In this document: positions 1 through 64,000 of the stretch, piece by piece
Layout of the letters: each line of letters opens with the position of its first letter
How positions within the stretch are numbered: the first letter of the stretch is position 1
Assembly (NCBI RefSeq): GCF_004364345.1
Contig: NZ_SOCA01000003.1
Span: 496,001-560,000, forward strand
DNA from: Prosthecobacter fusiformis
GTDB lineage: Bacteria; Verrucomicrobiota; Verrucomicrobiia; Verrucomicrobiales; Verrucomicrobiaceae
Direction: 5' to 3'
Length of the DNA: 64,000 nucleotides
The notes under the pieces: generated by a model
Seen by the model: only the letters and a program-made list of their open reading frames with translations
Told to the model about the DNA's origin: nothing
Databases searched by the model: none
Position numbers and translations under genes: made by a program

Positions 1-10
1 ACTGAATAGC

Positions 11-406
11 ATGAGTACAGAAATCATAGTGGCGTGGGAAAATTCACATGAAACGGCGTTCCCGACTTCAAAGAGCGTGTTTAATTTGGTTTGCGACAGC
101 GTCGGAGAATCTGCAGACCGACTCGGACATCAAGAGGTTGGGAAGCTTTGCAAGTGGGCAAAGCAAGATGGAAATTTGTTGCTTGTAGATGCTACATCAG
201 AGGCCAAGGCAGTTTTTAGAGATTTATTGAGAGAAGCGCTCAATGATGGGACGATCATCAAAGAAATACTCTCATGGCCGACGCCGCATTTTGATGCATC
301 AACGCTCTTGCCGGAGAATAGAACACCTGAAGTGATTTCCTTTATCTGTAATGCTGCCGCAATCGGAACCTTGCGGCGTCTAACTTTTTATTTAGATCGT
401 GTATAA
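11..406 (+). CDS. hypothetical protein, possible immunity protein
   Basis: Open frame of 131 codons with an ATG start one base after a TAG stop in the same short leader. I do not recognise the family. The product looks like a small soluble acidic protein with no signal peptide or membrane segment. It lies at the head of a run of short, unrelated hypothetical genes that resembles a toxin-tip/immunity array, so an immunity role is an inference from position only. The upstream partner, if any, lies outside the window. Confidence 0.5.
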   Translation: MSTEIIVAWENSHETAFPTSKSVFNLVCDSVGESADRLGHQEVGKLCKWAKQDGNLLLVDATSEAKAVFRDLLREALNDGTIIKEILSWPTPHFDASTLLPENRTPEVISFICNAAAIGTLRRLTFYLDRV

Positions 407-428
407 ACTTATTGGGACTTAAAATAGA

Positions 429-551
429 ATGGCCTGTGGTCCGGCCTGGATTAGTAATAGTCCAGAAACTCCGAGTTGGATACTGACAGGTTGGCCCCGA
501 AGACTCTGGAAATATTGCCGTCGATTGGCTAGAAAGGCAGCTTTAAAATGA
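429..551 (+). other. short orphan reading frame(s) upstream of 548, possible toxin tail
   Basis: The gap between the first two genes carries short open stretches rather than obvious regulatory sequence. One frame runs from ATG 429 to a TGA at 549-551, overlapping the next ATG by four bases. Another frame, open from 487 to a TAA at 544-546, reads PEDSGNIAVDWLERQL at its end and looks more protein-like. Either could be the C-terminal remnant of a toxin whose immunity gene follows. Neither is long enough to be significant alone. Confidence 0.25.
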
Positions 552-838
552 TTGATCCTGATGCAGTTGAAGAAGCAGACATCGAACTATGCGCGTCTGG
601 GTTCGATACTCTGCTCATGGAAGAAGGGCAGGAAGAGCTTCGCTCTTATCAAAAAATGCTCGTCGAAATGCGTGCCACAAAGTGTGCACAGGTCGTGAAG
701 GACCTTTTAGACTGGATCGACACAACACCGGATGCATATGCACTCGATGTGGTCGGACAAGATAAGGGTCGTTACAACGATCTTTGGCGGAAATATGATG
801 CAGCTTCATGTGAAGAGCTGGCCAAATCCATTCGCTGA
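548..838 (+). CDS. hypothetical protein, possible immunity protein
   Basis: A 96-residue acidic cytoplasmic protein with no recognised domain. It begins with ATG directly at the end of a short upstream reading frame. After its TGA (836-838) the same frame stays open to 919, where it meets the start of the next gene. The short length, the acidity and the coupling to short upstream frames fit an immunity gene of a polymorphic toxin system, but no motif proves this. Confidence 0.45.
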   Translation: MIDPDAVEEADIELCASGFDTLLMEEGQEELRSYQKMLVEMRATKCAQVVKDLLDWIDTTPDAYALDVVGQDKGRYNDLWRKYDAASCEELAKSIR

Positions 839-915
839 TCCTGGGGTGGGCTCTCCAATGTATTGAAAATTTATAGAATAGTTCGCGATCCCAATGCGTC
901 CGGGGCAGCTAGCTC

Positions 916-1401
916 TTGATCGAAGGCGGTGACGACACAAAAATTGAAATATGGAATGGTTCTGCTTGGATAGATGGGCCATTTCTTTCTCGAATAATAT
1001 TCGATATGAATTTGCTAGAAGAAACTGCCAGCCAGATTGTTTTAACATTTAATTTGTTATTTGGAGGTTATCGTCATTCAGGGATGGGCGATGTGGAGTT
1101 CAAGGCACGAATGTTGTATGAACGCCGCCGTGCTAATGGGATTCCATATTTGATTGAAGATCGTACAGAGGAAGAGGTGGTTGCAGTCATTGAAGCTGTG
1201 GATCGGGTGAACCAGCGATGGCCGGGTTCATTTATTCCAGTTCATCCCCCCAGACCGAGACCTGCGGACCGTAATCAGGTGATATGGATCATGGATTTTC
1301 GTGCCTTCTGGCCGGGGCGGCTCGACAATCCATTGCACCCTTCTTCTGGCGATATTACCCGAGTTGCGTTAGGGGGCGCATGGGAAACTGACGGTAAATG
1401 A
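916..1401 (+). CDS. hypothetical protein, possible immunity protein
   Basis: Open frame of 161 codons. A TAG at 910-912 in the same frame limits the start; the first usable start is TTG at 916, and ATG 1007 is an alternative that would give a shorter product. The TTG overlaps the TGA (917-919) of the 839-919 frame by four bases, which would couple their translation. The C-terminal third is proline-rich and then reads QVIWIMDFRAFWPGRL. I do not recognise a family. The role is inferred only from the array context. Confidence 0.4.
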   Translation: MIEGGDDTKIEIWNGSAWIDGPFLSRIIFDMNLLEETASQIVLTFNLLFGGYRHSGMGDVEFKARMLYERRRANGIPYLIEDRTEEEVVAVIEAVDRVNQRWPGSFIPVHPPRPRPADRNQVIWIMDFRAFWPGRLDNPLHPSSGDITRVALGGAWETDGK

Positions 1402-1479
1402 TAATCACATTGAGAATTCAGCCTCAACGCCGCGATCTGGATCACTCTCAATTTTCCACACCTTAGAGATTAACTACTT

Positions 1480-1983
1480 ATGACACAAATCATCATTTTA
1501 ATGGCGGCTCTATTTCTCATGATAGAGCCATGTCAATCATGGTCGATTGAACCTGTGAAAAATCCATATCAAGTTCGTTTTGGTACTTTGGAATTAACTT
1601 CCGATATCAAGCGTCGGTATGTATTCAAATATGGATCCATGGAAGAGGCGTTTGATTTAACAGATATCGTCGCCAGATCAGGACGAGATTTTCCTGGATT
1701 GCCAAATCTCAAGGAAATAGGGTTTAGGACAGAGGGGGGCGAAGTTTATAAATACGGAAACCTCTCCAAACAATTATACTTGGAAAAGTTCATCAAGGAC
1801 AATCCCGGAGGAAATAATAAACCTAAATCATGGATTTTTTCAGGCCTTCTGGATGAAGACTTGGAAATCCGACTTGAAGGTCAAACCCCTGTGTGTCGTG
1901 TAGATATACAGAATGGTGGCGGAATAATTACCCTGTGGGAAAATTTGCCTAACCAGCCAGTGGTGCCTCAAAAAGCGAAATGA
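1480..1983 (+). CDS. hypothetical exported protein
   Basis: A 167-residue protein with an N-terminal hydrophobic stretch (about residues 3-20, IIILMAALFLMIEPCQSW) that looks like a signal peptide or signal anchor. The mature part has no recognised domain. The ATG at 1480 overlaps a TGA (1481-1483) that closes a 36-codon open stretch in another frame from about 1373, the same ATGA junction seen elsewhere in this array. An exported product could be an immunity protein against a periplasm-acting toxin; this is inference. Confidence 0.45.
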   Translation: MTQIIILMAALFLMIEPCQSWSIEPVKNPYQVRFGTLELTSDIKRRYVFKYGSMEEAFDLTDIVARSGRDFPGLPNLKEIGFRTEGGEVYKYGNLSKQLYLEKFIKDNPGGNNKPKSWIFSGLLDEDLEIRLEGQTPVCRVDIQNGGGIITLWENLPNQPVVPQKAK

Positions 1984-2024
1984 ATATAAGGTGACAAGCC
2001 GTGGCAGGCAAGTGTCTGTGAACT

Positions 2025-2054
2025 GGGGTTCAAGCTTTCATGTCGCTTGACCCC
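2025..2054. repeat. REP-like imperfect hairpin
   Basis: GGGGTTCAAGC and GCTTGACCCC are complementary apart from one extra T and flank a loop of about nine bases. The hairpin lies about 190 bp upstream of the REP-associated transposase. Its GGGGT(C/T)CA core resembles the start of the transposase terminal repeats, which also begin GGGGTCA. It may be a non-autonomous REP unit; other genomic copies were not visible in this window. Confidence 0.45.
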
Positions 2055-2071
2055 ATTTTCCCGTTTTCCCA

Positions 2072-2245
2072 ATGGAAACTATTAATACATTTTTTGAAAT
2101 TACAGACAAATCCTTGCATAATCATGGTTATGCGTGGGCCAGTGGATATGGACCTCTTGAGGAAAATTCCATGAAGTTTCTCCATCCATCTCAACTTGAG
2201 CGCAATCGAGAATACTGGAAAATCAACAACGAAGTGCCTGAAAAC
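2072..2245 (+). pseudogene. hypothetical protein, 3' end lost at the transposase element
   Basis: The frame starting at ATG 2072 reads about 58 residues of plausible protein, including SMKFLHPSQLERNREYWK, and then runs into the left terminal repeat of the HUH element at 2246. Past that point the frame only translates element sequence, out of frame with the transposase, to a stop at 2345-2347. I therefore regard the gene as truncated by insertion or by recombination at the element. Its natural continuation is not found on the right side of the element. A SUKH-like or other immunity origin is possible but not shown. Confidence 0.4.
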
Positions 2246-2270
2246 GGGGTCAGGGTGCAAATTATTGACA
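2246..2270 (+). repeat. left terminal inverted repeat of the RAYT element
   Basis: Begins GGGGTCAGGGTGCAAATT and ends ATTGACA. It is an inverted match to 3359-3383 with one mismatch. It starts 53 bp before the transposase ATG. Confidence 0.75.
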
Positions 2271-2298
2271 GAATGGGCGGAGCCTTTAGATTGGGGTT

Positions 2299-3345
2299 AT
2301 GGCGCGGAGCTTACGCATTCAATATCCGGGGGCTTATTATCATGTGATGGCGCGAGGTAACCGGAGGGAGGTCATCTTTCATGATGAGGATGACCGGCGC
2401 TTCTTCCTCCAGGCGCTCAGTGAGGCCTGTGAAAGGACAGGCTGGCGGGTTCATGCGTGGGTGCTTTTGGGCAATCATTATCATCTGTTTGTCCAGACGC
2501 CGGAGGCCAATCTGGTAGCGGGCATGGCCTGGCTGCAGAATGCTTACACACGCCGTTACAACGTGCAGCACCGGGCCTGGGGCCGGGTGTTTGGTGACCG
2601 TTATAAGGCGGTGTTGGTGGAGGGGGACGACCGGTATCATTACCAGACGTTGATGGATTACATCCATCTCAATCCGGTGCGTGCGGGCCTGGTAAGGCCG
2701 AAGGCGGGCCAGAGCCTGCTGGACTATCCCTGGAGCAGCCTGGCGGGAGGTTACGCCCTGGTGCCTTCCCGCCGAGCCAAATGGCTGGCGGCGGAGGCTG
2801 GGCTGAAGGCGTTTGAACTGGATGATACGACGCGGGGCCGCCGCCGGATGGTGGAGCGGCTGGACCGGCGTGGGATGTCCGAGGCGATGAAAGCCTGCGG
2901 TGTCCCGGCGCTACCGGACGAGGTGGACGCCCGGTGCAGCCATCTGCGCCGGGGCTGGTATTGGGGGCAGCAGGCTTTCGGGGAAAAACTGCGTGAACTC
3001 GCCAGGAAGCTGGTCGCAACCCGGCCCCCGGTGTCCAGAGGCTACAAAAATCAACCCGCCGTGCGAATGCACTCGCTGGAACAGGCTCAGCAATGGCTGA
3101 AGGGAGGTCTGAAAGCCGCCGGGTTGAAGCCTGGAGATCTGGAGAGACTGAAAGGCTCCGACCCCAGGAAGCTGATGCTGGCGCACCTGCTGTGGAAAAA
3201 GACGACTGTGACGCAGCAGTGGATTGCAGAAAATCTGGCGATGAAGACTGCAGCCAACGTAAGCCAGCAATTGAGACGACTGGATGAAAAGAAAACCCTG
3301 GAGAAACTGCCAGCCAGATTACAGGAGTTTATCAAAGAGAAATGA
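2299..3345 (+). CDS. REP-associated tyrosine (Y1/HUH) transposase
   Basis: 348-residue member of the IS200-like Y1 transposase superfamily, RAYT branch. The N-terminus MARSLRIQYPGAYYHVMARGN is the usual family opening and fixes the start. The HUH metal-binding motif is HYHLF near residue 70, and the candidate catalytic tyrosines are in AYTRRYN near residue 95. The conserved DYIHLNPVRAGLV follows near residue 128. The C-terminal half carries a DnaA-like helix-turn-helix region found in longer members. RAYT proteins nick and join single strands at REP hairpins. The coding sequence looks intact, so the protein could be active. Confidence 0.9.
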   Translation: MARSLRIQYPGAYYHVMARGNRREVIFHDEDDRRFFLQALSEACERTGWRVHAWVLLGNHYHLFVQTPEANLVAGMAWLQNAYTRRYNVQHRAWGRVFGDRYKAVLVEGDDRYHYQTLMDYIHLNPVRAGLVRPKAGQSLLDYPWSSLAGGYALVPSRRAKWLAAEAGLKAFELDDTTRGRRRMVERLDRRGMSEAMKACGVPALPDEVDARCSHLRRGWYWGQQAFGEKLRELARKLVATRPPVSRGYKNQPAVRMHSLEQAQQWLKGGLKAAGLKPGDLERLKGSDPRKLMLAHLLWKKTTVTQQWIAENLAMKTAANVSQQLRRLDEKKTLEKLPARLQEFIKEK

Positions 3346-3358
3346 GAACTCAATATTT

Positions 3359-3383
3359 TGTCAATTATTTGCACCCTGACCCC
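3359..3383 (-). repeat. right terminal inverted repeat of the RAYT element
   Basis: Inverted copy of 2246-2270, ending GCACCCTGACCCC on the + strand, 13 bp after the transposase stop. The toxin-tail reading frame begins immediately to its right. Confidence 0.75.
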
Positions 3384-3604
3384 AGTTCCCCCGCAACCAG
3401 TTTGGCGATAACTCAGATTGGCTGGATGGTCTCGGGCCAAATCATCAAAACCATCCTGCGTCTAGCCCATACATCACTCGGCTCCAAGATGATTTAGCGG
3501 AATTTAACGACCTTGATCCAACCCCGGCAAATGTGGATGCGCTCAAGAACGAACTTCAAAAAATCGCAAAGAAGCTCACTGACGATGATTATCCTTGGCC
3601 ATGA
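3380..3604 (+). pseudogene. C-terminal fragment of a probable polymorphic toxin (AHH/HNH-like nuclease tail)
   Basis: A reading frame closed by TGA at 3602-3604 is open back to a TGA inside the right element repeat (3377-3379). It gives about 74 residues with no start of its own: FPRNQFGDNSDW, then NHQNHPASSPYITRLQDDL, then an acidic tail ending DDDYPWP. The order PRN, then a His-rich stretch, then a helix with spaced leucines resembles the end of AHH-type nuclease toxin domains. The N-terminal catalytic part is missing, cut by the element. The stop overlaps the next ATG as ATGA, as expected for a toxin followed by its immunity gene. The family is a tentative call. Confidence 0.45.
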
Positions 3605-4182
3605 TTAAAAAAATCTTTCTTATATCGCACACAATCGAAGCTGGGCATGTTGCTGCGACGCCTGATCCAGATATCTTTTTCAGGACTGTCATGCGTGATA
3701 TTCCTGCTCTGGATGAGAATGCACCAATACCCTCATTCCAATTGCTTGATCCATCGAAAAGAGGGGATGGCTTTTTTAGCGTGAGCAACCAAGTTTTATT
3801 GTTCGATAAAGCCATTTATTTAAGTGATTTAGGGGTGCCTCTAGGATTAAGCGGAAATGTTCATCCCACAATCTTGAATGATACTAAGGAGGAAATTTTC
3901 TTTCTCAATGTAACAGCTACTTATAATTGCTTGAACCTAGCAGAGACGGTCTTTAAAAGTCCCAATGGAGAAGAAAAGGGAGTCGATCATGGAATGGGGA
4001 TCAAAAAGTTAATTTTTTTTCCCAAGTTGATCGGCGATTCATATATCTTCCGTATCCCTCAAAGGAAGTCTGCAATTTTCATAGCAACCGATGAGTCAGG
4101 CACGCAGGAAGATTTTTACACGCTTTATAAAGTCTCAGGAATGAGGGGCCTGTCTTTCGCTGAAGTATGGAGCAGCGAGTGA
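3601..4182 (+). CDS. probable immunity protein for the adjacent toxin tail
   Basis: A 193-residue protein starting at ATG 3601; TTG at 3595 is an in-frame alternative. The ATG overlaps the TGA of the upstream toxin fragment by ATGA, implying translational coupling. The protein has no signal peptide. Motifs such as YLSDLGVPLGLSG and the C-terminal FYTLYKVSGMRGLSFAEVW recall Imm11/Imm43-type immunity proteins paired with AHH nucleases, but I cannot confirm membership. The function is inferred from its position. Confidence 0.5.
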   Translation: MIKKIFLISHTIEAGHVAATPDPDIFFRTVMRDIPALDENAPIPSFQLLDPSKRGDGFFSVSNQVLLFDKAIYLSDLGVPLGLSGNVHPTILNDTKEEIFFLNVTATYNCLNLAETVFKSPNGEEKGVDHGMGIKKLIFFPKLIGDSYIFRIPQRKSAIFIATDESGTQEDFYTLYKVSGMRGLSFAEVWSSE

Positions 4183-4328
4183 GGGCCGTGGAAAACAGAG
4201 AGCAGCATATAATTGACCACGACTTGATGAAAGCGGCACCAGCAATAAGCAATACGGAGGGCATCGGCTCAACCAAAAAACTTTATCGCTGGCAGGAAAA
4301 AATGATCTACAATGAAGACGGCCAATGA
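4167..4328 (+). other. 54-codon orphan frame, possible toxin-tip remnant
   Basis: This frame starts at ATG 4167 inside the end of the previous gene. It reads through AVENREQHIIDHDLMKAA and KKLYRWQEKMIYNEDGQ to a TGA at 4326-4328, which overlaps the next ATG (4325) as ATGA. The EQHIID-containing segment resembles stretches seen near the ends of Rhs-type toxin tips. It has no credible toxin body upstream, so it would be a displaced tip end. The evidence is the junction pattern and composition only. Confidence 0.35.
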
Positions 4329-5157
4329 GAACTCTACTTTACTTCCAAGGGTGGTGGCTAATCGCTGCAATCTTATCAACCAACATTGTCCTTGGCCAGT
4401 CAACGGTTGACCCGAATGATCAAACAGTCGAGCGCCTGATTGAACCGCTTTTTGACTCAAACTTTCAGATGAGGAAAGCTGATGAGGCGTTACGAGAACT
4501 CGCCTCTTTACCAGGCATTACGGAAACACTGTAGGCCAAGCTTAAACGTGAATTGGCAAACCAAAACGCAGAAAGCTATCGACTGCGGGCATTGATGCAG
4601 GCTTTAGCAGTAAGATCTGACTATACGCCAAGGTTGATGAGTGACATTTAAGCTCAAACAAAGTGGACTCTCCATACTGTCCACACAGGAGCTGATAGAT
4701 CGCATTTTTTGCGGAAGGCTATTTGCGTATTTTTGGAAGCAACCCGAGCAGTCAAAATGAAGAAATCTTGATCTCGGCGCTATCTCCAGATCTAGACACG
4801 ATCCCCAGCATGCAGGAGACCGCTGTTTACTCTCTGTAGAAGTCCGGGACAGCAAGAGCCAAAGTTGCCTTGGATGCCCTAGCAGCCCGCCTACAACCGA
4901 AGCCGAATAGCAAAAACCGTCTCTACGACCTCACGGTGGAGACTGCCAACTTACTCAGCAGACGAACCGAATTGCCTGTGCACTTGGCCATGCCGCAACC
5001 CACCGCGCAAGCAAAAGTACTAAAGAAGACCCATAAAATAAAACCACCGTCCAAATCAAGTGAGGGACCGGCATCCTTAGCGCCGTGGAGACTTACCGTT
5101 GTATTGATCTTCGCGACGATTGGGCTGCTGTGGTTGCTGCTAAAGGGGAGGAAGTAG
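4325..5157 (+). pseudogene. degraded gene for an exported, C-terminally anchored protein
   Basis: The first part (4325-4534) encodes a signal-peptide-like start (LLYFQGWWLIAAILSTNIVLG) and helical sequence, then a TAG. The same frame continues sensibly through KLKRELANQNAESYRLRALM to a TAA near 4651. After a frameshift, coherent sequence resumes around 4737 (SNPSSQNEEILISALSPDL), has another TAG near 4840, and continues from 4870 through ALAARLQPKPNS to a C-terminal membrane helix (LTVVLIFATIGLLWLLLKG) ending at 5157. The pieces form one ancestral gene, perhaps with HEAT-like helical repeats, inactivated by at least three lesions. Confidence 0.55.
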
Positions 5158-5232
5158 ATGTGGCAGGCAAATACGAAGATTGGTGTTGAAGTCAGCGACC
5201 ACCTTAGCCTGCCTCCAAAAAGTTGAAGCGGT

Positions 5233-5343
5233 ATGGAGAGTCTGCCTCATCCCGCCGGCATAACATTCCTCCGAGCAAATCCTCAAAATGGGACGCTGCT
5301 CGATTGGGCGCGACAGCGGGGGTATACTGGACCAGCATTTTAA
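5233..5343 (+). other. short toxin-tip-like frame
   Basis: 37 codons from ATG 5233 to TAA 5341-5343, reading HPAGITFLRANPQNGTLL and then DWARQRGYTGPAF. It ends three bases before the ATG of the next gene. The composition is protein-like and resembles a C-terminal toxin tail, but the frame is too short to classify. A TGA at 5224-5226 closes the frame upstream. Confidence 0.35.
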
Positions 5344-5346
5344 ACA

Positions 5347-5684
5347 ATGATTCTCAAAGCTAAAGCAATTGAGCTCGATGGATTCGAGCTAGGAAAGATA
5401 TACTTGAATCCTGATGATCAGGCGGAGTCGGCTTGTCCTGTATGCGGCTATCTAGTCCAATGGGATCGGCCACCGGTCGCGAACTCGGAGGGGGGCTGGC
5501 GTTCTCGTGGAACATCTGTCCATGCTGTAACACACAATATGGATTAGACGATGAGTTTAAAACGGAACACGGAGGCTTGGAAAAAGCTTGGCAGTCTCTC
5601 CGGGCGTCCTGGCTGAAGAGTGTTGGTCGAACGCCTGACGTTAAAAAGCAGCTTCAAAACATTGGAATAGAGATGAGCGGCTAA
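5347..5684 (+). pseudogene. zinc-ribbon protein split by a frameshift at a G6 run
   Basis: The first frame, from ATG 5347, contains CPVCGYLVQWDRPP and then loses sense after the homopolymer at 5490-5495, reaching a stop at 5547. The -1 frame from the same point gives SWNICPCCNTQYGLDDEF and EKAWQSLRASWLKSVG to a stop at 5684. Joined, they make a protein of about 112 residues with two CxxC knuckles followed by YGLDD and a helix ending LRxxWL, a layout known from small proteins of toxin/immunity loci. One missing G would restore the frame, so this is a recent mutation, a sequencing error or a phase-variable tract. Confidence 0.6.
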
Positions 5685-5795
5685 GGAATGAAAAATTTGC
5701 GGGTGAGATCTGTTTATGAAATATGCGACCACCCGTCTGTGTGCTGGTGACGGGCGAAACATCAACATGGTGATGAGTTTGATGCAGGGAGCGCC

Positions 5796-7271
5796 TCACC
5801 GGATTTTCGCGTCCGGAAGCTCGGACTTTACGCCTTCGTCGAGGGGCATTTTGTCAGTCCCTGGGGTTAGGCCGGTGGCGGACATGAGTTTGGAGAGTTC
5901 GGCCTGGAGTTCGGAGACTTTGCTGACGAACTCGGGTTTGCTGATGAGGTTTTTGGTTTCATCGGGATCGTCCTTCAGGTTGTACAGCTCGGCCAGGTGG
6001 CGGTCGGGGCTGCCATTGCCGTGGGGGTAATGGATGTACTTCCATTCATCGGTGCGGATGGCGCGGACGTTGGGGGTATAAGGGAACTGTTTTTCGTAGT
6101 TGTAGTGGTAGAACCAGCTTTTGCGCCAGTCGGCATCGCCCTCTCTGACAAGTTTGGTCCAGGATTGACCATGGATTTTGGGCAGGGCGGGTGCTCCGCA
6201 GAGATCCAGAATGCTGGGGGCCATGTCCACGGTGAGGACCTGTTGGGGGATCTTTTTGCCTTCTGTGCTAAGGCCTGGGAAGCGGGCGACGATGGGGATG
6301 CGGAGGCTGGCTTCGTGCCCGGTGCGCTTGTCCACCATGCCGTGCTCTCCCTCCAGGAGGCCGTTGTCTCCCATGAAGACGATGAGGGTGTTATCGAGTT
6401 GGCCGGTTTCCTCCAGGTAAGCGCGGAGGCGGCCCATGCTGTCATCCACGCTGAGGACGGTGCCCCAGTATCCATGAACCATGTTTTCGAAATCCTTGAC
6501 GGCCTCGGGACGGTCATCGGGGAATTTTTTCCGCCATTCGAAGAGGGGGCCATAAATGCCGTGCCAGGTGTAGAGGCGCTCCTTGATCCACTGGGGTTTG
6601 TCATTGAGCTGAAAAGCAGTGGCGGGGTAGGGCACGCGGACGTCGTCAAAGGTATGTTCGTACTTAGGCTCGGGGGTATAAAAACTGTGGGGGGCCTTGT
6701 GCCCCAGGAACATGCACCAGGGCTTATCCGCACTTTGTTTCTTGAGCCAGTCGAGGGTCATGTCGGTGACGACGGTGGTGTAGTAACCTTTGACGACTTC
6801 CCGCTTTTGGCCGTGGAAGTTGAACTCGGTATCGAAGTATTTGCCCTGGCCTTTGTGGGTAACGAAATAATCGTATCCGGGGCGGGGTTCATCGTTCTCC
6901 TCACCCATGTGATATTTGCCGATGTAGGCAGTGGCGTAACCTGCCTTCTGCAATACCTGGGGGAAGCTTTCCATGGCAGCCGGGTATTCGGTGAAGTTGT
7001 TGGTCACGCCATGCGTGTGGGCATAGAGGCCGCTGAGGATGGAGGCGCGGCTGGGGGAGCAGAGGGAGGTGGTGCAAAAGGCATTCTGGAAAAGGACGCC
7101 TTCACCGGCCAAGCGGTCGATGTTTGGAGTCTTGACGTGCTTGGATCCGTAACAGCCGAGGGCATCCGGGCGGAGGTCATCGCAAAGTACGAACAAGACG
7201 TTAGGCCGGGTGGCGGCCTGGGATGCAACCGTCAGGAAAAGGGAAAGGAGAAAGAGGCAGGGTCGGAACAT
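5796..7271 (-). CDS. exported sulfatase
   Basis: 491-residue type I sulfatase. I chose the ATG at 7271, which starts a clear signal peptide ([20 protein letters not shown]); the frame extends upstream to 7346 but that part has no such character. [15 protein letters not shown] supplies the metal-binding Asp pair, and CSPSR at residues 71-75 is the CxPxR motif in which Cys is converted to formylglycine. [12 protein letters not shown] near residue 320 adds further metal and sulfate contacts. Likely role: periplasmic removal of sulfate esters from polysaccharides or mucins. The specific substrate cannot be read from the sequence. No sulfatase-maturing enzyme is in the window. Confidence 0.92.
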
Positions 7272-7423
7272 GAGAAGCAGGTAACGACCGCATGAGGGGA
7301 GCTTTGTCAAAAAGGATGCGGGATTCCTGGGTGGGGCAAAGGGCAACCTGTGACAGCAGGAGTTCGCGCGCGGTTCTGCTTCCGCATGAGCTTTGTTTTT
7401 TTCCTTCTAAACCCTCATAGGGT

Positions 7424-7441
7424 AGGCACTTTTTTGTGCCT
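7424..7441. promoter_or_regulatory. hairpin in the divergent promoter region
   Basis: AGGCAC and GTGCCT form a perfect 6-bp stem with a T6 loop. It sits in the 240-bp gap between the divergent sulfatase and hydrolase genes, next to a second small palindrome, ACCCTCATAGGGT. It could be a regulatory structure or a short terminator; neither use is shown. Confidence 0.3.
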
Positions 7442-7511
7442 GATTGTGCGAAAATGGATCTTCGGCATAATGGTGCGGCAGTCAGGAAAATAAATTATCT
7501 GATCATAACCT

Positions 7512-8189
7512 ATGAGCCATTATCACCAACTCTATACGGCTGAAGACACTGCCGTGGTATTCATTGACCACCAACCGCAGATGACTTTTGGCGTCGCCAA
7601 TATTGACCGGGCTACGCTGATCAACAATGTGACGCTACTGGCCAAGGTGGCGAAGGAATTCAATGTGCCAGCCGTGCTGACGGCGGTGGAGACGGAATCC
7701 TTTAGCGGCTACATTTGGCCTCAGTTGCTGGATGTGTTTCCTGGTCAGCCGATTGTGGAGCGTACCTCCATGAATTCTTGGGATGATGCGGGATTCCGCG
7801 CGGCCATTGAGGCCACTGGCAAGAAGAACATCCTCATGACCGGCCTATGGACAGAAGTGTGTGTGACCTGGCCGACGATCGAGATGATCGGTGCAGGGTA
7901 TAATATCTATGTGGTGGAGGACTGCTGCGGGGCTACCTCGCCTGCGGCCCATGAGGCGGCGATGAGCCGGATGGTACAGGCGGGTGCCACGCGCGTGACG
8001 ACGATCCCGGCTTTACTGGAGTGGCAGCGTGACTGGAAGAACCGTGATCATTATAACAACCTGATGGGCATCCTGAAAGAGCAGGGCGGTGCCTATGGTG
8101 TGGGCGTGGAGTATGCCTATACGATGGTGCACAAGGCAGCACAGTCTGCCCAGGTGCCGCAAGTGGTGACCGGTGGCCTGAAACACTAA
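7512..8189 (+). CDS. isochorismatase-family cysteine hydrolase (YcaC-like)
   Basis: 225-residue cytoplasmic hydrolase. The isochorismatase fold is shown by FIDHQPQM (Asp19) near the start and TGLWTEVCVTW with the candidate nucleophile Cys117. The spacing and the VEDCCGATSPAAHEAAMSRM segment match YcaC-type hydrolases, whose substrates are mostly unknown. It is followed 63 bp later by an ABM-domain gene on the same strand, and the two may be co-transcribed. The start is the only ATG that leaves the conserved N-terminus intact. Confidence 0.88.
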   Translation: MSHYHQLYTAEDTAVVFIDHQPQMTFGVANIDRATLINNVTLLAKVAKEFNVPAVLTAVETESFSGYIWPQLLDVFPGQPIVERTSMNSWDDAGFRAAIEATGKKNILMTGLWTEVCVTWPTIEMIGAGYNIYVVEDCCGATSPAAHEAAMSRMVQAGATRVTTIPALLEWQRDWKNRDHYNNLMGILKEQGGAYGVGVEYAYTMVHKAAQSAQVPQVVTGGLKH

Positions 8190-8252
8190 CAACCCTCTGG
8201 CAGCGCGTGGACCGCCCCTCGCGCTGCCGGATTCACCTGTGCCTATTCTTTT

Positions 8253-8786
8253 ATGAGCATCCATGTCGCCATCACCCGCCGTGTCCGCCCTGGGAAGGAG
8301 GCGGAGTTCGAAGAAAGACTGAACCGCTTTGCGCAGCGCTCTCTGGCTGTAGAAGGTACACGCGGGGTGCAGATGCTGCATCCTGCCCCGGGATCTGATA
8401 ATCCTGAGTATGGGATCATGCGCACCTTTGCCAGCCCGCAGGATCGCGATGCATTTTATACCTCGGACCTGTATCTGGACTGGGAAAAGGAGATCGCCCA
8501 TCTGGCGGACGGAACGCCAAAATTTCGGGATTTGCATGGACTGGAAGCGTGGTTTCGCCAGCCGGATGTGCCACGGCCCCCGCGATGGAAGATGGCGCTG
8601 GCGACCTGGATCGGCGTTTATCCGACCAGCCTGATGCTGGGGCTTCTACTGGCCCCGCACCTGCATGCCATGCCGAAGCCTCTCTCCGCCCTGATCATCT
8701 CCGGCTGCATGGTGGTGTGCCTGACATGGCTGGTCATGCCGACCGTGACGAAGCTGATGCATGCCTGGCTGCATCCCCGTGCATGA
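8253..8786 (+). CDS. ABM-domain protein with C-terminal membrane segments
   Basis: 177 residues. The first 100 form an antibiotic-biosynthesis-monooxygenase (dimeric ferredoxin-like) domain: HVAITRRVRPGKEAEFEERL, then a GIMRTFASPQDRDAFYTSD strand-helix unit and LHGLEAWF. The rest has two hydrophobic helices (about residues 115-137 and 143-163), so the domain is probably tethered to the inner membrane. ABM proteins of this layout are widespread, and enzymatic activity is rarely proven. It lies between two hydrolase genes on the same strand. Confidence 0.8.
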   Translation: MSIHVAITRRVRPGKEAEFEERLNRFAQRSLAVEGTRGVQMLHPAPGSDNPEYGIMRTFASPQDRDAFYTSDLYLDWEKEIAHLADGTPKFRDLHGLEAWFRQPDVPRPPRWKMALATWIGVYPTSLMLGLLLAPHLHAMPKPLSALIISGCMVVCLTWLVMPTVTKLMHAWLHPRA

Positions 8787-8846
8787 CGTTTTCCGCGATG
8801 ACGTGGCGCTGATTTATAACCAACCTTTTTTACCTCACTTAAAGTT

Positions 8847-10697
8847 ATGTCCCTCGATACGACGACCCCGGCTGACCTTATTCTGTATAACGGACGCATC
8901 ACCACGCTGGACCCGGATTATCCGGAAGCGAGTAACATGGCCATCGGCGGAGGGCGGATTCTCGGGGTGGATGAAGGGGAGGAATATGCGGACATTTCTA
9001 CGCCGCAGACGCGCCGTATCGACCTGAAGGGAAGGCGGGTGGTCCCTGGGCTGTATGATAGCCATCTGCACGTCATCCGGGGTGGCTTGAACTACAATCT
9101 GGAACTGCGTTGGGACGGGGTGACGTCTCTGTCTGATGCGCTGTCTTTGCTGAAGATCCAGGCAGATCGTACTCCCGCTCCGCAGTGGGTGAGAGTCGTC
9201 GGAGGATGGAGCGAGTTTCAATTTGCTGAGAAGCGCATGCCGACTCTGGAGGAGATCAACAAGGCGGCGCCGGACACGCCGGTTTTCATCCTGCATCTCT
9301 ACTGTCATGCGATGCTGAATCGTGCGGCTTTGAAAGCAGTGGGGTATGACAATAATTCGCCCAATCCACCCGGAGGCGAAATCCAGCGGGACAAGAATGG
9401 AGATCCGACGGGGCTGCTCATCGCGCGGCCCAATGCGATGATTCTGTATGCGACTCTGGCGAAGGGGCCCAAGCTACCGATAGAGTATCAGTATAATTCA
9501 ACACGCCATTTCATGCGGGAGTTGAACCGCCTCGGCCTAACCAGTGTGTGTGATGCAGGCGGTGGTTTTCAAAACTACCCGGATGACTATGAGGTGGTGG
9601 CGGAGCTGCACAAACGCGGTGAGCTGACGCTGCGGATTGCGTATAATTTGTTCACGCAAAACAAGGGGCAGGAGAAGGATGATTTCGCCCGCTGGATCGG
9701 TATGACCCAACCGGATTCGGGGGATGATTATTACCGGGTGAACGGGGCAGGGGAGATGCTGGTCTTTAGCGCTGCGGACTTTGAGGACTTCCTGGAACCG
9801 CGCCCTGACCTGCCGCCAACACTGGAGACAGAACTGAAGGAGGTGGTGTCGTTACTGGCGAAGAACCGCTGGCCTTTCCGTCTGCATGCGACGTATGAGG
9901 AAAGCATCACCCGTTTCCTGAATGTGTTTGAAGAGGTGAACCAGGAGGTGCCGCTAGAGGGCCTGCACTGGTTCTTTGACCATTGCGAGACGATCAGTGA
10001 CAAGAACATCGAGCGGGTGAAGACACTGGGCGGAGGGATTGCCATCCAGCATCGCATGGCCTTTCAGGGGGAATACTTTGTGGACCGTTACGGTGCGGCT
10101 GCGGCGGAGCGGACACCCCCGGTGAGGCGCATGCTGGAAATGGGAGTGCCGGTGGGTGCGGGTACGGATGCCACGCGTGTGGCCAACTACAATCCCTGGA
10201 ACTCCCTTTACTGGCTGGTCACGGGCAGGACAGTGGGCGGGCTCGGATTGTATCCTGAAAAGAACTGCCTGAGCCGTGAAGAGGCCTTGCGCCTTTATAC
10301 CCAAGGAAGTGCCTGGTTCAGCCGAGATGAGGAAAAGAAGGGTGTTTTGAAGCCCGGGCAACTGGCGGATTTGATCGTGCTCAGTGGGGATTATTTCAGC
10401 GTGCCGGAGGAGGAGATTAAAGGACTTCACAGCGTGCTTACCCTCCTAGGTGGTCAGCCTGTGTGGGGGGAGGCGGAGTTTAAAGATCTCGCGCCGCCGG
10501 AATTGCCAGTGACGCCGGACTGGTCACCTGTGGCGAAGTTTGGCGGATATGGGGCACCTGGATTTATCCGCAGTGAACGTGCGATCTCTTTTGCCCCGTG
10601 GGCTGCGCCGAGAGTGATGCGACGCAGTGGGCCTGAGAGTGGGCCCAAGGTATTGGGGCAGCTATGGGGATCCGGCTGTGATTGCTTCGCTTTTTAA
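8847..10697 (+). CDS. amidohydrolase family 3 protein (YtcJ-like)
   Basis: 616 residues. The opening ADLILYNGRITTLDPDYPEA and the metal-binding GLYDSHLHV (His73, His75) are typical of the amidohydrolase_3/YtcJ group. Further conserved parts are LHWFFDHCETIS with metal-ligand histidines and GAGTDATRVANYNPW, which carries the catalytic Asp. The C-terminal LKPGQLADLIVLSGDYFSVPEEEI closes the composite beta domain. There is no signal peptide, so the enzyme is probably cytoplasmic. The substrate is unknown; YtcJ relatives act on amides or N-acyl groups. A strong terminator follows at 10772. Confidence 0.88.
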   Translation: MSLDTTTPADLILYNGRITTLDPDYPEASNMAIGGGRILGVDEGEEYADISTPQTRRIDLKGRRVVPGLYDSHLHVIRGGLNYNLELRWDGVTSLSDALSLLKIQADRTPAPQWVRVVGGWSEFQFAEKRMPTLEEINKAAPDTPVFILHLYCHAMLNRAALKAVGYDNNSPNPPGGEIQRDKNGDPTGLLIARPNAMILYATLAKGPKLPIEYQYNSTRHFMRELNRLGLTSVCDAGGGFQNYPDDYEVVAELHKRGELTLRIAYNLFTQNKGQEKDDFARWIGMTQPDSGDDYYRVNGAGEMLVFSAADFEDFLEPRPDLPPTLETELKEVVSLLAKNRWPFRLHATYEESITRFLNVFEEVNQEVPLEGLHWFFDHCETISDKNIERVKTLGGGIAIQHRMAFQGEYFVDRYGAAAAERTPPVRRMLEMGVPVGAGTDATRVANYNPWNSLYWLVTGRTVGGLGLYPEKNCLSREEALRLYTQGSAWFSRDEEKKGVLKPGQLADLIVLSGDYFSVPEEEIKGLHSVLTLLGGQPVWGEAEFKDLAPPELPVTPDWSPVAKFGGYGAPGFIRSERAISFAPWAAPRVMRRSGPESGPKVLGQLWGSGCDCFAF

Positions 10698-10771
10698 AAG
10701 GGACGCTGATCACATACCCAGGACGAGAATGCGGAAGGTGATGACCTTTGTGACGGGATACCCCCCAAAAC

Positions 10772-10806
10772 AAAACCCCGCCTGGCTCACACCAGGGCGG
10801 GGTTTT
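10772..10806. terminator. bidirectional rho-independent terminator
   Basis: AAAACCCCGCCTGG pairs with CCAGGGCGGGGTTTT, with one bulged G and a loop of about six bases. The A-rich left arm and T-rich right arm let it work for the amidohydrolase gene (+) and the convergent lipoprotein gene (-). Confidence 0.85.
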
Positions 10807-10828
10807 CACAACGAACGGGAGATTCAGA

Positions 10829-11596
10829 CTACTGTGGCGGCACGCGGAAAAGCTTGCCTGTGTAAGGGCACTTCACTTCCATACCGGTAGGAAGGCCGGT
10901 GACGTCCACGAGCTGATGCTTGGCAGCGTAAGGGCTGTTCACAAATCCGGCGCGTCCTGGGATGGCGGAGCCATAAGGGAGATCTGAGGCTGGAGCAGGA
11001 GCCGTCGCGGGTGCTGGTGTATCCTGAGCAGGAGCTGGCTCAAGCTTAGGCTCTGGAGCAGGTGTGATGGCCGCCACTTTGCTTGGAGTGGAGGATGGCA
11101 CCGGGACCGTCACGGAAGTGCGCGGTTTTGGCTGGCTTTCAGTCGTCTGGACTTTGGGTGCAGGCGTGGAAGCAGCGACACGGGGTGTGCTGTCAATGCC
11201 ACCAGGGACAATGAAAGGCTTCTGGGTATATGGGCAGACGACTTTGGAGCCAGCGCTCATCCCGCGAACGTCAACAAGGCGTCCTGGGCTGGTATAAGGA
11301 GTGCGGACGTAGCCAGGAAGATCGCTCACGGCACGGGCCACAGGCAGATTACTGTTATCGACTGGAGTTGGAGCTTGGCGTTTTGGAGCTTCCACAGGTG
11401 CTTTGTTCTGGGCCACCACGCGGGAGGTGGAGGACAACGGCGCACCTGAAGGCTTGCTAATATAATAGGAAATCAGGCCTTCGTTTTGAATCTGGTTCCA
11501 GGCTTCACGGGGAGGCATGGAGCAAGAGGCGAGAGCCACTGCGGTGATACCCATTAAGGGAAGACGGAGCCGGGGGAGCATCTGGGAGTGAAGCAT
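10829..11596 (-). CDS. lipoprotein with a duplicated CPYT module
   Basis: 255 residues with lipobox ALASC (Cys25), so probably a membrane-anchored lipoprotein. ATG 11596 was kept; internal Met codons at residues 6 and 15 are alternatives. Residues about 93-131 and 212-253 are copies of one module with the pattern SPY/TPY, LVDV.G...G, CPYT.K.F.VP. A long Pro/Ala/Thr-rich linker ([19 protein letters not shown]) separates them. I do not recognise the module. The paired CPYT motif, a single Cys each, does not look like a metal site by itself. A cell-envelope spacer or binding role is a guess. Confidence 0.75.
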
Positions 11597-11758
11597 GGCG
11601 TAAGTGCGTTTTTTTGAATTCGCTCGGTCATTTTAGGGTTTTTTTAAGATTACGCAACTGCAATGGTTAACCCAGACAGTAATAATCGCTTTAATTTCTG
11701 GCTTTATTTAGATTTTCCATAAGTTGGCAGTGATTCATTTTTATCCGATAAGATACAC

Positions 11759-12199
11759 ATGCACTGGAAACTCATCACTGTCGGGAAACCGGCACTCACC
11801 TGGGCACGGCTCGGAGCGGAGGATTATCTGCACCGGTTGAGGCGGGTAGCGAAGGTGGAGCACGTGGTCATTAAAGAGGGGCCTCGGGACCTCGTGGAAG
11901 GGCAGCTTTTACAGGCCAGTTCCGATAGCCTCCGCCTGATCCTGGATGAGCGTGGGAAGGCCTATCGCAGCTTGGAGCTGGCGCGTTGGATCGAACAAAA
12001 AGACCTTCACGGCACCAAGCGCGCCAGCCTTATCATTGGTGGTGCCGACGGGCACAGTGAATCCTTCCGCAAGCAGGCTGATGAATGCTGGACCTTATCC
12101 TCGTTTACTTTGCAGCATGAAATAGCTCTCGTTGTCCTGGCTGAGCAGCTCTATCGCGCGTATAGTATTCTTCGAAATGAACCCTATCACAGGGAGTGA
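11759..12199 (+). CDS. rlmH: 23S rRNA (pseudouridine1915-N3)-methyltransferase
   Basis: 146 residues, close to the usual RlmH length. The opening MHWKLITVGKPALTWARLGAEDYLHRL, the SAM-binding knot LIIGGADGHSE, and the C-terminal HEIALVVLAEQLYRAYSILRNEPYHRE are the family hallmarks. RlmH is a SPOUT-fold methyltransferase that modifies pseudouridine 1915 in helix 69 of 23S rRNA. It is divergent from the lipoprotein gene, with a 160-bp AT-rich gap that should hold both promoters. Confidence 0.95.
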   Translation: MHWKLITVGKPALTWARLGAEDYLHRLRRVAKVEHVVIKEGPRDLVEGQLLQASSDSLRLILDERGKAYRSLELARWIEQKDLHGTKRASLIIGGADGHSESFRKQADECWTLSSFTLQHEIALVVLAEQLYRAYSILRNEPYHRE

Positions 12200-12251
12200 C
12201 ATAAGCCCTTACTTTTTGCTGAAATGAGACTCAATTCACCCAGGATTCGCC

Positions 12252-12280
12252 TTGTTGAGAAGTTGACCTGCGCTTATATT
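12252..12280 (+). promoter_or_regulatory. candidate sigma-70-type promoter for the histidine kinase gene
   Basis: TTGTTG at 12252-12257 and TATATT at 12275-12280 are separated by 17 bases and lie 37 bases before the ATG at 12317. The match is reasonable but was found by eye only. Confidence 0.35.
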
Positions 12281-12316
12281 TAAAAAAAACCGACTTTCAG
12301 CCTTTAGGCTTACTCA

Positions 12317-15235
12317 ATGTCCTCATCCGTCCTCCGAAACGTGATTCACCCCAAGCATTCTCCCTCCTCTGCACTGAGGACTGGGATGGAAGATGCTGGG
12401 GAAGGCATCCGCCCCGCTGAGGACATGGAAGTGGTTCTGGGAGTGCTGATTGAAAACGCGCCTGTAGCCATGGCCATGTTTGACGACCAGATGCACTACA
12501 TGCTGGCCAACCGCTCCTGGATAGAAGAGTTTTCACTTCAGGGCGTGCATCCATTGATCGGGCGGAGTCAGTACGATGTCTTTCCTGTCATGCATCCAGG
12601 ATGGAGGCAGGTCTATGACCGTGCGCTCCAGGGGCACGTTGTCCGCAGTGAGCATGATGCCCTCTCGGGTCCGGATGGACGGCGGGTCGTTTACCGCTGG
12701 GAAGTCCGGCCGTGGCGGAGGAAGAAAGACGCCAGTGTGGGCGGTCTGATGGTGACTTGTGAAAAGTTCGGCAATGCCGCGGCCCTCCAGGCCCTGGTGC
12801 CGGAGGGGGAGCCACCTGTAGAATCCAAGGAAGAAAAGGCCCCTCATCTCCAACTGGTCAATACCAACCTGCCGATGGTCATGCTGGATGAAATGGGAAT
12901 CGTGCAGCAGACGAATACCGCTGCTGCAGAGATGGGACTCTCCCGTGGTATCCAGGAAGGTGCCTCCGCATTTTGGGAAGTTTTTGCAGATCCTCGGGAA
13001 GCCTCACGCCTGCAATTGTCATGGGGTGGCGTTTTGGAAAAGCTGGCTGGTGAGGCGCGCTCCACGGGCTGGGTGATGGAAATGCCTGCCATGCAGCGCC
13101 AAATTTTTACGGATGCGGAGAAGGCACCCCCACAGCGCTGGTTGATCACGCATTGTGAGGGTGGTGAGGCCAAGCGCTATTTGGCGATGCTGCTGCCAGC
13201 CATGGCTGCACCGCCAGCGCCCCCGCGCGTGAATTTTACCGCCCCCCCGAATTTGCCCGCTATTGCCAATGCGGTGGCCAGTATATCCCAGCCGCAGGCG
13301 GAGAGTTCAAGCCAGGCTCTGGAAATGCGCCGCTTGCAGGATGAGCTGGCGCGGGCACGCCAGGAACTGCGCACCCTTCACGAGGCAGAGCGTGTTTTTA
13401 CCCAGAGAGATTCCCGTGTGCGGCAGTATCTGGATGCCCTGCCTTGTGGTGTCCTGGTCCTGGATGACTTGGGCACACCGCTGTATCAAAATGAGCCGTT
13501 GACGAAACTGCTCGGTCGCCCTCTGCGCAGGGAGGAGACGGTGGAAAATTGGCTCAGTGCGGCCTGCCCTAACGACGAACATCGTACAGAGGTGACGTTG
13601 CTTTGGCGAGATGACGTCTGGCGTCGTCAGCTCACGCGCATCTTTTCCCTGGCCACGGCTGATGGTCTGCTGAAGGAGCTGGAGTTTCAGCCTTCGGGGC
13701 TGCCAGGAGGGGGGCTTCTTGTGTGCATCCAGGATGCCACGGAGCATTGCCGCCATGAGGAGCAGTTGCGTGCCACGGAGGCCAAATTCCGCACCTTGCT
13801 GCATGAGTGCCCTGTTCCTGTGGTCTTGATGGACAAAGCCGGATCCGTCTTTGAGGTCAATCATTTGGCGGAAATTTTGTTAGGCCATCCGAAGACCGAA
13901 CTCCGCCGTTATCCTCTTGATGCCTGGCTGGATCCGCAGGATGCGCGTGCACGCCGCGAGACGGTGCGCCAGATGCAGGAAAGCGGAGAACGTAGTACCT
14001 CGCTTGAGGTTAAGGTACTTCAACCTGGGCGGGAGTCTGTGCCCGCTCTGCTTACCTTGGCGCAGGTTTTGGATTCCTCGGGAGAGCCCCACTGCACGGT
14101 ACATTTCTTCCAGAAAAAGGAAGCCGTTAAGGCGGTCCCGTCCGGCATCGCTTCGGCCCCAGGGCCTGTGTCTGCCGGACTGTCTTCGAAGCGCATGGGG
14201 ACATCCACAGAAAGACTGCTGCGCACCAATGTGAATGGAAGGATCAAAGAGATCTCTCCCCGTGGAATGGAATTGCTCGGCCTTACAGAAAGCGATGCGA
14301 AAGGCCGCGCACTGCATCTGCATTTCCGCCCTTCTGACCCCACGGGTTTTTACACGGAACTGACGAGACTGGCCCAGAGTTCAGACCCGGTTTCGACACT
14401 GGATTGCTTCACACGCGATGGAACGCGGCAGTCCTGTCATTTGCGAGTGGTTGCCTCAGGTGGTGGTGGTTTTGATTTCGACCTCTATGATGCGTCCATC
14501 GCTGGAATCCCCACGGAAAATTCCTTCGGCCCTGCTTTCACGGGCATGGACCCCAATTCGCAGCCGCTTTTTCAGACGTTGCTGACTTCGGCTTGGCCTG
14601 TCGCAGATCTTTCCCGGGAAAAATTGCTGCTGAGCGAAACGCATCACCGGATCAAGAACCACCTGCAGATTATTTCCAGCCTGCTCAATCTGGAATCGAA
14701 TACCATCACGGACAGCACCGCCCGCACCGCTTTGCGCTCTAGCCAGAACCGTGTGCGCGCCATCGCTGAACTGCACCAGCACCTCTATCAGATCGCTCTG
14801 GGTACCGCAGAAAACTTCAGCGTCTTTGCCAGTGGGCTCGTCCAGCGCCTGCGTGATTGTTATGATATTTCTCCAGAGCGGGTGGCCGTAAGGTTGGATT
14901 TGGAGGAAGGGAACATTCAGCAAGAATGGCTGATGCCGCTGGCCCTCACGCTCAACGAAACGCTCTCAAACAGTTTTGAGCATGGCTTTCCTGGCGACCG
15001 ATCGGGCGCGGTGAAAGTAAACCTTACTTTCGGCTCCCAAGGAGGCCGCTTGGTCGTATCTGATGACGGGGCAGGGTTTCCGCCCGATTTTTCGGCGGCG
15101 GCTTCTCCAGGTCTCGGTTTGAAAATATTGGCCGTGTTTGCCGAGCAGATGCGTGGTCAGCTCAATGTGGGAGCCAGCAATTCTGGTGGCACTGAAATTC
15201 AATTGCGATTTCCTATAGCATATGCTGATATTTAG
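12317..15235 (+). CDS. multi-PAS sensor histidine kinase (HisKA_2 type)
   Basis: 972 residues, no membrane segments, so a soluble sensor. Order: PAS-like domains at about 37-157, 175-290, 371-480, 491-600 and 631-735, with a coiled coil near 325-365. The kinase core starts with SETHHRIKNHLQIISSLLNLES (phospho-acceptor His near 775), which is the HisKA_2/HWE-related dimerisation motif. It ends with a HATPase_c domain (LNETLSNSFEHGF, DDGAGFP, GLGLKIL). The next gene, 26 bases downstream, starts with a receiver domain, so the two probably form one signalling unit. PAS4 contains one of the TTGTTAGGC nonamers. Confidence 0.9.
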   Translation: MSSSVLRNVIHPKHSPSSALRTGMEDAGEGIRPAEDMEVVLGVLIENAPVAMAMFDDQMHYMLANRSWIEEFSLQGVHPLIGRSQYDVFPVMHPGWRQVYDRALQGHVVRSEHDALSGPDGRRVVYRWEVRPWRRKKDASVGGLMVTCEKFGNAAALQALVPEGEPPVESKEEKAPHLQLVNTNLPMVMLDEMGIVQQTNTAAAEMGLSRGIQEGASAFWEVFADPREASRLQLSWGGVLEKLAGEARSTGWVMEMPAMQRQIFTDAEKAPPQRWLITHCEGGEAKRYLAMLLPAMAAPPAPPRVNFTAPPNLPAIANAVASISQPQAESSSQALEMRRLQDELARARQELRTLHEAERVFTQRDSRVRQYLDALPCGVLVLDDLGTPLYQNEPLTKLLGRPLRREETVENWLSAACPNDEHRTEVTLLWRDDVWRRQLTRIFSLATADGLLKELEFQPSGLPGGGLLVCIQDATEHCRHEEQLRATEAKFRTLLHECPVPVVLMDKAGSVFEVNHLAEILLGHPKTELRRYPLDAWLDPQDARARRETVRQMQESGERSTSLEVKVLQPGRESVPALLTLAQVLDSSGEPHCTVHFFQKKEAVKAVPSGIASAPGPVSAGLSSKRMGTSTERLLRTNVNGRIKEISPRGMELLGLTESDAKGRALHLHFRPSDPTGFYTELTRLAQSSDPVSTLDCFTRDGTRQSCHLRVVASGGGGFDFDLYDASIAGIPTENSFGPAFTGMDPNSQPLFQTLLTSAWPVADLSREKLLLSETHHRIKNHLQIISSLLNLESNTITDSTARTALRSSQNRVRAIAELHQHLYQIALGTAENFSVFASGLVQRLRDCYDISPERVAVRLDLEEGNIQQEWLMPLALTLNETLSNSFEHGFPGDRSGAVKVNLTFGSQGGRLVVSDDGAGFPPDFSAAASPGLGLKILAVFAEQMRGQLNVGASNSGGTEIQLRFPIAYADI

Positions 15236-15261
15236 AGTTAGCGTGGTATCGTTAATTCAAA

Positions 15262-17568
15262 ATGAATGGTTCTGACCGCATCCGTATTCTAATCGTCGAG
15301 AACGAAGGGCTCGTCGGCTGTGACATGGCCGCGTGTCTGACCGGCCTCGGCTATCGCGTCGTTGGCACTTGTCCCACTGGCGAAGAGGCGCTGCGGTTAT
15401 ATGACGAGCTGAGGCCTGAGCTGGTACTCATGGATGTGCATCTGGACGGTGCCCTGGACGGGATCGAGACGACCAAACGCTTGCAGCAGAAAGGCGATGT
15501 CGCCGTGGTCTATGTGACTGCGTGTGCCGATCAGGAAACTGTACAGAGAGCCCGTGAGACCCAGCCCCATGGTTATCTTTTAAAGCCATTCAATCAGGAT
15601 GAGCTGCGCCTGGCGGTGGAAGTGGCGGCCACACGGCATCTCAATGATCTCGCTCGCGTACGCCGTGAGCAGAGTTATTTCGAAGCCTTTCAAAGTCTGG
15701 CGGATGGTGTCATCGCCGCCGATTTGGCCGGGGTGATTGTGTTCATGAATCCGGCCGCAGCCCGGATCACAGGCTGGGAGCAGCAGCAAGTGGTCGGCAG
15801 ATCACTGCATGAAGTTTTCCGCATCTATCATGCGAGCGGTGAACCTGCGGCTGTGGAATTGAGTTCAGCTACCCAGCCAGCCGCAGAGCGCACCGTCTGG
15901 CTGACCACTCTCAATGGCAACCGGGTGGCTGTGCAGGATCGCTCCACTCCGCTTCGTGATCAGGCGGGTCAATTGACCGGTGTGGTGATTCTTTTCCGCG
16001 GATTGTCTGTGACTGTATCGGAGGAGCCTCCATCCCCGTCCCCGGCGGAGCGCGCTGCCCAGGCACCTCTGGTGGATGTGGTTGAAAGCATCTCGGATCC
16101 CCTCATCGCTTTGGATAGCCGCTGGCAGCTCATCTATGCCAATGCCAGTGCGCAGAAGCTCTTTGAACGTGGGCCTGAAAAACTTTTGGGCGCAAATCTC
16201 TGGGACCTGTTGCCCACAGCCACGCGTGAATCTCATTATGAAGCGCTGGCCCATGCGCTGCTCCATCGGGAGTCAGTCACTCGAGAACTTTACTTTGAAG
16301 AAAAGCAGACCTGGCTGGAGGTTCGCGGTCATCCTTTTGCGGAGGGCCTGCTCGTCCTCATGCAGGACATCACCAGCCGACGTGAAGAGGCTGAGCGACG
16401 CAACCGCATGGACCGGCTCGAATCACTCGGCCTTTTGGCCCGAGGGTTTGCTCATGAATTTAATAACCTGCTGACCGTCCTGCTGGGGAATATTTCCCTG
16501 GCCGAGATGCGGCTGCGTAGCGCCGTGCAATTGCCTGAACTGCACACTGCCAAGCATGCCACTCTGCAGGCCCAGGGTTTGGTGCAGCAATTGCTGACCT
16601 TTGCGCGCGGAGGTGCCCCCATCAAACGGCCAACCCAGCTCGGGGATTTGGTGGAGCAGTTCTTTCTTCATCACAGCCGTGCCACGCGCATCGAATACCG
16701 GCTGGAGCTGGCCCCTCACTTGCCAAATCTGGCCGTGGATCCCGCGCAGATACGTCGTTTGTTAGGCAATCTCATCCGCAATGCCGAGCAGGCTCAGCCA
16801 GAAGGCGGCGTCATCACTGTCCGCTGCTTGGCTGCAGATCCTGGGGAAATGTTTCCTCATGACATGCTGAGCGACCTGCCCTCACTTCCCACAGGCGTGG
16901 TCATTGAAGTGAATGACCGAGGTGAAGGCATCTCCACAGAAAATCTGGCCCATATCTTTGAGCCTTATTTCAGCACACGAAAGGCGGAAAATGCCACCGG
17001 TCTGGGCCTAACCGTTTGTGAATCCATCGCCAAAGCACATGGCGGCTCCATCGCAGTGCGCAGTGAAGCGGCGAATGGTACCACCGTACGGTTTTACCTG
17101 CCCGTGGATGCTGAGGGTGAAGAAGTGGATGCCATGGGCATCAGCTCCGCCTTTGAAAGCGCCCCTCAATCCTCCGTGCCGCGCATTCTGGTACTTGAGG
17201 ATGATCCATTGGTGCGCAGCCTGATTGTCCGCAATCTGAGCAGCCAAAATTACGAAATCGCCGAAAGCGCTGAAGGCAGTGAGACTGTGCGCCTTTATCA
17301 AGAGTCCCTTGTCGAAGGCCGCCCTTATGACCTCGTCATTCTGGACCTTTCCATTCCGAACGGAATGGGGGGCGTCCGTGCCATGGAGCGCCTGCGGCAG
17401 CTTGATCCTGAGGTGTTGGCCATCGTTTCCAGCGGTTATTCGGATGACCCCGTCATGGCCAAACCCGCCGCGTATGGCTTTGCTGCAGTGCTGCCGAAAC
17501 CTTATGAACCTGCGGACATGATCCGCCTGGTGAAGACCGTTCTCGCTCAACGTACGGTGCGGAAATAA
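15262..17568 (+). CDS. hybrid response regulator/histidine kinase (REC-PAS-PAS-HisKA-HATPase-REC)
   Basis: 768 residues. The N-terminal receiver (residues 1-125) has phospho-acceptor Asp58 in LVLMDVHLDG and the conserved Lys in YLLKPF. Two PAS domains follow (about 145-255 and 270-380). The kinase core has GLLARGFAHEFNNLLTVLLG with His398 and an ATPase domain with NLIRNAEQA, NDRGEGIS and TGLGLTV. A C-terminal receiver (about 640-760) carries Asp695 in LVILDLSIP. The double-receiver layout suits a phosphorelay, probably receiving phosphate from the kinase encoded just upstream. No output DNA-binding domain is present, so the final target is elsewhere. Confidence 0.92.
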   Translation: MNGSDRIRILIVENEGLVGCDMAACLTGLGYRVVGTCPTGEEALRLYDELRPELVLMDVHLDGALDGIETTKRLQQKGDVAVVYVTACADQETVQRARETQPHGYLLKPFNQDELRLAVEVAATRHLNDLARVRREQSYFEAFQSLADGVIAADLAGVIVFMNPAAARITGWEQQQVVGRSLHEVFRIYHASGEPAAVELSSATQPAAERTVWLTTLNGNRVAVQDRSTPLRDQAGQLTGVVILFRGLSVTVSEEPPSPSPAERAAQAPLVDVVESISDPLIALDSRWQLIYANASAQKLFERGPEKLLGANLWDLLPTATRESHYEALAHALLHRESVTRELYFEEKQTWLEVRGHPFAEGLLVLMQDITSRREEAERRNRMDRLESLGLLARGFAHEFNNLLTVLLGNISLAEMRLRSAVQLPELHTAKHATLQAQGLVQQLLTFARGGAPIKRPTQLGDLVEQFFLHHSRATRIEYRLELAPHLPNLAVDPAQIRRLLGNLIRNAEQAQPEGGVITVRCLAADPGEMFPHDMLSDLPSLPTGVVIEVNDRGEGISTENLAHIFEPYFSTRKAENATGLGLTVCESIAKAHGGSIAVRSEAANGTTVRFYLPVDAEGEEVDAMGISSAFESAPQSSVPRILVLEDDPLVRSLIVRNLSSQNYEIAESAEGSETVRLYQESLVEGRPYDLVILDLSIPNGMGGVRAMERLRQLDPEVLAIVSSGYSDDPVMAKPAAYGFAAVLPKPYEPADMIRLVKTVLAQRTVRK

Positions 17569-17592
17569 AAAAACGCCGTCTGTTTCCAGACG
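17567..17592 (-). terminator. rho-independent terminator of the peroxiredoxin gene
   Basis: Read on the - strand, CGTCTG-GAAA-CAGACG followed by GCG and a run of T residues (A-run at 17567-17573 on the + strand). It sits between convergent genes, right after the kinase stop. Confidence 0.75.
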
Positions 17593-17622
17593 ACGTCTCT
17601 ACAAGAGAGGTTTCCCCAACAG

Positions 17623-18141
17623 TTATTTGGCTGCGAGCACGCGCTTGATATCAGCAGCCTGCTCACTGGTGGAGGCCTTCGTGTCTTTCCAAACGATCTT
17701 GCCGTCCTTGACCAGGAAGGCCTGCCGGCTGGCCAGGTTCATGGTGCCTTTGACAATGCGTTCCACCTTGAAGGCATCCACGATTTTACCTTCAGGATCG
17801 GCGATCAGGTCATAGGGAAGGGTAAAGTCATCTTTGAATTTTTTCTGCGCTTCCGGTTTGTCGAAGGACACTCCCAGCACCTGGACGCCTTCTTTGGTCA
17901 GGTCGGCAAATGCATCACGGAGAGAGCAGGCCTGCTTGGTGCAGCCGGGAGTGTTAGCTTTCGGGTAAAAGAAGACCACCGTTGGGCCTTTGGCATACAC
18001 ATCGGCAAAGTTCACGGTGGCTCCGTCCTGGTTGATCCCCGTGACCATAGGGGCGGGAAGGTCCACTTTTTCTCCCTCGCCTGCATAGGCGCTGGTGAAT
18101 AGGCTGGCGGCAAGGGCTAGGATTGTCAGGGTGTGTTTCAT
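17623..18141 (-). CDS. exported peroxiredoxin (BCP/AhpC-TSA family)
   Basis: 172 residues with a Sec signal peptide (MKHTLTILALAASLFTSAYA). The peroxidatic motif FFYPKANTPGCTKQAC has Cys67 as the attacking residue and Cys72 five positions later as resolving Cys, the BCP-type arrangement. VLGVSFDKPEAQKKF and the C-terminal LVKDGKIVWK match the thioredoxin fold. It should reduce peroxides in the periplasm with an exported thiol donor. The start is the only Met that gives a complete signal peptide. It is divergent from the TatD-like gene. Confidence 0.92.
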   Translation of the reverse strand: MKHTLTILALAASLFTSAYAGEGEKVDLPAPMVTGINQDGATVNFADVYAKGPTVVFFYPKANTPGCTKQACSLRDAFADLTKEGVQVLGVSFDKPEAQKKFKDDFTLPYDLIADPEGKIVDAFKVERIVKGTMNLASRQAFLVKDGKIVWKDTKASTSEQAADIKRVLAAK

Positions 18142-18226
18142 GGGTTTGAATGGGGAAGGCTATCAGCCGGTTGCTGAAGACGCTCCATAAAACGCACGAG
18201 ACCGCCCATTTATTCCCCAGACTCGC

Positions 18227-19018
18227 ATGCTCTACGATGCCCATAATCACCTTCAAGATGAGCGCCTGGACCCCTGGCGGCCTCAGGTGATGGCAGAGCT
18301 CGCCACCTCCGGCCTCACGGAGGCCGTAGTCAATGGAACCTCCGAAGAGGATTGGCAGGCCGTTGCCTCCCTGGCCCGGCAGCATTCATGGGTGAGGCCC
18401 TCCTTCGGCCTGCATCCATGGTATGTGAGGGAGCGCAGCCATGCATGGAGTGAGCGTTTGGCAGACCTCCTGCGCCAGTTTCCACAGTCCGCTGTGGGGG
18501 AAATCGGCCTGGACCGCTGGATCGAAAACCCAGACGTCGAAGCTCAGCTTCACTGCTTTCGTACCCAGCTAGCCCTGGCTCGGGAAATGGACCGCCCCGT
18601 CACCATCCATTGCCTGCGCGCCTGGGGCATGCTGGAGGAGGAACTGCGCACGCAGCCGTTGCCCACTCGTGGATTTCTCCTGCATTCCTATGGTGGCCCT
18701 GTGGAAATGATTCCTGGGTTTGTGAAACACGGGGCCTATTTTTCACTTTCCCCCTACTTTGGGCATCCGCGTAAAGCCGCGCAATTGGAGACCTTCAAGT
18801 CGGTCCCCATTGACCGCCTCCTGGCTGAAACCGATGCACCGGACATGCGCCCGCCAGATTTTTTGAATGATCACCCCTTAGTCCAGGGTGATCAGTCTCT
18901 GAATCATCCCGCCAACCTTCGAGTCAGCTATGAGCTGCTGGCAAAGCTGCGAGGCATTCCGATGGAGGAGCTGGCCGATCAGATGGCCGAAAATTATCGC
19001 CGTCTTTTTATAGGCTGA
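18227..19018 (+). CDS. TatD-family metal-dependent hydrolase
   Basis: 263 residues. The start DAHNHL (His6, His8), GEIGLDRW, TIHCLRAWG and the late DAPDM give the metal ligands of the TatD/amidohydrolase barrel. TatD proteins are 3'-5' exonucleases or phosphoesterases, usually on DNA. The LLAETDAPDMRPP end is typical, although the usual ETDxPYL is altered here. The start ATG lies 86 bp from the divergent peroxiredoxin gene. The 229 bp that follow are AT-rich, contain no gene, and probably hold the promoter of the giant gene. Confidence 0.85.
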   Translation: MLYDAHNHLQDERLDPWRPQVMAELATSGLTEAVVNGTSEEDWQAVASLARQHSWVRPSFGLHPWYVRERSHAWSERLADLLRQFPQSAVGEIGLDRWIENPDVEAQLHCFRTQLALAREMDRPVTIHCLRAWGMLEEELRTQPLPTRGFLLHSYGGPVEMIPGFVKHGAYFSLSPYFGHPRKAAQLETFKSVPIDRLLAETDAPDMRPPDFLNDHPLVQGDQSLNHPANLRVSYELLAKLRGIPMEELADQMAENYRRLFIG

Positions 19019-19247
19019 GAGTGCCTGGACGGATTTGTAAATGAGTACCTGACCAGCTATCGGTAAATGAATTTCTTATCGAGGTGCCGTTTTTAAGTGT
19101 GAAGAAATAAGAGGTGCTTAATGTGCTCTTTTTATAAACCTGAACGCATTGTTCGGCACTCCACCAGTTTTGTATTTTTTTTACAACATTGAGACAGTGC
19201 AATACATTGCTTGTTGATCAACTCTCGGTTAGGATGAGCGAAATTGT

Positions 19248-22200
19248 ATGCAAAAGGCTCCTGCTTTGATTTTCAGCGTTGTCCTGGCCCTCTCCGCCTT
19301 CGCTCAAGCCCAGACGGGTGTGCTGAGGGAGGTGTGGACAAACCTGGATGGCGGGGCCGTGGCCGATCTCACCCTTTCTCCAGATTATCCTGCGAATCCG
19401 GTGCTGCGTGTGGTGGATGCCACTTTCGCCAGCCCGGTCAATTGGTCAGACCGATACGGCCTCCGCATGCGGGCCTACTTGACCCCGGCAGTTTCAGGCA
19501 ACTATACCTTTTGGGTAAGTGGAGATGATTATTGCGAGTTGTGGCTGAGTACCAATGACTCGGCTGCAAATAAAACTCGTATCGCTCATGTCCCTGGTTG
19601 GACTGACGCTAAACAGTGGACCAAATTTACAGAGCAGCGCTCCTCCCCGGTCTCGCTGGTGGCAGGTACACGCTATTACATTGAAGCCCTCATGAAGGAA
19701 GGCTCTGGCGGGGACGGCCTCGCAGTTGCCTGGGCCACATCGCCGAGTGCCACACCTCAAGTCATTCCCGGTGCGGTGCTCACCCCCGTGGAGGTTCCGG
19801 CAACTATCCCGGTGGGACTCATTGTTGAAGCTGGAAAAACCATTACTCAATACGCGCCTAACTACACGGTCGAACTCGTTGCACAGGCCCTGAATGTGGC
19901 GGATGCAAACATTGCCGCGACCGTGCAGTGGTCACAGGTTAGCGGTCCGGCGGCTACCCTTGCCACACCGGCGCTACCCACCACTCAGCTTACCGTTAGC
20001 CGTGCGGGTACGTATGTCTTTCGGGCCACCGCCACACACTCGGAGCTGACTGCAACGGATGATGTGACCGTGGTCATTGCCCCCCCGCTGGCACCCGATG
20101 CGGGCAAGGCGCTGGCAGAATACTGGTTCGGTGTGGATGGCAATACAGTGGCTTCTTTATCGCGTAGCCTGGATTACCCAAATTTCCCTCACGCCCACCG
20201 GTTGGTCACCACGCTGACCCAGACCCAAAACTTAGGCGAGCTTTATGGCCAGCGTGTGCGCGGTTTTATTCTTGTGCCCACGACCGGCAGTTACCGCTTT
20301 TACATGGCAGCCAATGAAAAGGCGGAGTTCTTACTGAGCACGGATGATTCCACCGCCAATCTGCAATCACGTGCGTCGGTGACCACGGCCGTGGGTGTTA
20401 CCACTTTCTCCAATCACGCTTCTCAGGCTTCTCCCTTGATCTCCCTTGTTGCTGGCAGGAAGTATGCCTTTGAAATTCGCCACAAAGAAGAATGGAGCAC
20501 CGATCACCTCACCCTCATGTGGCAGCAGCCCGGGCAGGACTTCCTGAGCGAGATCGTCGGAGAATATCTGGCCCCTCCTGCGGATTCCGCAGCCGTAGTC
20601 GCAGCGACGCAGGAGTTTGACCTCGCGCATGACTATATCCTCAATGCCGGGCGCGATGCCGTCCTGCACATGCCTCGGAATTCTATATCCTTCAGCGCCT
20701 ATGAATCCCGCCGCAATTGGGGAGAGGATACCCCCGTCAGAGCCTGGTCTCAGGTCAGCGGTCCCAGTGGAGCTTTGTTTTCCGCTGCCTCTGCCGCGCA
20801 GACCCTTGTCACCTTACCCAAGGCAGGCATTTACGTGCTCCGTTACAGCGTCACCACACTGAATAACACCAGTACGGATGAAGTGACCGTGGAGGTGAAG
20901 GCACCCATCAATGCTCAGGTTGGCAGCCTCACTCGCCAGGTTTGGTGGGAGCGCAATTTTGCCAATCTGGATGCACTGCGCGCGGACCCTGCTTATCCGA
21001 ATCATCCAGACATCGTAGATACCATCCCGGATCTCAAGCAGGCTAACAACTGGGCAGACCGTTATGCCACTCGTGTGAGCGGCATCCTGAATGTCCCAGC
21101 GGGCGGCAAGGATCCGGTGAACTACCTTTTTTATGTCGCCGGTGATGATGCGGTGGAATTTTCCATTAGCACAGATACTAGCCCTGCCAATTTGCGTAAA
21201 GTTTGTTACGCCACCACCGCCAGCGGACGTGAAGTATGGACGAACGAGGCCTCACAAACCTCCGCTCCCATCGCCTTGAAACCCGGTGGCCGTTATTATG
21301 TGGAGTTGCTGCATAAGGAAACTTGGAGCAGTGATTACTTTGCCGTTGCCTGGAGCCCGGAAAGTGACCGCAGACCGAAGGTGATTGAGGGCAGCTACCT
21401 GGAGCCCAGCCAGAAAGCCCCCGCCTTTGATCCCACGCTCACCTTTTATGCCCGCGCTGGAAAAGACCGCACCTTCTGGTGGCCCCATGACCGCACGCGT
21501 CTGGCCGGTTCCTGGGTCAAGGCCATCAGTTCAGACAAAACTCCCACGGTGCTTTGGAAGCAGGTCTCCGGGCCTAAGTCCACGTTGGTGGAGCCTTCCA
21601 GCCTAACCAGTGAAGTGATCTTCTCCGCTGCTGGTATTTACACTTATGAGCTCGCCGTTACAGAAGGCAGCTACACCCATCGGGATACAGTCATCATTAC
21701 GGTGACCAAACCTCTGCTGGCCAATGCCGGGTCTCTGACACGCTCTGTCTGGCTGGACGTGGCCGGTGCCACCCTGGCGGACCTGCTGGCCTATGATCCC
21801 ACACTTTCTTATCCGCACATTGAAGACCTGCTCCCAGGCGCGGAACCTCCAGCAAGCTGGGCGGACTATCACGGCACCCGCTTGAAGGGCAGCCTCGTTG
21901 TGCCAGTCGCCGGTGCCTATACCTTCTGGATCGCCTCGGATGATGCTTCAGAGATGAAATTCGATTTGAAGGACGGGCAGGGGCTTCGCCGCATCGCCTA
22001 CCTGGACACTGCCGTAAACAACTCGCGAGACTGGGACCGCCGTGCCTCGCAAAAATCCGTGACGTTTAACCTCCTGGCCGGCGTGCTGTATCCTTTGGAA
22101 ATCCTCCACAAGGAAAACAATTCGTCGGATTATTTGGCCGTGGCCATGGACGGCCCGGCGACCAATGGCCGCGAAGTCATCTCCCGAGGATTTTTGGTTC

Positions 22201-25200
22201 CTGAAAAGGCTGCTCCGGCTTTCAATCCCGAGATCACAGTCGCCCTGGGAACGGATCGCACCATCCTCTGGCCTCAGAACCAGCTTGCTCTGGCCGCACT
22301 GGTTTATGATTTGAAGCAAGGGCCGCAGCCGATCACCTATCAGTGGTCGTCGAAATCAGCGAAAGTGACTTTTGACAGCAAGACTGGCCCTGTGGCCATG
22401 GTGACGTTTGGTGGCCCAGGCGTTTATGAAATCAAGATGACCGCCAGCGATGGCGTCAGCACGGCCAGCGATATCATGTTGGTGACGGTCCAAAATCCGC
22501 TCACTGCCAAGTCAGGTGGTTTGCTGCGTGAAACATGGACTGGAGTTAGCGGTTACCAGCTTGTTAATCTGACCAATTCTGCAGCTTACAAGGGACCTCC
22601 TAGCTTCACGGACATCATTCCAAATCTGGAGACTCCCAGCAATTGGGGGGACAACTACGGCCAGCGCCTCACCGGTTTTCTTCAGGTGCCTGTGGAGGGA
22701 GATTATGTGTTCCTTCTGGCCAGTGATGAAGAGAGTGCCTTTTGGCTGAACCCGACGGGTCCTGCCGCTGCCGGTGCGCAGAAGATCTGCTCCACCCCTT
22801 ATTCTACGGGCTGGCATAACTGGACACGCTATCCCTCGCAAAAATCCGCCGTCATCCATCTGGTTCCCGGCATCCGTTACTATGTCCAGGCCCTGCATAA
22901 GGAGAGCGGCAGTGACGATTACTTTGCGATGGCCTACCGCCTCTCAACGCAAACAGATGCTGAAGCCCAGATCATTCCCGGCACACTTTTGAGCCCGCCC
23001 GATGGTGTAACCGCATCCGCTTTTGATGGAGAAATGAACATTCGTGCAGGTGAAGACCAGACCAGTTTCTGGCCACGCAAGCGCTTTACTCTTCGTGGTT
23101 CCGCCGTGGATTATGTCCCCGGTCCGCAGGCGCTGGCCTACCGCTGGTCTGTTCTGAAAGGTCCAAAAGGCGCAGTCTTTGATTCCCCCACTGCCCTGAC
23201 TACCGCTGTGGAACTGCCTGCGGCGGGCACCTATCAGTTGCAGCTTACGGCGACGGATGGTGTGAATACCCGCTCTGCCACCATGGGCATCATCATTTCG
23301 CCTCAACTGGCGGCTGGCACCGGTTCCATTTTGGCTGAAACCTTCAATGGCATCACGGGCGGGTGGGTCACGGATCTCGTGGCGTCTTCCAAATTCCCTA
23401 ACAGCCCGGATTCACGCGTGCAGCTCTCCGGCACTGAAATCGTATCCAATAAAGGTGACAATTATGGGATGCTTCTGCGGGGCTACCTGCACCCCCCCGC
23501 CTCTGGCATCTATCGATTTAATCTCGCCTCCGATGACTGGAGTGAAGTCCATATCAGCCCAGACCGCACTCCTGAAAACAAGGAACTGGCGTGCTTTGTT
23601 CCAGCCGGGACTGATTACTATGAATGGCGCAAGTTCCCAGATTATCAGCTTTCCCGCCCCATCTCACTAGCCAAGGGGAAAAGCTATTATATCGAAATCC
23701 GATATAAAGAATCTGGCTGGCGTGATCATCTGGCCCTGGCATGGCTTCGCCCAGGAAATGCGGCTTTTGAGGTGATTGACGGCCCCTTCTTGTCTCCCTT
23801 CCAATTGGCAGACAAACAGCCTCCCACCATCACCCTTACGGGTGGTTCCAATGTGACTGTCAATGTCGGTTCCTCGTATGTGGACCCAGGCTTTAGCGCC
23901 CAGGACCTTGAAGATGGTAATCTGACTGGCTCAGTAACCACCCAAGGCACCGTGGATACCACCAAGCCGGGCACCTATGTCATTCGTTACGTCGTCACAG
24001 ACTCCTCAGGTAACCAGTCCGTGGTTGCAACACGCCAGGTGACCGTGGCAGTTGCAGAAGGCACTGACCCTATTTATCCGCCGGATAGCAGCGGCAGTCA
24101 TGCCACAACAGCTTGGTCTGCCCCAGCCACGGTTACGGACATCGAGGCCGCACGATTCCTGAAGCAGGCCACCTTTGGGCCTTCTGAGGCAGACATTGCC
24201 CGGGTGAAACAGCTTGGCTTTTCCAAATGGATTGATGAGCAACTGGCCCTGCCGGTCACTTCCCATCTCTCGCATATGGATCAAATGGCCCTGTTTGAAG
24301 GTGCCCAGGAAAAGTTGATCGAGCTAAGCCGCACGGCAAATACTTTGGGCCTGCCTGGCAAGGTGATGCCGATGACCAGCACCCCGCTGGAAACGGAGGA
24401 CCGCTTGTATAGCTGGTGGACTCTTGCCGCTACCTCCCCTGACCAGTTGCGCCAGCGTGTGGCCCTGGCTCTGAGTGAAATTTTAGTGATCTCAGACCGC
24501 AACGGATCCCTGCGCAACTACCCTCGCGGGTGTACCAATTATTATGATCTGCTGGTGCGTAGCGTCGCTCCCGGAGTCACCTATCGGAAGTTGCTGGAGG
24601 ATATCACCTTCAATCCCATGATGGGCACCTGGCTCACGATGGTGCGCAGCTCCAAAGCCCAGCCTGATGAAAACTATCCGCGTGAGATCATGCAGCTTTT
24701 CAGCATCGGTCTTGATCATCTGAATAAAGATGGAACGCTGAAGCGCAATGGCTCCGGCAATGCCATCCCGACCTATACCCAGGAAGAAATCTTGGAACTC
24801 TCACGGGCCTTTACAGGCTGGACCTTTAACAATTCCCGCAGTTTCACCTGGAGTGGAAATGCCACTGATGAAATCAATCCCATGATGTCTTTTGAAGACT
24901 ATCATGACCGGGGTCAGAAAGTCATCGTGGGTGGTGCCACCATTCCAGCCGGACAGACCGCTGTAGAAGATGTCCGCAGTTGCCTGGACATCCTCGCCGC
25001 TCATCCCAATGTCGGCCCCTTCATCAGCAAGCGGCTTATTCAAAGGCTGGTCACCAGCAACCCTAGCCCGGCTTATATTTTCCGCGTCTCCAAGACCTGG
25101 GACAATAATGGCAAAGGCGTGCGTGGTGATATAGGTGCGGTGGTCAAGGCCATCCTGATGGACCGGGAGGCTCGTACCCTGGGCACCACCGCCAGCGCTG

Positions 25201-25727
25201 GCAAAATGAGCGAGCCAATGGTCCGCCTTGCCCGCATGCTTCGCGCCTTCCCCAAGCCTCCTAGCAGTAATCCGCCAGTGCTCGGACGTTACATCATGTG
25301 GAATGCCACGGATGAACTCGGCCAATGGCCTATGCAGGCCCCTACTGTCTTTAACTTCTTCAATCCCTCCTACTCCCCTCCAGGAGCCATCCTGGATGCT
25401 GGGATTGTCTCCCCCGAGTATGAGATCACCACAGAACTCACCGTCACAGACACTGCCAACTATTTCTATGAAGGCGTGACCAACGGGTTTTACACCAACC
25501 AGGGTGGTCGTGTAGGCCTGGACATCACCCCCTTGACCGCGCTCTGGAGCACGCCGGATGCTCTCTTGGCCAAATTGGAAACCCTTTTGTTAGGCCGGAC
25601 GATGTCCGCTGGATTGCGGGATTCACTCGTGAGCCTTCATACGCTTCATGCTGCCAATTCCACCAATGGTGTGAAAGCCATGTTGCAGCTCATCACCGCT
25701 TCGCCGGAATTCGTTACCGAGCGCTGA
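19248..25727 (+). CDS. giant secreted protein: six PA14-Ig units, DUF5011 and DUF1800
   Basis: 2159 residues with a Sec signal (FSVVLALSAFAQAQ). Six repeats of about 268 residues begin near residues 26, 287, 560, 828, 1090 and 1359. Each starts with a motif like LREVWTNLDG or LTRSVWLDVAG and has a PA14-like body (GNYTFWVSGDDYCELWLS, RYYIEALMKEG) followed by a PKD/Ig-like domain (WSQVSGPAATL, AGTYVFRA). A DUF5011 Ig-like domain follows near 1525-1605 (DPGFSAQDLEDGN). The DUF1800 domain starts near 1633 (AARFLKQATFGPSEADI) and fills the C-terminus. PA14 modules often bind carbohydrate. The neighbour encodes the usual DUF1501 partner. Confidence 0.9.
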   Translation: MQKAPALIFSVVLALSAFAQAQTGVLREVWTNLDGGAVADLTLSPDYPANPVLRVVDATFASPVNWSDRYGLRMRAYLTPAVSGNYTFWVSGDDYCELWLSTNDSAANKTRIAHVPGWTDAKQWTKFTEQRSSPVSLVAGTRYYIEALMKEGSGGDGLAVAWATSPSATPQVIPGAVLTPVEVPATIPVGLIVEAGKTITQYAPNYTVELVAQALNVADANIAATVQWSQVSGPAATLATPALPTTQLTVSRAGTYVFRATATHSELTATDDVTVVIAPPLAPDAGKALAEYWFGVDGNTVASLSRSLDYPNFPHAHRLVTTLTQTQNLGELYGQRVRGFILVPTTGSYRFYMAANEKAEFLLSTDDSTANLQSRASVTTAVGVTTFSNHASQASPLISLVAGRKYAFEIRHKEEWSTDHLTLMWQQPGQDFLSEIVGEYLAPPADSAAVVAATQEFDLAHDYILNAGRDAVLHMPRNSISFSAYESRRNWGEDTPVRAWSQVSGPSGALFSAASAAQTLVTLPKAGIYVLRYSVTTLNNTSTDEVTVEVKAPINAQVGSLTRQVWWERNFANLDALRADPAYPNHPDIVDTIPDLKQANNWADRYATRVSGILNVPAGGKDPVNYLFYVAGDDAVEFSISTDTSPANLRKVCYATTASGREVWTNEASQTSAPIALKPGGRYYVELLHKETWSSDYFAVAWSPESDRRPKVIEGSYLEPSQKAPAFDPTLTFYARAGKDRTFWWPHDRTRLAGSWVKAISSDKTPTVLWKQVSGPKSTLVEPSSLTSEVIFSAAGIYTYELAVTEGSYTHRDTVIITVTKPLLANAGSLTRSVWLDVAGATLADLLAYDPTLSYPHIEDLLPGAEPPASWADYHGTRLKGSLVVPVAGAYTFWIASDDASEMKFDLKDGQGLRRIAYLDTAVNNSRDWDRRASQKSVTFNLLAGVLYPLEILHKENNSSDYLAVAMDGPATNGREVISRGFLVPEKAAPAFNPEITVALGTDRTILWPQNQLALAALVYDLKQGPQPITYQWSSKSAKVTFDSKTGPVAMVTFGGPGVYEIKMTASDGVSTASDIMLVTVQNPLTAKSGGLLRETWTGVSGYQLVNLTNSAAYKGPPSFTDIIPNLETPSNWGDNYGQRLTGFLQVPVEGDYVFLLASDEESAFWLNPTGPAAAGAQKICSTPYSTGWHNWTRYPSQKSAVIHLVPGIRYYVQALHKESGSDDYFAMAYRLSTQTDAEAQIIPGTLLSPPDGVTASAFDGEMNIRAGEDQTSFWPRKRFTLRGSAVDYVPGPQALAYRWSVLKGPKGAVFDSPTALTTAVELPAAGTYQLQLTATDGVNTRSATMGIIISPQLAAGTGSILAETFNGITGGWVTDLVASSKFPNSPDSRVQLSGTEIVSNKGDNYGMLLRGYLHPPASGIYRFNLASDDWSEVHISPDRTPENKELACFVPAGTDYYEWRKFPDYQLSRPISLAKGKSYYIEIRYKESGWRDHLALAWLRPGNAAFEVIDGPFLSPFQLADKQPPTITLTGGSNVTVNVGSSYVDPGFSAQDLEDGNLTGSVTTQGTVDTTKPGTYVIRYVVTDSSGNQSVVATRQVTVAVAEGTDPIYPPDSSGSHATTAWSAPATVTDIEAARFLKQATFGPSEADIARVKQLGFSKWIDEQLALPVTSHLSHMDQMALFEGAQEKLIELSRTANTLGLPGKVMPMTSTPLETEDRLYSWWTLAATSPDQLRQRVALALSEILVISDRNGSLRNYPRGCTNYYDLLVRSVAPGVTYRKLLEDITFNPMMGTWLTMVRSSKAQPDENYPREIMQLFSIGLDHLNKDGTLKRNGSGNAIPTYTQEEILELSRAFTGWTFNNSRSFTWSGNATDEINPMMSFEDYHDRGQKVIVGGATIPAGQTAVEDVRSCLDILAAHPNVGPFISKRLIQRLVTSNPSPAYIFRVSKTWDNNGKGVRGDIGAVVKAILMDREARTLGTTASAGKMSEPMVRLARMLRAFPKPPSSNPPVLGRYIMWNATDELGQWPMQAPTVFNFFNPSYSPPGAILDAGIVSPEYEITTELTVTDTANYFYEGVTNGFYTNQGGRVGLDITPLTALWSTPDALLAKLETLLLGRTMSAGLRDSLVSLHTLHAANSTNGVKAMLQLITASPEFVTER

Positions 25728-25762
25728 TTCTGCCTTCTTATACACCCTCTTTTTCGCGCCTC

Positions 25763-27175
25763 ATGACACCGAATGAAATGCCCCGACTGCTCACCCGGCG
25801 AAATTTCCTGGGCTCCAGCGCATGTTCGGCCATGTCCACGACCTGCCTGCTGAATACCATCCTGACTCTGCGCCATATGAATGCGCAGGCGGCGGATGTG
25901 CTCGAGCCGGGGGCCCCGTATAAGGCCATCGTCTGCGTATTTTTATACGGTGGCAATGACTCGAATAACGTGCTCATGCCCCGTGAGACATCGGCCCACG
26001 CCAAGTATGCCGCCAGCCGCACGGTCCTTACCATTCCTCAGGCCAATATCCTCGCGCTGAATACCCTCAATGATAATGGACTGAATCTGGGTCTTCACCC
26101 GTCCATGACCGGTTGCCGGGATTTATACAATCAGGGAAAACTCGCCCTGCTTTCCAATGTTGGTACCCTCATCGCACCGGCCACGCTTCAGGACTATTAC
26201 AACCACACTGCAGCTGTTCCGGAGAATCTTTTTTCCCACAGCGACCAGCAGGTACAGTGGCAGACCTCGGCCAGCACGATGAATGCTGCCTATACGCAAA
26301 CCGGGTGGGGTGCTCGCATGGCTGAGGCACTGGTCGGCACTCAGGAGCGCACCTCCGTCTCCATGCTGGTTTCCCTCAGCGGCACCAATTTTTTCCAGGT
26401 GGGGAAAACGATGCTGCCTTTCCGTCCCGGTCCGGGTGGCACCCCTGTATTCCGCCTTGGACAGGGCAGCAGTTCCCAGGATGTGTCCCGTTATACCGCC
26501 TTCCGTAACATCCTCAGCAACGAGTATGCAAACCTGATGGAAGACGCTTTTGCCGACCTTTCCAGCAAGTCCATCATTGAGGCCGATACCATCAATGCCG
26601 CCCTTCAGGGAACATCGAATTTCCCCACCATCCCGGCGAATAATGACCTGGGTGAACAACTCCGCACCGTGGCCAAGATGATCCAGGCTCAGGGTCCGCT
26701 GGGCATCACACGCCAGATTTTCTTCGTCTCCACCGGCGGTTTTGACACACACGGTCCTCAGCTTGATGACCATGCAGGTTTGTTAGGCCGCGTTAGCGCC
26801 GCCATGAAAGGCTTCCAGGATGGACTTGAAAGCATCGGCATGGGAGACTCAGTGACCAGCTTCACCGCTTCGGATTTTAACCGCACCTACGATTCAAATG
26901 GTCGCGGCTCTGACCACGGCTGGGGCGGGCATCATCTTGTCATGGGCGGCGGGGTGAATGGTCAGAAAGTCTATGGCACTTATCCAGATCCTGACATCAC
27001 TGTCGCGGGTAATCCCCTAGATACCGGTCGTGGTCGTTGGGTGCCCACCACCAGTGTGGATCAATACGCCGCCACCATGGCGAAATGGTTCGGCCTATCC
27101 GATTCCCAGATCCGGGAAGTATTCCCCAACATCATCAACTTTGATGCCAACGTCGGCTTCATGAAGGCGGCTTGA
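25763..27175 (+). CDS. DUF1501 protein with Tat-like signal
   Basis: 470 residues. The N-terminus RLLTRRNFLGSSACSAMSTTCLL is a twin-arginine-like signal. DUF1501 features include CVFLYGGNDSNNVLMPR, GGFDTHGPQLDDHAGLL, RTYDSNGRGSDHGWGGHHLVMGGGV and the closing metal-binding-like segments; the family is related to alkaline-phosphatase/sulfatase folds. DUF1501 and DUF1800 genes are regularly adjacent in Verrucomicrobiota, Planctomycetes and Proteobacteria, but their joint function is unknown. Only 35 bp separate it from the DUF1800 gene, so one operon is likely. Confidence 0.92.
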   Translation: MTPNEMPRLLTRRNFLGSSACSAMSTTCLLNTILTLRHMNAQAADVLEPGAPYKAIVCVFLYGGNDSNNVLMPRETSAHAKYAASRTVLTIPQANILALNTLNDNGLNLGLHPSMTGCRDLYNQGKLALLSNVGTLIAPATLQDYYNHTAAVPENLFSHSDQQVQWQTSASTMNAAYTQTGWGARMAEALVGTQERTSVSMLVSLSGTNFFQVGKTMLPFRPGPGGTPVFRLGQGSSSQDVSRYTAFRNILSNEYANLMEDAFADLSSKSIIEADTINAALQGTSNFPTIPANNDLGEQLRTVAKMIQAQGPLGITRQIFFVSTGGFDTHGPQLDDHAGLLGRVSAAMKGFQDGLESIGMGDSVTSFTASDFNRTYDSNGRGSDHGWGGHHLVMGGGVNGQKVYGTYPDPDITVAGNPLDTGRGRWVPTTSVDQYAATMAKWFGLSDSQIREVFPNIINFDANVGFMKAA

Positions 27176-27199
27176 GGCTCTTCCGTTGATGTAGTGCTA

Positions 27200-27766
27200 A
27201 TGAAACGTTTTCTCCGCCCCGCGGCCTTTGGCCTTCTGCTGGTGCTATCCGTATTGTTTGGGCTGATGTTGGGAAAAGGCAATGGCCTGTCAGGTCTGTG
27301 GGCGGATGTCCAAAGCCTGTTTCGCGAAAAACAGCCAAGCCTGGACCCCAATGACCCCGCCTTGAAAGCAGCCCTCCCGCAGCCGGATCCTGCAGCGGGT
27401 CTCCCGCCTGGACCTCTCAATGATTTGCTTGATCCCAGCCTGACTCCCGAGCAGCAGACCACCATCGTCGGGCAGATGCTTCTGGATTACTGGACCACCG
27501 TTCGTTCTCTGCCGAATGGCACCTGGCAGGAAATCTGTGACCAGCTCGCCGGAGCCAACGGGAAAAAGCTGGCGCTCGTCCCCAAGGAGCACCCGGCCCT
27601 ACAGGACGAAGCCTTTCGCGCCTCCCCAGAATCGCCCGGCATTCGTCTCCATGTCCTTTCCAGCAGCGGCTGCGCTTTCCAGTTGATCTACGATGGCCCG
27701 GATGGCCAGCCCTATACCGACGATGATCTGGTGCGCAATTTCCCGCCGGACGTGAAATTCAAATAA
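27200..27766 (+). CDS. membrane-anchored protein with pseudopilin-like Asp loop
   Basis: 188 residues; ATG 27200 preferred over the in-frame GTG at 27194. An N-terminal hydrophobic helix (RPAAFGLLLVLSVLFGLMLG) anchors it. A Pro-rich stretch follows, and near the C-terminus YDGPDGQPYTDDDL resembles the calcium-binding loop of type II secretion major pseudopilins. It lacks the prepilin cleavage motif I would expect (GFTLIE), so it is not an ordinary pilin. It follows the DUF1501 gene by 24 bp and may belong to the same operon as an accessory. Confidence 0.6.
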   Translation: MKRFLRPAAFGLLLVLSVLFGLMLGKGNGLSGLWADVQSLFREKQPSLDPNDPALKAALPQPDPAAGLPPGPLNDLLDPSLTPEQQTTIVGQMLLDYWTTVRSLPNGTWQEICDQLAGANGKKLALVPKEHPALQDEAFRASPESPGIRLHVLSSSGCAFQLIYDGPDGQPYTDDDLVRNFPPDVKFK

Positions 27767-27787
27767 GCGTCTTGTGCCGGATCGCAG

Positions 27788-28843
27788 TCACTTCTTACGC
27801 GTTTGGAACGTACGCGAATGCATCTGCGACGGCACCTTGACTGTGTAGCTTTTTGCATCCGTGCTGACAGTGCACTGGATGGGATGTCCCGTGCAGGCAT
27901 CTCCGAGGTCCCCATGATTGGCGATCATGCTTTTGTCCTCCGTATTCTCACTGTCCTCACGCACGTTCTCGTGCATTTGATACATCGCCACGATTGAGGG
28001 CGTGGAAGTCAGCGCATCCATGGCGGATTTGCTTGTGCCCTTTTTGGGTCCGTTGTTCATGACGGAAACCGTCGGCTCCAGGCTCTGGATGAGCACCGGA
28101 TTGTTACTGCTTTCCAGGCCATGATGATTCACCTGATACAGGTCCACCTTGCCTGCGAGATTAACCGGCGTGACCAGTTTCTCCTCCACATTCCAGGTCA
28201 GATCCCCACCGTCAAAAAAACGAAAATCGCCGAACTCCAGCAGTAGCACCACACTGTTGGCATTGTCACTCGGGTCCTCAGCCTTCGGTGGTACAGAGCC
28301 CGTCAGCGGATTGTGAGGCGCATCAGCAGGAGCGTTGATGAACTTTTGGTTCGCGCCCAGGCAGCGGAGTTTCAGCCTGGGGCTGTCAGTCGCCTGTTTC
28401 AGCGGCACCGCATCCCCCGCCGCCAGCGTTACCCGCTTCTCCACCTTCGCATTCAGGTAAGGGCGGCTTAGCAGGGTCCAGCGCATGTCCTGCGGCTTGC
28501 CATCCGGGCTTCTTTCCGGCACCCCCTTGTCATACAGCGTCCCGATGGGCATCAGTTCCGCCAGCTCAGAAAGCCCGCCAAAATGGTCTCCATGAAAGTG
28601 GGTGATGATCACGTGATCAATCCTCTTCAGCCCCGCTGTCTCCATCGCGATCTTCCGGATACGCTCTGGATCGCGCCCGCCCGGGTTACCCGTATCCACC
28701 AGTATCGATTCACCTTCCGGCGTGATGATCAATGTTGATCCGCCGCCTTCGGAGTCGATCCAGTAAATGTCCAGCGTCTTGGCCCGTGCATGCGCCCAGG
28801 TGATGGAAATGAACAGGCAGCAGAGGGCGAAAAAAACTTTCAT
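27788..28843 (-). CDS. exported metallo-beta-lactamase-fold hydrolase (ComEC C-terminal-like)
   Basis: 351 residues with a signal peptide ([21 protein letters not shown]). [10 protein letters not shown] supplies HxHxDH (His82, His84, Asp86, His87). The early [27 protein letters not shown] is characteristic of the ComEC/Rec2-like MBL group. Later parts [16 protein letters not shown] and [16 protein letters not shown] complete the metal site. Possible nuclease or phosphodiesterase in the periplasm; the substrate is unknown. It converges with the small anchored-protein gene, only 21 bp apart. Confidence 0.87.
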
Positions 28844-28966
28844 GGTGAACTGCTTACCAAAGCCAGATCAACAGCGAAATGACAAGCCTAAAACTCCCTT
28901 GAGGATGCTTCCCTCCGCTGGTTTTGGTAACCTGTATTAACTTGGCAATGAACTGCGTCTGCTTAC

Positions 28967-30541
28967 ATGTCCTTTGGCTCCAACCAAACGCCCCAGTTCA
29001 TGAATATCCAGCCACTCCACTTCAGCCGCCGCCAGTGTTTGAAAACGCTCAGTCACGTAAGTTTGTTAGGCCTGGGTTCGCGGCTTGGCTTTTCGGTGGA
29101 AAATAGCCCCGCAGCCCAGCACATCGCACTGTCATTGGGTGAAAGTCCTGACGTGGCTCCAGAGGTACCCTTGGTCCCCGGATTTCTCCGCTTCGGCTGG
29201 AAGTCTTTTGCCGTGGGCAATGTCGGCAGCGCACCCACCACGCTTCACGGCCTGGGTGAAGCGGCCCCCGCAGTGCCGGACAATGCCGAATGCCGCTTGC
29301 GCCTGACCAATGCAGTCGATGTCCGCAATGATTACGCCATTGAAGTCAGCACGCCAGATGGCGAAGTCATCGGCACGCTGCCAGTTCGTTTTGCCGCCTT
29401 GTATCAGGTGCAGGAGATGGTCCTCACTCCTGCTCAGGCCAGACAGGTATTGAAAAAAGGCGCCGTTTTAAAACTCGTGAATGGTCCCGCGCCCCTCTGG
29501 TTCTTCGCTCCTTCACCGGAGGCCTCACCGACGCCTGATGTGCTGCAACTCCCACACGTTCTCATCGCCCCGCCTGGAGATCCAATGACTGAGTTTGAGC
29601 ATCGCCTGCGCGGACTCGTGATGCTCCAAGGGTTCGGCTGGCAGAGCGGTTGTGCTTCAGAAGGTCTTCTGGATCTGGCCGAAGCCCGCAAGGACGATGC
29701 CCTGCTCGCCCTCGTGGATCGTTACCTCTCCATGTATTTCACGGCCGACGGCGTGGCCTTCGAAAGCCCTCGCAGTCATCCGGTCAAAGACCGCGTCGGC
29801 GGCATTGAGGAACCTCTGCCCTGGGCCACCCTGGCACGTCGTCAGCCGGATCATCCCGCTTTGGAAATTGGCCGCAAATTCCTATCGTCAGACAAGATCA
29901 GCAAGCACAACGTCTCCCTGGGCCAATCCCTCACCACGGAGGGAAACTACACCGCCGCTTATCCCACCGCCGTGCTTTCACGCGTATTAAAAAGTGAGGA
30001 GCTCGCCACCATCGCCCTTCGTCAGCTCGAGGCCCGTCGCCTCACCAATATCCATGATGGTGATGTCTATCAGTCCGCCAGCATGGCTGGGGGCAAACAT
30101 TTGCGAAACTGGTGCCGGGGCGTCTGCTGGTATTATCTCGGCCTCGTTCGCACCATCCAGGCCCTGGATGATGAGCGCGCCACTCAATCCTGGCTGCCGG
30201 AGATCAAACGCGTCGCCGCTTTCCTCCTCCATCATCAGCGCGAAGACGGCCTCTGGGGAAATTTCATTCACGATCCCCAGTCCGTCACGGATACCTCCGG
30301 CTCCGCAGGTCTCGCCACCGCTCTTGCCCGTGCCCATGCCTCAGGCTGGCTCAAGGACGATTCACATAAGGCTGCACAAAAGACGCTCGCTGGATTGGCG
30401 AAGCATCTCACCCCGGATGGCCTTCTCGGCGGGGCTGCCCAGAGCAACAAAGGCGGCACCGCTTTGCAGGAAGGCAGCTACCGCGTCATTTACCAGATGG
30501 GCATGGGACTCCAGGCCCAGCTCATCGCTGCATTAAAATAA
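28967..30541 (+). CDS. exported glycoside hydrolase family 88/105-like protein
   Basis: 524 residues from ATG 28967; ATG 29000 is an alternative that puts FSRRQCLKTLSHVSLLGLG closer to the start as a Tat-type signal. The alpha/alpha-barrel features WYYLGLVRTIQAL, HHQREDGLWGNFIHDP, DTSGSAGLATALARA and the closing SYRVIYQMGMGLQ match the unsaturated glucuronyl/rhamnogalacturonyl hydrolase group. Residues of about 70-200 form an extra beta-rich N-terminal region that is not usual for GH88. Probable role: degradation of oligosaccharides from lyase-cut pectin or glycosaminoglycans. A TTGTTAGGC nonamer lies in the signal region. Confidence 0.75.
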   Translation: MSFGSNQTPQFMNIQPLHFSRRQCLKTLSHVSLLGLGSRLGFSVENSPAAQHIALSLGESPDVAPEVPLVPGFLRFGWKSFAVGNVGSAPTTLHGLGEAAPAVPDNAECRLRLTNAVDVRNDYAIEVSTPDGEVIGTLPVRFAALYQVQEMVLTPAQARQVLKKGAVLKLVNGPAPLWFFAPSPEASPTPDVLQLPHVLIAPPGDPMTEFEHRLRGLVMLQGFGWQSGCASEGLLDLAEARKDDALLALVDRYLSMYFTADGVAFESPRSHPVKDRVGGIEEPLPWATLARRQPDHPALEIGRKFLSSDKISKHNVSLGQSLTTEGNYTAAYPTAVLSRVLKSEELATIALRQLEARRLTNIHDGDVYQSASMAGGKHLRNWCRGVCWYYLGLVRTIQALDDERATQSWLPEIKRVAAFLLHHQREDGLWGNFIHDPQSVTDTSGSAGLATALARAHASGWLKDDSHKAAQKTLAGLAKHLTPDGLLGGAAQSNKGGTALQEGSYRVIYQMGMGLQAQLIAALK

Positions 30542-30570
30542 AAAAGGCAGCGGAACCCATTTCCGCTGCC
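30540..30570 (-). terminator. rho-independent terminator of the TM2 gene
   Basis: GGCAGCGGAA pairs with TTCCGCTGCC around a short loop. Read on the - strand the stem is followed by a T run (A-run at 30540-30545 on the + strand). It also lies directly behind the GH88-like stop. Confidence 0.78.
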
Positions 30571-30585
30571 CTATCAGTCGTGGCT

Positions 30586-30987
30586 TCAGGCACCCTTGTT
30601 CAGCTCATCCAGCTGATCATTCAGCGTGCAGAAGTCATAGATGACCCCGATCAGGAATCCACCACCTGTAAGGAGATAAAGCAGCCCCGTTAGCCACTTG
30701 CCCTGGTAAAACCGGTGGATACCGAAGATGCCCAGGAAGGTCAGCAAGATCCAGGCGACAGAGTACTCATACGGCCCTTGGGCAAAGCGCGCATCCGCTT
30801 GGCGGTCCATCGAGGGGATGAGGAAAAGGTCCACAATCCATCCGATGAGGAACAGTCCCCCCGTCAAAAACCAGATCACTCCAGTGACGGGTTTGCCAAA
30901 GTAAAACCGGTGAGCACCTGTGAAGCCAAAGATCCAGAGGACGTAGCCAAGTGCCTTATTGTGAGTGGAGATGGGAGCGTTATTCAT
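30586..30987 (-). CDS. TM2-domain membrane protein
   Basis: 133 residues with two TM2 units: KALGYVLWIFGFTGAHRFYFGK and AWILLTFLGIFGIHRFYQGKW. Each is followed by a second hydrophobic helix with GG.FLIG. Four membrane helices in total. TM2 proteins are common small membrane proteins of unknown function. The gene ends at a strong terminator and is separated by about 100 bp from gcvH, which reads in the same direction. Confidence 0.88.
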   Translation of the reverse strand: MNNAPISTHNKALGYVLWIFGFTGAHRFYFGKPVTGVIWFLTGGLFLIGWIVDLFLIPSMDRQADARFAQGPYEYSVAWILLTFLGIFGIHRFYQGKWLTGLLYLLTGGGFLIGVIYDFCTLNDQLDELNKGA

Positions 30988-31092
30988 AGCGCCCCCATCA
31001 TGAAGCCTGCGCAGCGATCATCCACTGTAATTTGCCAACAGATTTGGAACGCTATCAGTCTCAAAACTCCAGCGGAATTTTGAAGCCGTATG

Positions 31093-31470
31093 TTAGCCGA
31101 TGTGCACCTGATAAGCCGCCGCATCCATCAGGGCAGCGGCATCATCGGCACTCGTCAGCTTCATTTTAAAAATCCAGCCTGCACCGTAGGGATCAGTATT
31201 GATCAGGCCCGGCTCCGCATTCAGGGCTTCATTCACCTCCACAATTTCACCGCTCACCGGCGCGTAAATATCACTCGCCGCTTTGACGGATTCCACCACG
31301 CACACCTGCTGGCCTGCGGTGACCGCGCCCAGTTTCGGCAGGTCCACAAAGACCACATCCGTCAGCTCTGCCTGCGCGTGATCCGTGATGCCCACAGGAG
31401 AAATCGCCTGCGTAGGGTCCACCCACTCATGCGAATCACGATAACGGAGCTGGTCGGGAATGGTGCTCAT
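31093..31470 (-). CDS. gcvH: glycine cleavage system H protein
   Basis: 125 residues, the usual length. LRYRDSHEWV, VGITDHAQAELTDVVFVDLP and VVESVKAASDIYAPVSGEIVEVN are diagnostic; Lys63 in ESVKAASD is the lipoylated residue. GcvH carries the aminomethyl intermediate between the P, T and L proteins of glycine cleavage. None of those partners is in the window, so gcvH stands apart from gcvT/gcvP here. It lies 38 bp downstream of leuD on the same strand, perhaps co-transcribed. Confidence 0.95.
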   Translation of the reverse strand: MSTIPDQLRYRDSHEWVDPTQAISPVGITDHAQAELTDVVFVDLPKLGAVTAGQQVCVVESVKAASDIYAPVSGEIVEVNEALNAEPGLINTDPYGAGWIFKMKLTSADDAAALMDAAAYQVHIG

Positions 31471-31508
31471 GGTGGGTGGTGTTGAAAGTGGGAAAAAAGA
31501 ACGAATAG

Positions 31509-32105
31509 TTAGACCCAGCCCATCTGTGTCATTCGGCTATGGATCACTTCTTTGGATTCCAGCAGTTCAGCGATGGGGTCCCATTTGCCGCTCGTCAGCG
31601 CTTCATGAGCCGTGGAGGGAAGGGTCACACTGAAGCTGTCATCACCAAAGACGACCCGCTTGTTTTCCACATCCACCGTCACCTGGATCGCCGGATTCAC
31701 TTCCACCGCAGCCGCCACTTTGGCGATGTCCTCAGCGGAGGCCATCACGCAGGGGATTCCCAGGGTGGTGCAGTTGCCAAAAAAGATTTCCGCAAAGCTT
31801 TGCGCAATCACCGCCCGGAAGCCGAAGCGATACAGTGCCTGCGGGGCGTGCTCACGGGAGCTGCCGCAGCCAAAGTTTGTGCCGGAAAGCAGAATAGAGG
31901 CGTTTTTAAAGCGCGGATCATCCAGCGGATGGCCTGTCAGATTGCCATCTTTGTCATAGCGCACGTCATAAAAGGCGAACTCACCCAGACCGTCAAAAGT
32001 GACGCACTTCATGAAGCGGGCAGGAATGATGCGGTCCGTATCGATGTCGGAACCTGGAACGTGGACGGCAGTGCCGGAAACTTGGGTGATCTTTGCGAGG
32101 GCCAT
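31509..32105 (-). CDS. leuD: 3-isopropylmalate dehydratase small subunit
   Basis: 198 residues from ATG 32105, which starts MALAKITQVSGTAVHVPG as in the family; the open frame runs further upstream to 32231 but that part is Gly-rich and not homologous-looking. DIDTDRIIPARFMK, LSGTNFGCGSSREHAPQAL and NCTTLGIPCV are the LeuD signature. LeuD joins LeuC to isomerise 2- to 3-isopropylmalate in leucine synthesis. leuC is not in the window, so the two subunits are encoded apart or further away. Confidence 0.93.
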   Translation of the reverse strand: MALAKITQVSGTAVHVPGSDIDTDRIIPARFMKCVTFDGLGEFAFYDVRYDKDGNLTGHPLDDPRFKNASILLSGTNFGCGSSREHAPQALYRFGFRAVIAQSFAEIFFGNCTTLGIPCVMASAEDIAKVAAAVEVNPAIQVTVDVENKRVVFGDDSFSVTLPSTAHEALTSGKWDPIAELLESKEVIHSRMTQMGWV

Positions 32106-32142
32106 GGTGGTCCTGAAAGTCATAGCATGGAACCGACCCGGC

Positions 32143-32745
32143 TCAAGCCCCAACCCGCGCCCGGTTAAACACCCACCCGATCCCCGCCCCGAACCCCAGC
32201 CCGTAGAAAAGTCCCCAGGACAATTTCCCATACAGGATCAACTGCGCCCGGTCCACTTTTCCCAGGTCCCCCGCCTTTGCCAGCGGCACCCAGTAGTCAT
32301 ACATCGCCGAATCTCCGGCGAAATAGCCCGCCGTATGCAGGGCAAAGAGAGCCATCGCCGCCGCCATCCATCCCCGCGTGCTGCCCAGCATCTTCATGCC
32401 CACCCAGGTGAAAACGAGGCACCCCGCTGCCGCCCCCACCCATTCCCCCACGCGTCCCTTCAGTCCAAACCACGCCACACACCACACGACCGCATACAGC
32501 AAAAAAGCAGGCAAAAACGCTTTGTAAAATCGCCCCATGCCCGGTGCCAGCGGACTCAGCAGCACTCCAGATAGCGCCAAAAACACCCCCGCAATCGCCG
32601 CATACATCCCCAGTTCGCCTCCAAAATCGCGAAACGCCCCCGCCGCAAACCCCCACACGGAAAACGCCGCCACACTCACGATCGCAAAACCGATCGCCCC
32701 GTGGAGCACATCAAAAACTAGAGGGCGGCTGGAGGGTATAGGCAT
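32143..32745 (-). CDS. hypothetical membrane protein
   Basis: 200 residues with about five or six hydrophobic helices (for example GAIGFAIVSVAAFSVWGFAAG, MYAAIAGVFLALSGVLLSP, AFLLYAVVWCVAWFGL, AGCLVFTWVGMKML, LFYGLGFGAGIGWVF). No family recognised. It lies 37 bp upstream of leuD on the same strand. There are few charged residues and no enzymatic motif. Confidence 0.7.
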   Translation of the reverse strand: MPIPSSRPLVFDVLHGAIGFAIVSVAAFSVWGFAAGAFRDFGGELGMYAAIAGVFLALSGVLLSPLAPGMGRFYKAFLPAFLLYAVVWCVAWFGLKGRVGEWVGAAAGCLVFTWVGMKMLGSTRGWMAAAMALFALHTAGYFAGDSAMYDYWVPLAKAGDLGKVDRAQLILYGKLSWGLFYGLGFGAGIGWVFNRARVGA

Positions 32746-32894
32746 CTACTTCCAACGCTAGGGTGCCACGGATGTTTGCAATCTTTCCTATGACCTCAAG
32801 GCCCGGCTTCCCTGCGTCATCTTCATGGCATGCAGGGTGGTGGAGTCCGAATCCTGCGGGCGTAGCCAGGCTTCGCTACAAACTTAGTTAGGCT

Positions 32895-32912
32895 CATGCA
32901 ACGGTTTGCATG
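32895..32912. promoter_or_regulatory. LacI-type operator palindrome upstream of the Nit1 cluster
   Basis: CATGCAACGGTTTGCATG has perfect 7-bp arms around CGGT. Its core TGCAACGGTTTGCA fits the LacI-family pattern TGnAAnCGnTTnCA except for one central base. It lies 124 bp before the first cluster gene; a LacI regulator is encoded at the other end of the cluster. The rest of the 290-bp gap (32746-33035) holds no gene that I can see. Confidence 0.5.
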
Positions 32913-33035
32913 AATCTCGCGCCTTCCTCCAGAACTTGGCACGGGCCATGGCACCCCCAGTGCTTAAAAAGCTCTCATGCACCGGCTTCTGCTGGCTGCC
33001 ATTCACCTCGTCTTAACATCCATCAAAACACGACT

Positions 33036-33518
33036 ATGCCTGAAGTAACCCACCCCGCACACAAGGACGGCGACATCCTCGTCAACTATGAAGAGAAAGT
33101 CTTCGAAGACGTGAAGGCCAATCCGGGGGAAAAAGCCCTGGTCACCTTCCACGGTGTCGCCCATGAAGGCTCCATCGGCCTCGTCAATACCCTCGTCGCC
33201 ACACGCCTCCTGCGTAAAGGTTACGAGACCTCCATCCTGCTCTATGGCCCGGGCGTCACCATGGGTTTCCAAAAAGGTTTCCCCACCTTGGGTGACGAGG
33301 CCTTCCCCGGTCACCTCCTGGTGAACAAGCGCCTTGCCCAGTTCATGGCTGAGGGTGGCAAGATCTACGCCTGCCGTTTCTCCACCCAGGCACTCTATGG
33401 ACAGACGGAAAAGGCCTTCATCCCCGGCATCATCCCCATCAATCCTCTGGACGTTCTGGACATCAATCTCATCCACGGCCGCGCCGGTGCCGTGGTCATC
33501 CATTCCTGGAATCTCTAA
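33036..33518 (+). CDS. MSMEG_0572/Sll0783-family nitrogen starvation response protein
   Basis: 160 residues from ATG 33036; the frame extends upstream but [28 protein letters not shown] is the expected start. Conserved segments are [29 protein letters not shown] and the DsrE-like fold pattern with [29 protein letters not shown] at the end. This is the first gene of the conserved Nit1 cluster (Sll0783-0788 in Synechocystis, MSMEG_0565-0572 in mycobacteria). Its molecular activity is unknown. The cluster has been linked to nitrogen starvation and, in Pseudomonas, to cyanide assimilation (known literature, not shown here). Confidence 0.88.
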
Positions 33519-33531
33519 CCGCCCCTTATTT

Positions 33532-34560
33532 ATGGCGACGATCCGAGCAGCCGCGGTGCAGATTGCACCGGACCTGACAAGTGCCGAAGGCACGGTGGAC
33601 CGCATCTGCCGGGCAGTGGCTGATGCCGCCGCCAAGGGCGTGGAGATCGCCGTCTTCCCGGAGACCTTTGTCCCCTACTACCCCTACTTCAGTTTCGTGG
33701 AGCCGCCGGTCAGCGCCGGTCGCGAGCACCTGCGGCTCTACGAAAATGCGGTGGAGATCCCCGGCTGGATTCCTGAGGTATTCAGCCAGCAGGCGTTGAA
33801 GCACAGCATGGTCTTGGTGATCGGGGTGAACGAGCGCGAGCACGGTTCCCTCTACAATACCCAGCTCATCTTCGATGCCGATGGCACCCTGGCGCTGAAG
33901 CGGCGTAAAATCACACCTACCTATCACGAGCGCATGATCTGGGGTCAGGGGGATGGCTCAGGACTCAAAGTGGTGGAGACGGAGGTCGGGCGCGTCGGTG
34001 CCCTCGCCTGCTGGGAGCATTACAATCCGCTCGCCCGCTTCAGCCTCATGGCCCAGCACGAGCAGATTCACTGCGCCCAGTTTCCCGGCAGCATGGTCGG
34101 CCCCATTTTCCGGGACCAGATTGAGGTCACCATTAAACATCACGCCCTGGAGTCCGGCTGTTTTGTCGTCAACTCCACCGGCTGGCTTACCGATGAGCAG
34201 ATCGTCTCCATCACGGGTGATCCGAAGATGCAGAAGGCCCTGCGCGGTGGCTGCTACACGGCCATTATTTCTCCCGAAGGTGTGCCACTATGTGAACCCA
34301 TCACGGAGGGTGAAGGCATGGCCATTGCCGACCTCGACTTCGCCCTCATCACCAAACGCAAACGCATGATGGACAGCGTCGGCCATTACTCCCGGCCGGA
34401 CATTTTCACCCTGCATCAAAACTTGGAGGCCAACCAGCAAACCTCATCCAACGGAGCCGCCATGGATTCCGAAATCATTTGGCCTAACACTCAATTCAAC
34501 AACGCTCATGATCACTCTCGAGACCGCCTTGGTCAGCCGGAAGCAATGGCTGCTGTCTGA
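33532..34560 (+). CDS. Nit1-type nitrilase
   Basis: 342 residues. The Glu-Lys-Cys catalytic triad is visible: Glu44 in VFPETF, Lys126 in [12 protein letters not shown] and Cys160 in [15 protein letters not shown]. The length and the FIAIPGSM-like [11 protein letters not shown] segment fit the Nit6803-like nitrilases that always accompany this cluster. These enzymes hydrolyse nitriles to carboxylic acids and ammonia; the physiological nitrile is not established. The gene starts 13 bp after the MSMEG_0572-like stop, and its last 53 bp overlap the radical SAM gene, indicating a tight operon. Confidence 0.93.
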
Positions 34561-35641
34561 ACTGCAATCCCTCGGCCTGCGCATGCTGGATGAGGCCTCA
34601 TCTGCCTCCAGTCGGCGTGGCGGCGCAGGCCCCAGCGACCACAAGGCCGTGGCCGTCATGGGTACCACCATCATGGTGCCTGTGCATACCCGGCCCGCCC
34701 ATCACTCACCTTTCACCGCCTCGGTTCCCGGCACAGATGGCCGGGCCATGCTATATCGGGATGGCGAGCCGGAATCCCCCATCGTCTTTCCGCGTCAGCC
34801 GCACTTTTATTCCATGTCCACGGCGGATGACATTCCGTATTGGAAGATCGCGCAGTTGCACTCTCACAACGTGCTGGCCACCACCGTTCTGCAGACCTGC
34901 ATCCGTTATGGCAATAGCGCCACCAAATGCCAGTTCTGCGCCATTGGCGAATCTCTGAAAGGGGATCGCACCATTGCCCGCAAGACTCCTGAGCAGCTTG
35001 CCGAAGTCGCCGCCGCCGCGCAGCGTTATGATGGTATTGAGCAGGTCGTCCTCACCACCGGCACTCCGCCCACGGAAGACCGGGGCGCGGCTGTCCTCGT
35101 GGATGTCGCCCGCGCCATCAAGCTCCGCACGGGCCTGGCCATTCAGGCGCAGTGTGAGCCACCTGCTGATTTCATCTGGTTTAAGCATCTGCATGAAGCC
35201 GGCGTGGATTCCCTGGGCATGCACCTGGAGGCTTGGGATGAGGACGTCCGCGCTCGCATCATGCCGGGCAAGGCCCAGGTACCCGTGTCTTATTATCTCA
35301 AAGCCTTCAAGGCTGCCGTCGCCATCTTTGGCCGCGCCCAGGTCAGCACTTATCTTCTGGCTGGCCTTGGCGATACTCGCGAAGGTTTACTGGATGCCTG
35401 CCATCAGCTCATCCAGCTCGGGGTCTATCCCTTTGTTGTGCCCTTTGTGCCTATTGGCGGTACTCAGCTTGAAGGGCGGCAACCACCCTCGTCAGACTTC
35501 ATGCGCTCCATCCTTCAGCCACTGGGGGATATGCTCACCACGGCGGGAATGACCTCCGATACTGTCAAGGCTGGCTGCGCCAAATGCGGTGCCTGCTCCT
35601 CCCTTTCCTCCTTCGAAAAACAATCCCCCTGCGCCGCCTGA
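34508..35641 (+). CDS. MSMEG_0568-family radical SAM protein
   Basis: 377 residues. Cys131, Cys141 and Cys144 ([18 protein letters not shown]) form a CX9CX2C motif instead of the canonical CX3CX2[15 protein letters not shown] and the following barrel strands ([34 protein letters not shown]) match a radical SAM TIM barrel. A CX2CX2C group at residues 357-363 near the C-terminus could bind an auxiliary iron-sulfur cluster. The start ATG is inside the nitrilase gene. The reaction is unknown; the enzyme is a fixed member of the Nit1 cluster. Confidence 0.88.
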
Positions 35642-35643
35642 CC

Positions 35644-35919
35644 ATGCCCGCCGTCCATTACATCGTTGAACTTCCCGATGGCGAAAAACGCCAATGCTAC
35701 TCACCCTCCACCGTCATTCATGAGCACTTCAAATCCGGTGATGCCATGCCCATGAGCGAGTTCATCCAGCGCAGCCGCACTGCCTTGAATGCTGCCAGTG
35801 ACCGTGTCCGTCAGCGTTTCGGTTTCGCCTGCTCCTCCGCCATGGATCAGCTTAGCGAAATCGAAAGCTGGGGCCGCTCTTATCCTGCCGATCAAACCGT
35901 CCGCATCCTTAAACTTTAG
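35644..35919 (+). CDS. MSMEG_0570-family nitrogen starvation response protein
   Basis: 91 residues starting two bases after the radical SAM stop. MPAVHYIVELPDGEKRQCYSPSTVIHEHF and GDAMPMSEFIQRSRTALNAASDRVRQRFGF are typical of this small cluster-specific family. No catalytic motif is known. Longer starts upstream overlap the radical SAM gene and look non-coding in this frame. Confidence 0.87.
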   Translation: MPAVHYIVELPDGEKRQCYSPSTVIHEHFKSGDAMPMSEFIQRSRTALNAASDRVRQRFGFACSSAMDQLSEIESWGRSYPADQTVRILKL

Positions 35920-35928
35920 CATCTCTTC

Positions 35929-37218
35929 ATGGAAACACATTATCCAGTCATCATCATTGGCGGCGGCCAGGCCGGACTCTCCATGAGTTTTTGCCTCAAG
36001 GAAAAAGGCATCGCCCATCTCGTCTTCGAAAAAAACCGTCTCGCGGAATCCTGGCGCAGTAAGCGCTGGGACTCCTTCTGCCTCGTCACGCCTAACTGGC
36101 AGTGTGCTCTCCCTGGTTTTGACTACGCCGGTGATGATCCCAAAGGCTTCATGGTTAAGGACCAGATCGTCGAATACATCGAGTCCTACGCTCGCTCCTT
36201 TGATCCGCCTTTGAAAGAGGGTGTCAATGTCTGGCGCATGCGCCGCAACAGCAGCGGCGTGTTTGAGATCACCACCGACATCGGTGATTTCACCGCAGAT
36301 CAGGTGGTCGTCGCAACGGGCGGTTATCAGACCTCGCACCTGCCTCGCATGGCGGAACGCTTCCCCTCCAGCATCACGCAACTGCACTCCTCAAACTATA
36401 AAAATGCAGCAGCCCTTCCCCCTGGCGAAGTGCTTGTCGTCGGCACCGGCCAGTCCGGTTGCCAGATCGCCGAAGACCTGCACCTGGCAGGCCGACGCGT
36501 CCACCTCTGCGTCGGTGGTGCGCCGCGCACCGCTCGTCGCTATCGTGGCAAGGACGTCGTCGAATGGCTGGCCGACATGGGCTATTATGACATGCCCATC
36601 CATGAGCATCCCAAAAAGGACATGGTCCGCTCCAAGGCCAATCATTATGTTACGGGTCGGGATGGTGGCCGCGATATTGACCTCCGCCGCTTCGCCCTGG
36701 AAGGCATGCAGCTTTACGGCCGCCTGAAGGAGGTTACCGGCAGCACTCTCTCCTTTGCCGATGACCTGAAGCAGAACCTGGATCAGGCCGACAATGTGTC
36801 CGAAAGCATCAAGACAACGATAGATAAATTCATCGCCTCAAAAGGCATCGAGGCCCCTCAGGAAGATCGTTACATTCCTCTCTGGCAGCCTGAAGACCGG
36901 CCAGCCACGTTGGATTATTCTCAGTCTGGCATCACCAGCATCACCAGCATCATCTGGAGCATGGGCTACGGCACGGACTACCGCTGGATCGAAATTCCCA
37001 TCTTCGATGGTAAAGGTTATCCCAACCATGATCGCGGTGTCACTAGTGTGCCCGGAGTCTATTTCATCGGCTTGCCCTGGCAATACACCTGGGGCAGCGG
37101 CCGCTTCTCCGGCGTCGCTCAAGATGCCCGTTTCCTCGCCAACTGCATCGAGTCGCGGCACGCCACTCCTAAGGTCGCCGCTGGCCAGATTTTAAACATG
37201 TGGGCACTCGGCTCATAG
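35929..37218 (+). CDS. MSMEG_0569-family flavin-dependent oxidoreductase
   Basis: 429 residues. The N-terminal dinucleotide-binding motif is IIIGGGQAGLSMSFCLKEKGI. A second GxGxSG site, VVGTGQSGCQIAEDL, near residue 170 would bind NAD(P)H, as in flavin-containing monooxygenase-like enzymes. GVYFIGLPWQYTWGSGRFSGVAQDARFLA closes the FAD domain. It starts nine bases after the MSMEG_0570-like gene. Within the cluster it is the likely oxidant in a pathway involving the nitrilase and radical SAM enzymes; the substrate is unknown. Confidence 0.9.
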   Translation: METHYPVIIIGGGQAGLSMSFCLKEKGIAHLVFEKNRLAESWRSKRWDSFCLVTPNWQCALPGFDYAGDDPKGFMVKDQIVEYIESYARSFDPPLKEGVNVWRMRRNSSGVFEITTDIGDFTADQVVVATGGYQTSHLPRMAERFPSSITQLHSSNYKNAAALPPGEVLVVGTGQSGCQIAEDLHLAGRRVHLCVGGAPRTARRYRGKDVVEWLADMGYYDMPIHEHPKKDMVRSKANHYVTGRDGGRDIDLRRFALEGMQLYGRLKEVTGSTLSFADDLKQNLDQADNVSESIKTTIDKFIASKGIEAPQEDRYIPLWQPEDRPATLDYSQSGITSITSIIWSMGYGTDYRWIEIPIFDGKGYPNHDRGVTSVPGVYFIGLPWQYTWGSGRFSGVAQDARFLANCIESRHATPKVAAGQILNMWALGS

Positions 37219-37256
37219 CTCTCTTGGCACGTCTTCTGCAACCCGTCATCCTCATC

Positions 37257-37826
37257 ATGCTTTTTGAAACTTACCCTCCTTTCCGTCAGCGTGACTTCGT
37301 CTTTAAGATCGCCACCACCCCGAGCGAACTCGCTGGTTACTGGGCTTTGCGCAAAGCTGTATTTTGTGAGGAGCAACATGTCTTCCATGATGGCGATGAC
37401 CGCGATGCACTCGATGAACACGGCATCCCCATCATCTGTGCCACTCTCGTGGCTGGTATGGTGGATGAGGTCATCGGCACCGTCCGCATTGATGAACGTG
37501 AGCCTCGTCTTTGGTATGGCAGCCGCCTCTGTGTGGATCGCGAATACCGCCGCCTCACTGAAATGAGCACCAGTGTCAGCGTCCGCAGCCACCAGCCTGT
37601 TTATCGCGGTTTCGGTGCCATCGGCGCAGGCCTCATCTACAAGGCCGTATCCACGGCCAACAAAATAGGCTGTGATAAATTTCTGGCCGATGTTCAGGAA
37701 CAAAACGCCAGATTCTTCCAGCGCCTCCACTGGCAGCGCCTCGGCGAGCGCCAACTCCACGGACGTCTCCACGTCCACATGCAAGCCGAAATGGCCCACT
37801 ACCCACCCGCCGCCATGGTCGCCTGA
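37257..37826 (+). CDS. MSMEG_0567/Sll0786-family N-acetyltransferase
   Basis: 189 residues from ATG 37257, 38 bp after the oxidoreductase stop; the frame extends upstream to 37200 but that overlaps the oxidoreductase gene. FKIATTPSELAGYWALRKAVFCEEQHVF and the acetyl-CoA-binding part VYRGFGAIGAGLIYKAV are GNAT features. NARFFQRLHWQRLGERQLHGRLHVHMQAEM is the conserved ending. In mycobacteria this domain is fused to the AIR-synthase-like protein; here the two are separate genes, as in Synechocystis. Confidence 0.87.
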   Translation: MLFETYPPFRQRDFVFKIATTPSELAGYWALRKAVFCEEQHVFHDGDDRDALDEHGIPIICATLVAGMVDEVIGTVRIDEREPRLWYGSRLCVDREYRRLTEMSTSVSVRSHQPVYRGFGAIGAGLIYKAVSTANKIGCDKFLADVQEQNARFFQRLHWQRLGERQLHGRLHVHMQAEMAHYPPAAMVA

Positions 37827-37850
37827 TCGGCCATCATCAAAGTCGCAGTG

Positions 37851-37882
37851 CAAAGTAGCCCGCACAGTCCCTGTGCGGATAG
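37851..37882. repeat. direct repeat copy 1 with internal hairpin
   Basis: CAAAGTAGCCCGCACAGTCC continues into CTGTGCGGATAG. CCGCACAG and CTGTGCGG form a perfect 8-bp stem with a TCC loop. A second copy is at 37987-38018. The 261-bp gap between the GNAT and AIR-synthase genes holds nothing else that I can identify. Confidence 0.65.
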
Positions 37883-37986
37883 CAGCATCGCAATCACATA
37901 CCACGTCCCCCCATCCCTCACCCCTTTTTTCCAGGTTCCTCCCCAACGCCGCTAAAAACCGCGCATCGCCCCCCGCCTTAGAGTCA

Positions 37987-38018
37987 CAAAGTAGCCCGCA
38001 CAGTCCCCTGTGGGATAG
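37987..38018. repeat. direct repeat copy 2 with imperfect hairpin
   Basis: Repeats CAAAGTAGCCCGCACAGTCC from 37851, but continues CCTGTGGGATAG with one inserted C and one changed base, so its stem is shorter. Sequence after both copies is loosely similar for a further 40 bp, suggesting a tandem duplication of about 135 bp that has diverged. Confidence 0.6.
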
Positions 38019-38087
38019 CCACCTCGAATCTGATAACACGCTCCCCCTTACTCTCAACCTCCCTTCACCAGACCTCCCCACCCCCAC

Positions 38088-39059
38088 ATGCCTGCCCTCT
38101 CCCCGCTGCTGCAGGAACTCCGCGACCACCCCAACATCGCTGAAAAACTTCGGATCGCCGCCGCCTACAGCCCTGCCTTAGAGGTCGCAGGCGGCATCGA
38201 AATCGGTGACGACGCCGCAGCCATTCCCGATGGCGATGGTTTCCTCCTCTTCGCCGCCGAAGGCATGATGGAAGGTTTCATCGAGATGGACCCCTGGTTC
38301 GCCGGATACTGCGCCGTCATGGTGAATCTCAGCGACATCGCCGCCATGGGCGGAGCACCCGTCGCCATTGTTGATGTGCTGTGGGCGCATCCAGATTCGA
38401 CGATGGCCACCGAGATTTGGTCCGGTATGCGCGCCGCTTCCACAGCTTACGGTGTGCCCATTGTCGGCGGCCACACCACCCGCTTCCCCATTGAGCGCAC
38501 GCCCTTGCTTGCCGCCGCCGTCATGGGAAAAGCCACACGGTTGATCACCAGCTTTGATGCCCAGCCTGGGGATACCCTCCTCATGGCCGTGGACCTGCGC
38601 GGTGCTTATCGGGGCGAAGGCACCTTCTTTTGGAATGCCAGTGTGGGTTCTCCACCCGATCGCTTGCGCAGTGACCTCTTACTGCTCAAAGAACTCGCCG
38701 ATGCCAGCCTCGTCACCTCGGGGAAAGACATCAGCAATGGCGGCCTTTTCGGTACCCTCGCCATGCTTTTGGCCACCTCCGGTTGTGGTGCTCAGGTGGA
38801 CCTGGACTCCCTTCCCATGCCGCCGGATGTGGACTTGAAACGGTGGCTCCTTTCTTTCCCCAGTTATGGTTATGTCCTGACAGCCACGCCGGAAAAAGCC
38901 GACGACGTCATGACCCTGTTCTCGCATCACGGCATCACCTGCGCGGCCATCGGCAGCATCACCGGGACACACGCTTTGGAGATTTCTTCCCAGGACGGGC
39001 GGGAGGTGTTTGCGCAGATCGCACCGGCAGCGACGGCCCGTCCTTCCAGGAGCCAGTGA
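38088..39059 (+). CDS. Sll0787-family AIR-synthase-like protein
   Basis: 323 residues. GIEIGDDAAAIPDG, CAVMVNLSDIAAMGGAPVAIVDVLW and VGGHTTRFP match the ATP-binding PurM/SelD-like N-terminal fold. TSGKDISNGGLFGTLAMLL matches the C-terminal AIRS domain. It is the last gene of the Nit1 cluster. AIRS-fold proteins use ATP to activate carboxyl or amide groups, which would fit a ligase or kinase role, but the reaction is unknown. Its last 101 bp overlap the convergent LacI gene. It is separated from the GNAT gene by 261 bp with duplicated hairpins, so it may have its own promoter. Confidence 0.87.
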   Translation: MPALSPLLQELRDHPNIAEKLRIAAAYSPALEVAGGIEIGDDAAAIPDGDGFLLFAAEGMMEGFIEMDPWFAGYCAVMVNLSDIAAMGGAPVAIVDVLWAHPDSTMATEIWSGMRAASTAYGVPIVGGHTTRFPIERTPLLAAAVMGKATRLITSFDAQPGDTLLMAVDLRGAYRGEGTFFWNASVGSPPDRLRSDLLLLKELADASLVTSGKDISNGGLFGTLAMLLATSGCGAQVDLDSLPMPPDVDLKRWLLSFPSYGYVLTATPEKADDVMTLFSHHGITCAAIGSITGTHALEISSQDGREVFAQIAPAATARPSRSQ

Positions 39060-40041
39060 TCAAAACATCACGCGGATGTTCCGGGATGCCCCGGTCATGC
39101 ATGTGCATTTTCTGCACCAGCAAATCCACCGCCGCAGCCCCCACCCGGTCCAGATTCCCGTCAATGCCGGCCATCTTTTTCCTCTCGGCTTCCGTGCCAA
39201 AGAGATAGGCCACTCCAATATCCTTCGGCACCTTCAGTCTGAGCCGCCCCAGCAGTTCCAGAATGTCGATTTTATACACCAGCAGGGCGTCAGGTTCATG
39301 CTGTTCCATCCATTCACGGAATTCAGCCATATTCACCCCATCAGCTTCCGTCATCAGGGGCGGGCATTGTTCCTCAGGCGGGCGCTGCCACTGTTCATTC
39401 AGAGCTGCCGCCGACCATTGCCCCCCCACAATGGTATTGTTCCGCACGGGGGCGATCAACGCAGGCCGTCGGTACCCTAAAGAGCGCATTTTTTCAAAGG
39501 CCAGATTCACATTGAAAAAGCCATGCAATTGCACCCGGTCCACCGGTAATTGACGAAAGTAGGTGCTCAAACCAACCACACAAAAGTCCCCCACATCGAG
39601 GGTTGTGGGCTGGTCATCCCGTTCGGAAAATCCCAGGATGAGTCCCCGTATACCCCGCGTGATCAGCACCCGCCGCAGGTGTTCCGCATCCCCTTTGGCC
39701 GGGCCGAGGGAGAATACCTCAATCTGATACCCAAGCTGCTGCGCACGTCTTTGCAGTCCTTTTAGATACCAGAGGCAGACATCTTTTTTCTTCCAGGCTT
39801 CATCCGCCACATTCGTGATCAGGGCCAGCGTCTCTCCATGCGGATCCAGCTTCCGCCGTTTTTGGGTCATCAACGCCTGCACCAATGGATTCGGTGCATA
39901 CCTCAGCTTAGCCGCGGCAGCTTTGACACGCTCGATAACCGGTGGTGAAATCCGCGGATCATCCCTCAGCGCCCGCGAAACCGTCGCCCCGGATACCCCG
40001 GCCGCCTTTGCCACATCTTGGAGGGTTACGGATCGGTCCAT
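38959..40041 (-). CDS. LacI-family transcriptional regulator
   Basis: 360 residues. The N-terminal HTH is VTLQDVAKAAGVSGATVSRAL, with the hinge helix around SPPVIERVKAAAAKLRYAPNPLVQAL. The periplasmic-binding-protein-like core follows (LALITNVADEAWKK, RGLILGFSERDD, RRPALIAPVRNN). The C-terminal tail after VLITGSWKDGP is basic and overlaps the end of the AIR-synthase gene on the other strand. It may control the Nit1 cluster through the palindrome at 32895. Effectors cannot be read from the sequence, and it could instead regulate distant sugar genes. Confidence 0.9.
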   Translation of the reverse strand: MDRSVTLQDVAKAAGVSGATVSRALRDDPRISPPVIERVKAAAAKLRYAPNPLVQALMTQKRRKLDPHGETLALITNVADEAWKKKDVCLWYLKGLQRRAQQLGYQIEVFSLGPAKGDAEHLRRVLITRGIRGLILGFSERDDQPTTLDVGDFCVVGLSTYFRQLPVDRVQLHGFFNVNLAFEKMRSLGYRRPALIAPVRNNTIVGGQWSAAALNEQWQRPPEEQCPPLMTEADGVNMAEFREWMEQHEPDALLVYKIDILELLGRLRLKVPKDIGVAYLFGTEAERKKMAGIDGNLDRVGAAAVDLLVQKMHMHDRGIPEHPRDVLITGSWKDGPSLPVRSAQTPPARPGKKSPKRVSR

Positions 40042-40095
40042 CTAGACCGTGCAAATACGCAGAAATCGTCCTTTTACAAGCCCTGGACGTATCTG

Positions 40096-40106
40096 GTTTG
40101 TCAAAC
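40096..40106. promoter_or_regulatory. small palindrome between lacI-type gene and uvrB
   Basis: GTTTGTCAAAC is a perfect odd palindrome (5-bp arms) in the 117-bp divergent region. It could be an operator or a chance hit. Confidence 0.25.
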
Positions 40107-40158
40107 TTGGTCATCGGCTTTAGTCTTCGATACCAGCATCTATTCGTTTTAAATCTCC

Positions 40159-42366
40159 GTGTCTTCCCCCTTCCAACTCAATCGCGAATATGAACCCAAA
40201 GGCGACCAGGCTCAGGCGATAGCCAAGCTGGTGAAGTCCGTCAGTGCTGGGAATAGACATCAAACCTTGTTAGGCGTCACTGGCTCGGGTAAGACTTATA
40301 CGATGGCCAACATCATTGCCGATATCGGCAAACCGGCCCTCGTCTTCTCCCACAACAAGACGCTTGCCGCTCAGCTTTATTCAGAGTTTCGAAACTTCTT
40401 CCCCAACAACGCCGTCGAATATTTCGTCAGCTATTTCGATTATTATCAGCCCGAAGCCTACATCCCGCGCACCGATACCTACATCGAAAAAGACAGCAGC
40501 ATCAATGACGAGATTGAGCGGTTGCGCCTCTCCACCATGGGGGCGCTGATCACTCGAAAGGACGTCGTTGTCATCGCCAGTGTGTCATGCATCTACGGCT
40601 TGGGTTCGCCCGAAGATTATGAAGGCATGATGGTGCCTATTCACGTCGGCCAGCAGATGACGCGCGAGACCTTCCTCACCAAGCTGGTGGACATGCTCTA
40701 CGAGCGCAATGACATCCAGCTCAAGCGCGGCAGCTTCCGTGCCCGTGGGGATGTGGTGGAGGTCATCCCTGCCTACCTGGACAATGAGGCCATCCGCATT
40801 GAGTTCTTCGGGGATGAGATCGACCGCATCAGTGCAGTAGATCCGCTCACCGGCACGGTGACGCTGAAAATGAACAGCTACACCATCTTTCCTGCCAAAC
40901 AGTTTGTTACGCCGGGTGATAAACTTAAAAAGGCCGTGGTCAAAATTCGCGAGGAAATGGAAGGCTGCGTGGCCGCATTTGAAAAGGAAGGCAAGCTCCT
41001 GGAAGCCCAGCGCCTGAAAATGCGCACCGAGCATGACATCGAAATGATGCAGGAGATGGGCTTTTGCCAGGGCATCGAAAACTACAGCCGCCACCTCACC
41101 GGTCGCGTGCCTGGAGCCACACCGGGAACACTGCTGGATTTCTTCCCGGATGACTTCCTCTGCCTCGTCGATGAAAGCCATGCCACCATCCCACAGATCG
41201 GCGGCATGTATGAGGGGGATCGTTCCCGCAAGACCACGCTTGTAGAGCATGGTTTCCGTCTACCCAGTGCACTAGATAACCGGCCCCTGAAGTTTCCTGA
41301 GTTCATGGATGCCGTGGGCCAGCTTGTCTATGTCAGTGCTACTCCTGCACGCTTTGAGATCGAAAACAGCGTTGTTGGAAATGCCACTTACATCCCGCAT
41401 AAACGTGAACGCATCGGCCAGGAAGAAGGCACACCCGCTGCTTTGCCAGGCGTCGCGGTGAGAGTCAGTGGCAATGCGCAACCGGTGGAAAAGTTTGATG
41501 TCCTCACCAAGGGCAAGCCACTGGTGGTCGAGCAGATCATCCGCCCCACAGGCCTGCTGGATCCCATCATCACCATCAAGCCACTCAAAGGCCAGATTGA
41601 CGAGACCATCGAACTCTGCCGCCAGCGCATCGAAAAGGGCGAGCGTGTCCTCGTCACCACCCTCACCAAACGCACCGCTGAAGACCTCACCGACTACCTG
41701 CGGAATCTGGACATGAAAGTCCGCTACTTGCACAGTGACATTGATGCCATTGAGCGTGTGGAAATCCTCCGCAGCTTGCGCAAAGGCGACTGCGATGTCC
41801 TTGTCGGCATCAACCTTCTGCGTGAGGGGCTGGACCTGCCGGAGGTCAGTCTTGTGTGCATCCTGGATGCCGATAAAGAAGGGTTCCTTCGCAGCGAGAC
41901 CTCCCTCATCCAGACCGCCGGTCGCGCGGCCCGCCATGTGGCTGGGGAGGTCGTACTGTTTGCGGATATCGAGACCCAAAGCATCCGCTCACTTCTCAGT
42001 ATCAGCGGCTACCGTCGTCAAGTGCAGCTGGACCATAACGAAAAGTATGGCATCACTCCACAAACCGTCCGCCGTGCCGTGCAGGAATCCCTGCAAACCT
42101 TGGGTAAAGCCAAGGAGATGGAAGAAAACGTCCTTCGCGAAGGGGGCGGTGCCGACTATGCCGTAACCGAAGTCATCCGCGAACTCGAAGGCGAAATGGC
42201 CGAAGCCGCAACCAAGCTGGAATTCGAACGCGCCGCCCTCCTGCGCGACCAGATCCGCGAACTAAAGAAACAAGCCGGCCTGAATGCCGATGACGGTGGC
42301 GTCCTGCCCAAGCCGAAAAAGGTCATGTATGGCAAACCCAAACGCGGAGCGAAGAAAGGCAAATGA
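40159..42366 (+). CDS. uvrB: excinuclease ABC subunit B
   Basis: 735 residues with a GTG start at 40159. Walker A is GVTGSGKTYT (residues 39-48). The beta-hairpin region YFDYYQPEAYIPRTDTYIEKDSSIN, the helicase motifs (LCLVDESHATIPQIGGMYEGDRSRK, VLVGINLLREGLDLPEVSLVCILDADKEGFLRSE, IQTAGRAARH) and a C-terminal UVR coiled-coil (AEAATKLEFERAALLRDQIRELKK) are complete. UvrB loads onto damaged DNA with UvrA and recruits UvrC in nucleotide excision repair. It is divergent from the LacI gene. A TTGTTAGGC nonamer sits in the Walker A region as LLG. Confidence 0.97.
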   Translation: MSSPFQLNREYEPKGDQAQAIAKLVKSVSAGNRHQTLLGVTGSGKTYTMANIIADIGKPALVFSHNKTLAAQLYSEFRNFFPNNAVEYFVSYFDYYQPEAYIPRTDTYIEKDSSINDEIERLRLSTMGALITRKDVVVIASVSCIYGLGSPEDYEGMMVPIHVGQQMTRETFLTKLVDMLYERNDIQLKRGSFRARGDVVEVIPAYLDNEAIRIEFFGDEIDRISAVDPLTGTVTLKMNSYTIFPAKQFVTPGDKLKKAVVKIREEMEGCVAAFEKEGKLLEAQRLKMRTEHDIEMMQEMGFCQGIENYSRHLTGRVPGATPGTLLDFFPDDFLCLVDESHATIPQIGGMYEGDRSRKTTLVEHGFRLPSALDNRPLKFPEFMDAVGQLVYVSATPARFEIENSVVGNATYIPHKRERIGQEEGTPAALPGVAVRVSGNAQPVEKFDVLTKGKPLVVEQIIRPTGLLDPIITIKPLKGQIDETIELCRQRIEKGERVLVTTLTKRTAEDLTDYLRNLDMKVRYLHSDIDAIERVEILRSLRKGDCDVLVGINLLREGLDLPEVSLVCILDADKEGFLRSETSLIQTAGRAARHVAGEVVLFADIETQSIRSLLSISGYRRQVQLDHNEKYGITPQTVRRAVQESLQTLGKAKEMEENVLREGGGADYAVTEVIRELEGEMAEAATKLEFERAALLRDQIRELKKQAGLNADDGGVLPKPKKVMYGKPKRGAKKGK

Positions 42367-42426
42367 TGGCGCTGAGTACCTTCGCATGAAGATTGCTTGT
42401 CTTTAAAAGAGAAGTATTCTTATCCC

Positions 42427-42645
42427 ATGGAGCCGCGTCCCGTCATCAACCTGGAGGAAACCATCGGTAAAACGGTGGGACGTCGCGTGGCACCAAAGAA
42501 TGGAACAGGTTTGCAAGTGACACTCAACGAAGTACTAGCCAGCCAGCGTAGGGGTATCTGCCCCAAAGGTGTTTACCGTTTTAACTCACACGAGGAAGCT
42601 GATCAATGGATGTGGAAAATGATGAACCGCAAGAAGGCGACTTAG
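42427..42645 (+). CDS. small protein, partner of the following nucleotidyltransferase
   Basis: 72 residues from ATG 42427; TTG 42397 would add ten. No known domain; VTLNEVLASQRRGICPKGVYRF and HEEADQWMWKMM are the most structured parts. It overlaps the next gene by 40 bp in another frame. This is a common arrangement for antitoxin-like partners of minimal nucleotidyltransferases. The role is inferred from position. Confidence 0.6.
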   Translation: MEPRPVINLEETIGKTVGRRVAPKNGTGLQVTLNEVLASQRRGICPKGVYRFNSHEEADQWMWKMMNRKKAT

Positions 42646-43118
42646 TCTCAAGGGCCCCTACCGAGAGTGATCTTGCCTCCATGTGCAGCAAGCTCAATGA
42701 GGCCAGTGCGCGATATGTAATTGTCGGGGGATTTGCGATCATTTATGCCGGATATGGGAGGACAACGGGGGACGTAGATTTGTTAATGGCCACGGATCTG
42801 GAGAATGAAGCAAGCATCTATCGAGTCCTTGAGTTCCTCCCTGACAAAGCCGTGCTCGAACTTGAACCCGGCGAAGTGGAAAAATACACGGTCGTTCGGG
42901 TCGCGGATGAGATCATTGTGGATCTAATGAAGTCGGCCTCGGGCATTGATTATGAGGAAGCATCCAAAGATGTGGTGATCCGCTACGTGCAGGGAGTACC
43001 TATCCCTTTTGCATCTCCTCGTCTGTTGTGGAGAATGAAAAAGAATACGCATCGCGAGAAGGACGCACCGGATTTGTTGTTTCTACGCACCCAATATCCT
43101 GAGGTTACTCAGGATTAA
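42606..43118 (+). CDS. nucleotidyltransferase-fold protein (DUF6036-like)
   Basis: 170 residues. YVIVGGFAIIYAGYGRTTGDVDLLM is the nucleotidyltransferase GG-plus-DxD signature; the second part contains EIIVDLMKSASGIDYEEA and PRLLWRMKKNTHREKDAPDLLFL. Proteins of this type occur in toxin-antitoxin modules of the MNT/AbiEii kind. The GDVDL pair would bind metal and NTP. The gene starts inside the small upstream gene. A second pair with the same layout is at 53673-54540. Confidence 0.75.
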   Translation: MDVENDEPQEGDLVSRAPTESDLASMCSKLNEASARYVIVGGFAIIYAGYGRTTGDVDLLMATDLENEASIYRVLEFLPDKAVLELEPGEVEKYTVVRVADEIIVDLMKSASGIDYEEASKDVVIRYVQGVPIPFASPRLLWRMKKNTHREKDAPDLLFLRTQYPEVTQD

Positions 43119-43152
43119 AAATACCTCAGACTGTGTAAAAGGGGGGCGAAAT

Positions 43153-43842
43153 TTATAGCCCGCTGCCGTCGAGATAAGCCTTCAAGTCTAGACGAAATTC
43201 TTCCACACAGGCCTGGATGAGTCGTGTTTTTTCCGCAGAAGTGTAATCGTTGAAATTGTCGAGGGCGGGAACTTTTATCGTTTGTCCGCCGTACATCCTG
43301 GTCGAGAAGGCTAGCCGATTACCTGTTACGGCATCCATCAGAGAGATGTATGTATAATTTTCGACCACGGCATTATCGCCGATGTGCCAGATTCCCATGC
43401 CTTCCGCTGTCATGTAGGAAGGTGCGGCATAAGGATAGCCATAAATACCTGTAATCAGCAAAACCGCATCAGCTTGATATTTGGCCGCTAAATTCTTGGC
43501 CCAAGTCTTGTAGTCTGGATATTTTCCAAACATGGATTTTGGATTAGGCGGTGGTTGCTCCGAGGCGAAAACTGTTGTGGGAAAACGGGAGCTGATTTCC
43601 GCTTTTAGCATCTTCTGTACTTCGCTCCGCAGTTCGGGTGTTTCGATACTCGAGATCGCTGAATTGCCAAATGCCGTGAACCCAACTTTTTGCCGAGTCA
43701 CTTTGTGACCTACATTGGTCGCGACGACTACCTTTTTAATATTCGCCTTCGCCTCTGGAGATATGGTGGTGCATTGGCAGAGCATGAGGCTGCACAGCAT
43801 CAATAAAAACATCAGGGGTCTCATCGGCGTTTTCATAATCAA
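43153..43842 (-). CDS. lipoprotein, unknown function
   Basis: 229 residues with a lipobox in LMLCSLMLCQCTT, so lipid-anchored. The mature part ISPEAKANIKKVVVATNVGHKV and LAAKYQADAVLLITGIYGYPY resembles envelope lipoproteins that sense or build complexes, but I recognise no named family. Internal Met codons allow a slightly later start at residue 3 or 7. It is read away from the nucleotidyltransferase gene. Confidence 0.72.
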   Translation of the reverse strand: MIMKTPMRPLMFLLMLCSLMLCQCTTISPEAKANIKKVVVATNVGHKVTRQKVGFTAFGNSAISSIETPELRSEVQKMLKAEISSRFPTTVFASEQPPPNPKSMFGKYPDYKTWAKNLAAKYQADAVLLITGIYGYPYAAPSYMTAEGMGIWHIGDNAVVENYTYISLMDAVTGNRLAFSTRMYGGQTIKVPALDNFNDYTSAEKTRLIQACVEEFRLDLKAYLDGSGL

Positions 43843-43881
43843 ATATCCTTTTACCAGTCAAATTCCGGTGTCAAGTTAGGG

Positions 43882-46800
43882 CTATCCTAACAGAAAACTA
43901 AAATCATTGAGGGTGAGGCCTTGGGTGAAGCTTTCTTCGCCGAGGATGTCGTTGGCGAGGTCACCTTTTTGCTTTTGCAGGATGCGGATTTTTTCTTCGA
44001 TACTGCCTTTGATGAGCAGGCGGTAGGCGAAGACGGTCTGCTTCTGGCCGATGCGGTGGGTGCGGTCGATGGCTTGGGCTTCGACGGCAGGATTCCACCA
44101 GGGATCATAGAGGACCACGTAGCTGGCGGCGGTGAGGTTGAGACCAAAGCCGCCGGCTTTAAGGCTGATGAGGAAAACGGCCGGTCCGTCGTGTTCCTGA
44201 AAGGCGGTGACCAGGGCACCTCGGTCTTCCGTGTCTCCTGTGAGAATGAAGGTGGTCCATCCTTGCTTGGTCGTTTCCTCCTGGATGATTTCGAGCATCT
44301 GCACGAACTGTGAAAAGACGAGCACCTTCTGTCCTTCTTCGATGATCGGTTCCAGTTGCTCCACCAGCGCCAGCAGCTTGGCGCTTTCCACCTGGGATTC
44401 TCCCTTGGCTTTTTTCTTGCCCTTGGAGGGTAGGGTTTCCTGGTCCAGGCCGACGAGGCGTGGATCGCAGCAGATCTGGCGCAGCCGCAGGAGGCTGGTC
44501 AGAATGTTGAAGCGGAATTTGTCAAGCTGACGGCTGGTTTCCACCTTCAGGAGCTGGGCGCGTGCGCGTTTGATTTCAGCCTGATACAGGGTGGCCTGAA
44601 GGCCTTCCATTTCGACAATGAGGTCTTCTTCCACACGGTCGGGCAGATCGGTGGCGACTTCTTTTTTCGTGCGGCGCAGGAGGAATGGTTTGGTCCGGGC
44701 GGCTAGGCGACGGCGGGCCAGGGGATCCTCGTTGGCGTCAAAAATCCGGTTAAAACTGGCACGGCTGCCGAGGATGCCGGGCATGGCAAAAGCGAAGATG
44801 GCCCAGAGGTCCAGCAGGCGGTTTTCGATGGGAGTGCCTGTAAGGGCCAGGCGATGACGGGCCTCCAGTGCACACGCAGCCTTGGCGCTTTGTGAGGTGG
44901 GATTCTTGATGGCCTGAGCCTCATCCAGAATGATGGCGCCCCACTTAACATCACGGAGTTTTTCTTCATGAATACGGAGCTGTGGGTAATGAATGACGAG
45001 GAGGTCCGTTTGACCATCCATTCCGGTTTTGCCTGCATTCGCACGGTTCCATACTTCAACCCGCAGATCCGGGCTGAAGCGGGCTGCCTCAGCGCGCCAG
45101 TTGTCCTGGACGGATTTCGGGCAGATAACGAGAATGGTTTCCTGCACTTTTTGTTCGGCACGCAGCCAGGCGATCCAGGTGATGGCCTGGAGGGTCTTGC
45201 CCAGGCCCATGTCATCCGCCAGCACTCCGCCGAAGCCATTGGTGGAAAGGTAGGCCAGGAAGTGAAAACCTTCCGTTTGATAAGGCCGTAGCGTCGCGCT
45301 GATGGCAGCGGGTTGGGCCGGAGTGACCCGCGTTTCGATTTCTTCCAGGCGGCGGCGGATCTGTCGTACATGGTCAGCCGGAAGAAGAGAACTATCCCCT
45401 TTGGCAACACTGCCGAGTTGAAGCGCATGGAGGCGTTGTTTCTCCCCAGTGAATTGATTGGCTGAAAGACCCAGTTCAGCGAGGTCCTGCTCCTGCTGGT
45501 CGGAGAGGTTAAATTCAAGTTTCCGCCAGCCTTTGCCTGCCAGTTTCACCCACTTGCCCTTGGCTTTGAGGAGGAGGTTGATTTCTTCTTGAGTGAGCGT
45601 GTGGTCGCTGACGTCCAGGGCGACGCTGAGGTCGAACCAGTCCACGCCGTTCTTGGATTCTTCAATCTCCAGGCGCACTTGACCCGCCACACTGCCGTCA
45701 CGCAGGGTGGCCAGTTCCGCATCCAGATGCACGGAGATTTCATCGGGTCGGCGGGCCAGCCATTGCAGGAAGAGTTCTGGCCAGTCTTTTCCGACGATGC
45801 GTTGTTCCACCTGTTCCTCTCCATTGCTGGCGGGCCGCATAGGCATCTGGCGCAGCCAGGCTCCAGCGGCAGGCACGGCTGATTTGTCGAGTTGGATGAG
45901 CTGTGTAGAATCCGGCGGGGATACTGCGGAGCGGTAGCTGGCGATCCAGTGGCTGCCGTTCCAGATGCTGGGGGATTCCAGGCCGCCGTATTGGGCTTTG
46001 GCGGCTAGCCGGAAATACTCGCTCGGGGAATTGGGATGCCGGTGTACCTCGCAACGTACGGTGATCTCCGCTTTGACGAGCTTGATCTTACCCGCCAGCC
46101 GTGGTGGGGCTTCCAGCCCCAGTTTGGCCAGTGCATTGACACCTTCACGAGTTTCTAATGCCTGTGCTGGGATGATGACAGGCCAGAACTGCCGCTCCTT
46201 TTTAAAGGGCCAATAGGAGAGGGGGTAGATCACCTCACTGGTGACATAATGCATAGGGCTGCCAGGAAGGATGGCCAAAGGCGGAGGCGGTACTTTTCCT
46301 TCAGCCGTGCAAAGGCTTAGCTTATAGTTTCCTGTCGGCTCTGCTGGGTGCATCAGCACCCATTTCAAAGGCTCTTCGGCAATCTGAACAGGCTCGCCGC
46401 TGGCGGAGGCGACGTGCTGGTAGAGCAGTTCAGGGCTGCCGATCAACCGTGCCAGGCTGCGGTTCAACTCATCGGCCATGGGGGGGATTTCAGAGCCTGC
46501 CACATGGCGATAGGCATCCTGGCAGGCTTCCAGCACAATGCTGGAACCTGCGCTGAGCTGTGGTACCACCGCACCGTAAACAGGATTTTGACTGAGCTCC
46601 TTGAGAAGCTTTTGTGTCACCTTGCTAAAGTCCGCATCTCCAGGGTGGCGTACCTGGATGATGGCCGCCGTGGCATGCAGCACGAGCCTGAGCTCCGGTG
46701 CCAGTGCTCCGCTCTCCTGGTCTGGCTCCTGCCAGCGTCCCAGGTCGGCCTTCCATTGGGCAATCTCCTTCAGCCGTTCCCATTTTTTCAGCAGCTCTTT

Positions 46801-47484
46801 TTGGAGCTTCAAATCCACAACCTCAGACAACGGTGCGGGCATTTCCAGGCTCGCTTTTTTCATGGCTGCAGCCAGGTAGGCCAAAAACTCCCAAATGTCG
46901 GCTGGGGGGAGTTCATCTGGCCACAAGATGGCCTGCCGGTAGCCCCAGTAATTGCTGCGCCCACAAAGCTGTTGAAGAACCAACTGTTCAACAACGGCGA
47001 CTTTATTGAGCCACCAGGGCTCGACGGCGTTTAGGAATTGAAGAGCTGGTTTGGGCAGAGGCTTACCGATTTTGGCCTGGACCTGACCAGCCAGTGAATC
47101 CGGTGGAAGAAGATCAGCTTTCTTTTCTGCGGCAGGGAGCGTCAATTTTCCTTCAGTCAAAGGAAGGGGGCGGACTTCTGTGCCTGCATGCTTGTTCAGT
47201 TCAAGGACCACGGCCACTGCGTGTTTGCAACCACGCGCAAAGGGGCAGGTGCAATGAGTGGAGGCTTCCTCGCCATCGAAAAAAATCGTGGTCGTGTAGA
47301 GCTTGCCACCCTGAACCTTTGCCTCGAGCCCGAGTCCATCTTCCACCCAACGCAGGCTGCGCACGGCCCTCTCCCTCATCAATGCTGCCCCACGACTGAC
47401 GATATGGGATTCAAATATCCTGAGAGCTGCGGCGAGAGAATCGCGCTGTTCGCGAGTAAGTTTGATGGAGGCTGCGGCGGACAT
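43882..47484 (-). CDS. SWIM zinc-finger SNF2-family helicase
   Basis: 1200 residues from ATG 47484 (MSAAASIKLTREQ); an ATG at 47556 would add 24 residues of less protein-like sequence. The SWIM finger is CTCPFARGCKH (Cys78, Cys80, Cys86, His88 in this numbering). A long middle region of unknown fold follows. SNF2 motifs are GVLADDMGLGKTLQAI, IILDEAQAIKNP, LALTGTPIENRLLDLW, LLRRTKKEVATDLPD, VLVFSQFVQMLEII and LISLKAGGFGLNLTAASYVVLYDPWWNPAVEAQAIDRTHRIGQ. It is a DNA-translocating ATPase; bacterial members of this type act in DNA repair or RNA polymerase recycling, target unknown. It ends FSFLLG. Confidence 0.92.
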   Translation of the reverse strand: MSAAASIKLTREQRDSLAAALRIFESHIVSRGAALMRERAVRSLRWVEDGLGLEAKVQGGKLYTTTIFFDGEEASTHCTCPFARGCKHAVAVVLELNKHAGTEVRPLPLTEGKLTLPAAEKKADLLPPDSLAGQVQAKIGKPLPKPALQFLNAVEPWWLNKVAVVEQLVLQQLCGRSNYWGYRQAILWPDELPPADIWEFLAYLAAAMKKASLEMPAPLSEVVDLKLQKELLKKWERLKEIAQWKADLGRWQEPDQESGALAPELRLVLHATAAIIQVRHPGDADFSKVTQKLLKELSQNPVYGAVVPQLSAGSSIVLEACQDAYRHVAGSEIPPMADELNRSLARLIGSPELLYQHVASASGEPVQIAEEPLKWVLMHPAEPTGNYKLSLCTAEGKVPPPPLAILPGSPMHYVTSEVIYPLSYWPFKKERQFWPVIIPAQALETREGVNALAKLGLEAPPRLAGKIKLVKAEITVRCEVHRHPNSPSEYFRLAAKAQYGGLESPSIWNGSHWIASYRSAVSPPDSTQLIQLDKSAVPAAGAWLRQMPMRPASNGEEQVEQRIVGKDWPELFLQWLARRPDEISVHLDAELATLRDGSVAGQVRLEIEESKNGVDWFDLSVALDVSDHTLTQEEINLLLKAKGKWVKLAGKGWRKLEFNLSDQQEQDLAELGLSANQFTGEKQRLHALQLGSVAKGDSSLLPADHVRQIRRRLEEIETRVTPAQPAAISATLRPYQTEGFHFLAYLSTNGFGGVLADDMGLGKTLQAITWIAWLRAEQKVQETILVICPKSVQDNWRAEAARFSPDLRVEVWNRANAGKTGMDGQTDLLVIHYPQLRIHEEKLRDVKWGAIILDEAQAIKNPTSQSAKAACALEARHRLALTGTPIENRLLDLWAIFAFAMPGILGSRASFNRIFDANEDPLARRRLAARTKPFLLRRTKKEVATDLPDRVEEDLIVEMEGLQATLYQAEIKRARAQLLKVETSRQLDKFRFNILTSLLRLRQICCDPRLVGLDQETLPSKGKKKAKGESQVESAKLLALVEQLEPIIEEGQKVLVFSQFVQMLEIIQEETTKQGWTTFILTGDTEDRGALVTAFQEHDGPAVFLISLKAGGFGLNLTAASYVVLYDPWWNPAVEAQAIDRTHRIGQKQTVFAYRLLIKGSIEEKIRILQKQKGDLANDILGEESFTQGLTLNDFSFLLG

Positions 47485-47611
47485 GGAGATGGGAACGATG
47501 CCTGAAACGAGTCTGGCTAAAATCGGGACTGGGGATGGAATGCGTTTTTTCCCCATTCGGGGACTTAGCTGCTAAATGTGTTGATGATGAAAGGATTGCG
47601 AGGGGATGGCC

Positions 47612-47652
47612 TCCCCAAGTGGGGATTTTTCTTCCCCACGCGGAGAGTGGGG
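47612..47652. terminator. tandem terminator-like hairpins
   Basis: TCCCC-AAGT-GGGGA followed by T5 (47612-47630), then CCCCAC and GTGGGG around a 7-base loop (47634-47652). They lie in the 373-bp gap between the helicase and upp genes, with no + strand gene just upstream, so they may stop read-through from elsewhere or be regulatory. The rest of the gap shows no gene I can support. Confidence 0.35.
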
Positions 47653-47857
47653 CGGGGAATTGGACAAGTGAATTAGCGCATAGGTTTGGCAAAGCTGCAT
47701 AGGAACCTCGGCATCTGCATTCAGCGCAATAACCAGAAGGATCATGGGCTGCGCAAGCAGGTAGCCCCCAGAGTTGTGACAAGTCGTGAAAATAGTGAGG
47801 CTAGTATGCCGGGTTCAATCCGGTTGCCAGCAGGTATCCGCTATCGCAGGATGTTGA

Positions 47858-48481
47858 ATGATCCCTCCCGTCATCGTTACTCACCCGCTGGCCCAGATTC
47901 ATCTCACGACGATCCGCAGTACGGATACGCCCTGTGGTCAGTTCCGCTGGCATCTGCACCGGTTGGCGGAGATCTTGTTTATGGAAGCGACGCGGGGTCT
48001 GGGAACAGAGACGGTACGCATTCAGACGCCTTTGACGGAGACAGAAGGAGTGGCTCTGGCGCGGCCCATCGTGCTGGTTCCGATTTTGCGAGCAGGTCTA
48101 GGTTTGCAGGAGGCTATTTTACCCCTGGTGCCGGAAGCGACGGTGGCGCACGTGGGCATAGCACGGGATGAGGAGACGGCGCTGCCGGTGCCTTATTATG
48201 CAAAGCTGCCAGCTATCCTGCCGGAGGCGGATGTTTTTCTGCTGGACCCGATGCTGGCCACCGGTGGCAGTGCCTGCAGTGCGGTCACGCAATTAAAGGC
48301 AGCAGGGGCTACGCGCATCACCCTGATCTGTGTGGTGAGTTGTCCGCCTGGATTGCAGGCCTTCGCCGACCAACATCCAGATGTGCCTGTGGTGACGGCG
48401 GCGGTGGATGAGGGTCTGAATGAGCGCTGCTACATTGTGCCGGGACTGGGGGACGCTGGTGACCGCTGTTTCGGTACCTAA
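47858..48481 (+). CDS. upp: uracil phosphoribosyltransferase
   Basis: 207 residues, the normal length. VIVTHPLAQIHLTTIRSTDTPCGQFR, PIVLVPILRAGLGLQEAIL and the PRPP-binding VFLLDPMLATGGSACSAVTQL, with GLGDAGDRCFGT at the end, are the UPRT signature. It makes UMP from uracil and PRPP in pyrimidine salvage. The ATG chosen gives the standard N-terminus. A short GC stem (ATCCCC/GGGGGAT) follows the stop. Confidence 0.95.
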   Translation: MIPPVIVTHPLAQIHLTTIRSTDTPCGQFRWHLHRLAEILFMEATRGLGTETVRIQTPLTETEGVALARPIVLVPILRAGLGLQEAILPLVPEATVAHVGIARDEETALPVPYYAKLPAILPEADVFLLDPMLATGGSACSAVTQLKAAGATRITLICVVSCPPGLQAFADQHPDVPVVTAAVDEGLNERCYIVPGLGDAGDRCFGT

Positions 48482-48574
48482 GTACATCCCCTGACCGGGG
48501 GATAAAAAAGTTGGCTTTGCATGGGGATTGCTCTGTTCATCATCGCGGAGACGTGAAATAGTGAGCCGCATTCC

Positions 48575-49162
48575 ATGAAAGAGTATGCTTACATTCACGA
48601 GGAAGGGCAATTGCCTGCACCGCTAAGTGCGGTGCCTTTCCTCAACAGCTTCACGGAGGACCAGCTTGACGAAGTGCTGAACTCTTCCAGCCTGCTCCAG
48701 TGTGACGCAGGAGATACAATCATTCGCGAAGGATCCATTGATTCGCGCATTTACATCCTCCTCAGCGGTGAGCTGGATGTGAAGGTGGCCGGGAAAAAAG
48801 TGGCCACGATCGCCCGTGTGGGTGATGTTTTCGGTGAACTGGCCCTGGTGAATCAGGACAAGCGTGCCGCCTCTGTCATCGCGGGCAGCCGTGCTCTCTG
48901 TCTGGCAGTGGACCAAAAATTCCTTCAGGACATTCATCCTCGTGAGGAAGACCCTGCGTTTCATGCCGCACTTTTTGAATTCGTGGCCCGGCTGGTAGCC
49001 AGGAAACTGGACGCTACATCCCGGCGTTTGGCGGAACTCGAAAAAGAACTGCGCTTGTTGAAGGAAGCCCATGCTTCCACAGAGGAGCCAGTCGCCGCTC
49101 CGGTGACCAAAGCCCCTGTCAAAAGCAAGAAGGCACCCGCCAAAGCAATGGCACGCCGTTGA
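48575..49162 (+). CDS. cyclic-nucleotide-binding-domain protein
   Basis: 195 residues. A cNMP-binding beta-roll occupies residues 20-130: FLNSFTEDQLDEVLNSSSLLQCDAGDTIIREGS, RIYILLSGELDVKV and GDVFGELALVNQDKRAASVIA. A helical, coiled-coil-like part follows (RRLAELEKELRLLKEAH), then a Lys/Ala/Pro-rich basic tail (KAPVKSKKAPAKAMARR). There is no HTH, so it is not a CRP-type activator; the basic tail might contact nucleic acid or membranes. A perfect hairpin overlaps its stop codon. Confidence 0.85.
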   Translation: MKEYAYIHEEGQLPAPLSAVPFLNSFTEDQLDEVLNSSSLLQCDAGDTIIREGSIDSRIYILLSGELDVKVAGKKVATIARVGDVFGELALVNQDKRAASVIAGSRALCLAVDQKFLQDIHPREEDPAFHAALFEFVARLVARKLDATSRRLAELEKELRLLKEAHASTEEPVAAPVTKAPVKSKKAPAKAMARR

Positions 49163-49172
49163 GGCGTGCCAT
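49148..49172. terminator. hairpin over the stop of the cNMP gene
   Basis: ATGGCACGCC and GGCGTGCCAT form a perfect 10-bp stem with a 5-base loop that contains the TGA stop. No T run follows, so it may be an mRNA-stability or termination structure. Confidence 0.4.
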
Positions 49173-49191
49173 GCGGGGTGGTTAAAATGAT

Positions 49192-49210
49192 TCCCAGGAC
49201 CGACCTGGGA
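49192..49210 (-). terminator. terminator-like hairpin of the sigma factor gene
   Basis: TCCCAGG and CCTGGGA form a perfect 7-bp stem, read on the - strand just after the sigma factor stop and followed by ATCATTTTAA. The T content is modest, so it is only a probable terminator. Confidence 0.5.
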
Positions 49211-49223
49211 TCTGACGTTAAAG

Positions 49224-49817
49224 TTAGGCCAGCCGTGGCTTCACCAAAGTCTCCAGGCGGCTGACGCCGCGCCGGATACGTGCTTTGATGGTGCCCAAGG
49301 GTTCGTTGAGCCGCTCCGCCACTTCCGCCTGGGTGAGACCGGTGAAGTAAGCCAAATGAATGGCCTGCCGCTGGTCGTCATTCAGTTTGGAAACAGCACG
49401 CTGGACGATGGTGTCGCGCTCCTTCTCCTCCAGGATTTCATGTCCTGATTCCTGGAATTCAAACTCGAGTTTTTTATTCTCGGATTCGAAATCATCGTTG
49501 AGGCGGGAACGCCGTTGCTTGGACCGGATGCGGTCAATGGCACGGTTACGCGCCATGGTCGTCAACCAGGTCAGGGGCTTGCCTTTACGGGGTTCGTAAA
49601 GGTGGGCTTTGTTCCAAAGTTGGACCAGTACTTCCTGCATCACGTCTTCTGTGTCGTGGTGATCATTCAGTACGTTGGAAATGGCGGCGAAAATCAGGCC
49701 GGAGTATTTGCGATAAAAGGTCTGGAAGGCAGCGGAGTCGCGTTCGGCAATCCGTTGAATCAACTGCACGTCTTCCTTTATCTGACGCTCTAATTCAGGA
49801 TCAATGGCTTCAGTCAT
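49224..49817 (-). CDS. RNA polymerase ECF sigma factor
   Basis: 197 residues from ATG 49817 (MTEAIDPELERQIKEDVQL); the frame extends upstream to 49877 without support. Region 2: FYRKYSGLIFAAISNVLNDHHDTEDVMQEVLVQLW and WLTTMARNRAIDRIRSKQRR. Region 4: SKLNDDQRQAIHLAYFTGLTQAEVAERLNEPLGTIKARIRRGVSRL. The acidic linker ESENKKLEFEF is long. No anti-sigma gene is adjacent. Three GACAAT boxes lie 80-130 bp upstream and may be promoter or operator parts. Confidence 0.92.
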   Translation of the reverse strand: MTEAIDPELERQIKEDVQLIQRIAERDSAAFQTFYRKYSGLIFAAISNVLNDHHDTEDVMQEVLVQLWNKAHLYEPRKGKPLTWLTTMARNRAIDRIRSKQRRSRLNDDFESENKKLEFEFQESGHEILEEKERDTIVQRAVSKLNDDQRQAIHLAYFTGLTQAEVAERLNEPLGTIKARIRRGVSRLETLVKPRLA

Positions 49818-49896
49818 GGCAATAAGGGGGGTAAAAGTGAGACGCCTATGGGACAGTGTTATTCCAGACATCGACAAAAAGACCTTTGTTCAAACA

Positions 49897-49945
49897 ATTG
49901 TCAATAATCTGTCGAATAATTATTGTCTAATATGCACGAATTGTC
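49897..49945 (-). promoter_or_regulatory. three GACAAT boxes upstream of the sigma factor gene
   Basis: On the - strand GACAAT occurs at 49897-49902, 49922-49927 and 49940-49945 (ATTGTC on the + strand), in an AT-rich stretch. The spacing (25 and 18 bp) and repetition suggest protein binding or overlapping -35-like elements; a promoter cannot be placed with confidence. Confidence 0.35.
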
Positions 49946-50076
49946 GAAGTTCGGTCAAGATGTCTAACCGGTAGAATGAGACAGATGGAACAGGTCTACG
50001 TTAAAAATTCGCGCCCGGTGCGGGAAATGGGTCGTACAAAAGGAGCTTTTGCCCTTTGCCGGTTCTGTAAAGCTGC

Positions 50077-51126
50077 TCAGCTCTTGGGCGCGGGAGCTTC
50101 CGGGATCAGCCATGCATCCGGGGTGCCTGCTTTTCGCAGTACCTCGCGGACATTGACTGGCTTGCCCCCCTGGCGCTGGCTTTGCTCAGCAGCCTCCATG
50201 AAACCGTATATTTCCAAGGTCTGTGACGGAGTGACGGGGGGCAGCCCCGTTTGGAAAAATTTGACGATCTCCCTCAGCATGGGCGTGTAGTCACCCTGAT
50301 TTTTTTGTTCGACCACGCCCTTTTGCCCGAAACGGGTCAGCTTGTAATTCGCTGACCCCATGGGCAGCGCGTGGATGGCGTGCAGTGTGCCGATGCGGTC
50401 TCCCTGCCAGATGGCGGTGACGACAGAGGCTGTCTTTGTGGAAGTGCGGCGAACTTCGACACAGCCAGTGCCCATCACCGTAAACAAGGCCTCTGTGGCA
50501 TGAATGCCGTAAAAAAACAGGTCAGGATGATGGGGCAGGATGGGAGCCGGCCCATAGGATATGGCCGCAATGGCAGGTGTGGCCTCTGCGGTGGCCACCT
50601 CCACCACCCCCGGATACCAGCGCATGGCGGAGGCGCTGAACATAGGGATCTTGGCCTCGGCAGCCAGACGGTAAATTTCGACAACGTCCTTGAGCGAAGC
50701 GGCCACCGGTTTATCCAGAAAGAAGGGCTTTTTGGAGAGGATGACTTCGCGCACCTGCTCCAGGTGGGGGCGGCCGTCCACACTCAGGATCATGACGGCA
50801 TCCACAGCGGCACACACCTCGGTGATGCTGCTTTTGATCTGGACACCGTACTTGTCTTTCAGCGTCGCAGTGAAACCGGCGACGCGGGCTGCGCTTTCTG
50901 GAAGGTCCGGACTGCCGCCAGGAAAAGCGGCCACGACACGTGCGCCGGGGATGTGGCTGGGATTGGCGGGATCATTCAACCGCAGGGTAAACTGCTCGCA
51001 GTGGGAGGAATCCAGTCCGACGAGGCCGATGCGCAAATTTTCAGCCATGACGAGACGAGGAGACAGCATGGCCGCAAGGAAAGCCATGAGGAGCGCGGAC
51101 AGGAACCGTGGGTACCGGGCGACCAT
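50077..51126 (-). CDS. exported Gfo/Idh/MocA-family oxidoreductase
   Basis: 349 residues with a signal peptide (FLSALLMAFLAAMLSPRLVMA). The NAD-binding Rossmann part opens LRIGLVGLDSSHCEQF. AAVDAVMILSVDGRPHLEQVREVILSKKPFFLDKPVAASLKDVVEIY is the conserved centre with the active Lys in DKPVA, followed by the C-terminal sheet domain (HATEALFTVMGTGCVEV). Exported Gfo/Idh/MocA proteins are common in Planctomycetes and Verrucomicrobiota, where they probably act on sugars. The substrate is unknown. It lies alone upstream of the symporter gene on the same strand. Confidence 0.88.
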   Translation of the reverse strand: MVARYPRFLSALLMAFLAAMLSPRLVMAENLRIGLVGLDSSHCEQFTLRLNDPANPSHIPGARVVAAFPGGSPDLPESAARVAGFTATLKDKYGVQIKSSITEVCAAVDAVMILSVDGRPHLEQVREVILSKKPFFLDKPVAASLKDVVEIYRLAAEAKIPMFSASAMRWYPGVVEVATAEATPAIAAISYGPAPILPHHPDLFFYGIHATEALFTVMGTGCVEVRRTSTKTASVVTAIWQGDRIGTLHAIHALPMGSANYKLTRFGQKGVVEQKNQGDYTPMLREIVKFFQTGLPPVTPSQTLEIYGFMEAAEQSQRQGGKPVNVREVLRKAGTPDAWLIPEAPAPKS

Positions 51127-51194
51127 GCTTTAAAGTCGCACGGGAGGGGCGGGGTATGCAAGCTGGGAAACGGTACGCCAGAGATGAAAGTGAA

Positions 51195-52493
51195 TCAATC
51201 TGGAGGAGGGAGTGGGATGGGGTCCCGCATGTTCGCCTGTAGGGTCTCGGCGCTAAGCTCTCCCTCCCAGCGGCTGATGACGACCGTGGCAACGCCATTG
51301 CCCACTAGATTGGTGAGGGAGCGGCACTCGCTCATGAAGCGGTCGATGCCCAGGATGAGGGCCATGGCCTCGACCGGGATGCTAGGGACGGCGGAAAGGG
51401 TGGCGGCCAGGGTGATGAACCCCGCCCCGGTGACACCGCTGGCTCCTTTGGACGTGACCATGGCGACGAGGAGGAGGCTGATCTGCTGGCTGAGGTCCAG
51501 CGGGGTATTCGTCGCCTGCGCCAGGAAGACGGCTCCCATGACCATGTAGATATTGGTGCCGTCCAGGTTAAAGCTATAGCCCGTGGGGATGACGAGGCCG
51601 ACGGTGGAGGGGGCGCAGCCCAGGCCACGCAGCTTCTGGATCATCTGCGGCAGCACGGTCTCGGAGGAACTGGTGCCCAGCACAATGAGCAGTTCATCTT
51701 TGATGTAAGCCAGGAAACGAAAAATGGAGAAGCCTGCCATGCGGGCGATGAGCCCCAGCACCACAATCACAAACAGCGCGGAGGTCATGTAAAAGCCTAG
51801 CATGAGGGCCAGCAGCCGCTGGAGGGAGCCGATGCCGTAGCTGCCGATGGTGTAGGCCATGGCACCCAGCGCACCCAGGGGAGCGACCTTGATGACGATG
51901 CGCATGATGCCGAAGAACAACTCGCCGACGCGGTCCACCACATGAAGGATGGGCTTGCCTCTCTCTCCCAGGCCGGAGATAGCAAAGGCAGTGAGCAGGG
52001 CCACAAAGACGACCTGAAGCAGGTTGCCCTCCGTAAAGGCTCCCACAAAGGCATTGGGGATGATGTTGAGAAGGAAGTCTGTGGTGCTCAGGGACTTGCT
52101 CTTGCTGGCGTATTCATGGACCGTGGCTACAGACTGGGCATCCAGGGTGGATATGTCCGCATTGAACCCGACGCCGGGTTTCAGCGTATTCACCACGATG
52201 AGGCCGATGATGAGGGCCAGGGTGGAGACGACCTCAAAATAAAGCAGGGTCTTTCCACCTACGCGGCCCAGCTTTTTCAGATCGCCAATGGAGGCGATGC
52301 CGTGGACGACGGTGCAGAAGATGATGGGGGCGATCATCATCTTGATCAGCTTGATGAAGCCCTTGCTCAGCGGTTCCAGGGTCTTGCCTGTCTCCGGATA
52401 AAAATGACCAATGGCAATGCCGATGGCCACCGCAATGAGCACCTGGATGTACAGGACGCGGTACCAGGGAGTGCGGGCGGGAGAGGTATGCAT
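51195..52493 (-). CDS. dicarboxylate/amino acid:cation symporter
   Basis: 432 residues from ATG 52493; 52538 is a longer alternative. Family marks: [67 protein letters not shown] (serine-rich hairpin), [34 protein letters not shown] and [23 protein letters not shown]. It belongs to the GltP/DctA/GltT group with re-entrant loops that import dicarboxylates or acidic amino acids with Na+ or H+. DctA-like length; exact substrate undecided. Confidence 0.93.
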
Positions 52494-52547
52494 GGCAGGA
52501 GTCCGGTGATTCAAGCCCGAAATCCTGGTGGAATGCAAGCGGCGTCT

Positions 52548-52778
52548 CTATTTCTCGGCCTTTGGTGCCACGGGGTAACTGGCTGGGCTTTTTTGATAAG
52601 TGTCCAGGCAGGTGGCGCAGCAAAAGATGATGGTGCCTTTTTCTGAAAAGACCCGGTAAATGACGCGACCAGCTTTTCCATCCACCGGGCAGAGTTCATT
52701 GATAGGCGGGCCACCTTTCGCCAAGACGGCAGTGATGCTGATGAAGGTCAGGAGCAGGGCAGGGATAAGGGCTTTCAT
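52548..52778 (-). CDS. small exported YHS-like protein
   Basis: 76 residues from ATG 52778 (MKALIPALLLTFISITAVLA signal). The mature part reads NELCPVDGKAGR and FCCATCLDTYQKSPASYP, with the Cys pattern CPVxGK...FCCxxC of YHS/TRASH-like metal-binding domains. The longer frame start at 52829 has no signal character. Possible copper or other metal binding in the periplasm. It lies between the symporter and ssb genes on the same strand. Confidence 0.75.
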   Translation of the reverse strand: MKALIPALLLTFISITAVLAKGGPPINELCPVDGKAGRVIYRVFSEKGTIIFCCATCLDTYQKSPASYPVAPKAEK

Positions 52779-52910
52779 GGATGTGCGGCTGGTTGCTGCC
52801 GCACCCATGACAAAACTGAGTGCGGTCACAGCGTGAACGCACGAAGCCGACGAATCCTAGAGAACTGCCAAGTGAGGTGTAGTAATGCGCAAACGCGGCG
52901 CACCCAGGCA

Positions 52911-53528
52911 TCAAAACGGGATGTCGTCATCTTCCATGCCTTCGGTGATTGGGCCTTCGCCGAAGTCATCCTGCTGCGCAGGTGCCTGGCGCTGGGCAGG
53001 ACGCTGCTGCTGTGCCGGGCGCTGGTAACCACCAACGCCGCCGCCTGAATTTCCGCCGCCACCATACCCTCCTCCCCCCCCGCCGCCACCGGCTGCTGGA
53101 CGGCGCTGCTGCTGGGGTGCGGGGGCACTATATCCTTCGTCATCACCGGCATAATTGCCACCACCGCCGCCGCCACCTCCGGGAGGGGCACCGCCTTTGC
53201 TATCCAGAAACTGCATGTTTTCCGCCACGATCTTGATCTTGCTGCGCTTTTGACCGGTGGCTTTGTCCTCCCAGGTATCCATTTGCAGACGGCCTTCGAT
53301 GAAGATGGAGCGGCCTTTGGCCAGGTATTGCCCGGCCAGCTCGGCCTGCTTGCCCCAGAGCACGATGTCCAGATACGTCACCTCCTCCTGGCGCTCACCG
53401 CTTTCGGTGAGGTAACGCCGGTTGACGGCAATGGCCATGTCGCACACCGCACTTCCTTTGGGCGTATAACGCACCTCCGGATCGCGGGTGAGATTGCCGA
53501 TGAGCATGACTTTATTGAGCGAGGCCAT
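52911..53528 (-). CDS. ssb: single-stranded DNA-binding protein
   Basis: 205 residues. The OB-fold is MASLNKVMLIGNLTRDPEVRYTPKGSAVCDMAIAVNRRY and YLDIVLWGKQAELAGQYLAKGRSIFIEGRLQMDTWEDK. A long Gly- and Gln-rich linker with poly-Gly runs follows, and the acidic tip MEDDDIPF is the protein-interaction tail. It coats single-stranded DNA during replication and repair. The linker is unusually long and glycine-rich. Confidence 0.96.
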   Translation of the reverse strand: MASLNKVMLIGNLTRDPEVRYTPKGSAVCDMAIAVNRRYLTESGERQEEVTYLDIVLWGKQAELAGQYLAKGRSIFIEGRLQMDTWEDKATGQKRSKIKIVAENMQFLDSKGGAPPGGGGGGGGNYAGDDEGYSAPAPQQQRRPAAGGGGGGGGYGGGGNSGGGVGGYQRPAQQQRPAQRQAPAQQDDFGEGPITEGMEDDDIPF

Positions 53529-53672
53529 AATCCCTCACCTTATCCACCCGGCAGACACTGCGACAACTTTTTTGTGGGGAATAAGGAGGGGCGAAAGAGC
53601 AAAACGGGGTGTTGAAAACGCCGCCCAACTGTCCCTTGCCGCCCCTGGCTGCTGTGATAGCATGAGAATGCA

Positions 53673-53897
53673 ATGACTTATGAGCAACTGCCGGACGAAT
53701 GGAAGGAGTGGGTGGACCTCACCCCTCTGGAGCGTTTCCGGCGCAGCGAGCAGCTCTTCGCCCAATACTTAGCCATGGGAGGCAGCCTTGATCCCGACCC
53801 CGATCCGACAAGTCCTTTTGATGATCCAGAAGCATGGCGTCCAGGCGCTGCTCATGGGAGGGCAGGCCTGCGTCTTTTACGGCGCGGCGCAAGTTAG
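53673..53897 (+). CDS. small protein, partner of the following nucleotidyltransferase
   Basis: 74 residues. LPDEWKEWVDLTPLERFRRSEQLFAQYLAMGGSLDPDPDPTSPFDD resembles small proteins that precede nucleotidyltransferase genes, with the LTPxERF and GGSLDPDPDPxSPF motifs. It overlaps the next gene by 77 bp if that starts at ATG 53821. The C-terminal residues after PEAW lie in the overlap and may be unconstrained. Antitoxin-like role by analogy only. Confidence 0.65.
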   Translation: MTYEQLPDEWKEWVDLTPLERFRRSEQLFAQYLAMGGSLDPDPDPTSPFDDPEAWRPGAAHGRAGLRLLRRGAS

Positions 53898-54540
53898 CAA
53901 GGACATTGATTTTGCCCTGTGCGCAGATGATGAAAACTATGAGAGGTTGCACAGCGCCCTGGCCGAACTGAAGGCGGAGCGCATTGCCATTCCACGTTTT
54001 GATCCTGCCATTCTGGAGCGCGGTCATGCCATCCACTTCCGCTGCCAGGCACCCGGAGTCGAGGGGCTGAGGGTGGACGTCATGACTCAGATGCGCGGAG
54101 TCCCCCCTTTCGCCACCCTCTGGGCGCGCCGTACAACCTATGGTGATGACGCAGGGGCTGAATATCACCTCCTGAGCGTGCCGGATCTCGTCAAGGCGAA
54201 GAAAACTCAGCGCAGCAAAGACTGGCCCATGATTGAACTCCTGGTCGCCATTCACTATCGTGAGAATAGTGAACACGCCAATGCGGAGTGGATCCATTTC
54301 TGGCTGACGGAGGCAAGAACCCCCGAATTGGTTCAAGAGCTCTGCCACCGTTATCCCACCGAAGCCGCTGCCCTGGAGTCCCAGCGGCCATTGCTCGCCC
54401 TCGCCCGTAACCCCGACATGGATGCCCTTCGCGCTGCGTTGGACGCCGAAGTCAGTGCAGAGAAGGCTCTGGATCGCGCTTACTGGGAACCGCTCCGCCA
54501 GGAACTGGAGCAGTTCCGGCGGGAGGAGAGAAACGCATAG
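53821..54540 (+). CDS. nucleotidyltransferase-fold protein
   Basis: 239 residues from ATG 53821; TTG 53788 is an alternative. GVQALLMGGQACVFYGAAQVSKDIDFAL gives the GG and DxD nucleotidyltransferase signature. A helical C-terminal half includes LVKAKKTQRSKDWPMIELLVAIHY and ends with a coiled-coil-like region. It may be the NTase part of a toxin-antitoxin-type pair with the preceding gene. Its end converges with the peptidase gene 15 bp away. Confidence 0.75.
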   Translation: MIQKHGVQALLMGGQACVFYGAAQVSKDIDFALCADDENYERLHSALAELKAERIAIPRFDPAILERGHAIHFRCQAPGVEGLRVDVMTQMRGVPPFATLWARRTTYGDDAGAEYHLLSVPDLVKAKKTQRSKDWPMIELLVAIHYRENSEHANAEWIHFWLTEARTPELVQELCHRYPTEAAALESQRPLLALARNPDMDALRAALDAEVSAEKALDRAYWEPLRQELEQFRREERNA

Positions 54541-54555
54541 AAGGCCCTTCAGCCT

Positions 54556-56658
54556 TCACTCCATCTCCAGCACTTGATGCAGAAACGCCCATTCGTCGGC
54601 CGTCTCTTCGATCACCTTTTTCAGGGCCGTACCCGCACCATGACCGGCGCTGGTTTCGATACGGATGAGGACAGGCGGGCCGTCCTTGGCCTGGCATTCC
54701 TGGAGGCGCGCGGCGAATTTAAAGCTGTGGGCGGGGACGACGCGGTCATCGTGGTCTGCGGTGGTGACCATCGTGGCTGGGTAGCGGGTGCCGGGTTTTA
54801 AATTGTGCAGTGGGGAGTAGGCATGCAGGGCCTGAAACTCGTCCGCCTTTTCACTGCTGCCATAGTCGCTCTTCCAGGCCCAGCCGATGGTGAAGTTGTG
54901 AAAGCGCAGCATGTCCATCACGCCCACGGCTGGCAAAGCAGCGCCGAAGAGCTCGGGCCGTTGGGTCATGCAGGCACCGACGAGGAGACCACCATTGCTG
55001 CCGCCCATGATGGCCAGCTTTTTCGGTGAGGTATAACCTTCTTTTTGTAAATGCTCCGCGCAGGCGATGAAGTCATCAAAGACGTTCTGCTTGGTCAGCT
55101 TGGTGCCGGCGCGGTGCCAGTCGGCACCGTATTCGCCCCCGCCGCGCAGGTTGGCCATGGCATAAACGCCGCCCATTTCCAGCCAGACGGTGCGGCCGAT
55201 GGAGAAGCTGGGGGTGAGGCTGATGTTAAAGCCGCCGTACCCGTAGAGCAGGGTCGCATTATTACCGTCCAGTTTCAGCCCTTTTTTGTGGACGATGAAC
55301 ATGGGCACGCGGGTGCCGTCCTTGCTGGTGGCAAAGATCTGTTTCGTTTCGTAAAGGCTGCCGTCGAAGTCCACCTTTGGCTGGCGGTAAAGGGTGCTTT
55401 TGCCGGTGGCGATGTCGTAACGATAAATAGCTCCGGGCGTGGTGAAACTGGTGAAGGAGTAAAAGGTCTCCAGGTCGCGGCGGCGACCTCCAAATCCGCC
55501 GATGGTGCCGATGCCGGGCAGCTCCACCTGACGGATGAGCTTGCCCTCAAGATCAAAGGCGCGCACGTTTGAGCGGGCGTCCTTGAGGTATTCGCACAGG
55601 AGTTGATCACCGACGATGGAGACGCCATCCAGTTTGTCCGCCGTATGTGGCAGGATTTCGCGCCAGTTTTCACGAGCGGGTTGGGTCACATCAATGGCGA
55701 TGACGCGGTAGCGGGGGGCATCCAGATCCGTGCGGAAATAAAAGAGGCTGCCGACGTTATCGATGAAACCGTAGGAAGCATCGAAGTCATTGAGCAGTTC
55801 GATGACCTTGCCATCAGGTGCGTCCAGGTCCTGGTAAAAGATGCGCTTCTTCGGGTCCGTGCCTTCGGTGACGGTGAAGGTGAGGTAACGCCCGTCGTCG
55901 GTGACGTAGGCGTGCAGGCCCCAGTCCGGCTGGTCCGGGCGTTCATAGACCAGGCGGTCCTCGCTTTGCGGGGTGCCCAGCTTGTGGAAATACACCTTCT
56001 GGTTTTTGTTCGCCTCGGTCAGGGCCGCACCCTCTTTCGGCTGCGGGTAGCGGCTGTAATAAAATCCGCTGCTGTCCTTGGCCCAGGAGGCACCGCTGAA
56101 TTTGATCCACTCCAGTACGTCCTCGCGGTCCTCGCCGGTATCGATGTCCTTCACGCGAAATTCCTGCCAGTCGCTGCCTGCCTTGGACAGGCCATAGACG
56201 AGCAGTTTTCCATTCGGACTCGGAGCCGTTTCCGTCAGGGAAGTGGTGCCATCTTTAGATAGCGTGTTCGGGTCTAACAAAATGCGTGGTTCCGAATCCA
56301 GGGATTCGGTCACGTAAAAAACGCTCTGGTTTTGCAGTCCTGAATTGCGGTTGAAGAACCAGCGGCCGCCTTCCTCGAAGGGGGCTCCCACGCGCTCGTA
56401 GTTCCACAGTTTTTCCAGACGGGAGCGCAGTTCGTCGCGTTTTGGTAGCTTGTTGAGATAACCAAAAGTCACTTCATTCTGGGCTTTGACCCAGGCCTTG
56501 GTTTCCTCGCTGTTGTCATCTTCCAGCCAGCGGTAGGGATCAGCGATCCGGGTGCCATGGTAGTCGTCAAAGACGGATGCATCCTGGCGGGTGTCGGGAT
56601 ATTTCAAAGGCTGGGCAAAGGCGGTGGCAGACATCAGGCAGAAAAAGAGCGTTTTCAT
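54556..56658 (-). CDS. prolyl oligopeptidase (S9A), exported
   Basis: 700 residues from ATG 56658 with a signal peptide (KTLFFCLMSATAFAQP); the frame runs up to 56730 without support. Beta-propeller start: KYPDTRQDASVFDDYHGTRIADPYRWLEDDNSEET. The catalytic domain has GGSNGGLLVGACMTQRPELF (Ser nucleophile), HDDRVVPAHSFKFAARL (Asp) and SAGHGAGT (His). It cleaves after proline in short peptides, here in the periplasm. It is flanked by a membrane-protein gene upstream and the convergent NTase gene. Confidence 0.95.
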   Translation of the reverse strand: MKTLFFCLMSATAFAQPLKYPDTRQDASVFDDYHGTRIADPYRWLEDDNSEETKAWVKAQNEVTFGYLNKLPKRDELRSRLEKLWNYERVGAPFEEGGRWFFNRNSGLQNQSVFYVTESLDSEPRILLDPNTLSKDGTTSLTETAPSPNGKLLVYGLSKAGSDWQEFRVKDIDTGEDREDVLEWIKFSGASWAKDSSGFYYSRYPQPKEGAALTEANKNQKVYFHKLGTPQSEDRLVYERPDQPDWGLHAYVTDDGRYLTFTVTEGTDPKKRIFYQDLDAPDGKVIELLNDFDASYGFIDNVGSLFYFRTDLDAPRYRVIAIDVTQPARENWREILPHTADKLDGVSIVGDQLLCEYLKDARSNVRAFDLEGKLIRQVELPGIGTIGGFGGRRRDLETFYSFTSFTTPGAIYRYDIATGKSTLYRQPKVDFDGSLYETKQIFATSKDGTRVPMFIVHKKGLKLDGNNATLLYGYGGFNISLTPSFSIGRTVWLEMGGVYAMANLRGGGEYGADWHRAGTKLTKQNVFDDFIACAEHLQKEGYTSPKKLAIMGGSNGGLLVGACMTQRPELFGAALPAVGVMDMLRFHNFTIGWAWKSDYGSSEKADEFQALHAYSPLHNLKPGTRYPATMVTTADHDDRVVPAHSFKFAARLQECQAKDGPPVLIRIETSAGHGAGTALKKVIEETADEWAFLHQVLEME

Positions 56659-56737
56659 GACTACGAACACAGGGGCTAAAAGGATAAACGCACGAAGCGG
56701 GCTTCCACTTCGTGCGTTTCCTAAAGTCAAACAGGGC

Positions 56738-57079
56738 TTACCAGACGGGCTTCAAATATCCCAGGTAACCCATCGTGGCACCGATGAATGCGGCCAGGAC
56801 GACCACCACCACAGGCTTCACCACGCGGCGTTTCGCCAGCACTGGTAGAGCGCCGAGCACCAGCCACAGGGCCAGCTTGATGTAAACCCAGACGGGCAGG
56901 GCGCTGAACAGGCCCATTTTAGCCAGCATTCCGAATCCGGAGACCAAGCTGATGAGCAGGCCTGTGCCGTGCCATTTCATGGAGGACTTGGCACCTTCCG
57001 TGGAAAGCAGGGCTCCAAAACCGATGAAGACTAGAATAAGACCGACAAGATGAAGAATGTGATAAACTGCGAGTGGCAT
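56738..57079 (-). CDS. hypothetical four-helix membrane protein
   Basis: 113 residues from ATG 57079 (MPLAVYHILHLVGLILVFIGFGALL). Four hydrophobic helices (further ones GTGLLISLVSGFGMLAKMGLF, VYIKLALWLVLGALPVLA and VVVVVLAAFIGATMGYLGYL). It resembles small membrane proteins of unknown function. The longer frame to 57169 overlaps the IclR gene. Not assigned to a family. Confidence 0.75.
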   Translation of the reverse strand: MPLAVYHILHLVGLILVFIGFGALLSTEGAKSSMKWHGTGLLISLVSGFGMLAKMGLFSALPVWVYIKLALWLVLGALPVLAKRRVVKPVVVVVLAAFIGATMGYLGYLKPVW

Positions 57080-57153
57080 GGTGGTGAGTGAATCTTGCCA
57101 CGTTACATGCGTTGCGACAACCTTGGTTTGGTTATTCGGCATTTTCTGAGCAC

Positions 57154-57957
57154 TTAGCGCCCAGGCCAACCCAGTTTTTGAGACAGGCTATCAGCATGCC
57201 GCTGAACAATACAGCCGTACTTGGCTAGGGAATGGATGGGCAGGCGGTCCACGGGTCCTGAAATCCATAGCGCCGCCACGGGCTGACCGTGATGATCAAA
57301 AACAGGGGCTGCTGCACAGGTGAAGCTCTCGCTCTCCTCCGCCTGATCCAGGGCGAAACCCTGGGTTTTGACGCGGCTTAGCTCTGCGCGAAATGCGCGG
57401 GCGGAGGTAAGGGTGCGAGGCGTTTTTTTCTGAAAGCGAATCTGCTGGATGAGCAGGTCGCAGGCGGGTTTTTCCAAAAAGGCGAGCATTGCCTTCGCTG
57501 GGGCGGCTGTGTGCAGGGGAAAGGCATGGCCCACCTCCACCACGACCTTGACCGGATGAAGCGAAACAGACTGATCGAGGACCACACCCTGGTGACCGGA
57601 CAGGCTGCCGATGAGTGCTGTTTCTCCCGTCTCATCCCGCAGCGCCGTGAGCACGGGCCACGCCGCTTGCAGTAGGCTCTCACCGCCCATGGCCGCATGG
57701 CCCAGGCTCAGCAGCTTGCGGCTGGCGCGGTAGCTCTTGGTCCTCACATCCCTCATGGCATACCCGCGCAGCGTCAGCGTGGTGGCAATGCGGAAGACAG
57801 AGTTTTTAGGCATTTTGAGCTTCTCCGTCATCGCCGTGAGAGTGAGCCCGCCCGGCTCTTGCACCAGTAGCTCCAGCAAGTCCAAAGTCCGGTCCAGGAT
57901 GGGCACCCGATAGCGCTCTAGGGAGGGCGTGTCTGGGGTGGGTTTTTTATATTTCAT
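57154..57957 (-). CDS. IclR-family transcriptional regulator
   Basis: 267 residues. Winged HTH: RVPILDRTLDLLELLVQEPGGLTLTAMTEKLKMPKNSVFRIATTLTLRGY. IclR effector domain: LSLGHAAMGGESLLQAAWPVLTALRDETGETALIGSL, HTAAPAKAMLAFL and FALDQAEESESFTCAAAPVFDHHGQPVAALWISGP. It is divergent from an SDR/FAD-oxidoreductase operon, with palindromes between them, so it likely controls that operon and itself. Effector unknown. Confidence 0.92.
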   Translation of the reverse strand: MKYKKPTPDTPSLERYRVPILDRTLDLLELLVQEPGGLTLTAMTEKLKMPKNSVFRIATTLTLRGYAMRDVRTKSYRASRKLLSLGHAAMGGESLLQAAWPVLTALRDETGETALIGSLSGHQGVVLDQSVSLHPVKVVVEVGHAFPLHTAAPAKAMLAFLEKPACDLLIQQIRFQKKTPRTLTSARAFRAELSRVKTQGFALDQAEESESFTCAAAPVFDHHGQPVAALWISGPVDRLPIHSLAKYGCIVQRHADSLSQKLGWPGR

Positions 57958-57964
57958 CGTTGTT

Positions 57965-57996
57965 TGTTATTTCAACACAGGTTTGATATTGCAAAC
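57965..57996. promoter_or_regulatory. paired operator-like palindromes between IclR and SDR genes
   Basis: TGTTATTTCAACA (57965-57977) has TGTT/AACA arms, and GTTTGATATTGCAAAC (57981-57996) has GTTTG/CAAAC arms. The two sit side by side in the divergent gap, immediately upstream of the IclR start, as expected for IclR autoregulation. Confidence 0.5.
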
Positions 57997-58041
57997 AGAA
58001 AGAAAGATGACTGATCTTCTGTGCGATTCATTCTTTCAAAC

Positions 58042-58770
58042 ATGAGTTCAATGAACAACAGAACAGTCATCGTCACAGGCGGCTCTCGCGGTTACGGAGC
58101 CGGCATTGCAGAGGCATTTATAAAAGCAGGTGCAAGTGTGTGGATCACTGGACGCAATGAACAGGTGCTCAATGCAACGGCCCAGCGCATCGGCGCGCAT
58201 GCCTTCGTCGCTGATGTGGCGGATGGCGCAGCCTGGGACCGTCTTATGGAAACGGTGATGAAGGAGACAGGTCGGCTGGATGTATTGGTGAACAACGCCG
58301 GGGAAGGGGTGAAGATCGGACCGGTGAGTGCTTTGCAGGATGCGCACCTCGTTCAATCCATCGCCAGCAATCTCACCGGGGCCATGCTGGGCTGTGCGCG
58401 GGCGGCGGGCATCATGCAGAGGCAGGGTAGCGGGCTGATCGTGAATATCGGCAGCGCCTGCTCGAAACATGCCTGGCCAGGATGGAGTGTGTATTCGGCA
58501 GCCAAGGCAGGATTGCTCATGTTTAGCAAATGCTTGCTGACCGAATTGCGCCCTCATGGGATCCGGGTGACCAGCGTACTGCCTTCCTGGGGGCAGACGG
58601 ATTTCACGGATGCCGCAGGTCTGCCTCCCCGGGATGCGGACATTCTTTCACGCTGCATTTCCCCAGCAGATTTGGGGCACGTCCTTGTTGGTTTGGCTGA
58701 GGCTCCCGCGCACCTGGTCACTGAAGAACTCACCCTCTGGCCCATGGTGCAGCCCATGACACAACTATGA
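58042..58770 (+). CDS. short-chain dehydrogenase/reductase
   Basis: 242 residues from ATG 58042. TGGSRGYGAGIA is the NAD(P)-binding TGxxxGxG motif, NNAGEG follows, and the active site Ser-Tyr-Lys is seen in NIGSACSKHAW and YSAAKAG. The product is a classical SDR oxidoreductase. Its stop overlaps the start of the FAD-oxidoreductase gene by ATGA, so the two are translationally coupled. Probable sugar or polyol metabolism under IclR control; inference. Confidence 0.92.
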   Translation: MSSMNNRTVIVTGGSRGYGAGIAEAFIKAGASVWITGRNEQVLNATAQRIGAHAFVADVADGAAWDRLMETVMKETGRLDVLVNNAGEGVKIGPVSALQDAHLVQSIASNLTGAMLGCARAAGIMQRQGSGLIVNIGSACSKHAWPGWSVYSAAKAGLLMFSKCLLTELRPHGIRVTSVLPSWGQTDFTDAAGLPPRDADILSRCISPADLGHVLVGLAEAPAHLVTEELTLWPMVQPMTQL

Positions 58771-61004
58771 AATCTTTCCTTTTTACTCTTCTGCTGCTTT
58801 CCGGTGTGGCCCGCTCGGAGGTCATCCAAACGGATCTGCTCATCGTCGGTGGCAATGAATCTGCCTGTGCAGCGGCTGTGCAGGCAGCTCGGCTGGGGGT
58901 GAAGAAGATCGTGTTAGTGAATGACATCCAGTGGCTGGGCGGGCAGTTCAGTGCCGAGGGAGTAGGCTGTCTGGATGAATGGACCACCGTGGGCGGCAAG
59001 CGCGTGAATTTTCCCCGCAGTGGCCTGTTCGCTGAAGTGGTGCAGCGCATCCGGGCACACAATTCCGCCACCTATGGCAAGGCCACCCCCGGCAATGCCT
59101 ACTGCGGTACGGACACGATTGAACCTGCGGCGGCGGCTGGAATTTTTGAGGATCTGTTGAGGCCGTATGTGGAGAGCGGAGTATTGCGGATCGAGCGCGA
59201 CTGGGAGCCGGTGAAGGTGAGTGTCATCGACGGAAAGGTGACGGGTGTGGACTTTCAGCATACCCAGGGCAAGCCGGAATCCCTGACCGTGAACGCACGC
59301 CTAACCATGGATGCTTCTGACTGGGGCGATGTCATCCGCCTCAGCGGAGCGCGTTACGGGGCCGGGCCGGACCTCCGATCACGTTTTCATGAACCTAGCG
59401 CACCGGAGGCTTATGATGAAGCCGGCCGACAAGAGATGAATCCGCTCTCCTGGTGCGTGGTTTTGCGAGAGGCAGGCAAGGCCAGTGTCATCCCACCCCC
59501 TGCCACTTATGATGCGCGTTCGTTCGCCGCCGTGGACAAAACACGTCCCTGGGTGGATAGCGACATGAGCGCAGGCATTTACGCCAGCAGCGGCTGGAGC
59601 ATTTATACCCATCGCAGGTTGGTGGACCGCTGGCACAACGGTTTCGCCCCCGGAACGGAGGCCACGTTTTTAAACTGGCCGGTACAAGACTATCCGTTAT
59701 GCCAGCTTCCGCAGCCCGTGGTGGAGGCGCTGGAAAAGACCGAAGTCGGTGCATCGAAGAAAAACATCGTGGACCTCACACCTGCACAACGGCGGATCAT
59801 CTTCACTGATGCCAAAGCCCATGCGCTTAGCTTTCTGCATCATCTGCAGACGAAGGTGCATGAGCGTGTGGGGGATTTTCCCCAGTCTTTCCGCTACATG
59901 GAGCTGACGGATGAATTTGGCACCCCCGACCGGCTGCCGCCGAAACCCTACATCCGCGAGGGGTTGCGACTGGAAGCCCTGGCAATGCTGAACGAAAACC
60001 ACATCCGCGCCGATTCGAAAGAGCCCAAATGGGCCAATGTGCTGGCAGTAGATTCCATCCTGGGTTTTCAGTTCAACATTGATTTCCACCCCACCCGCCG
60101 GAAGTTTCTCACAGAAGACCGCAACGGTCCCTGGCAGTATGTGCACACGGAGTCCCGTGGCTGGCACACGGATACGGACCGGGCCACCTTTCCGCTGCGC
60201 GGCCTGGTGCCGGTGGAGATGAATGGTTTGTTAGGCGCAGGGAAAAACATCGGCGTCAGCAGCGTGGTGCAGTCGGCCCTGCGCCTGCATAACCAGATGA
60301 TGCTTATCGGCCAGGCCAGCGCCACCCTGGCCTGGATGTCCCTGCGGGAGGAAAGCCAGCCACGCCAGGTGGTAGCCTCCATGCCGCTGGTGCGTGAGCT
60401 TCAGCAAAAACTGGTACGCGGTCACGGTGGGCCAGGTGTGCTCATATTCCCGTGGCAGGATGTACTGCCGGAGGATGCCCATTTTGAAGCGGCCAACTTG
60501 CTCGCCGTGCGGCTCATCTGGTTGCCGGAGACGGACAGCGTGTTTTTTCAGCCCACGAAAATTGTCACCCGTCGTGAACTGGCCGGCATTCTGGCCCGGC
60601 TGTATCGGGCCACACGGCAGCCGAAAGACCAGTTTCAAAGAAAAGATGCAAATTTCCTCGATGTGCCAGCCGCTGACACGGACCGCGCTGATATCAAGGC
60701 ACTTGTATCCTTAGATGAGGGTGGTCCTCAAAAGGCCTCCTTGGATCCTGACGGAAAGGTCACCTGGAGCACGCTGCATCGCTGGCTCACCGCGCTGGGG
60801 CTGCCTGCATCGCCAGGACTGCTGGACAAAGATCGCGGGGCCCACCTGCTGACGCGTGCGGAATGTGCCCAGCATCTCTGGCGCGCGCTTTCTCTCAGTG
60901 AAGAATGGTTTCCTGATACCAGTCCCGCAGCCGATCCTGAGGACATGCTGCCCTTTGATCAGGAGAATGACAATGTCCCCGACCGCCTACAGCCTCCGCG
61001 TTAA
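58767..61004 (+). CDS. exported FAD-dependent oxidoreductase (FAD_oxidored family)
   Basis: 745 residues with a signal peptide (MKSFLFTLLLLSGVARSEV). DLLIVGGNESACAAAVQAARLG is the FAD-binding motif, and NDIQWLGGQFSAEGVGCLDEW follows as usual in this family. GLLGAGKNIGVSSVVQSALRLHNQMMLIGQASATLAWM closes the FAD domain. The extra C-terminal region past residue 540 is not part of the core and may be a separate domain. Proteins of this kind are abundant in Verrucomicrobiota carbohydrate loci. It starts inside the SDR stop. A TTGTTAGGC nonamer is in GLLGAG. Confidence 0.88.
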   Translation: MKSFLFTLLLLSGVARSEVIQTDLLIVGGNESACAAAVQAARLGVKKIVLVNDIQWLGGQFSAEGVGCLDEWTTVGGKRVNFPRSGLFAEVVQRIRAHNSATYGKATPGNAYCGTDTIEPAAAAGIFEDLLRPYVESGVLRIERDWEPVKVSVIDGKVTGVDFQHTQGKPESLTVNARLTMDASDWGDVIRLSGARYGAGPDLRSRFHEPSAPEAYDEAGRQEMNPLSWCVVLREAGKASVIPPPATYDARSFAAVDKTRPWVDSDMSAGIYASSGWSIYTHRRLVDRWHNGFAPGTEATFLNWPVQDYPLCQLPQPVVEALEKTEVGASKKNIVDLTPAQRRIIFTDAKAHALSFLHHLQTKVHERVGDFPQSFRYMELTDEFGTPDRLPPKPYIREGLRLEALAMLNENHIRADSKEPKWANVLAVDSILGFQFNIDFHPTRRKFLTEDRNGPWQYVHTESRGWHTDTDRATFPLRGLVPVEMNGLLGAGKNIGVSSVVQSALRLHNQMMLIGQASATLAWMSLREESQPRQVVASMPLVRELQQKLVRGHGGPGVLIFPWQDVLPEDAHFEAANLLAVRLIWLPETDSVFFQPTKIVTRRELAGILARLYRATRQPKDQFQRKDANFLDVPAADTDRADIKALVSLDEGGPQKASLDPDGKVTWSTLHRWLTALGLPASPGLLDKDRGAHLLTRAECAQHLWRALSLSEEWFPDTSPAADPEDMLPFDQENDNVPDRLQPPR

Positions 61005-61046
61005 AAGCTTTGCCGCCCGGTACCTCATCAGCCGCGTAAAGGTGAC

Positions 61047-61508
61047 ATGCATCTCCGCGAATTCCGCCAGTCTCAGGTTCTGCCCATCCCGCTGGAGCAG
61101 GCCTGGGCTTTCTTTTCCAATCCAGCCAATCTCAATGACATCACCCCGCCGGACATGCGCTTCCAGACACTGGGCGGGGATGTCTCACCCGTGCATCCTG
61201 GGCAGCTCATCTGGTACCGTCTGCAACTGGCCCCCTTCATTTACCGCACCTGGGTGACGGAGATCAAGCACGTGGTCCCCGGCTCCTATTTCCTGGATGA
61301 GCAGCGCTTCGGTCCCTACAAGCTCTGGCATCATCGCCACAGTTTCCGCGCCCTTTCGGACACCAGCACGGAAATGACGGATCATGTGGTGTATGCGCTG
61401 CCCTTTTGGCCATTCAGTGAAATCGTCCATGCCCTTTATGTGCAGCCGATGCATGAAAAAGTGTTTCACTACCGCCAGCAGGAACTGGTAAAACGTTTTG
61501 GTTCCTGA
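61047..61508 (+). CDS. SRPBCC-family ligand-binding protein
   Basis: 153 residues. REFRQSQVLPIPLEQAWAFFSNPANLNDITPPDMRF is the helix-grip opening, and the later FRALSDTSTEMTDHVVYALPFWPFSEIVHALYVQPMHEKVFHYRQQEL is typical of this START/SRPBCC group. A G-rich AAAGGTGAC lies just before the ATG. It may bind a lipid or aromatic ligand; no substrate known. It is followed 3 bp later by the CPXCG gene. Confidence 0.85.
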   Translation: MHLREFRQSQVLPIPLEQAWAFFSNPANLNDITPPDMRFQTLGGDVSPVHPGQLIWYRLQLAPFIYRTWVTEIKHVVPGSYFLDEQRFGPYKLWHHRHSFRALSDTSTEMTDHVVYALPFWPFSEIVHALYVQPMHEKVFHYRQQELVKRFGS

Positions 61509-61511
61509 TCC

Positions 61512-61694
61512 ATGAATACTGTTCCTGTCACCTGCCCCTCCTGCTTTGAGGAGTTCGAAGTCCCCGCCCCCTTCGTCACGGAGACGCCTTGCGATGTGGA
61601 CTATGATTGCGAAGTCTGCTGCCGCCCCATGCGCATTTCCTTTGATGATGAGGATGGGGAAGTAGTGGGCCTGGCATACGGCCTTAACGATTGA
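61512..61694 (+). CDS. CPXCG-motif cysteine-rich protein
   Basis: 60 residues. CPSCFEEFEVPAPF and DYDCEVCCRPMRISFDDEDGEVVGLAYG match the CPXCG cysteine-rich family (two CxxC knuckles for zinc). Small soluble protein of unknown function. It probably shares a transcript with the SRPBCC gene. It converges with the RidA gene 6 bp away. Confidence 0.85.
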   Translation: MNTVPVTCPSCFEEFEVPAPFVTETPCDVDYDCEVCCRPMRISFDDEDGEVVGLAYGLND

Positions 61695-61700
61695 GCTCCT

Positions 61701-62165
61701 TTACGGATGCAGCTCAAAGATACCTTCGATCTCCACTGCAATCTGCCCCGGCAATGACCCCATGCCGACAGCACTGCGCGCACCGATGCCATTTTCTTCA
61801 CCCCAGATCTGCGCAAAAAGTTCGCTGCATCCATTGATCACCTTGGGATGGTCCGAAAATTCGGGTGTCGAATTCACCATGCCCAGCAGTTTCACCACAC
61901 GTTTGACACGGTCCAGGCTGCCCAGCTCCTTCTTCAGGGTCGCCAGCATGGCCAGTCCCGTTTGCCTGGCGGCTTCATGTGCCTCGGCCAGATCCAGGTC
62001 TTCACCCACCCGGCCTCGCGTCATTCCTCCATCCGCCAGGTAAGGGCCGTGGCCAGAAACGTACGCCACGTTTCCCACGATGACGACCGGCTTGTAAATA
62101 CCTCCCTTGGGCGGGGCAGGAGGCAGCGTGAGATCCAGGGCTAATAGTTGGGCTTCGGCGGACAT
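61701..62165 (-). CDS. RidA family protein
   Basis: 154 residues from ATG 62165 (MSAEAQLLALDL); the longer frame to 62243 overlaps the toxin end region. GNVAYVSGHGPYL, the helix DLAEAHEAARQTGLAMLATLKKELGSLDRVKRVVKLLGMVNSTPEF and GARSAVGMGSLPGQIAVEIEGIFEL match the RidA/YjgF fold; the segment lacks the classic catalytic Arg seen in deaminases of the archetypal branch, so this may be the RidA-like branch without deaminase activity. Function likely enamine/imine handling or a different role. Confidence 0.85.
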   Translation of the reverse strand: MSAEAQLLALDLTLPPAPPKGGIYKPVVIVGNVAYVSGHGPYLADGGMTRGRVGEDLDLAEAHEAARQTGLAMLATLKKELGSLDRVKRVVKLLGMVNSTPEFSDHPKVINGCSELFAQIWGEENGIGARSAVGMGSLPGQIAVEIEGIFELHP

Positions 62166-62196
62166 GTTCCGAAAATAACGAACTCCCTCGGCAATC

Positions 62197-62508
62197 TCAA
62201 GACCACAATCCAAGCCGCCGCTGAATCTGTGAACTGTCGCCATTTAGAAACGCGATCGCATGTACCACAATCCGTCGTCCTTCAACGGCATAAAACAGCC
62301 CAATATCTCGCTTACCGATCAGCAAGCGTCTGAATGGCGGTTCATACATTGGAGCCATTTCTGGGAAAGAGCGGAGCAATTCAAGTGCGCTATCTACCAC
62401 CACAATAAAATGGTCCCCAGCTTGTTCTGAATGTTCCTCCATCCAATTATAGAGCTTTCGAAGATCCGCCTCACCATCAGCCGTCCAAATCAGCTCTGGA
62501 CGCTTCAT
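62197..62508 (-). CDS. ParE/RelE-family toxin
   Basis: 103 residues. LIWTADGEADLRKLYNWMEEHSEQAGDHFIVVVDSALELLRSFPEMAPMYEPPFRRLLIGKRDIGLFYAVEGRRIVVHAIA is the ParE-like fold. Its ATG overlaps the antitoxin stop by 4 bp. ParE proteins inhibit gyrase, RelE proteins cut mRNA; which applies here is not clear. No catalytic RelE residues were assigned. Confidence 0.85.
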   Translation of the reverse strand: MKRPELIWTADGEADLRKLYNWMEEHSEQAGDHFIVVVDSALELLRSFPEMAPMYEPPFRRLLIGKRDIGLFYAVEGRRIVVHAIAFLNGDSSQIQRRLGLWS

Positions 62509-62720
62509 CGGGCGGTAAGCCGGGCTTTAACGTCATCCCAGGTGGAAACAGCCTCTGGCTGTGTCTGGTATTTTTCAAGGCGCTCGCGAAGCATCTGCAC
62601 CATTTCAGGGTCCGTATCGCCTTCTTCATTGACAATGTTTTCGCGCCATAGCTCCGCCGCGAGGATGAGGCGTTCATCCGAAGTCAATTTTGTCAGAGCT
62701 GGGATGGATTCCAGGACCAT
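62505..62720 (-). CDS. antitoxin of the ParE/RelE-like pair
   Basis: 71 residues from ATG 62720 (MVLESIPALTKLTSDERLILAAELWRENIV). LTSDERLILAAELW resembles the addiction-module component family (PF09720-like) that partners ParE-type toxins. It overlaps the toxin gene by ATGA, giving tight coupling with antitoxin first. The upstream extension to 62756 reaches into the pgsA side without support. Confidence 0.82.
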   Translation of the reverse strand: MVLESIPALTKLTSDERLILAAELWRENIVNEEGDTDPEMVQMLRERLEKYQTQPEAVSTWDDVKARLTAR

Positions 62721-62752
62721 GCGTGAATTAGTAGCACATCCTCGTCCTACTG

Positions 62753-63331
62753 TCACGCATCGTTAAACAAGTGCCGGTTTTTCCAAAAGTAACTGAAGCC
62801 GGAGACCAGGGTCAGCGCGGTCGTGAAATAGATGATGAATCCTCCCACCCACACGTGGAGAGTAGAGGGCGCAAACACGGGTTTTAGGAAGCCAAAAAGT
62901 GGCTCATTCGAGGCCGCACTCAGCATGAAATAAAGCACAGTGATGATCTGCCAGACCATCTTGTGTTTACCCAGCTTTTCCGCCGCCAGCACAGCTCCCT
63001 GGCCAGCAGCGATCTGGCGGATGCCCGTCACAAAAAACTCACGGGACAGGATGGCGATAGTGATCCAGGAGGGGATCGTTTTATCCACGGAGAGGAGGAT
63101 GAAGGCGGCAGCGATGAGGATCTTGTCCGCCAGCGGATCAAACAGCTTGCCAAAATTTGTCACCAAATTCCGGTCCCGGGCGATTTTGCCATCCAGGTAA
63201 TCCGTGTAGCTGGCGATGCCAAAGATGATGACGGCGATGGAATACGAACTCGCCCAGGGAAGGTAAAAACAGGCCACAAAAAACCCGGTAAGCACCAGAC
63301 GTGCGAGGGTGAGTTGATTGGGCAAGTTCAT
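62753..63331 (-). CDS. pgsA: CDP-diacylglycerol-glycerol-3-phosphate 3-phosphatidyltransferase
   Basis: 192 residues. MNLPNQLTLARLVLTGFFVACFYL and the CDP-alcohol phosphotransferase motif in DYLDGKIARDRNLVTNFGKLFDPLADKILIAAAFILL (DxxDGxxAR...GxxxDxxxD) identify the enzyme. Several membrane helices follow (TIAILSREFFVTGIRQIAAGQG, WVGGFIIYFTTALTLVSGF). It makes phosphatidylglycerophosphate at the inner membrane. It is upstream of the toxin-antitoxin pair on the same strand, 32 bp apart. Confidence 0.95.
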   Translation of the reverse strand: MNLPNQLTLARLVLTGFFVACFYLPWASSYSIAVIIFGIASYTDYLDGKIARDRNLVTNFGKLFDPLADKILIAAAFILLSVDKTIPSWITIAILSREFFVTGIRQIAAGQGAVLAAEKLGKHKMVWQIITVLYFMLSAASNEPLFGFLKPVFAPSTLHVWVGGFIIYFTTALTLVSGFSYFWKNRHLFNDA

Positions 63332-63420
63332 CGTGGGGGTAAGATGTCTCCTTGTGTTACCGGGAAAAGCCCCCTCCTGTCAATGGAAGGCTTCGGTTTG
63401 TGACGGAATCGTCAGTCTAC

Positions 63421-63996
63421 TCATACATTTTTCAGCCAGGGTTGCAGGAGTTCCTTCAATTGCTTCCTTGCCCGGTAGAGCCGCATTTCCACCACCTTTT
63501 CTGACGTCTCCATAATGGTGGCGATCTCCGAATGGGTCATACCTTCGTAGGTGGACAGGATTAGCGTTTCCTTTTGTTCCGGGGGCAGTTTTAAAATGGC
63601 CGCGCGCACGGCCTCCGCACGTTCCTCCTGTTCCATATGGCCGCTCGGGCAGGGCTGTCCACATGGTAGTGGCAAGTCAGAGACCTGCTCAGGCTCCAGG
63701 AGGGTCACCGGATGGCGCTTTTGCCAGCGTGCGTGGTTTCGGGCCAGATTCGTGGCGATGGCGAAGAGCCACGTGGAAAATTTTTGGGCCGTGCGGAAGC
63801 GGTGCCGGTGTTTATAAACGCGCACAAAAGTCTCCTGCGCCAGATCACACGCCGTCGCATGACTGCCGCATAGACGATCCAGATAACTGGTCAGGCGCAC
63901 GTTCCACCGCCGCATCAGGACGTTTAGCGCCGGGTCGTTCCCCCCGGCCAGCGCGATCATGAGATGTCTGTCCTCGTCGTCCTCGGGGGCAGTCAT
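63421..63996 (-). CDS. RNA polymerase ECF sigma factor
   Basis: 191 residues; its ATG is near the right edge of the window. Region 2: MRRWNVRLTSYLDRLCGSHATACDLAQETFVRVYKHRHRF and WLFAIATNLARNHARWQKRH. Region 4: ILKLPPEQKETLILSTYEGMTHSEIATIMETSEKVVEMRLYRARKQLKELL. Typical of zinc-finger anti-sigma partners, but any such gene would be beyond the edge or, reading away, not visible. The 90-bp gap to pgsA is free of genes. Confidence 0.9.
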   Translation of the reverse strand: MTAPEDDEDRHLMIALAGGNDPALNVLMRRWNVRLTSYLDRLCGSHATACDLAQETFVRVYKHRHRFRTAQKFSTWLFAIATNLARNHARWQKRHPVTLLEPEQVSDLPLPCGQPCPSGHMEQEERAEAVRAAILKLPPEQKETLILSTYEGMTHSEIATIMETSEKVVEMRLYRARKQLKELLQPWLKNV

Positions 63997-64000
63997 TGAA

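Follow-up and report, generated by a model that had tools for sequence, protein, structure and literature searches.

A conserved palindrome as candidate LacI-family operator upstream of a sigma54-type promoter at the Nit1C cluster of Prosthecobacter fusiformis

INTRODUCTION

The Nit1C gene cluster serves the use of cyanide and nitriles as nitrogen sources in Pseudomonas (PMC11049912). In the parts of that source dealing with regulation, nit1C is controlled by NitA, a sigma54-dependent regulator of the Fis family that is encoded divergently from the cluster. The clusters of Verrucomicrobiales described here share the genes and the sigma54-type control; in contrast to Pseudomonas, a LacI-family gene lies near them or diverges from them, and an activator specific to the cluster was not seen. 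LacI is also mentioned with Nit1C in PMC6368324, as an unrelated neighbour.

Two further systems are close to the arrangement reported here. The local LacI operators of RegPrecise, as presented in portions of PMC4052901, are alike in being even palindromes about 140-120 bp before a start codon, with one local target, the regulator gene beside the site and G at NT-6 in both half-sites. The present locus differs from them in serving a nitrile/cyanide cluster instead of sugar use, in a central CpG displaced by one base, in its sigma54-type promoter with rigid spacing, and in that no autoregulatory site was seen in its own family. The other system is the sigma54-dependent lev operon of Bacillus subtilis, at which the LacI-family protein CcpA also acts upstream of a sigma54 promoter (PMC3463425, PMC10864463). 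According to excerpts of these sources, CcpA is a global sugar regulator whose levD site is listed at -45, LevR binds at -125, and CcpA is said to prevent a productive interaction between LevR and RNA polymerase. In contrast, the locus studied here has a dedicated regulator, a site centred at about -71.5 and no recognisable activator site.

No earlier report of a LacI operator at Nit1C was found in searches of the open-licence literature. The parts are of known kinds, and their combination (a dedicated LacI protein, a nitrile/cyanide cluster, a sigma54 promoter and an invariant 46-bp geometry) was likewise not found in those searches.

RESULTS

The Nit1C cluster and its LacI gene

The window, that is, the whole 64,000-nt stretch of DNA analysed, contains a Nit1C cluster made up of the Nit6803 nitrilase and the MSMEG_0567-0572 / sll0783-0787 families, for which seven NCBIfam models scored above their cut-offs. 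The features are as follows.

32894-32913, forward strand: palindromic operator candidate, TCATGCAA-CGGT-TTGCATGA, kept in 16 of 16 related clusters
32949-32964, forward strand: sigma54-type -24/-12 promoter TGGCACCCCCAGTGCT, with GG at 32950-32951 and GC at 32962-32963
33036-33518, forward strand: MSMEG_0572/Sll0783 family protein (TIGR04044), first Nit1C gene, start ATG 33036 from the family profile and relatives
33532-34560, forward strand: Nit6803-family nitrilase (TIGR04048), 558.8 bits against a cut-off of 502.6
34508-35641, forward strand: MSMEG_0568 family radical SAM protein (TIGR04043, NCBIfam)
35638-35919, forward strand: MSMEG_0570 family protein (TIGR04042, NCBIfam)
35929-37218, forward strand: MSMEG_0569 family flavin-dependent oxidoreductase (TIGR04046, NCBIfam)
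37200-37826, forward strand: MSMEG_0567/Sll0786 family N-acetyltransferase (TIGR04045, NCBIfam)
38088-39059, forward strand: sll0787 family AIR synthase-like protein (TIGR04049, NCBIfam), last cluster gene
38959-40041, reverse strand: LacI-family regulator (PF00356, PF13377), proposed cognate of the operator, with an ortholog in cluster genomes

ATG 33036 was taken as the true start of the first gene because it is the nearest ATG before the beginning of the TIGR04044 profile and is the same in relatives. The apparent open reading frame from 32910, inside the palindrome, is not the gene, as the TIGR04044 profile matches it only from residue 44 onwards. The preliminary description had placed a LacI gene at the far end of the cluster, which was borne out: the reverse-strand gene encodes an HTH domain and a periplasmic-binding-protein-like domain, with PF00356 at 56.7 bits (cut-off, 27) and PF13377 at 30.5 bits (cut-off, 26.5). 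The sll0787-type gene and lacI are convergent and overlap at their 3' ends by 101 bp (38959-39059). The same overlap was observed in genome G035 and, in a shorter form, in G012, where both genes have moved together.

Palindrome upstream of the first Nit1C gene

An 18-mer palindrome had been reported at 32895-32912, and its perfect arms in fact reach one base further on each side, giving the 20-bp sequence TCATGCAACGGTTTGCATGA with arms TCATGCAA and TTGCATGA around the spacer CGGT. The 14-bp core, TGCAACGGTTTGCA (32897-32910), begins 139 bp before ATG 33036. It had also been claimed that the site departs from the LacI-family consensus at a single conserved position. This fit is correct, since TGCAACGGTTTGCA deviates from TGnAAnCGnTTnCA only at the central C among the fixed positions; as evidence the fit carries little force, because the relatives show 1 to 4 mismatches and do not keep CG at the dyad centre. 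In the window, three sites match TGnAAnCGnTTnCA with at most one mismatch.

The exact arms occur once in the 5.83-Mb genome. Perfect palindromes with 8-bp arms and spacers of 0 to 8 numbered 20 in the window, two of them with a spacer of 4. When the 291-bp intergenic region was simulated 2,000 times with a first-order Markov model, 0.5% (spacer 4) to 2.7% (spacers 0 to 8) of the copies contained a palindrome with 8-bp arms. Taken alone, the window therefore made only a thin and suggestive case for an operator. It is the retention of the palindrome in 16 of 16 related clusters that places it beyond chance.

The site is an even palindrome of two inverted half-sites, with all eight outer pairs matched in the window and five to eight of them in 13 of the 16 sites; three of eight are matched in G169, G163 and G103. 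The dyad centre is G/G or G/A in the 16 sites instead of CG, and in 15 of them a CpG is found displaced by one base to the left. A central CG is present in 1,173 of 1,251 even LacI-family motifs and is thus usual but not obligatory, according to portions of PMC4052901. A CG-centred dyad register, tried by eye, gained pairs in G169, G163 and G103 but lost them in the window's own family, and the 14-bp dyad was kept. In an Rfam search of 32700-33200, the sole match, to raiA, fell within the coding region and scored 12.8 bits, below the cut-off of 101.3, and an RNA element was therefore rejected for this interval.

Sigma54-type promoter at a fixed distance from the palindrome

The preliminary description of this promoter region had recognised the operator site and overlooked a sigma54-type promoter and its fixed spacing. 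The GG-N10-GC arrangement of the -24/-12 element was present in all 16 clusters, and TGGY-N8-TGCW was found downstream of the site in each of them (0.5 expected). Counted from the first base to the right of the dyad centre, the first G in the -24 element was exactly 46 bp away in all 16 clusters, whereas the distance from the core to the ATG varied from 119 to 195 bp. Information per column averaged 0.41 bits in the spacer, 1.47 bits in the site and 1.40 bits in the promoter, calculated from 13 representatives of the 16 sites after the near-duplicates G061, G064 and G065 were left out.

In addition, 386 genomes were scanned independently of the cluster for the core followed by the promoter at any gap from 25 to 52, and 18 places were found. 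Fifteen were cluster promoters, all with a gap of 38, which equals the 46-bp distance; the other three were unrelated places with gaps of 26, 37 and 52. The sixteenth cluster, in G151, has a variant core and was missed by the scan pattern.

A second TGGCAC lies at 32937-32942, 12 bp upstream of the -24 element, and is possibly a weaker overlapping promoter. Copies of TGGC were observed upstream in most members of the family, at other distances in G012, G067 and G151.

Co-occurrence of the cluster, LacI and the site

The Nit1C cluster (TIGR04044 above cut-off) was found in 16 of 386 genomes of the order, and a LacI ortholog (E ≤ 1e-60) in the same 16 and no others, with up to five best candidates scored per genome. 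G272 was left out of the cluster count, its TIGR04044 score being below the cut-off, and a search of the phylum (387 genomes) revealed no cluster outside the order. Within the window's own family, the 11 of 68 genomes with the cluster are the same 11 that carry the LacI ortholog. The own-family orthologs are 59 to 100% identical, compared with 34% for the next-best LacI protein, and those of the five clusters outside the family show 42 to 46% identity.

Absence of the palindrome from relatives with the same gene pair would have told against a LacI operator. The site was present in all 16 clusters with a LacI ortholog, at 0 to 2 mismatches to TGCAACGATTTGCA, while the left neighbours of the cluster differ among them. 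With the 17-mer TGCAACGATTTGCATGA, a search of 20 genomes at 0 or 1 mismatch gave five places, all of them cluster promoters; at up to two mismatches it gave 23 places, of which 11 were cluster promoters.

The site stays with the cluster promoter also where lacI is elsewhere. Among the five more distant clusters, four (G169, G151, G163 and G286) have a divergent, adjacent lacI, with 25, 36, 26 and 25 bp, respectively, between its start codon and the site. In G103, lacI lies further upstream and the site is still at the cluster promoter. The same is true of G012, with lacI and the sll0787 gene on another contig, and of G067, with lacI about 15 kb away. For G014 and G038, a different short contig carries lacI.

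Autoregulation of lacI was rejected as a general rule: in the 11 own-family genomes, no convincing site was found before lacI, the best upstream scores reaching 9.2, against 18 to 24.6 for real sites and random 95% and 99% points of 8.3 and 12.5. A second operator before the detached sll0787 gene of G012 was not convincing either (best score, 9.2 over a longer stretch). Two weaker motif matches, scoring 15.5 and 12.2, were observed near the main site in G151 (L062 5997-6147).

Features of the LacI protein

The recognition helix contains TVSR or TISR in 16 of 16 LacI orthologs, preceded by Ala or Ser in all 16, while Met stands at this place in 15 of 16 paralogs compared. In the LacI code, as set out in part of PMC2978694, the arginine at AA-20 pairs with G at NT-6, and AA-15 together with AA-16 sets NT-5 and NT-4. 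Among the 13 representatives, G at NT-6 and C at NT-5 were invariant in both half-sites, as was A at NT-4 in the left half. The invariant G at the position read by the TVSR/TISR arginine, which all 16 proteins have, agrees with this code. The hinge leucine is also invariant, but Val or Ile takes the place of the hinge alanine in every one of the 16 orthologs. Portions of PMC2978694 link the hinge alanine to the central CG, and the Val/Ile replacement may go with the displaced CpG.

The preliminary description had spoken of a sugar-type regulator. This proved to be an assumption, since the protein belongs to a separate orthologous group confined, among 386 genomes, to those with the cluster, and lacks an acidic pocket residue. 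The Asp of the 'HDW' motif contacts sugars in LacI proteins. The residue aligned with this Asp, which most paralogs have, is non-acidic in 16 of 16 orthologs. This absence, together with the confinement of the group to cluster genomes, makes a non-sugar effector plausible, as a lead only.

Clusters outside the phylum

Eighty nitrilase loci from named genomes were compared, 77 of them outside Verrucomicrobia. Within the DNA of these 77 loci, no LacI ortholog was found at E ≤ 1e-6. An MSMEG_0572 match was present in 78 of the 80 loci, and upstream regions were usable for 74 of the 77; L075 and L103 were left out for want of an MSMEG_0572 match, and L129 because its upstream DNA was short. The site was absent, at up to two mismatches, from all 74 upstream regions. 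A sigma54-type element was present in 24 of 54 noncyanobacterial upstream regions (1.7 expected) and in none of 20 cyanobacterial ones. Because the promoter element occurs there without the palindrome, it is the promoter that belongs to the cluster more widely, and the palindrome that goes with LacI. These comparisons, with the site in 16 of 16 LacI-bearing clusters and 0 of 74 regions outside the phylum, support the reading as a LacI operator.

rpoN and enhancer-binding proteins

An rpoN gene was found in 15 of the 16 cluster genomes and in both clusterless genomes. G163 (96% complete) gave no rpoN (PF04552) match, though its cluster keeps the sigma54-type element; this either counts against the sigma54 reading or reflects an assembly gap. 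In G000, seven strong enhancer-binding proteins were identified, and reciprocal best hits were obtained for seven of seven in clusterless G013 and six of seven in clusterless G046. Across the five genomes compared, none of the enhancer-binding proteins was seen to be confined to cluster genomes. A regular-expression scan of the 80 loci for enhancer-binding proteins, with a pattern that had no positive control, returned none and was given no weight.

Upstream of the promoter, no conserved element besides the palindrome and no recognisable distal activator site were found. The best 10-mer shared upstream of the site by eight family sequences had a mismatch sum of 15, compared with 14 to 16 in Markov controls.

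Two rpoN genes were observed in G000 (L147; G000:C5:132502-132975 and G000:C5:133496-133987); a gene for an enhancer-binding protein lies about 0.5 kb from the second. G014, G013 and G046 likewise have a second rpoN no more than about 3 kb from a gene of this type.

DISCUSSION

We put the probability at roughly three in four that the palindrome serves as operator for a local LacI-family regulator dedicated to the Nit1C cluster, probably a repressor acting at its sigma54 promoter, as judged from sequence comparison. The LacI protein encoded at 38959-40041 would be this regulator and would bind the palindrome, and the cluster would be transcribed from the promoter at 32949-32964. From the usual sigma54 spacing, transcription is predicted to start near 32975. 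A LacI dimer would then occupy about -81 to -62, centred at -71.5, on a fixed helix face relative to the sigma54 holoenzyme. Because site and promoter do not overlap, simple occlusion is not the mechanism. Most likely, bound LacI would hinder the access of an enhancer-binding protein to the closed complex and would be released by a small molecule related to the cluster, such as a nitrile, a 2-hydroxynitrile or a product. The cluster would respond to nitrogen status by way of a general enhancer-binding protein and to the presence of substrate by way of LacI. LacI would also control itself in two further families of the order, where lacI is mostly divergent and shares the site.

LacI-family proteins mostly repress, which makes repression the likelier direction. 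The precedent of CcpA at the lev operon, as far as parts of PMC3463425 describe it, points the same way. The displaced CpG and the poor symmetry in G169, G163 and G103 count against the operator reading. The spacing also counts against repression by quenching: quenching based on looping should tolerate shifts of 10 to 11 bp, according to part of PMC4740811, and the exact 46 bp is stricter than it would need.

Given this exact spacing and the lack of any further upstream element, a positive, architectural role of LacI is also conceivable. LacI could bind the site as a ligand-switched co-activator or DNA-bending factor, kinking the DNA 46 bp from the -24 element and aiding the enhancer-binding protein. 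The same distance in 16 of 16 clusters, despite a poorly conserved spacer (0.41 bits against 1.47 in the site) and other distances that vary, fits such a role, as does the absence of any other conserved upstream element; moreover, lacI coding begins 25 to 36 bp upstream in four clusters and leaves no intergenic room for an enhancer. However, the prevalence of repressors in the family speaks against it, and a LacI protein with only HTH and periplasmic-binding-like domains cannot itself open the sigma54 complex. We consider this role unlikely. A specific form of it, which we regard as quite unlikely, is that LacI at -71.5 acts as a ligand-switched architectural partner of the promoter, either bending the DNA or contacting the holoenzyme, so that a general nitrogen-responsive activator lacking an enhancer site of its own would be able to act only in the appropriate ligand state. 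If true, an architectural LacI would replace NitA, the dedicated sigma54 regulator of Pseudomonas.

It is improbable that the palindrome is instead an upstream activating sequence for a sigma54 enhancer-binding protein, with LacI a mere neighbour. The palindrome is indeed the sole conserved element upstream of the sigma54 promoter, and the divergent regulator of Pseudomonas is a sigma54-dependent Fis-family protein in the parts of PMC11049912 that treat it. However, the site tracks LacI exactly and not the promoter: none of the 74 clusters examined outside the phylum has it, while the sigma54-type element is present in 24 of the 54 noncyanobacterial ones, which argues against a general activator site; nor was an enhancer-binding protein specific to cluster genomes seen in the five compared. 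That the palindrome arose by chance, or is instead a site of the divergent membrane-protein gene at 32143-32745, might be suggested by the 20 such palindromes in the window, but the site is kept in 16 of 16 clusters with differing left neighbours and the scan of 386 genomes also contradicts this explanation, which is extremely improbable.

The pairing of a probable LacI operator with a sigma54 nitrilase promoter is unusual. If the palindrome is the operator of the local LacI protein, the locus offers a small, testable system for the control of a sigma54 promoter from upstream by a LacI-family protein, and a clue to a non-sugar LacI effector. The cluster seems to keep its sigma54 promoter together with a LacI-type switch, at a distance unchanged across 16 genomes and three families.
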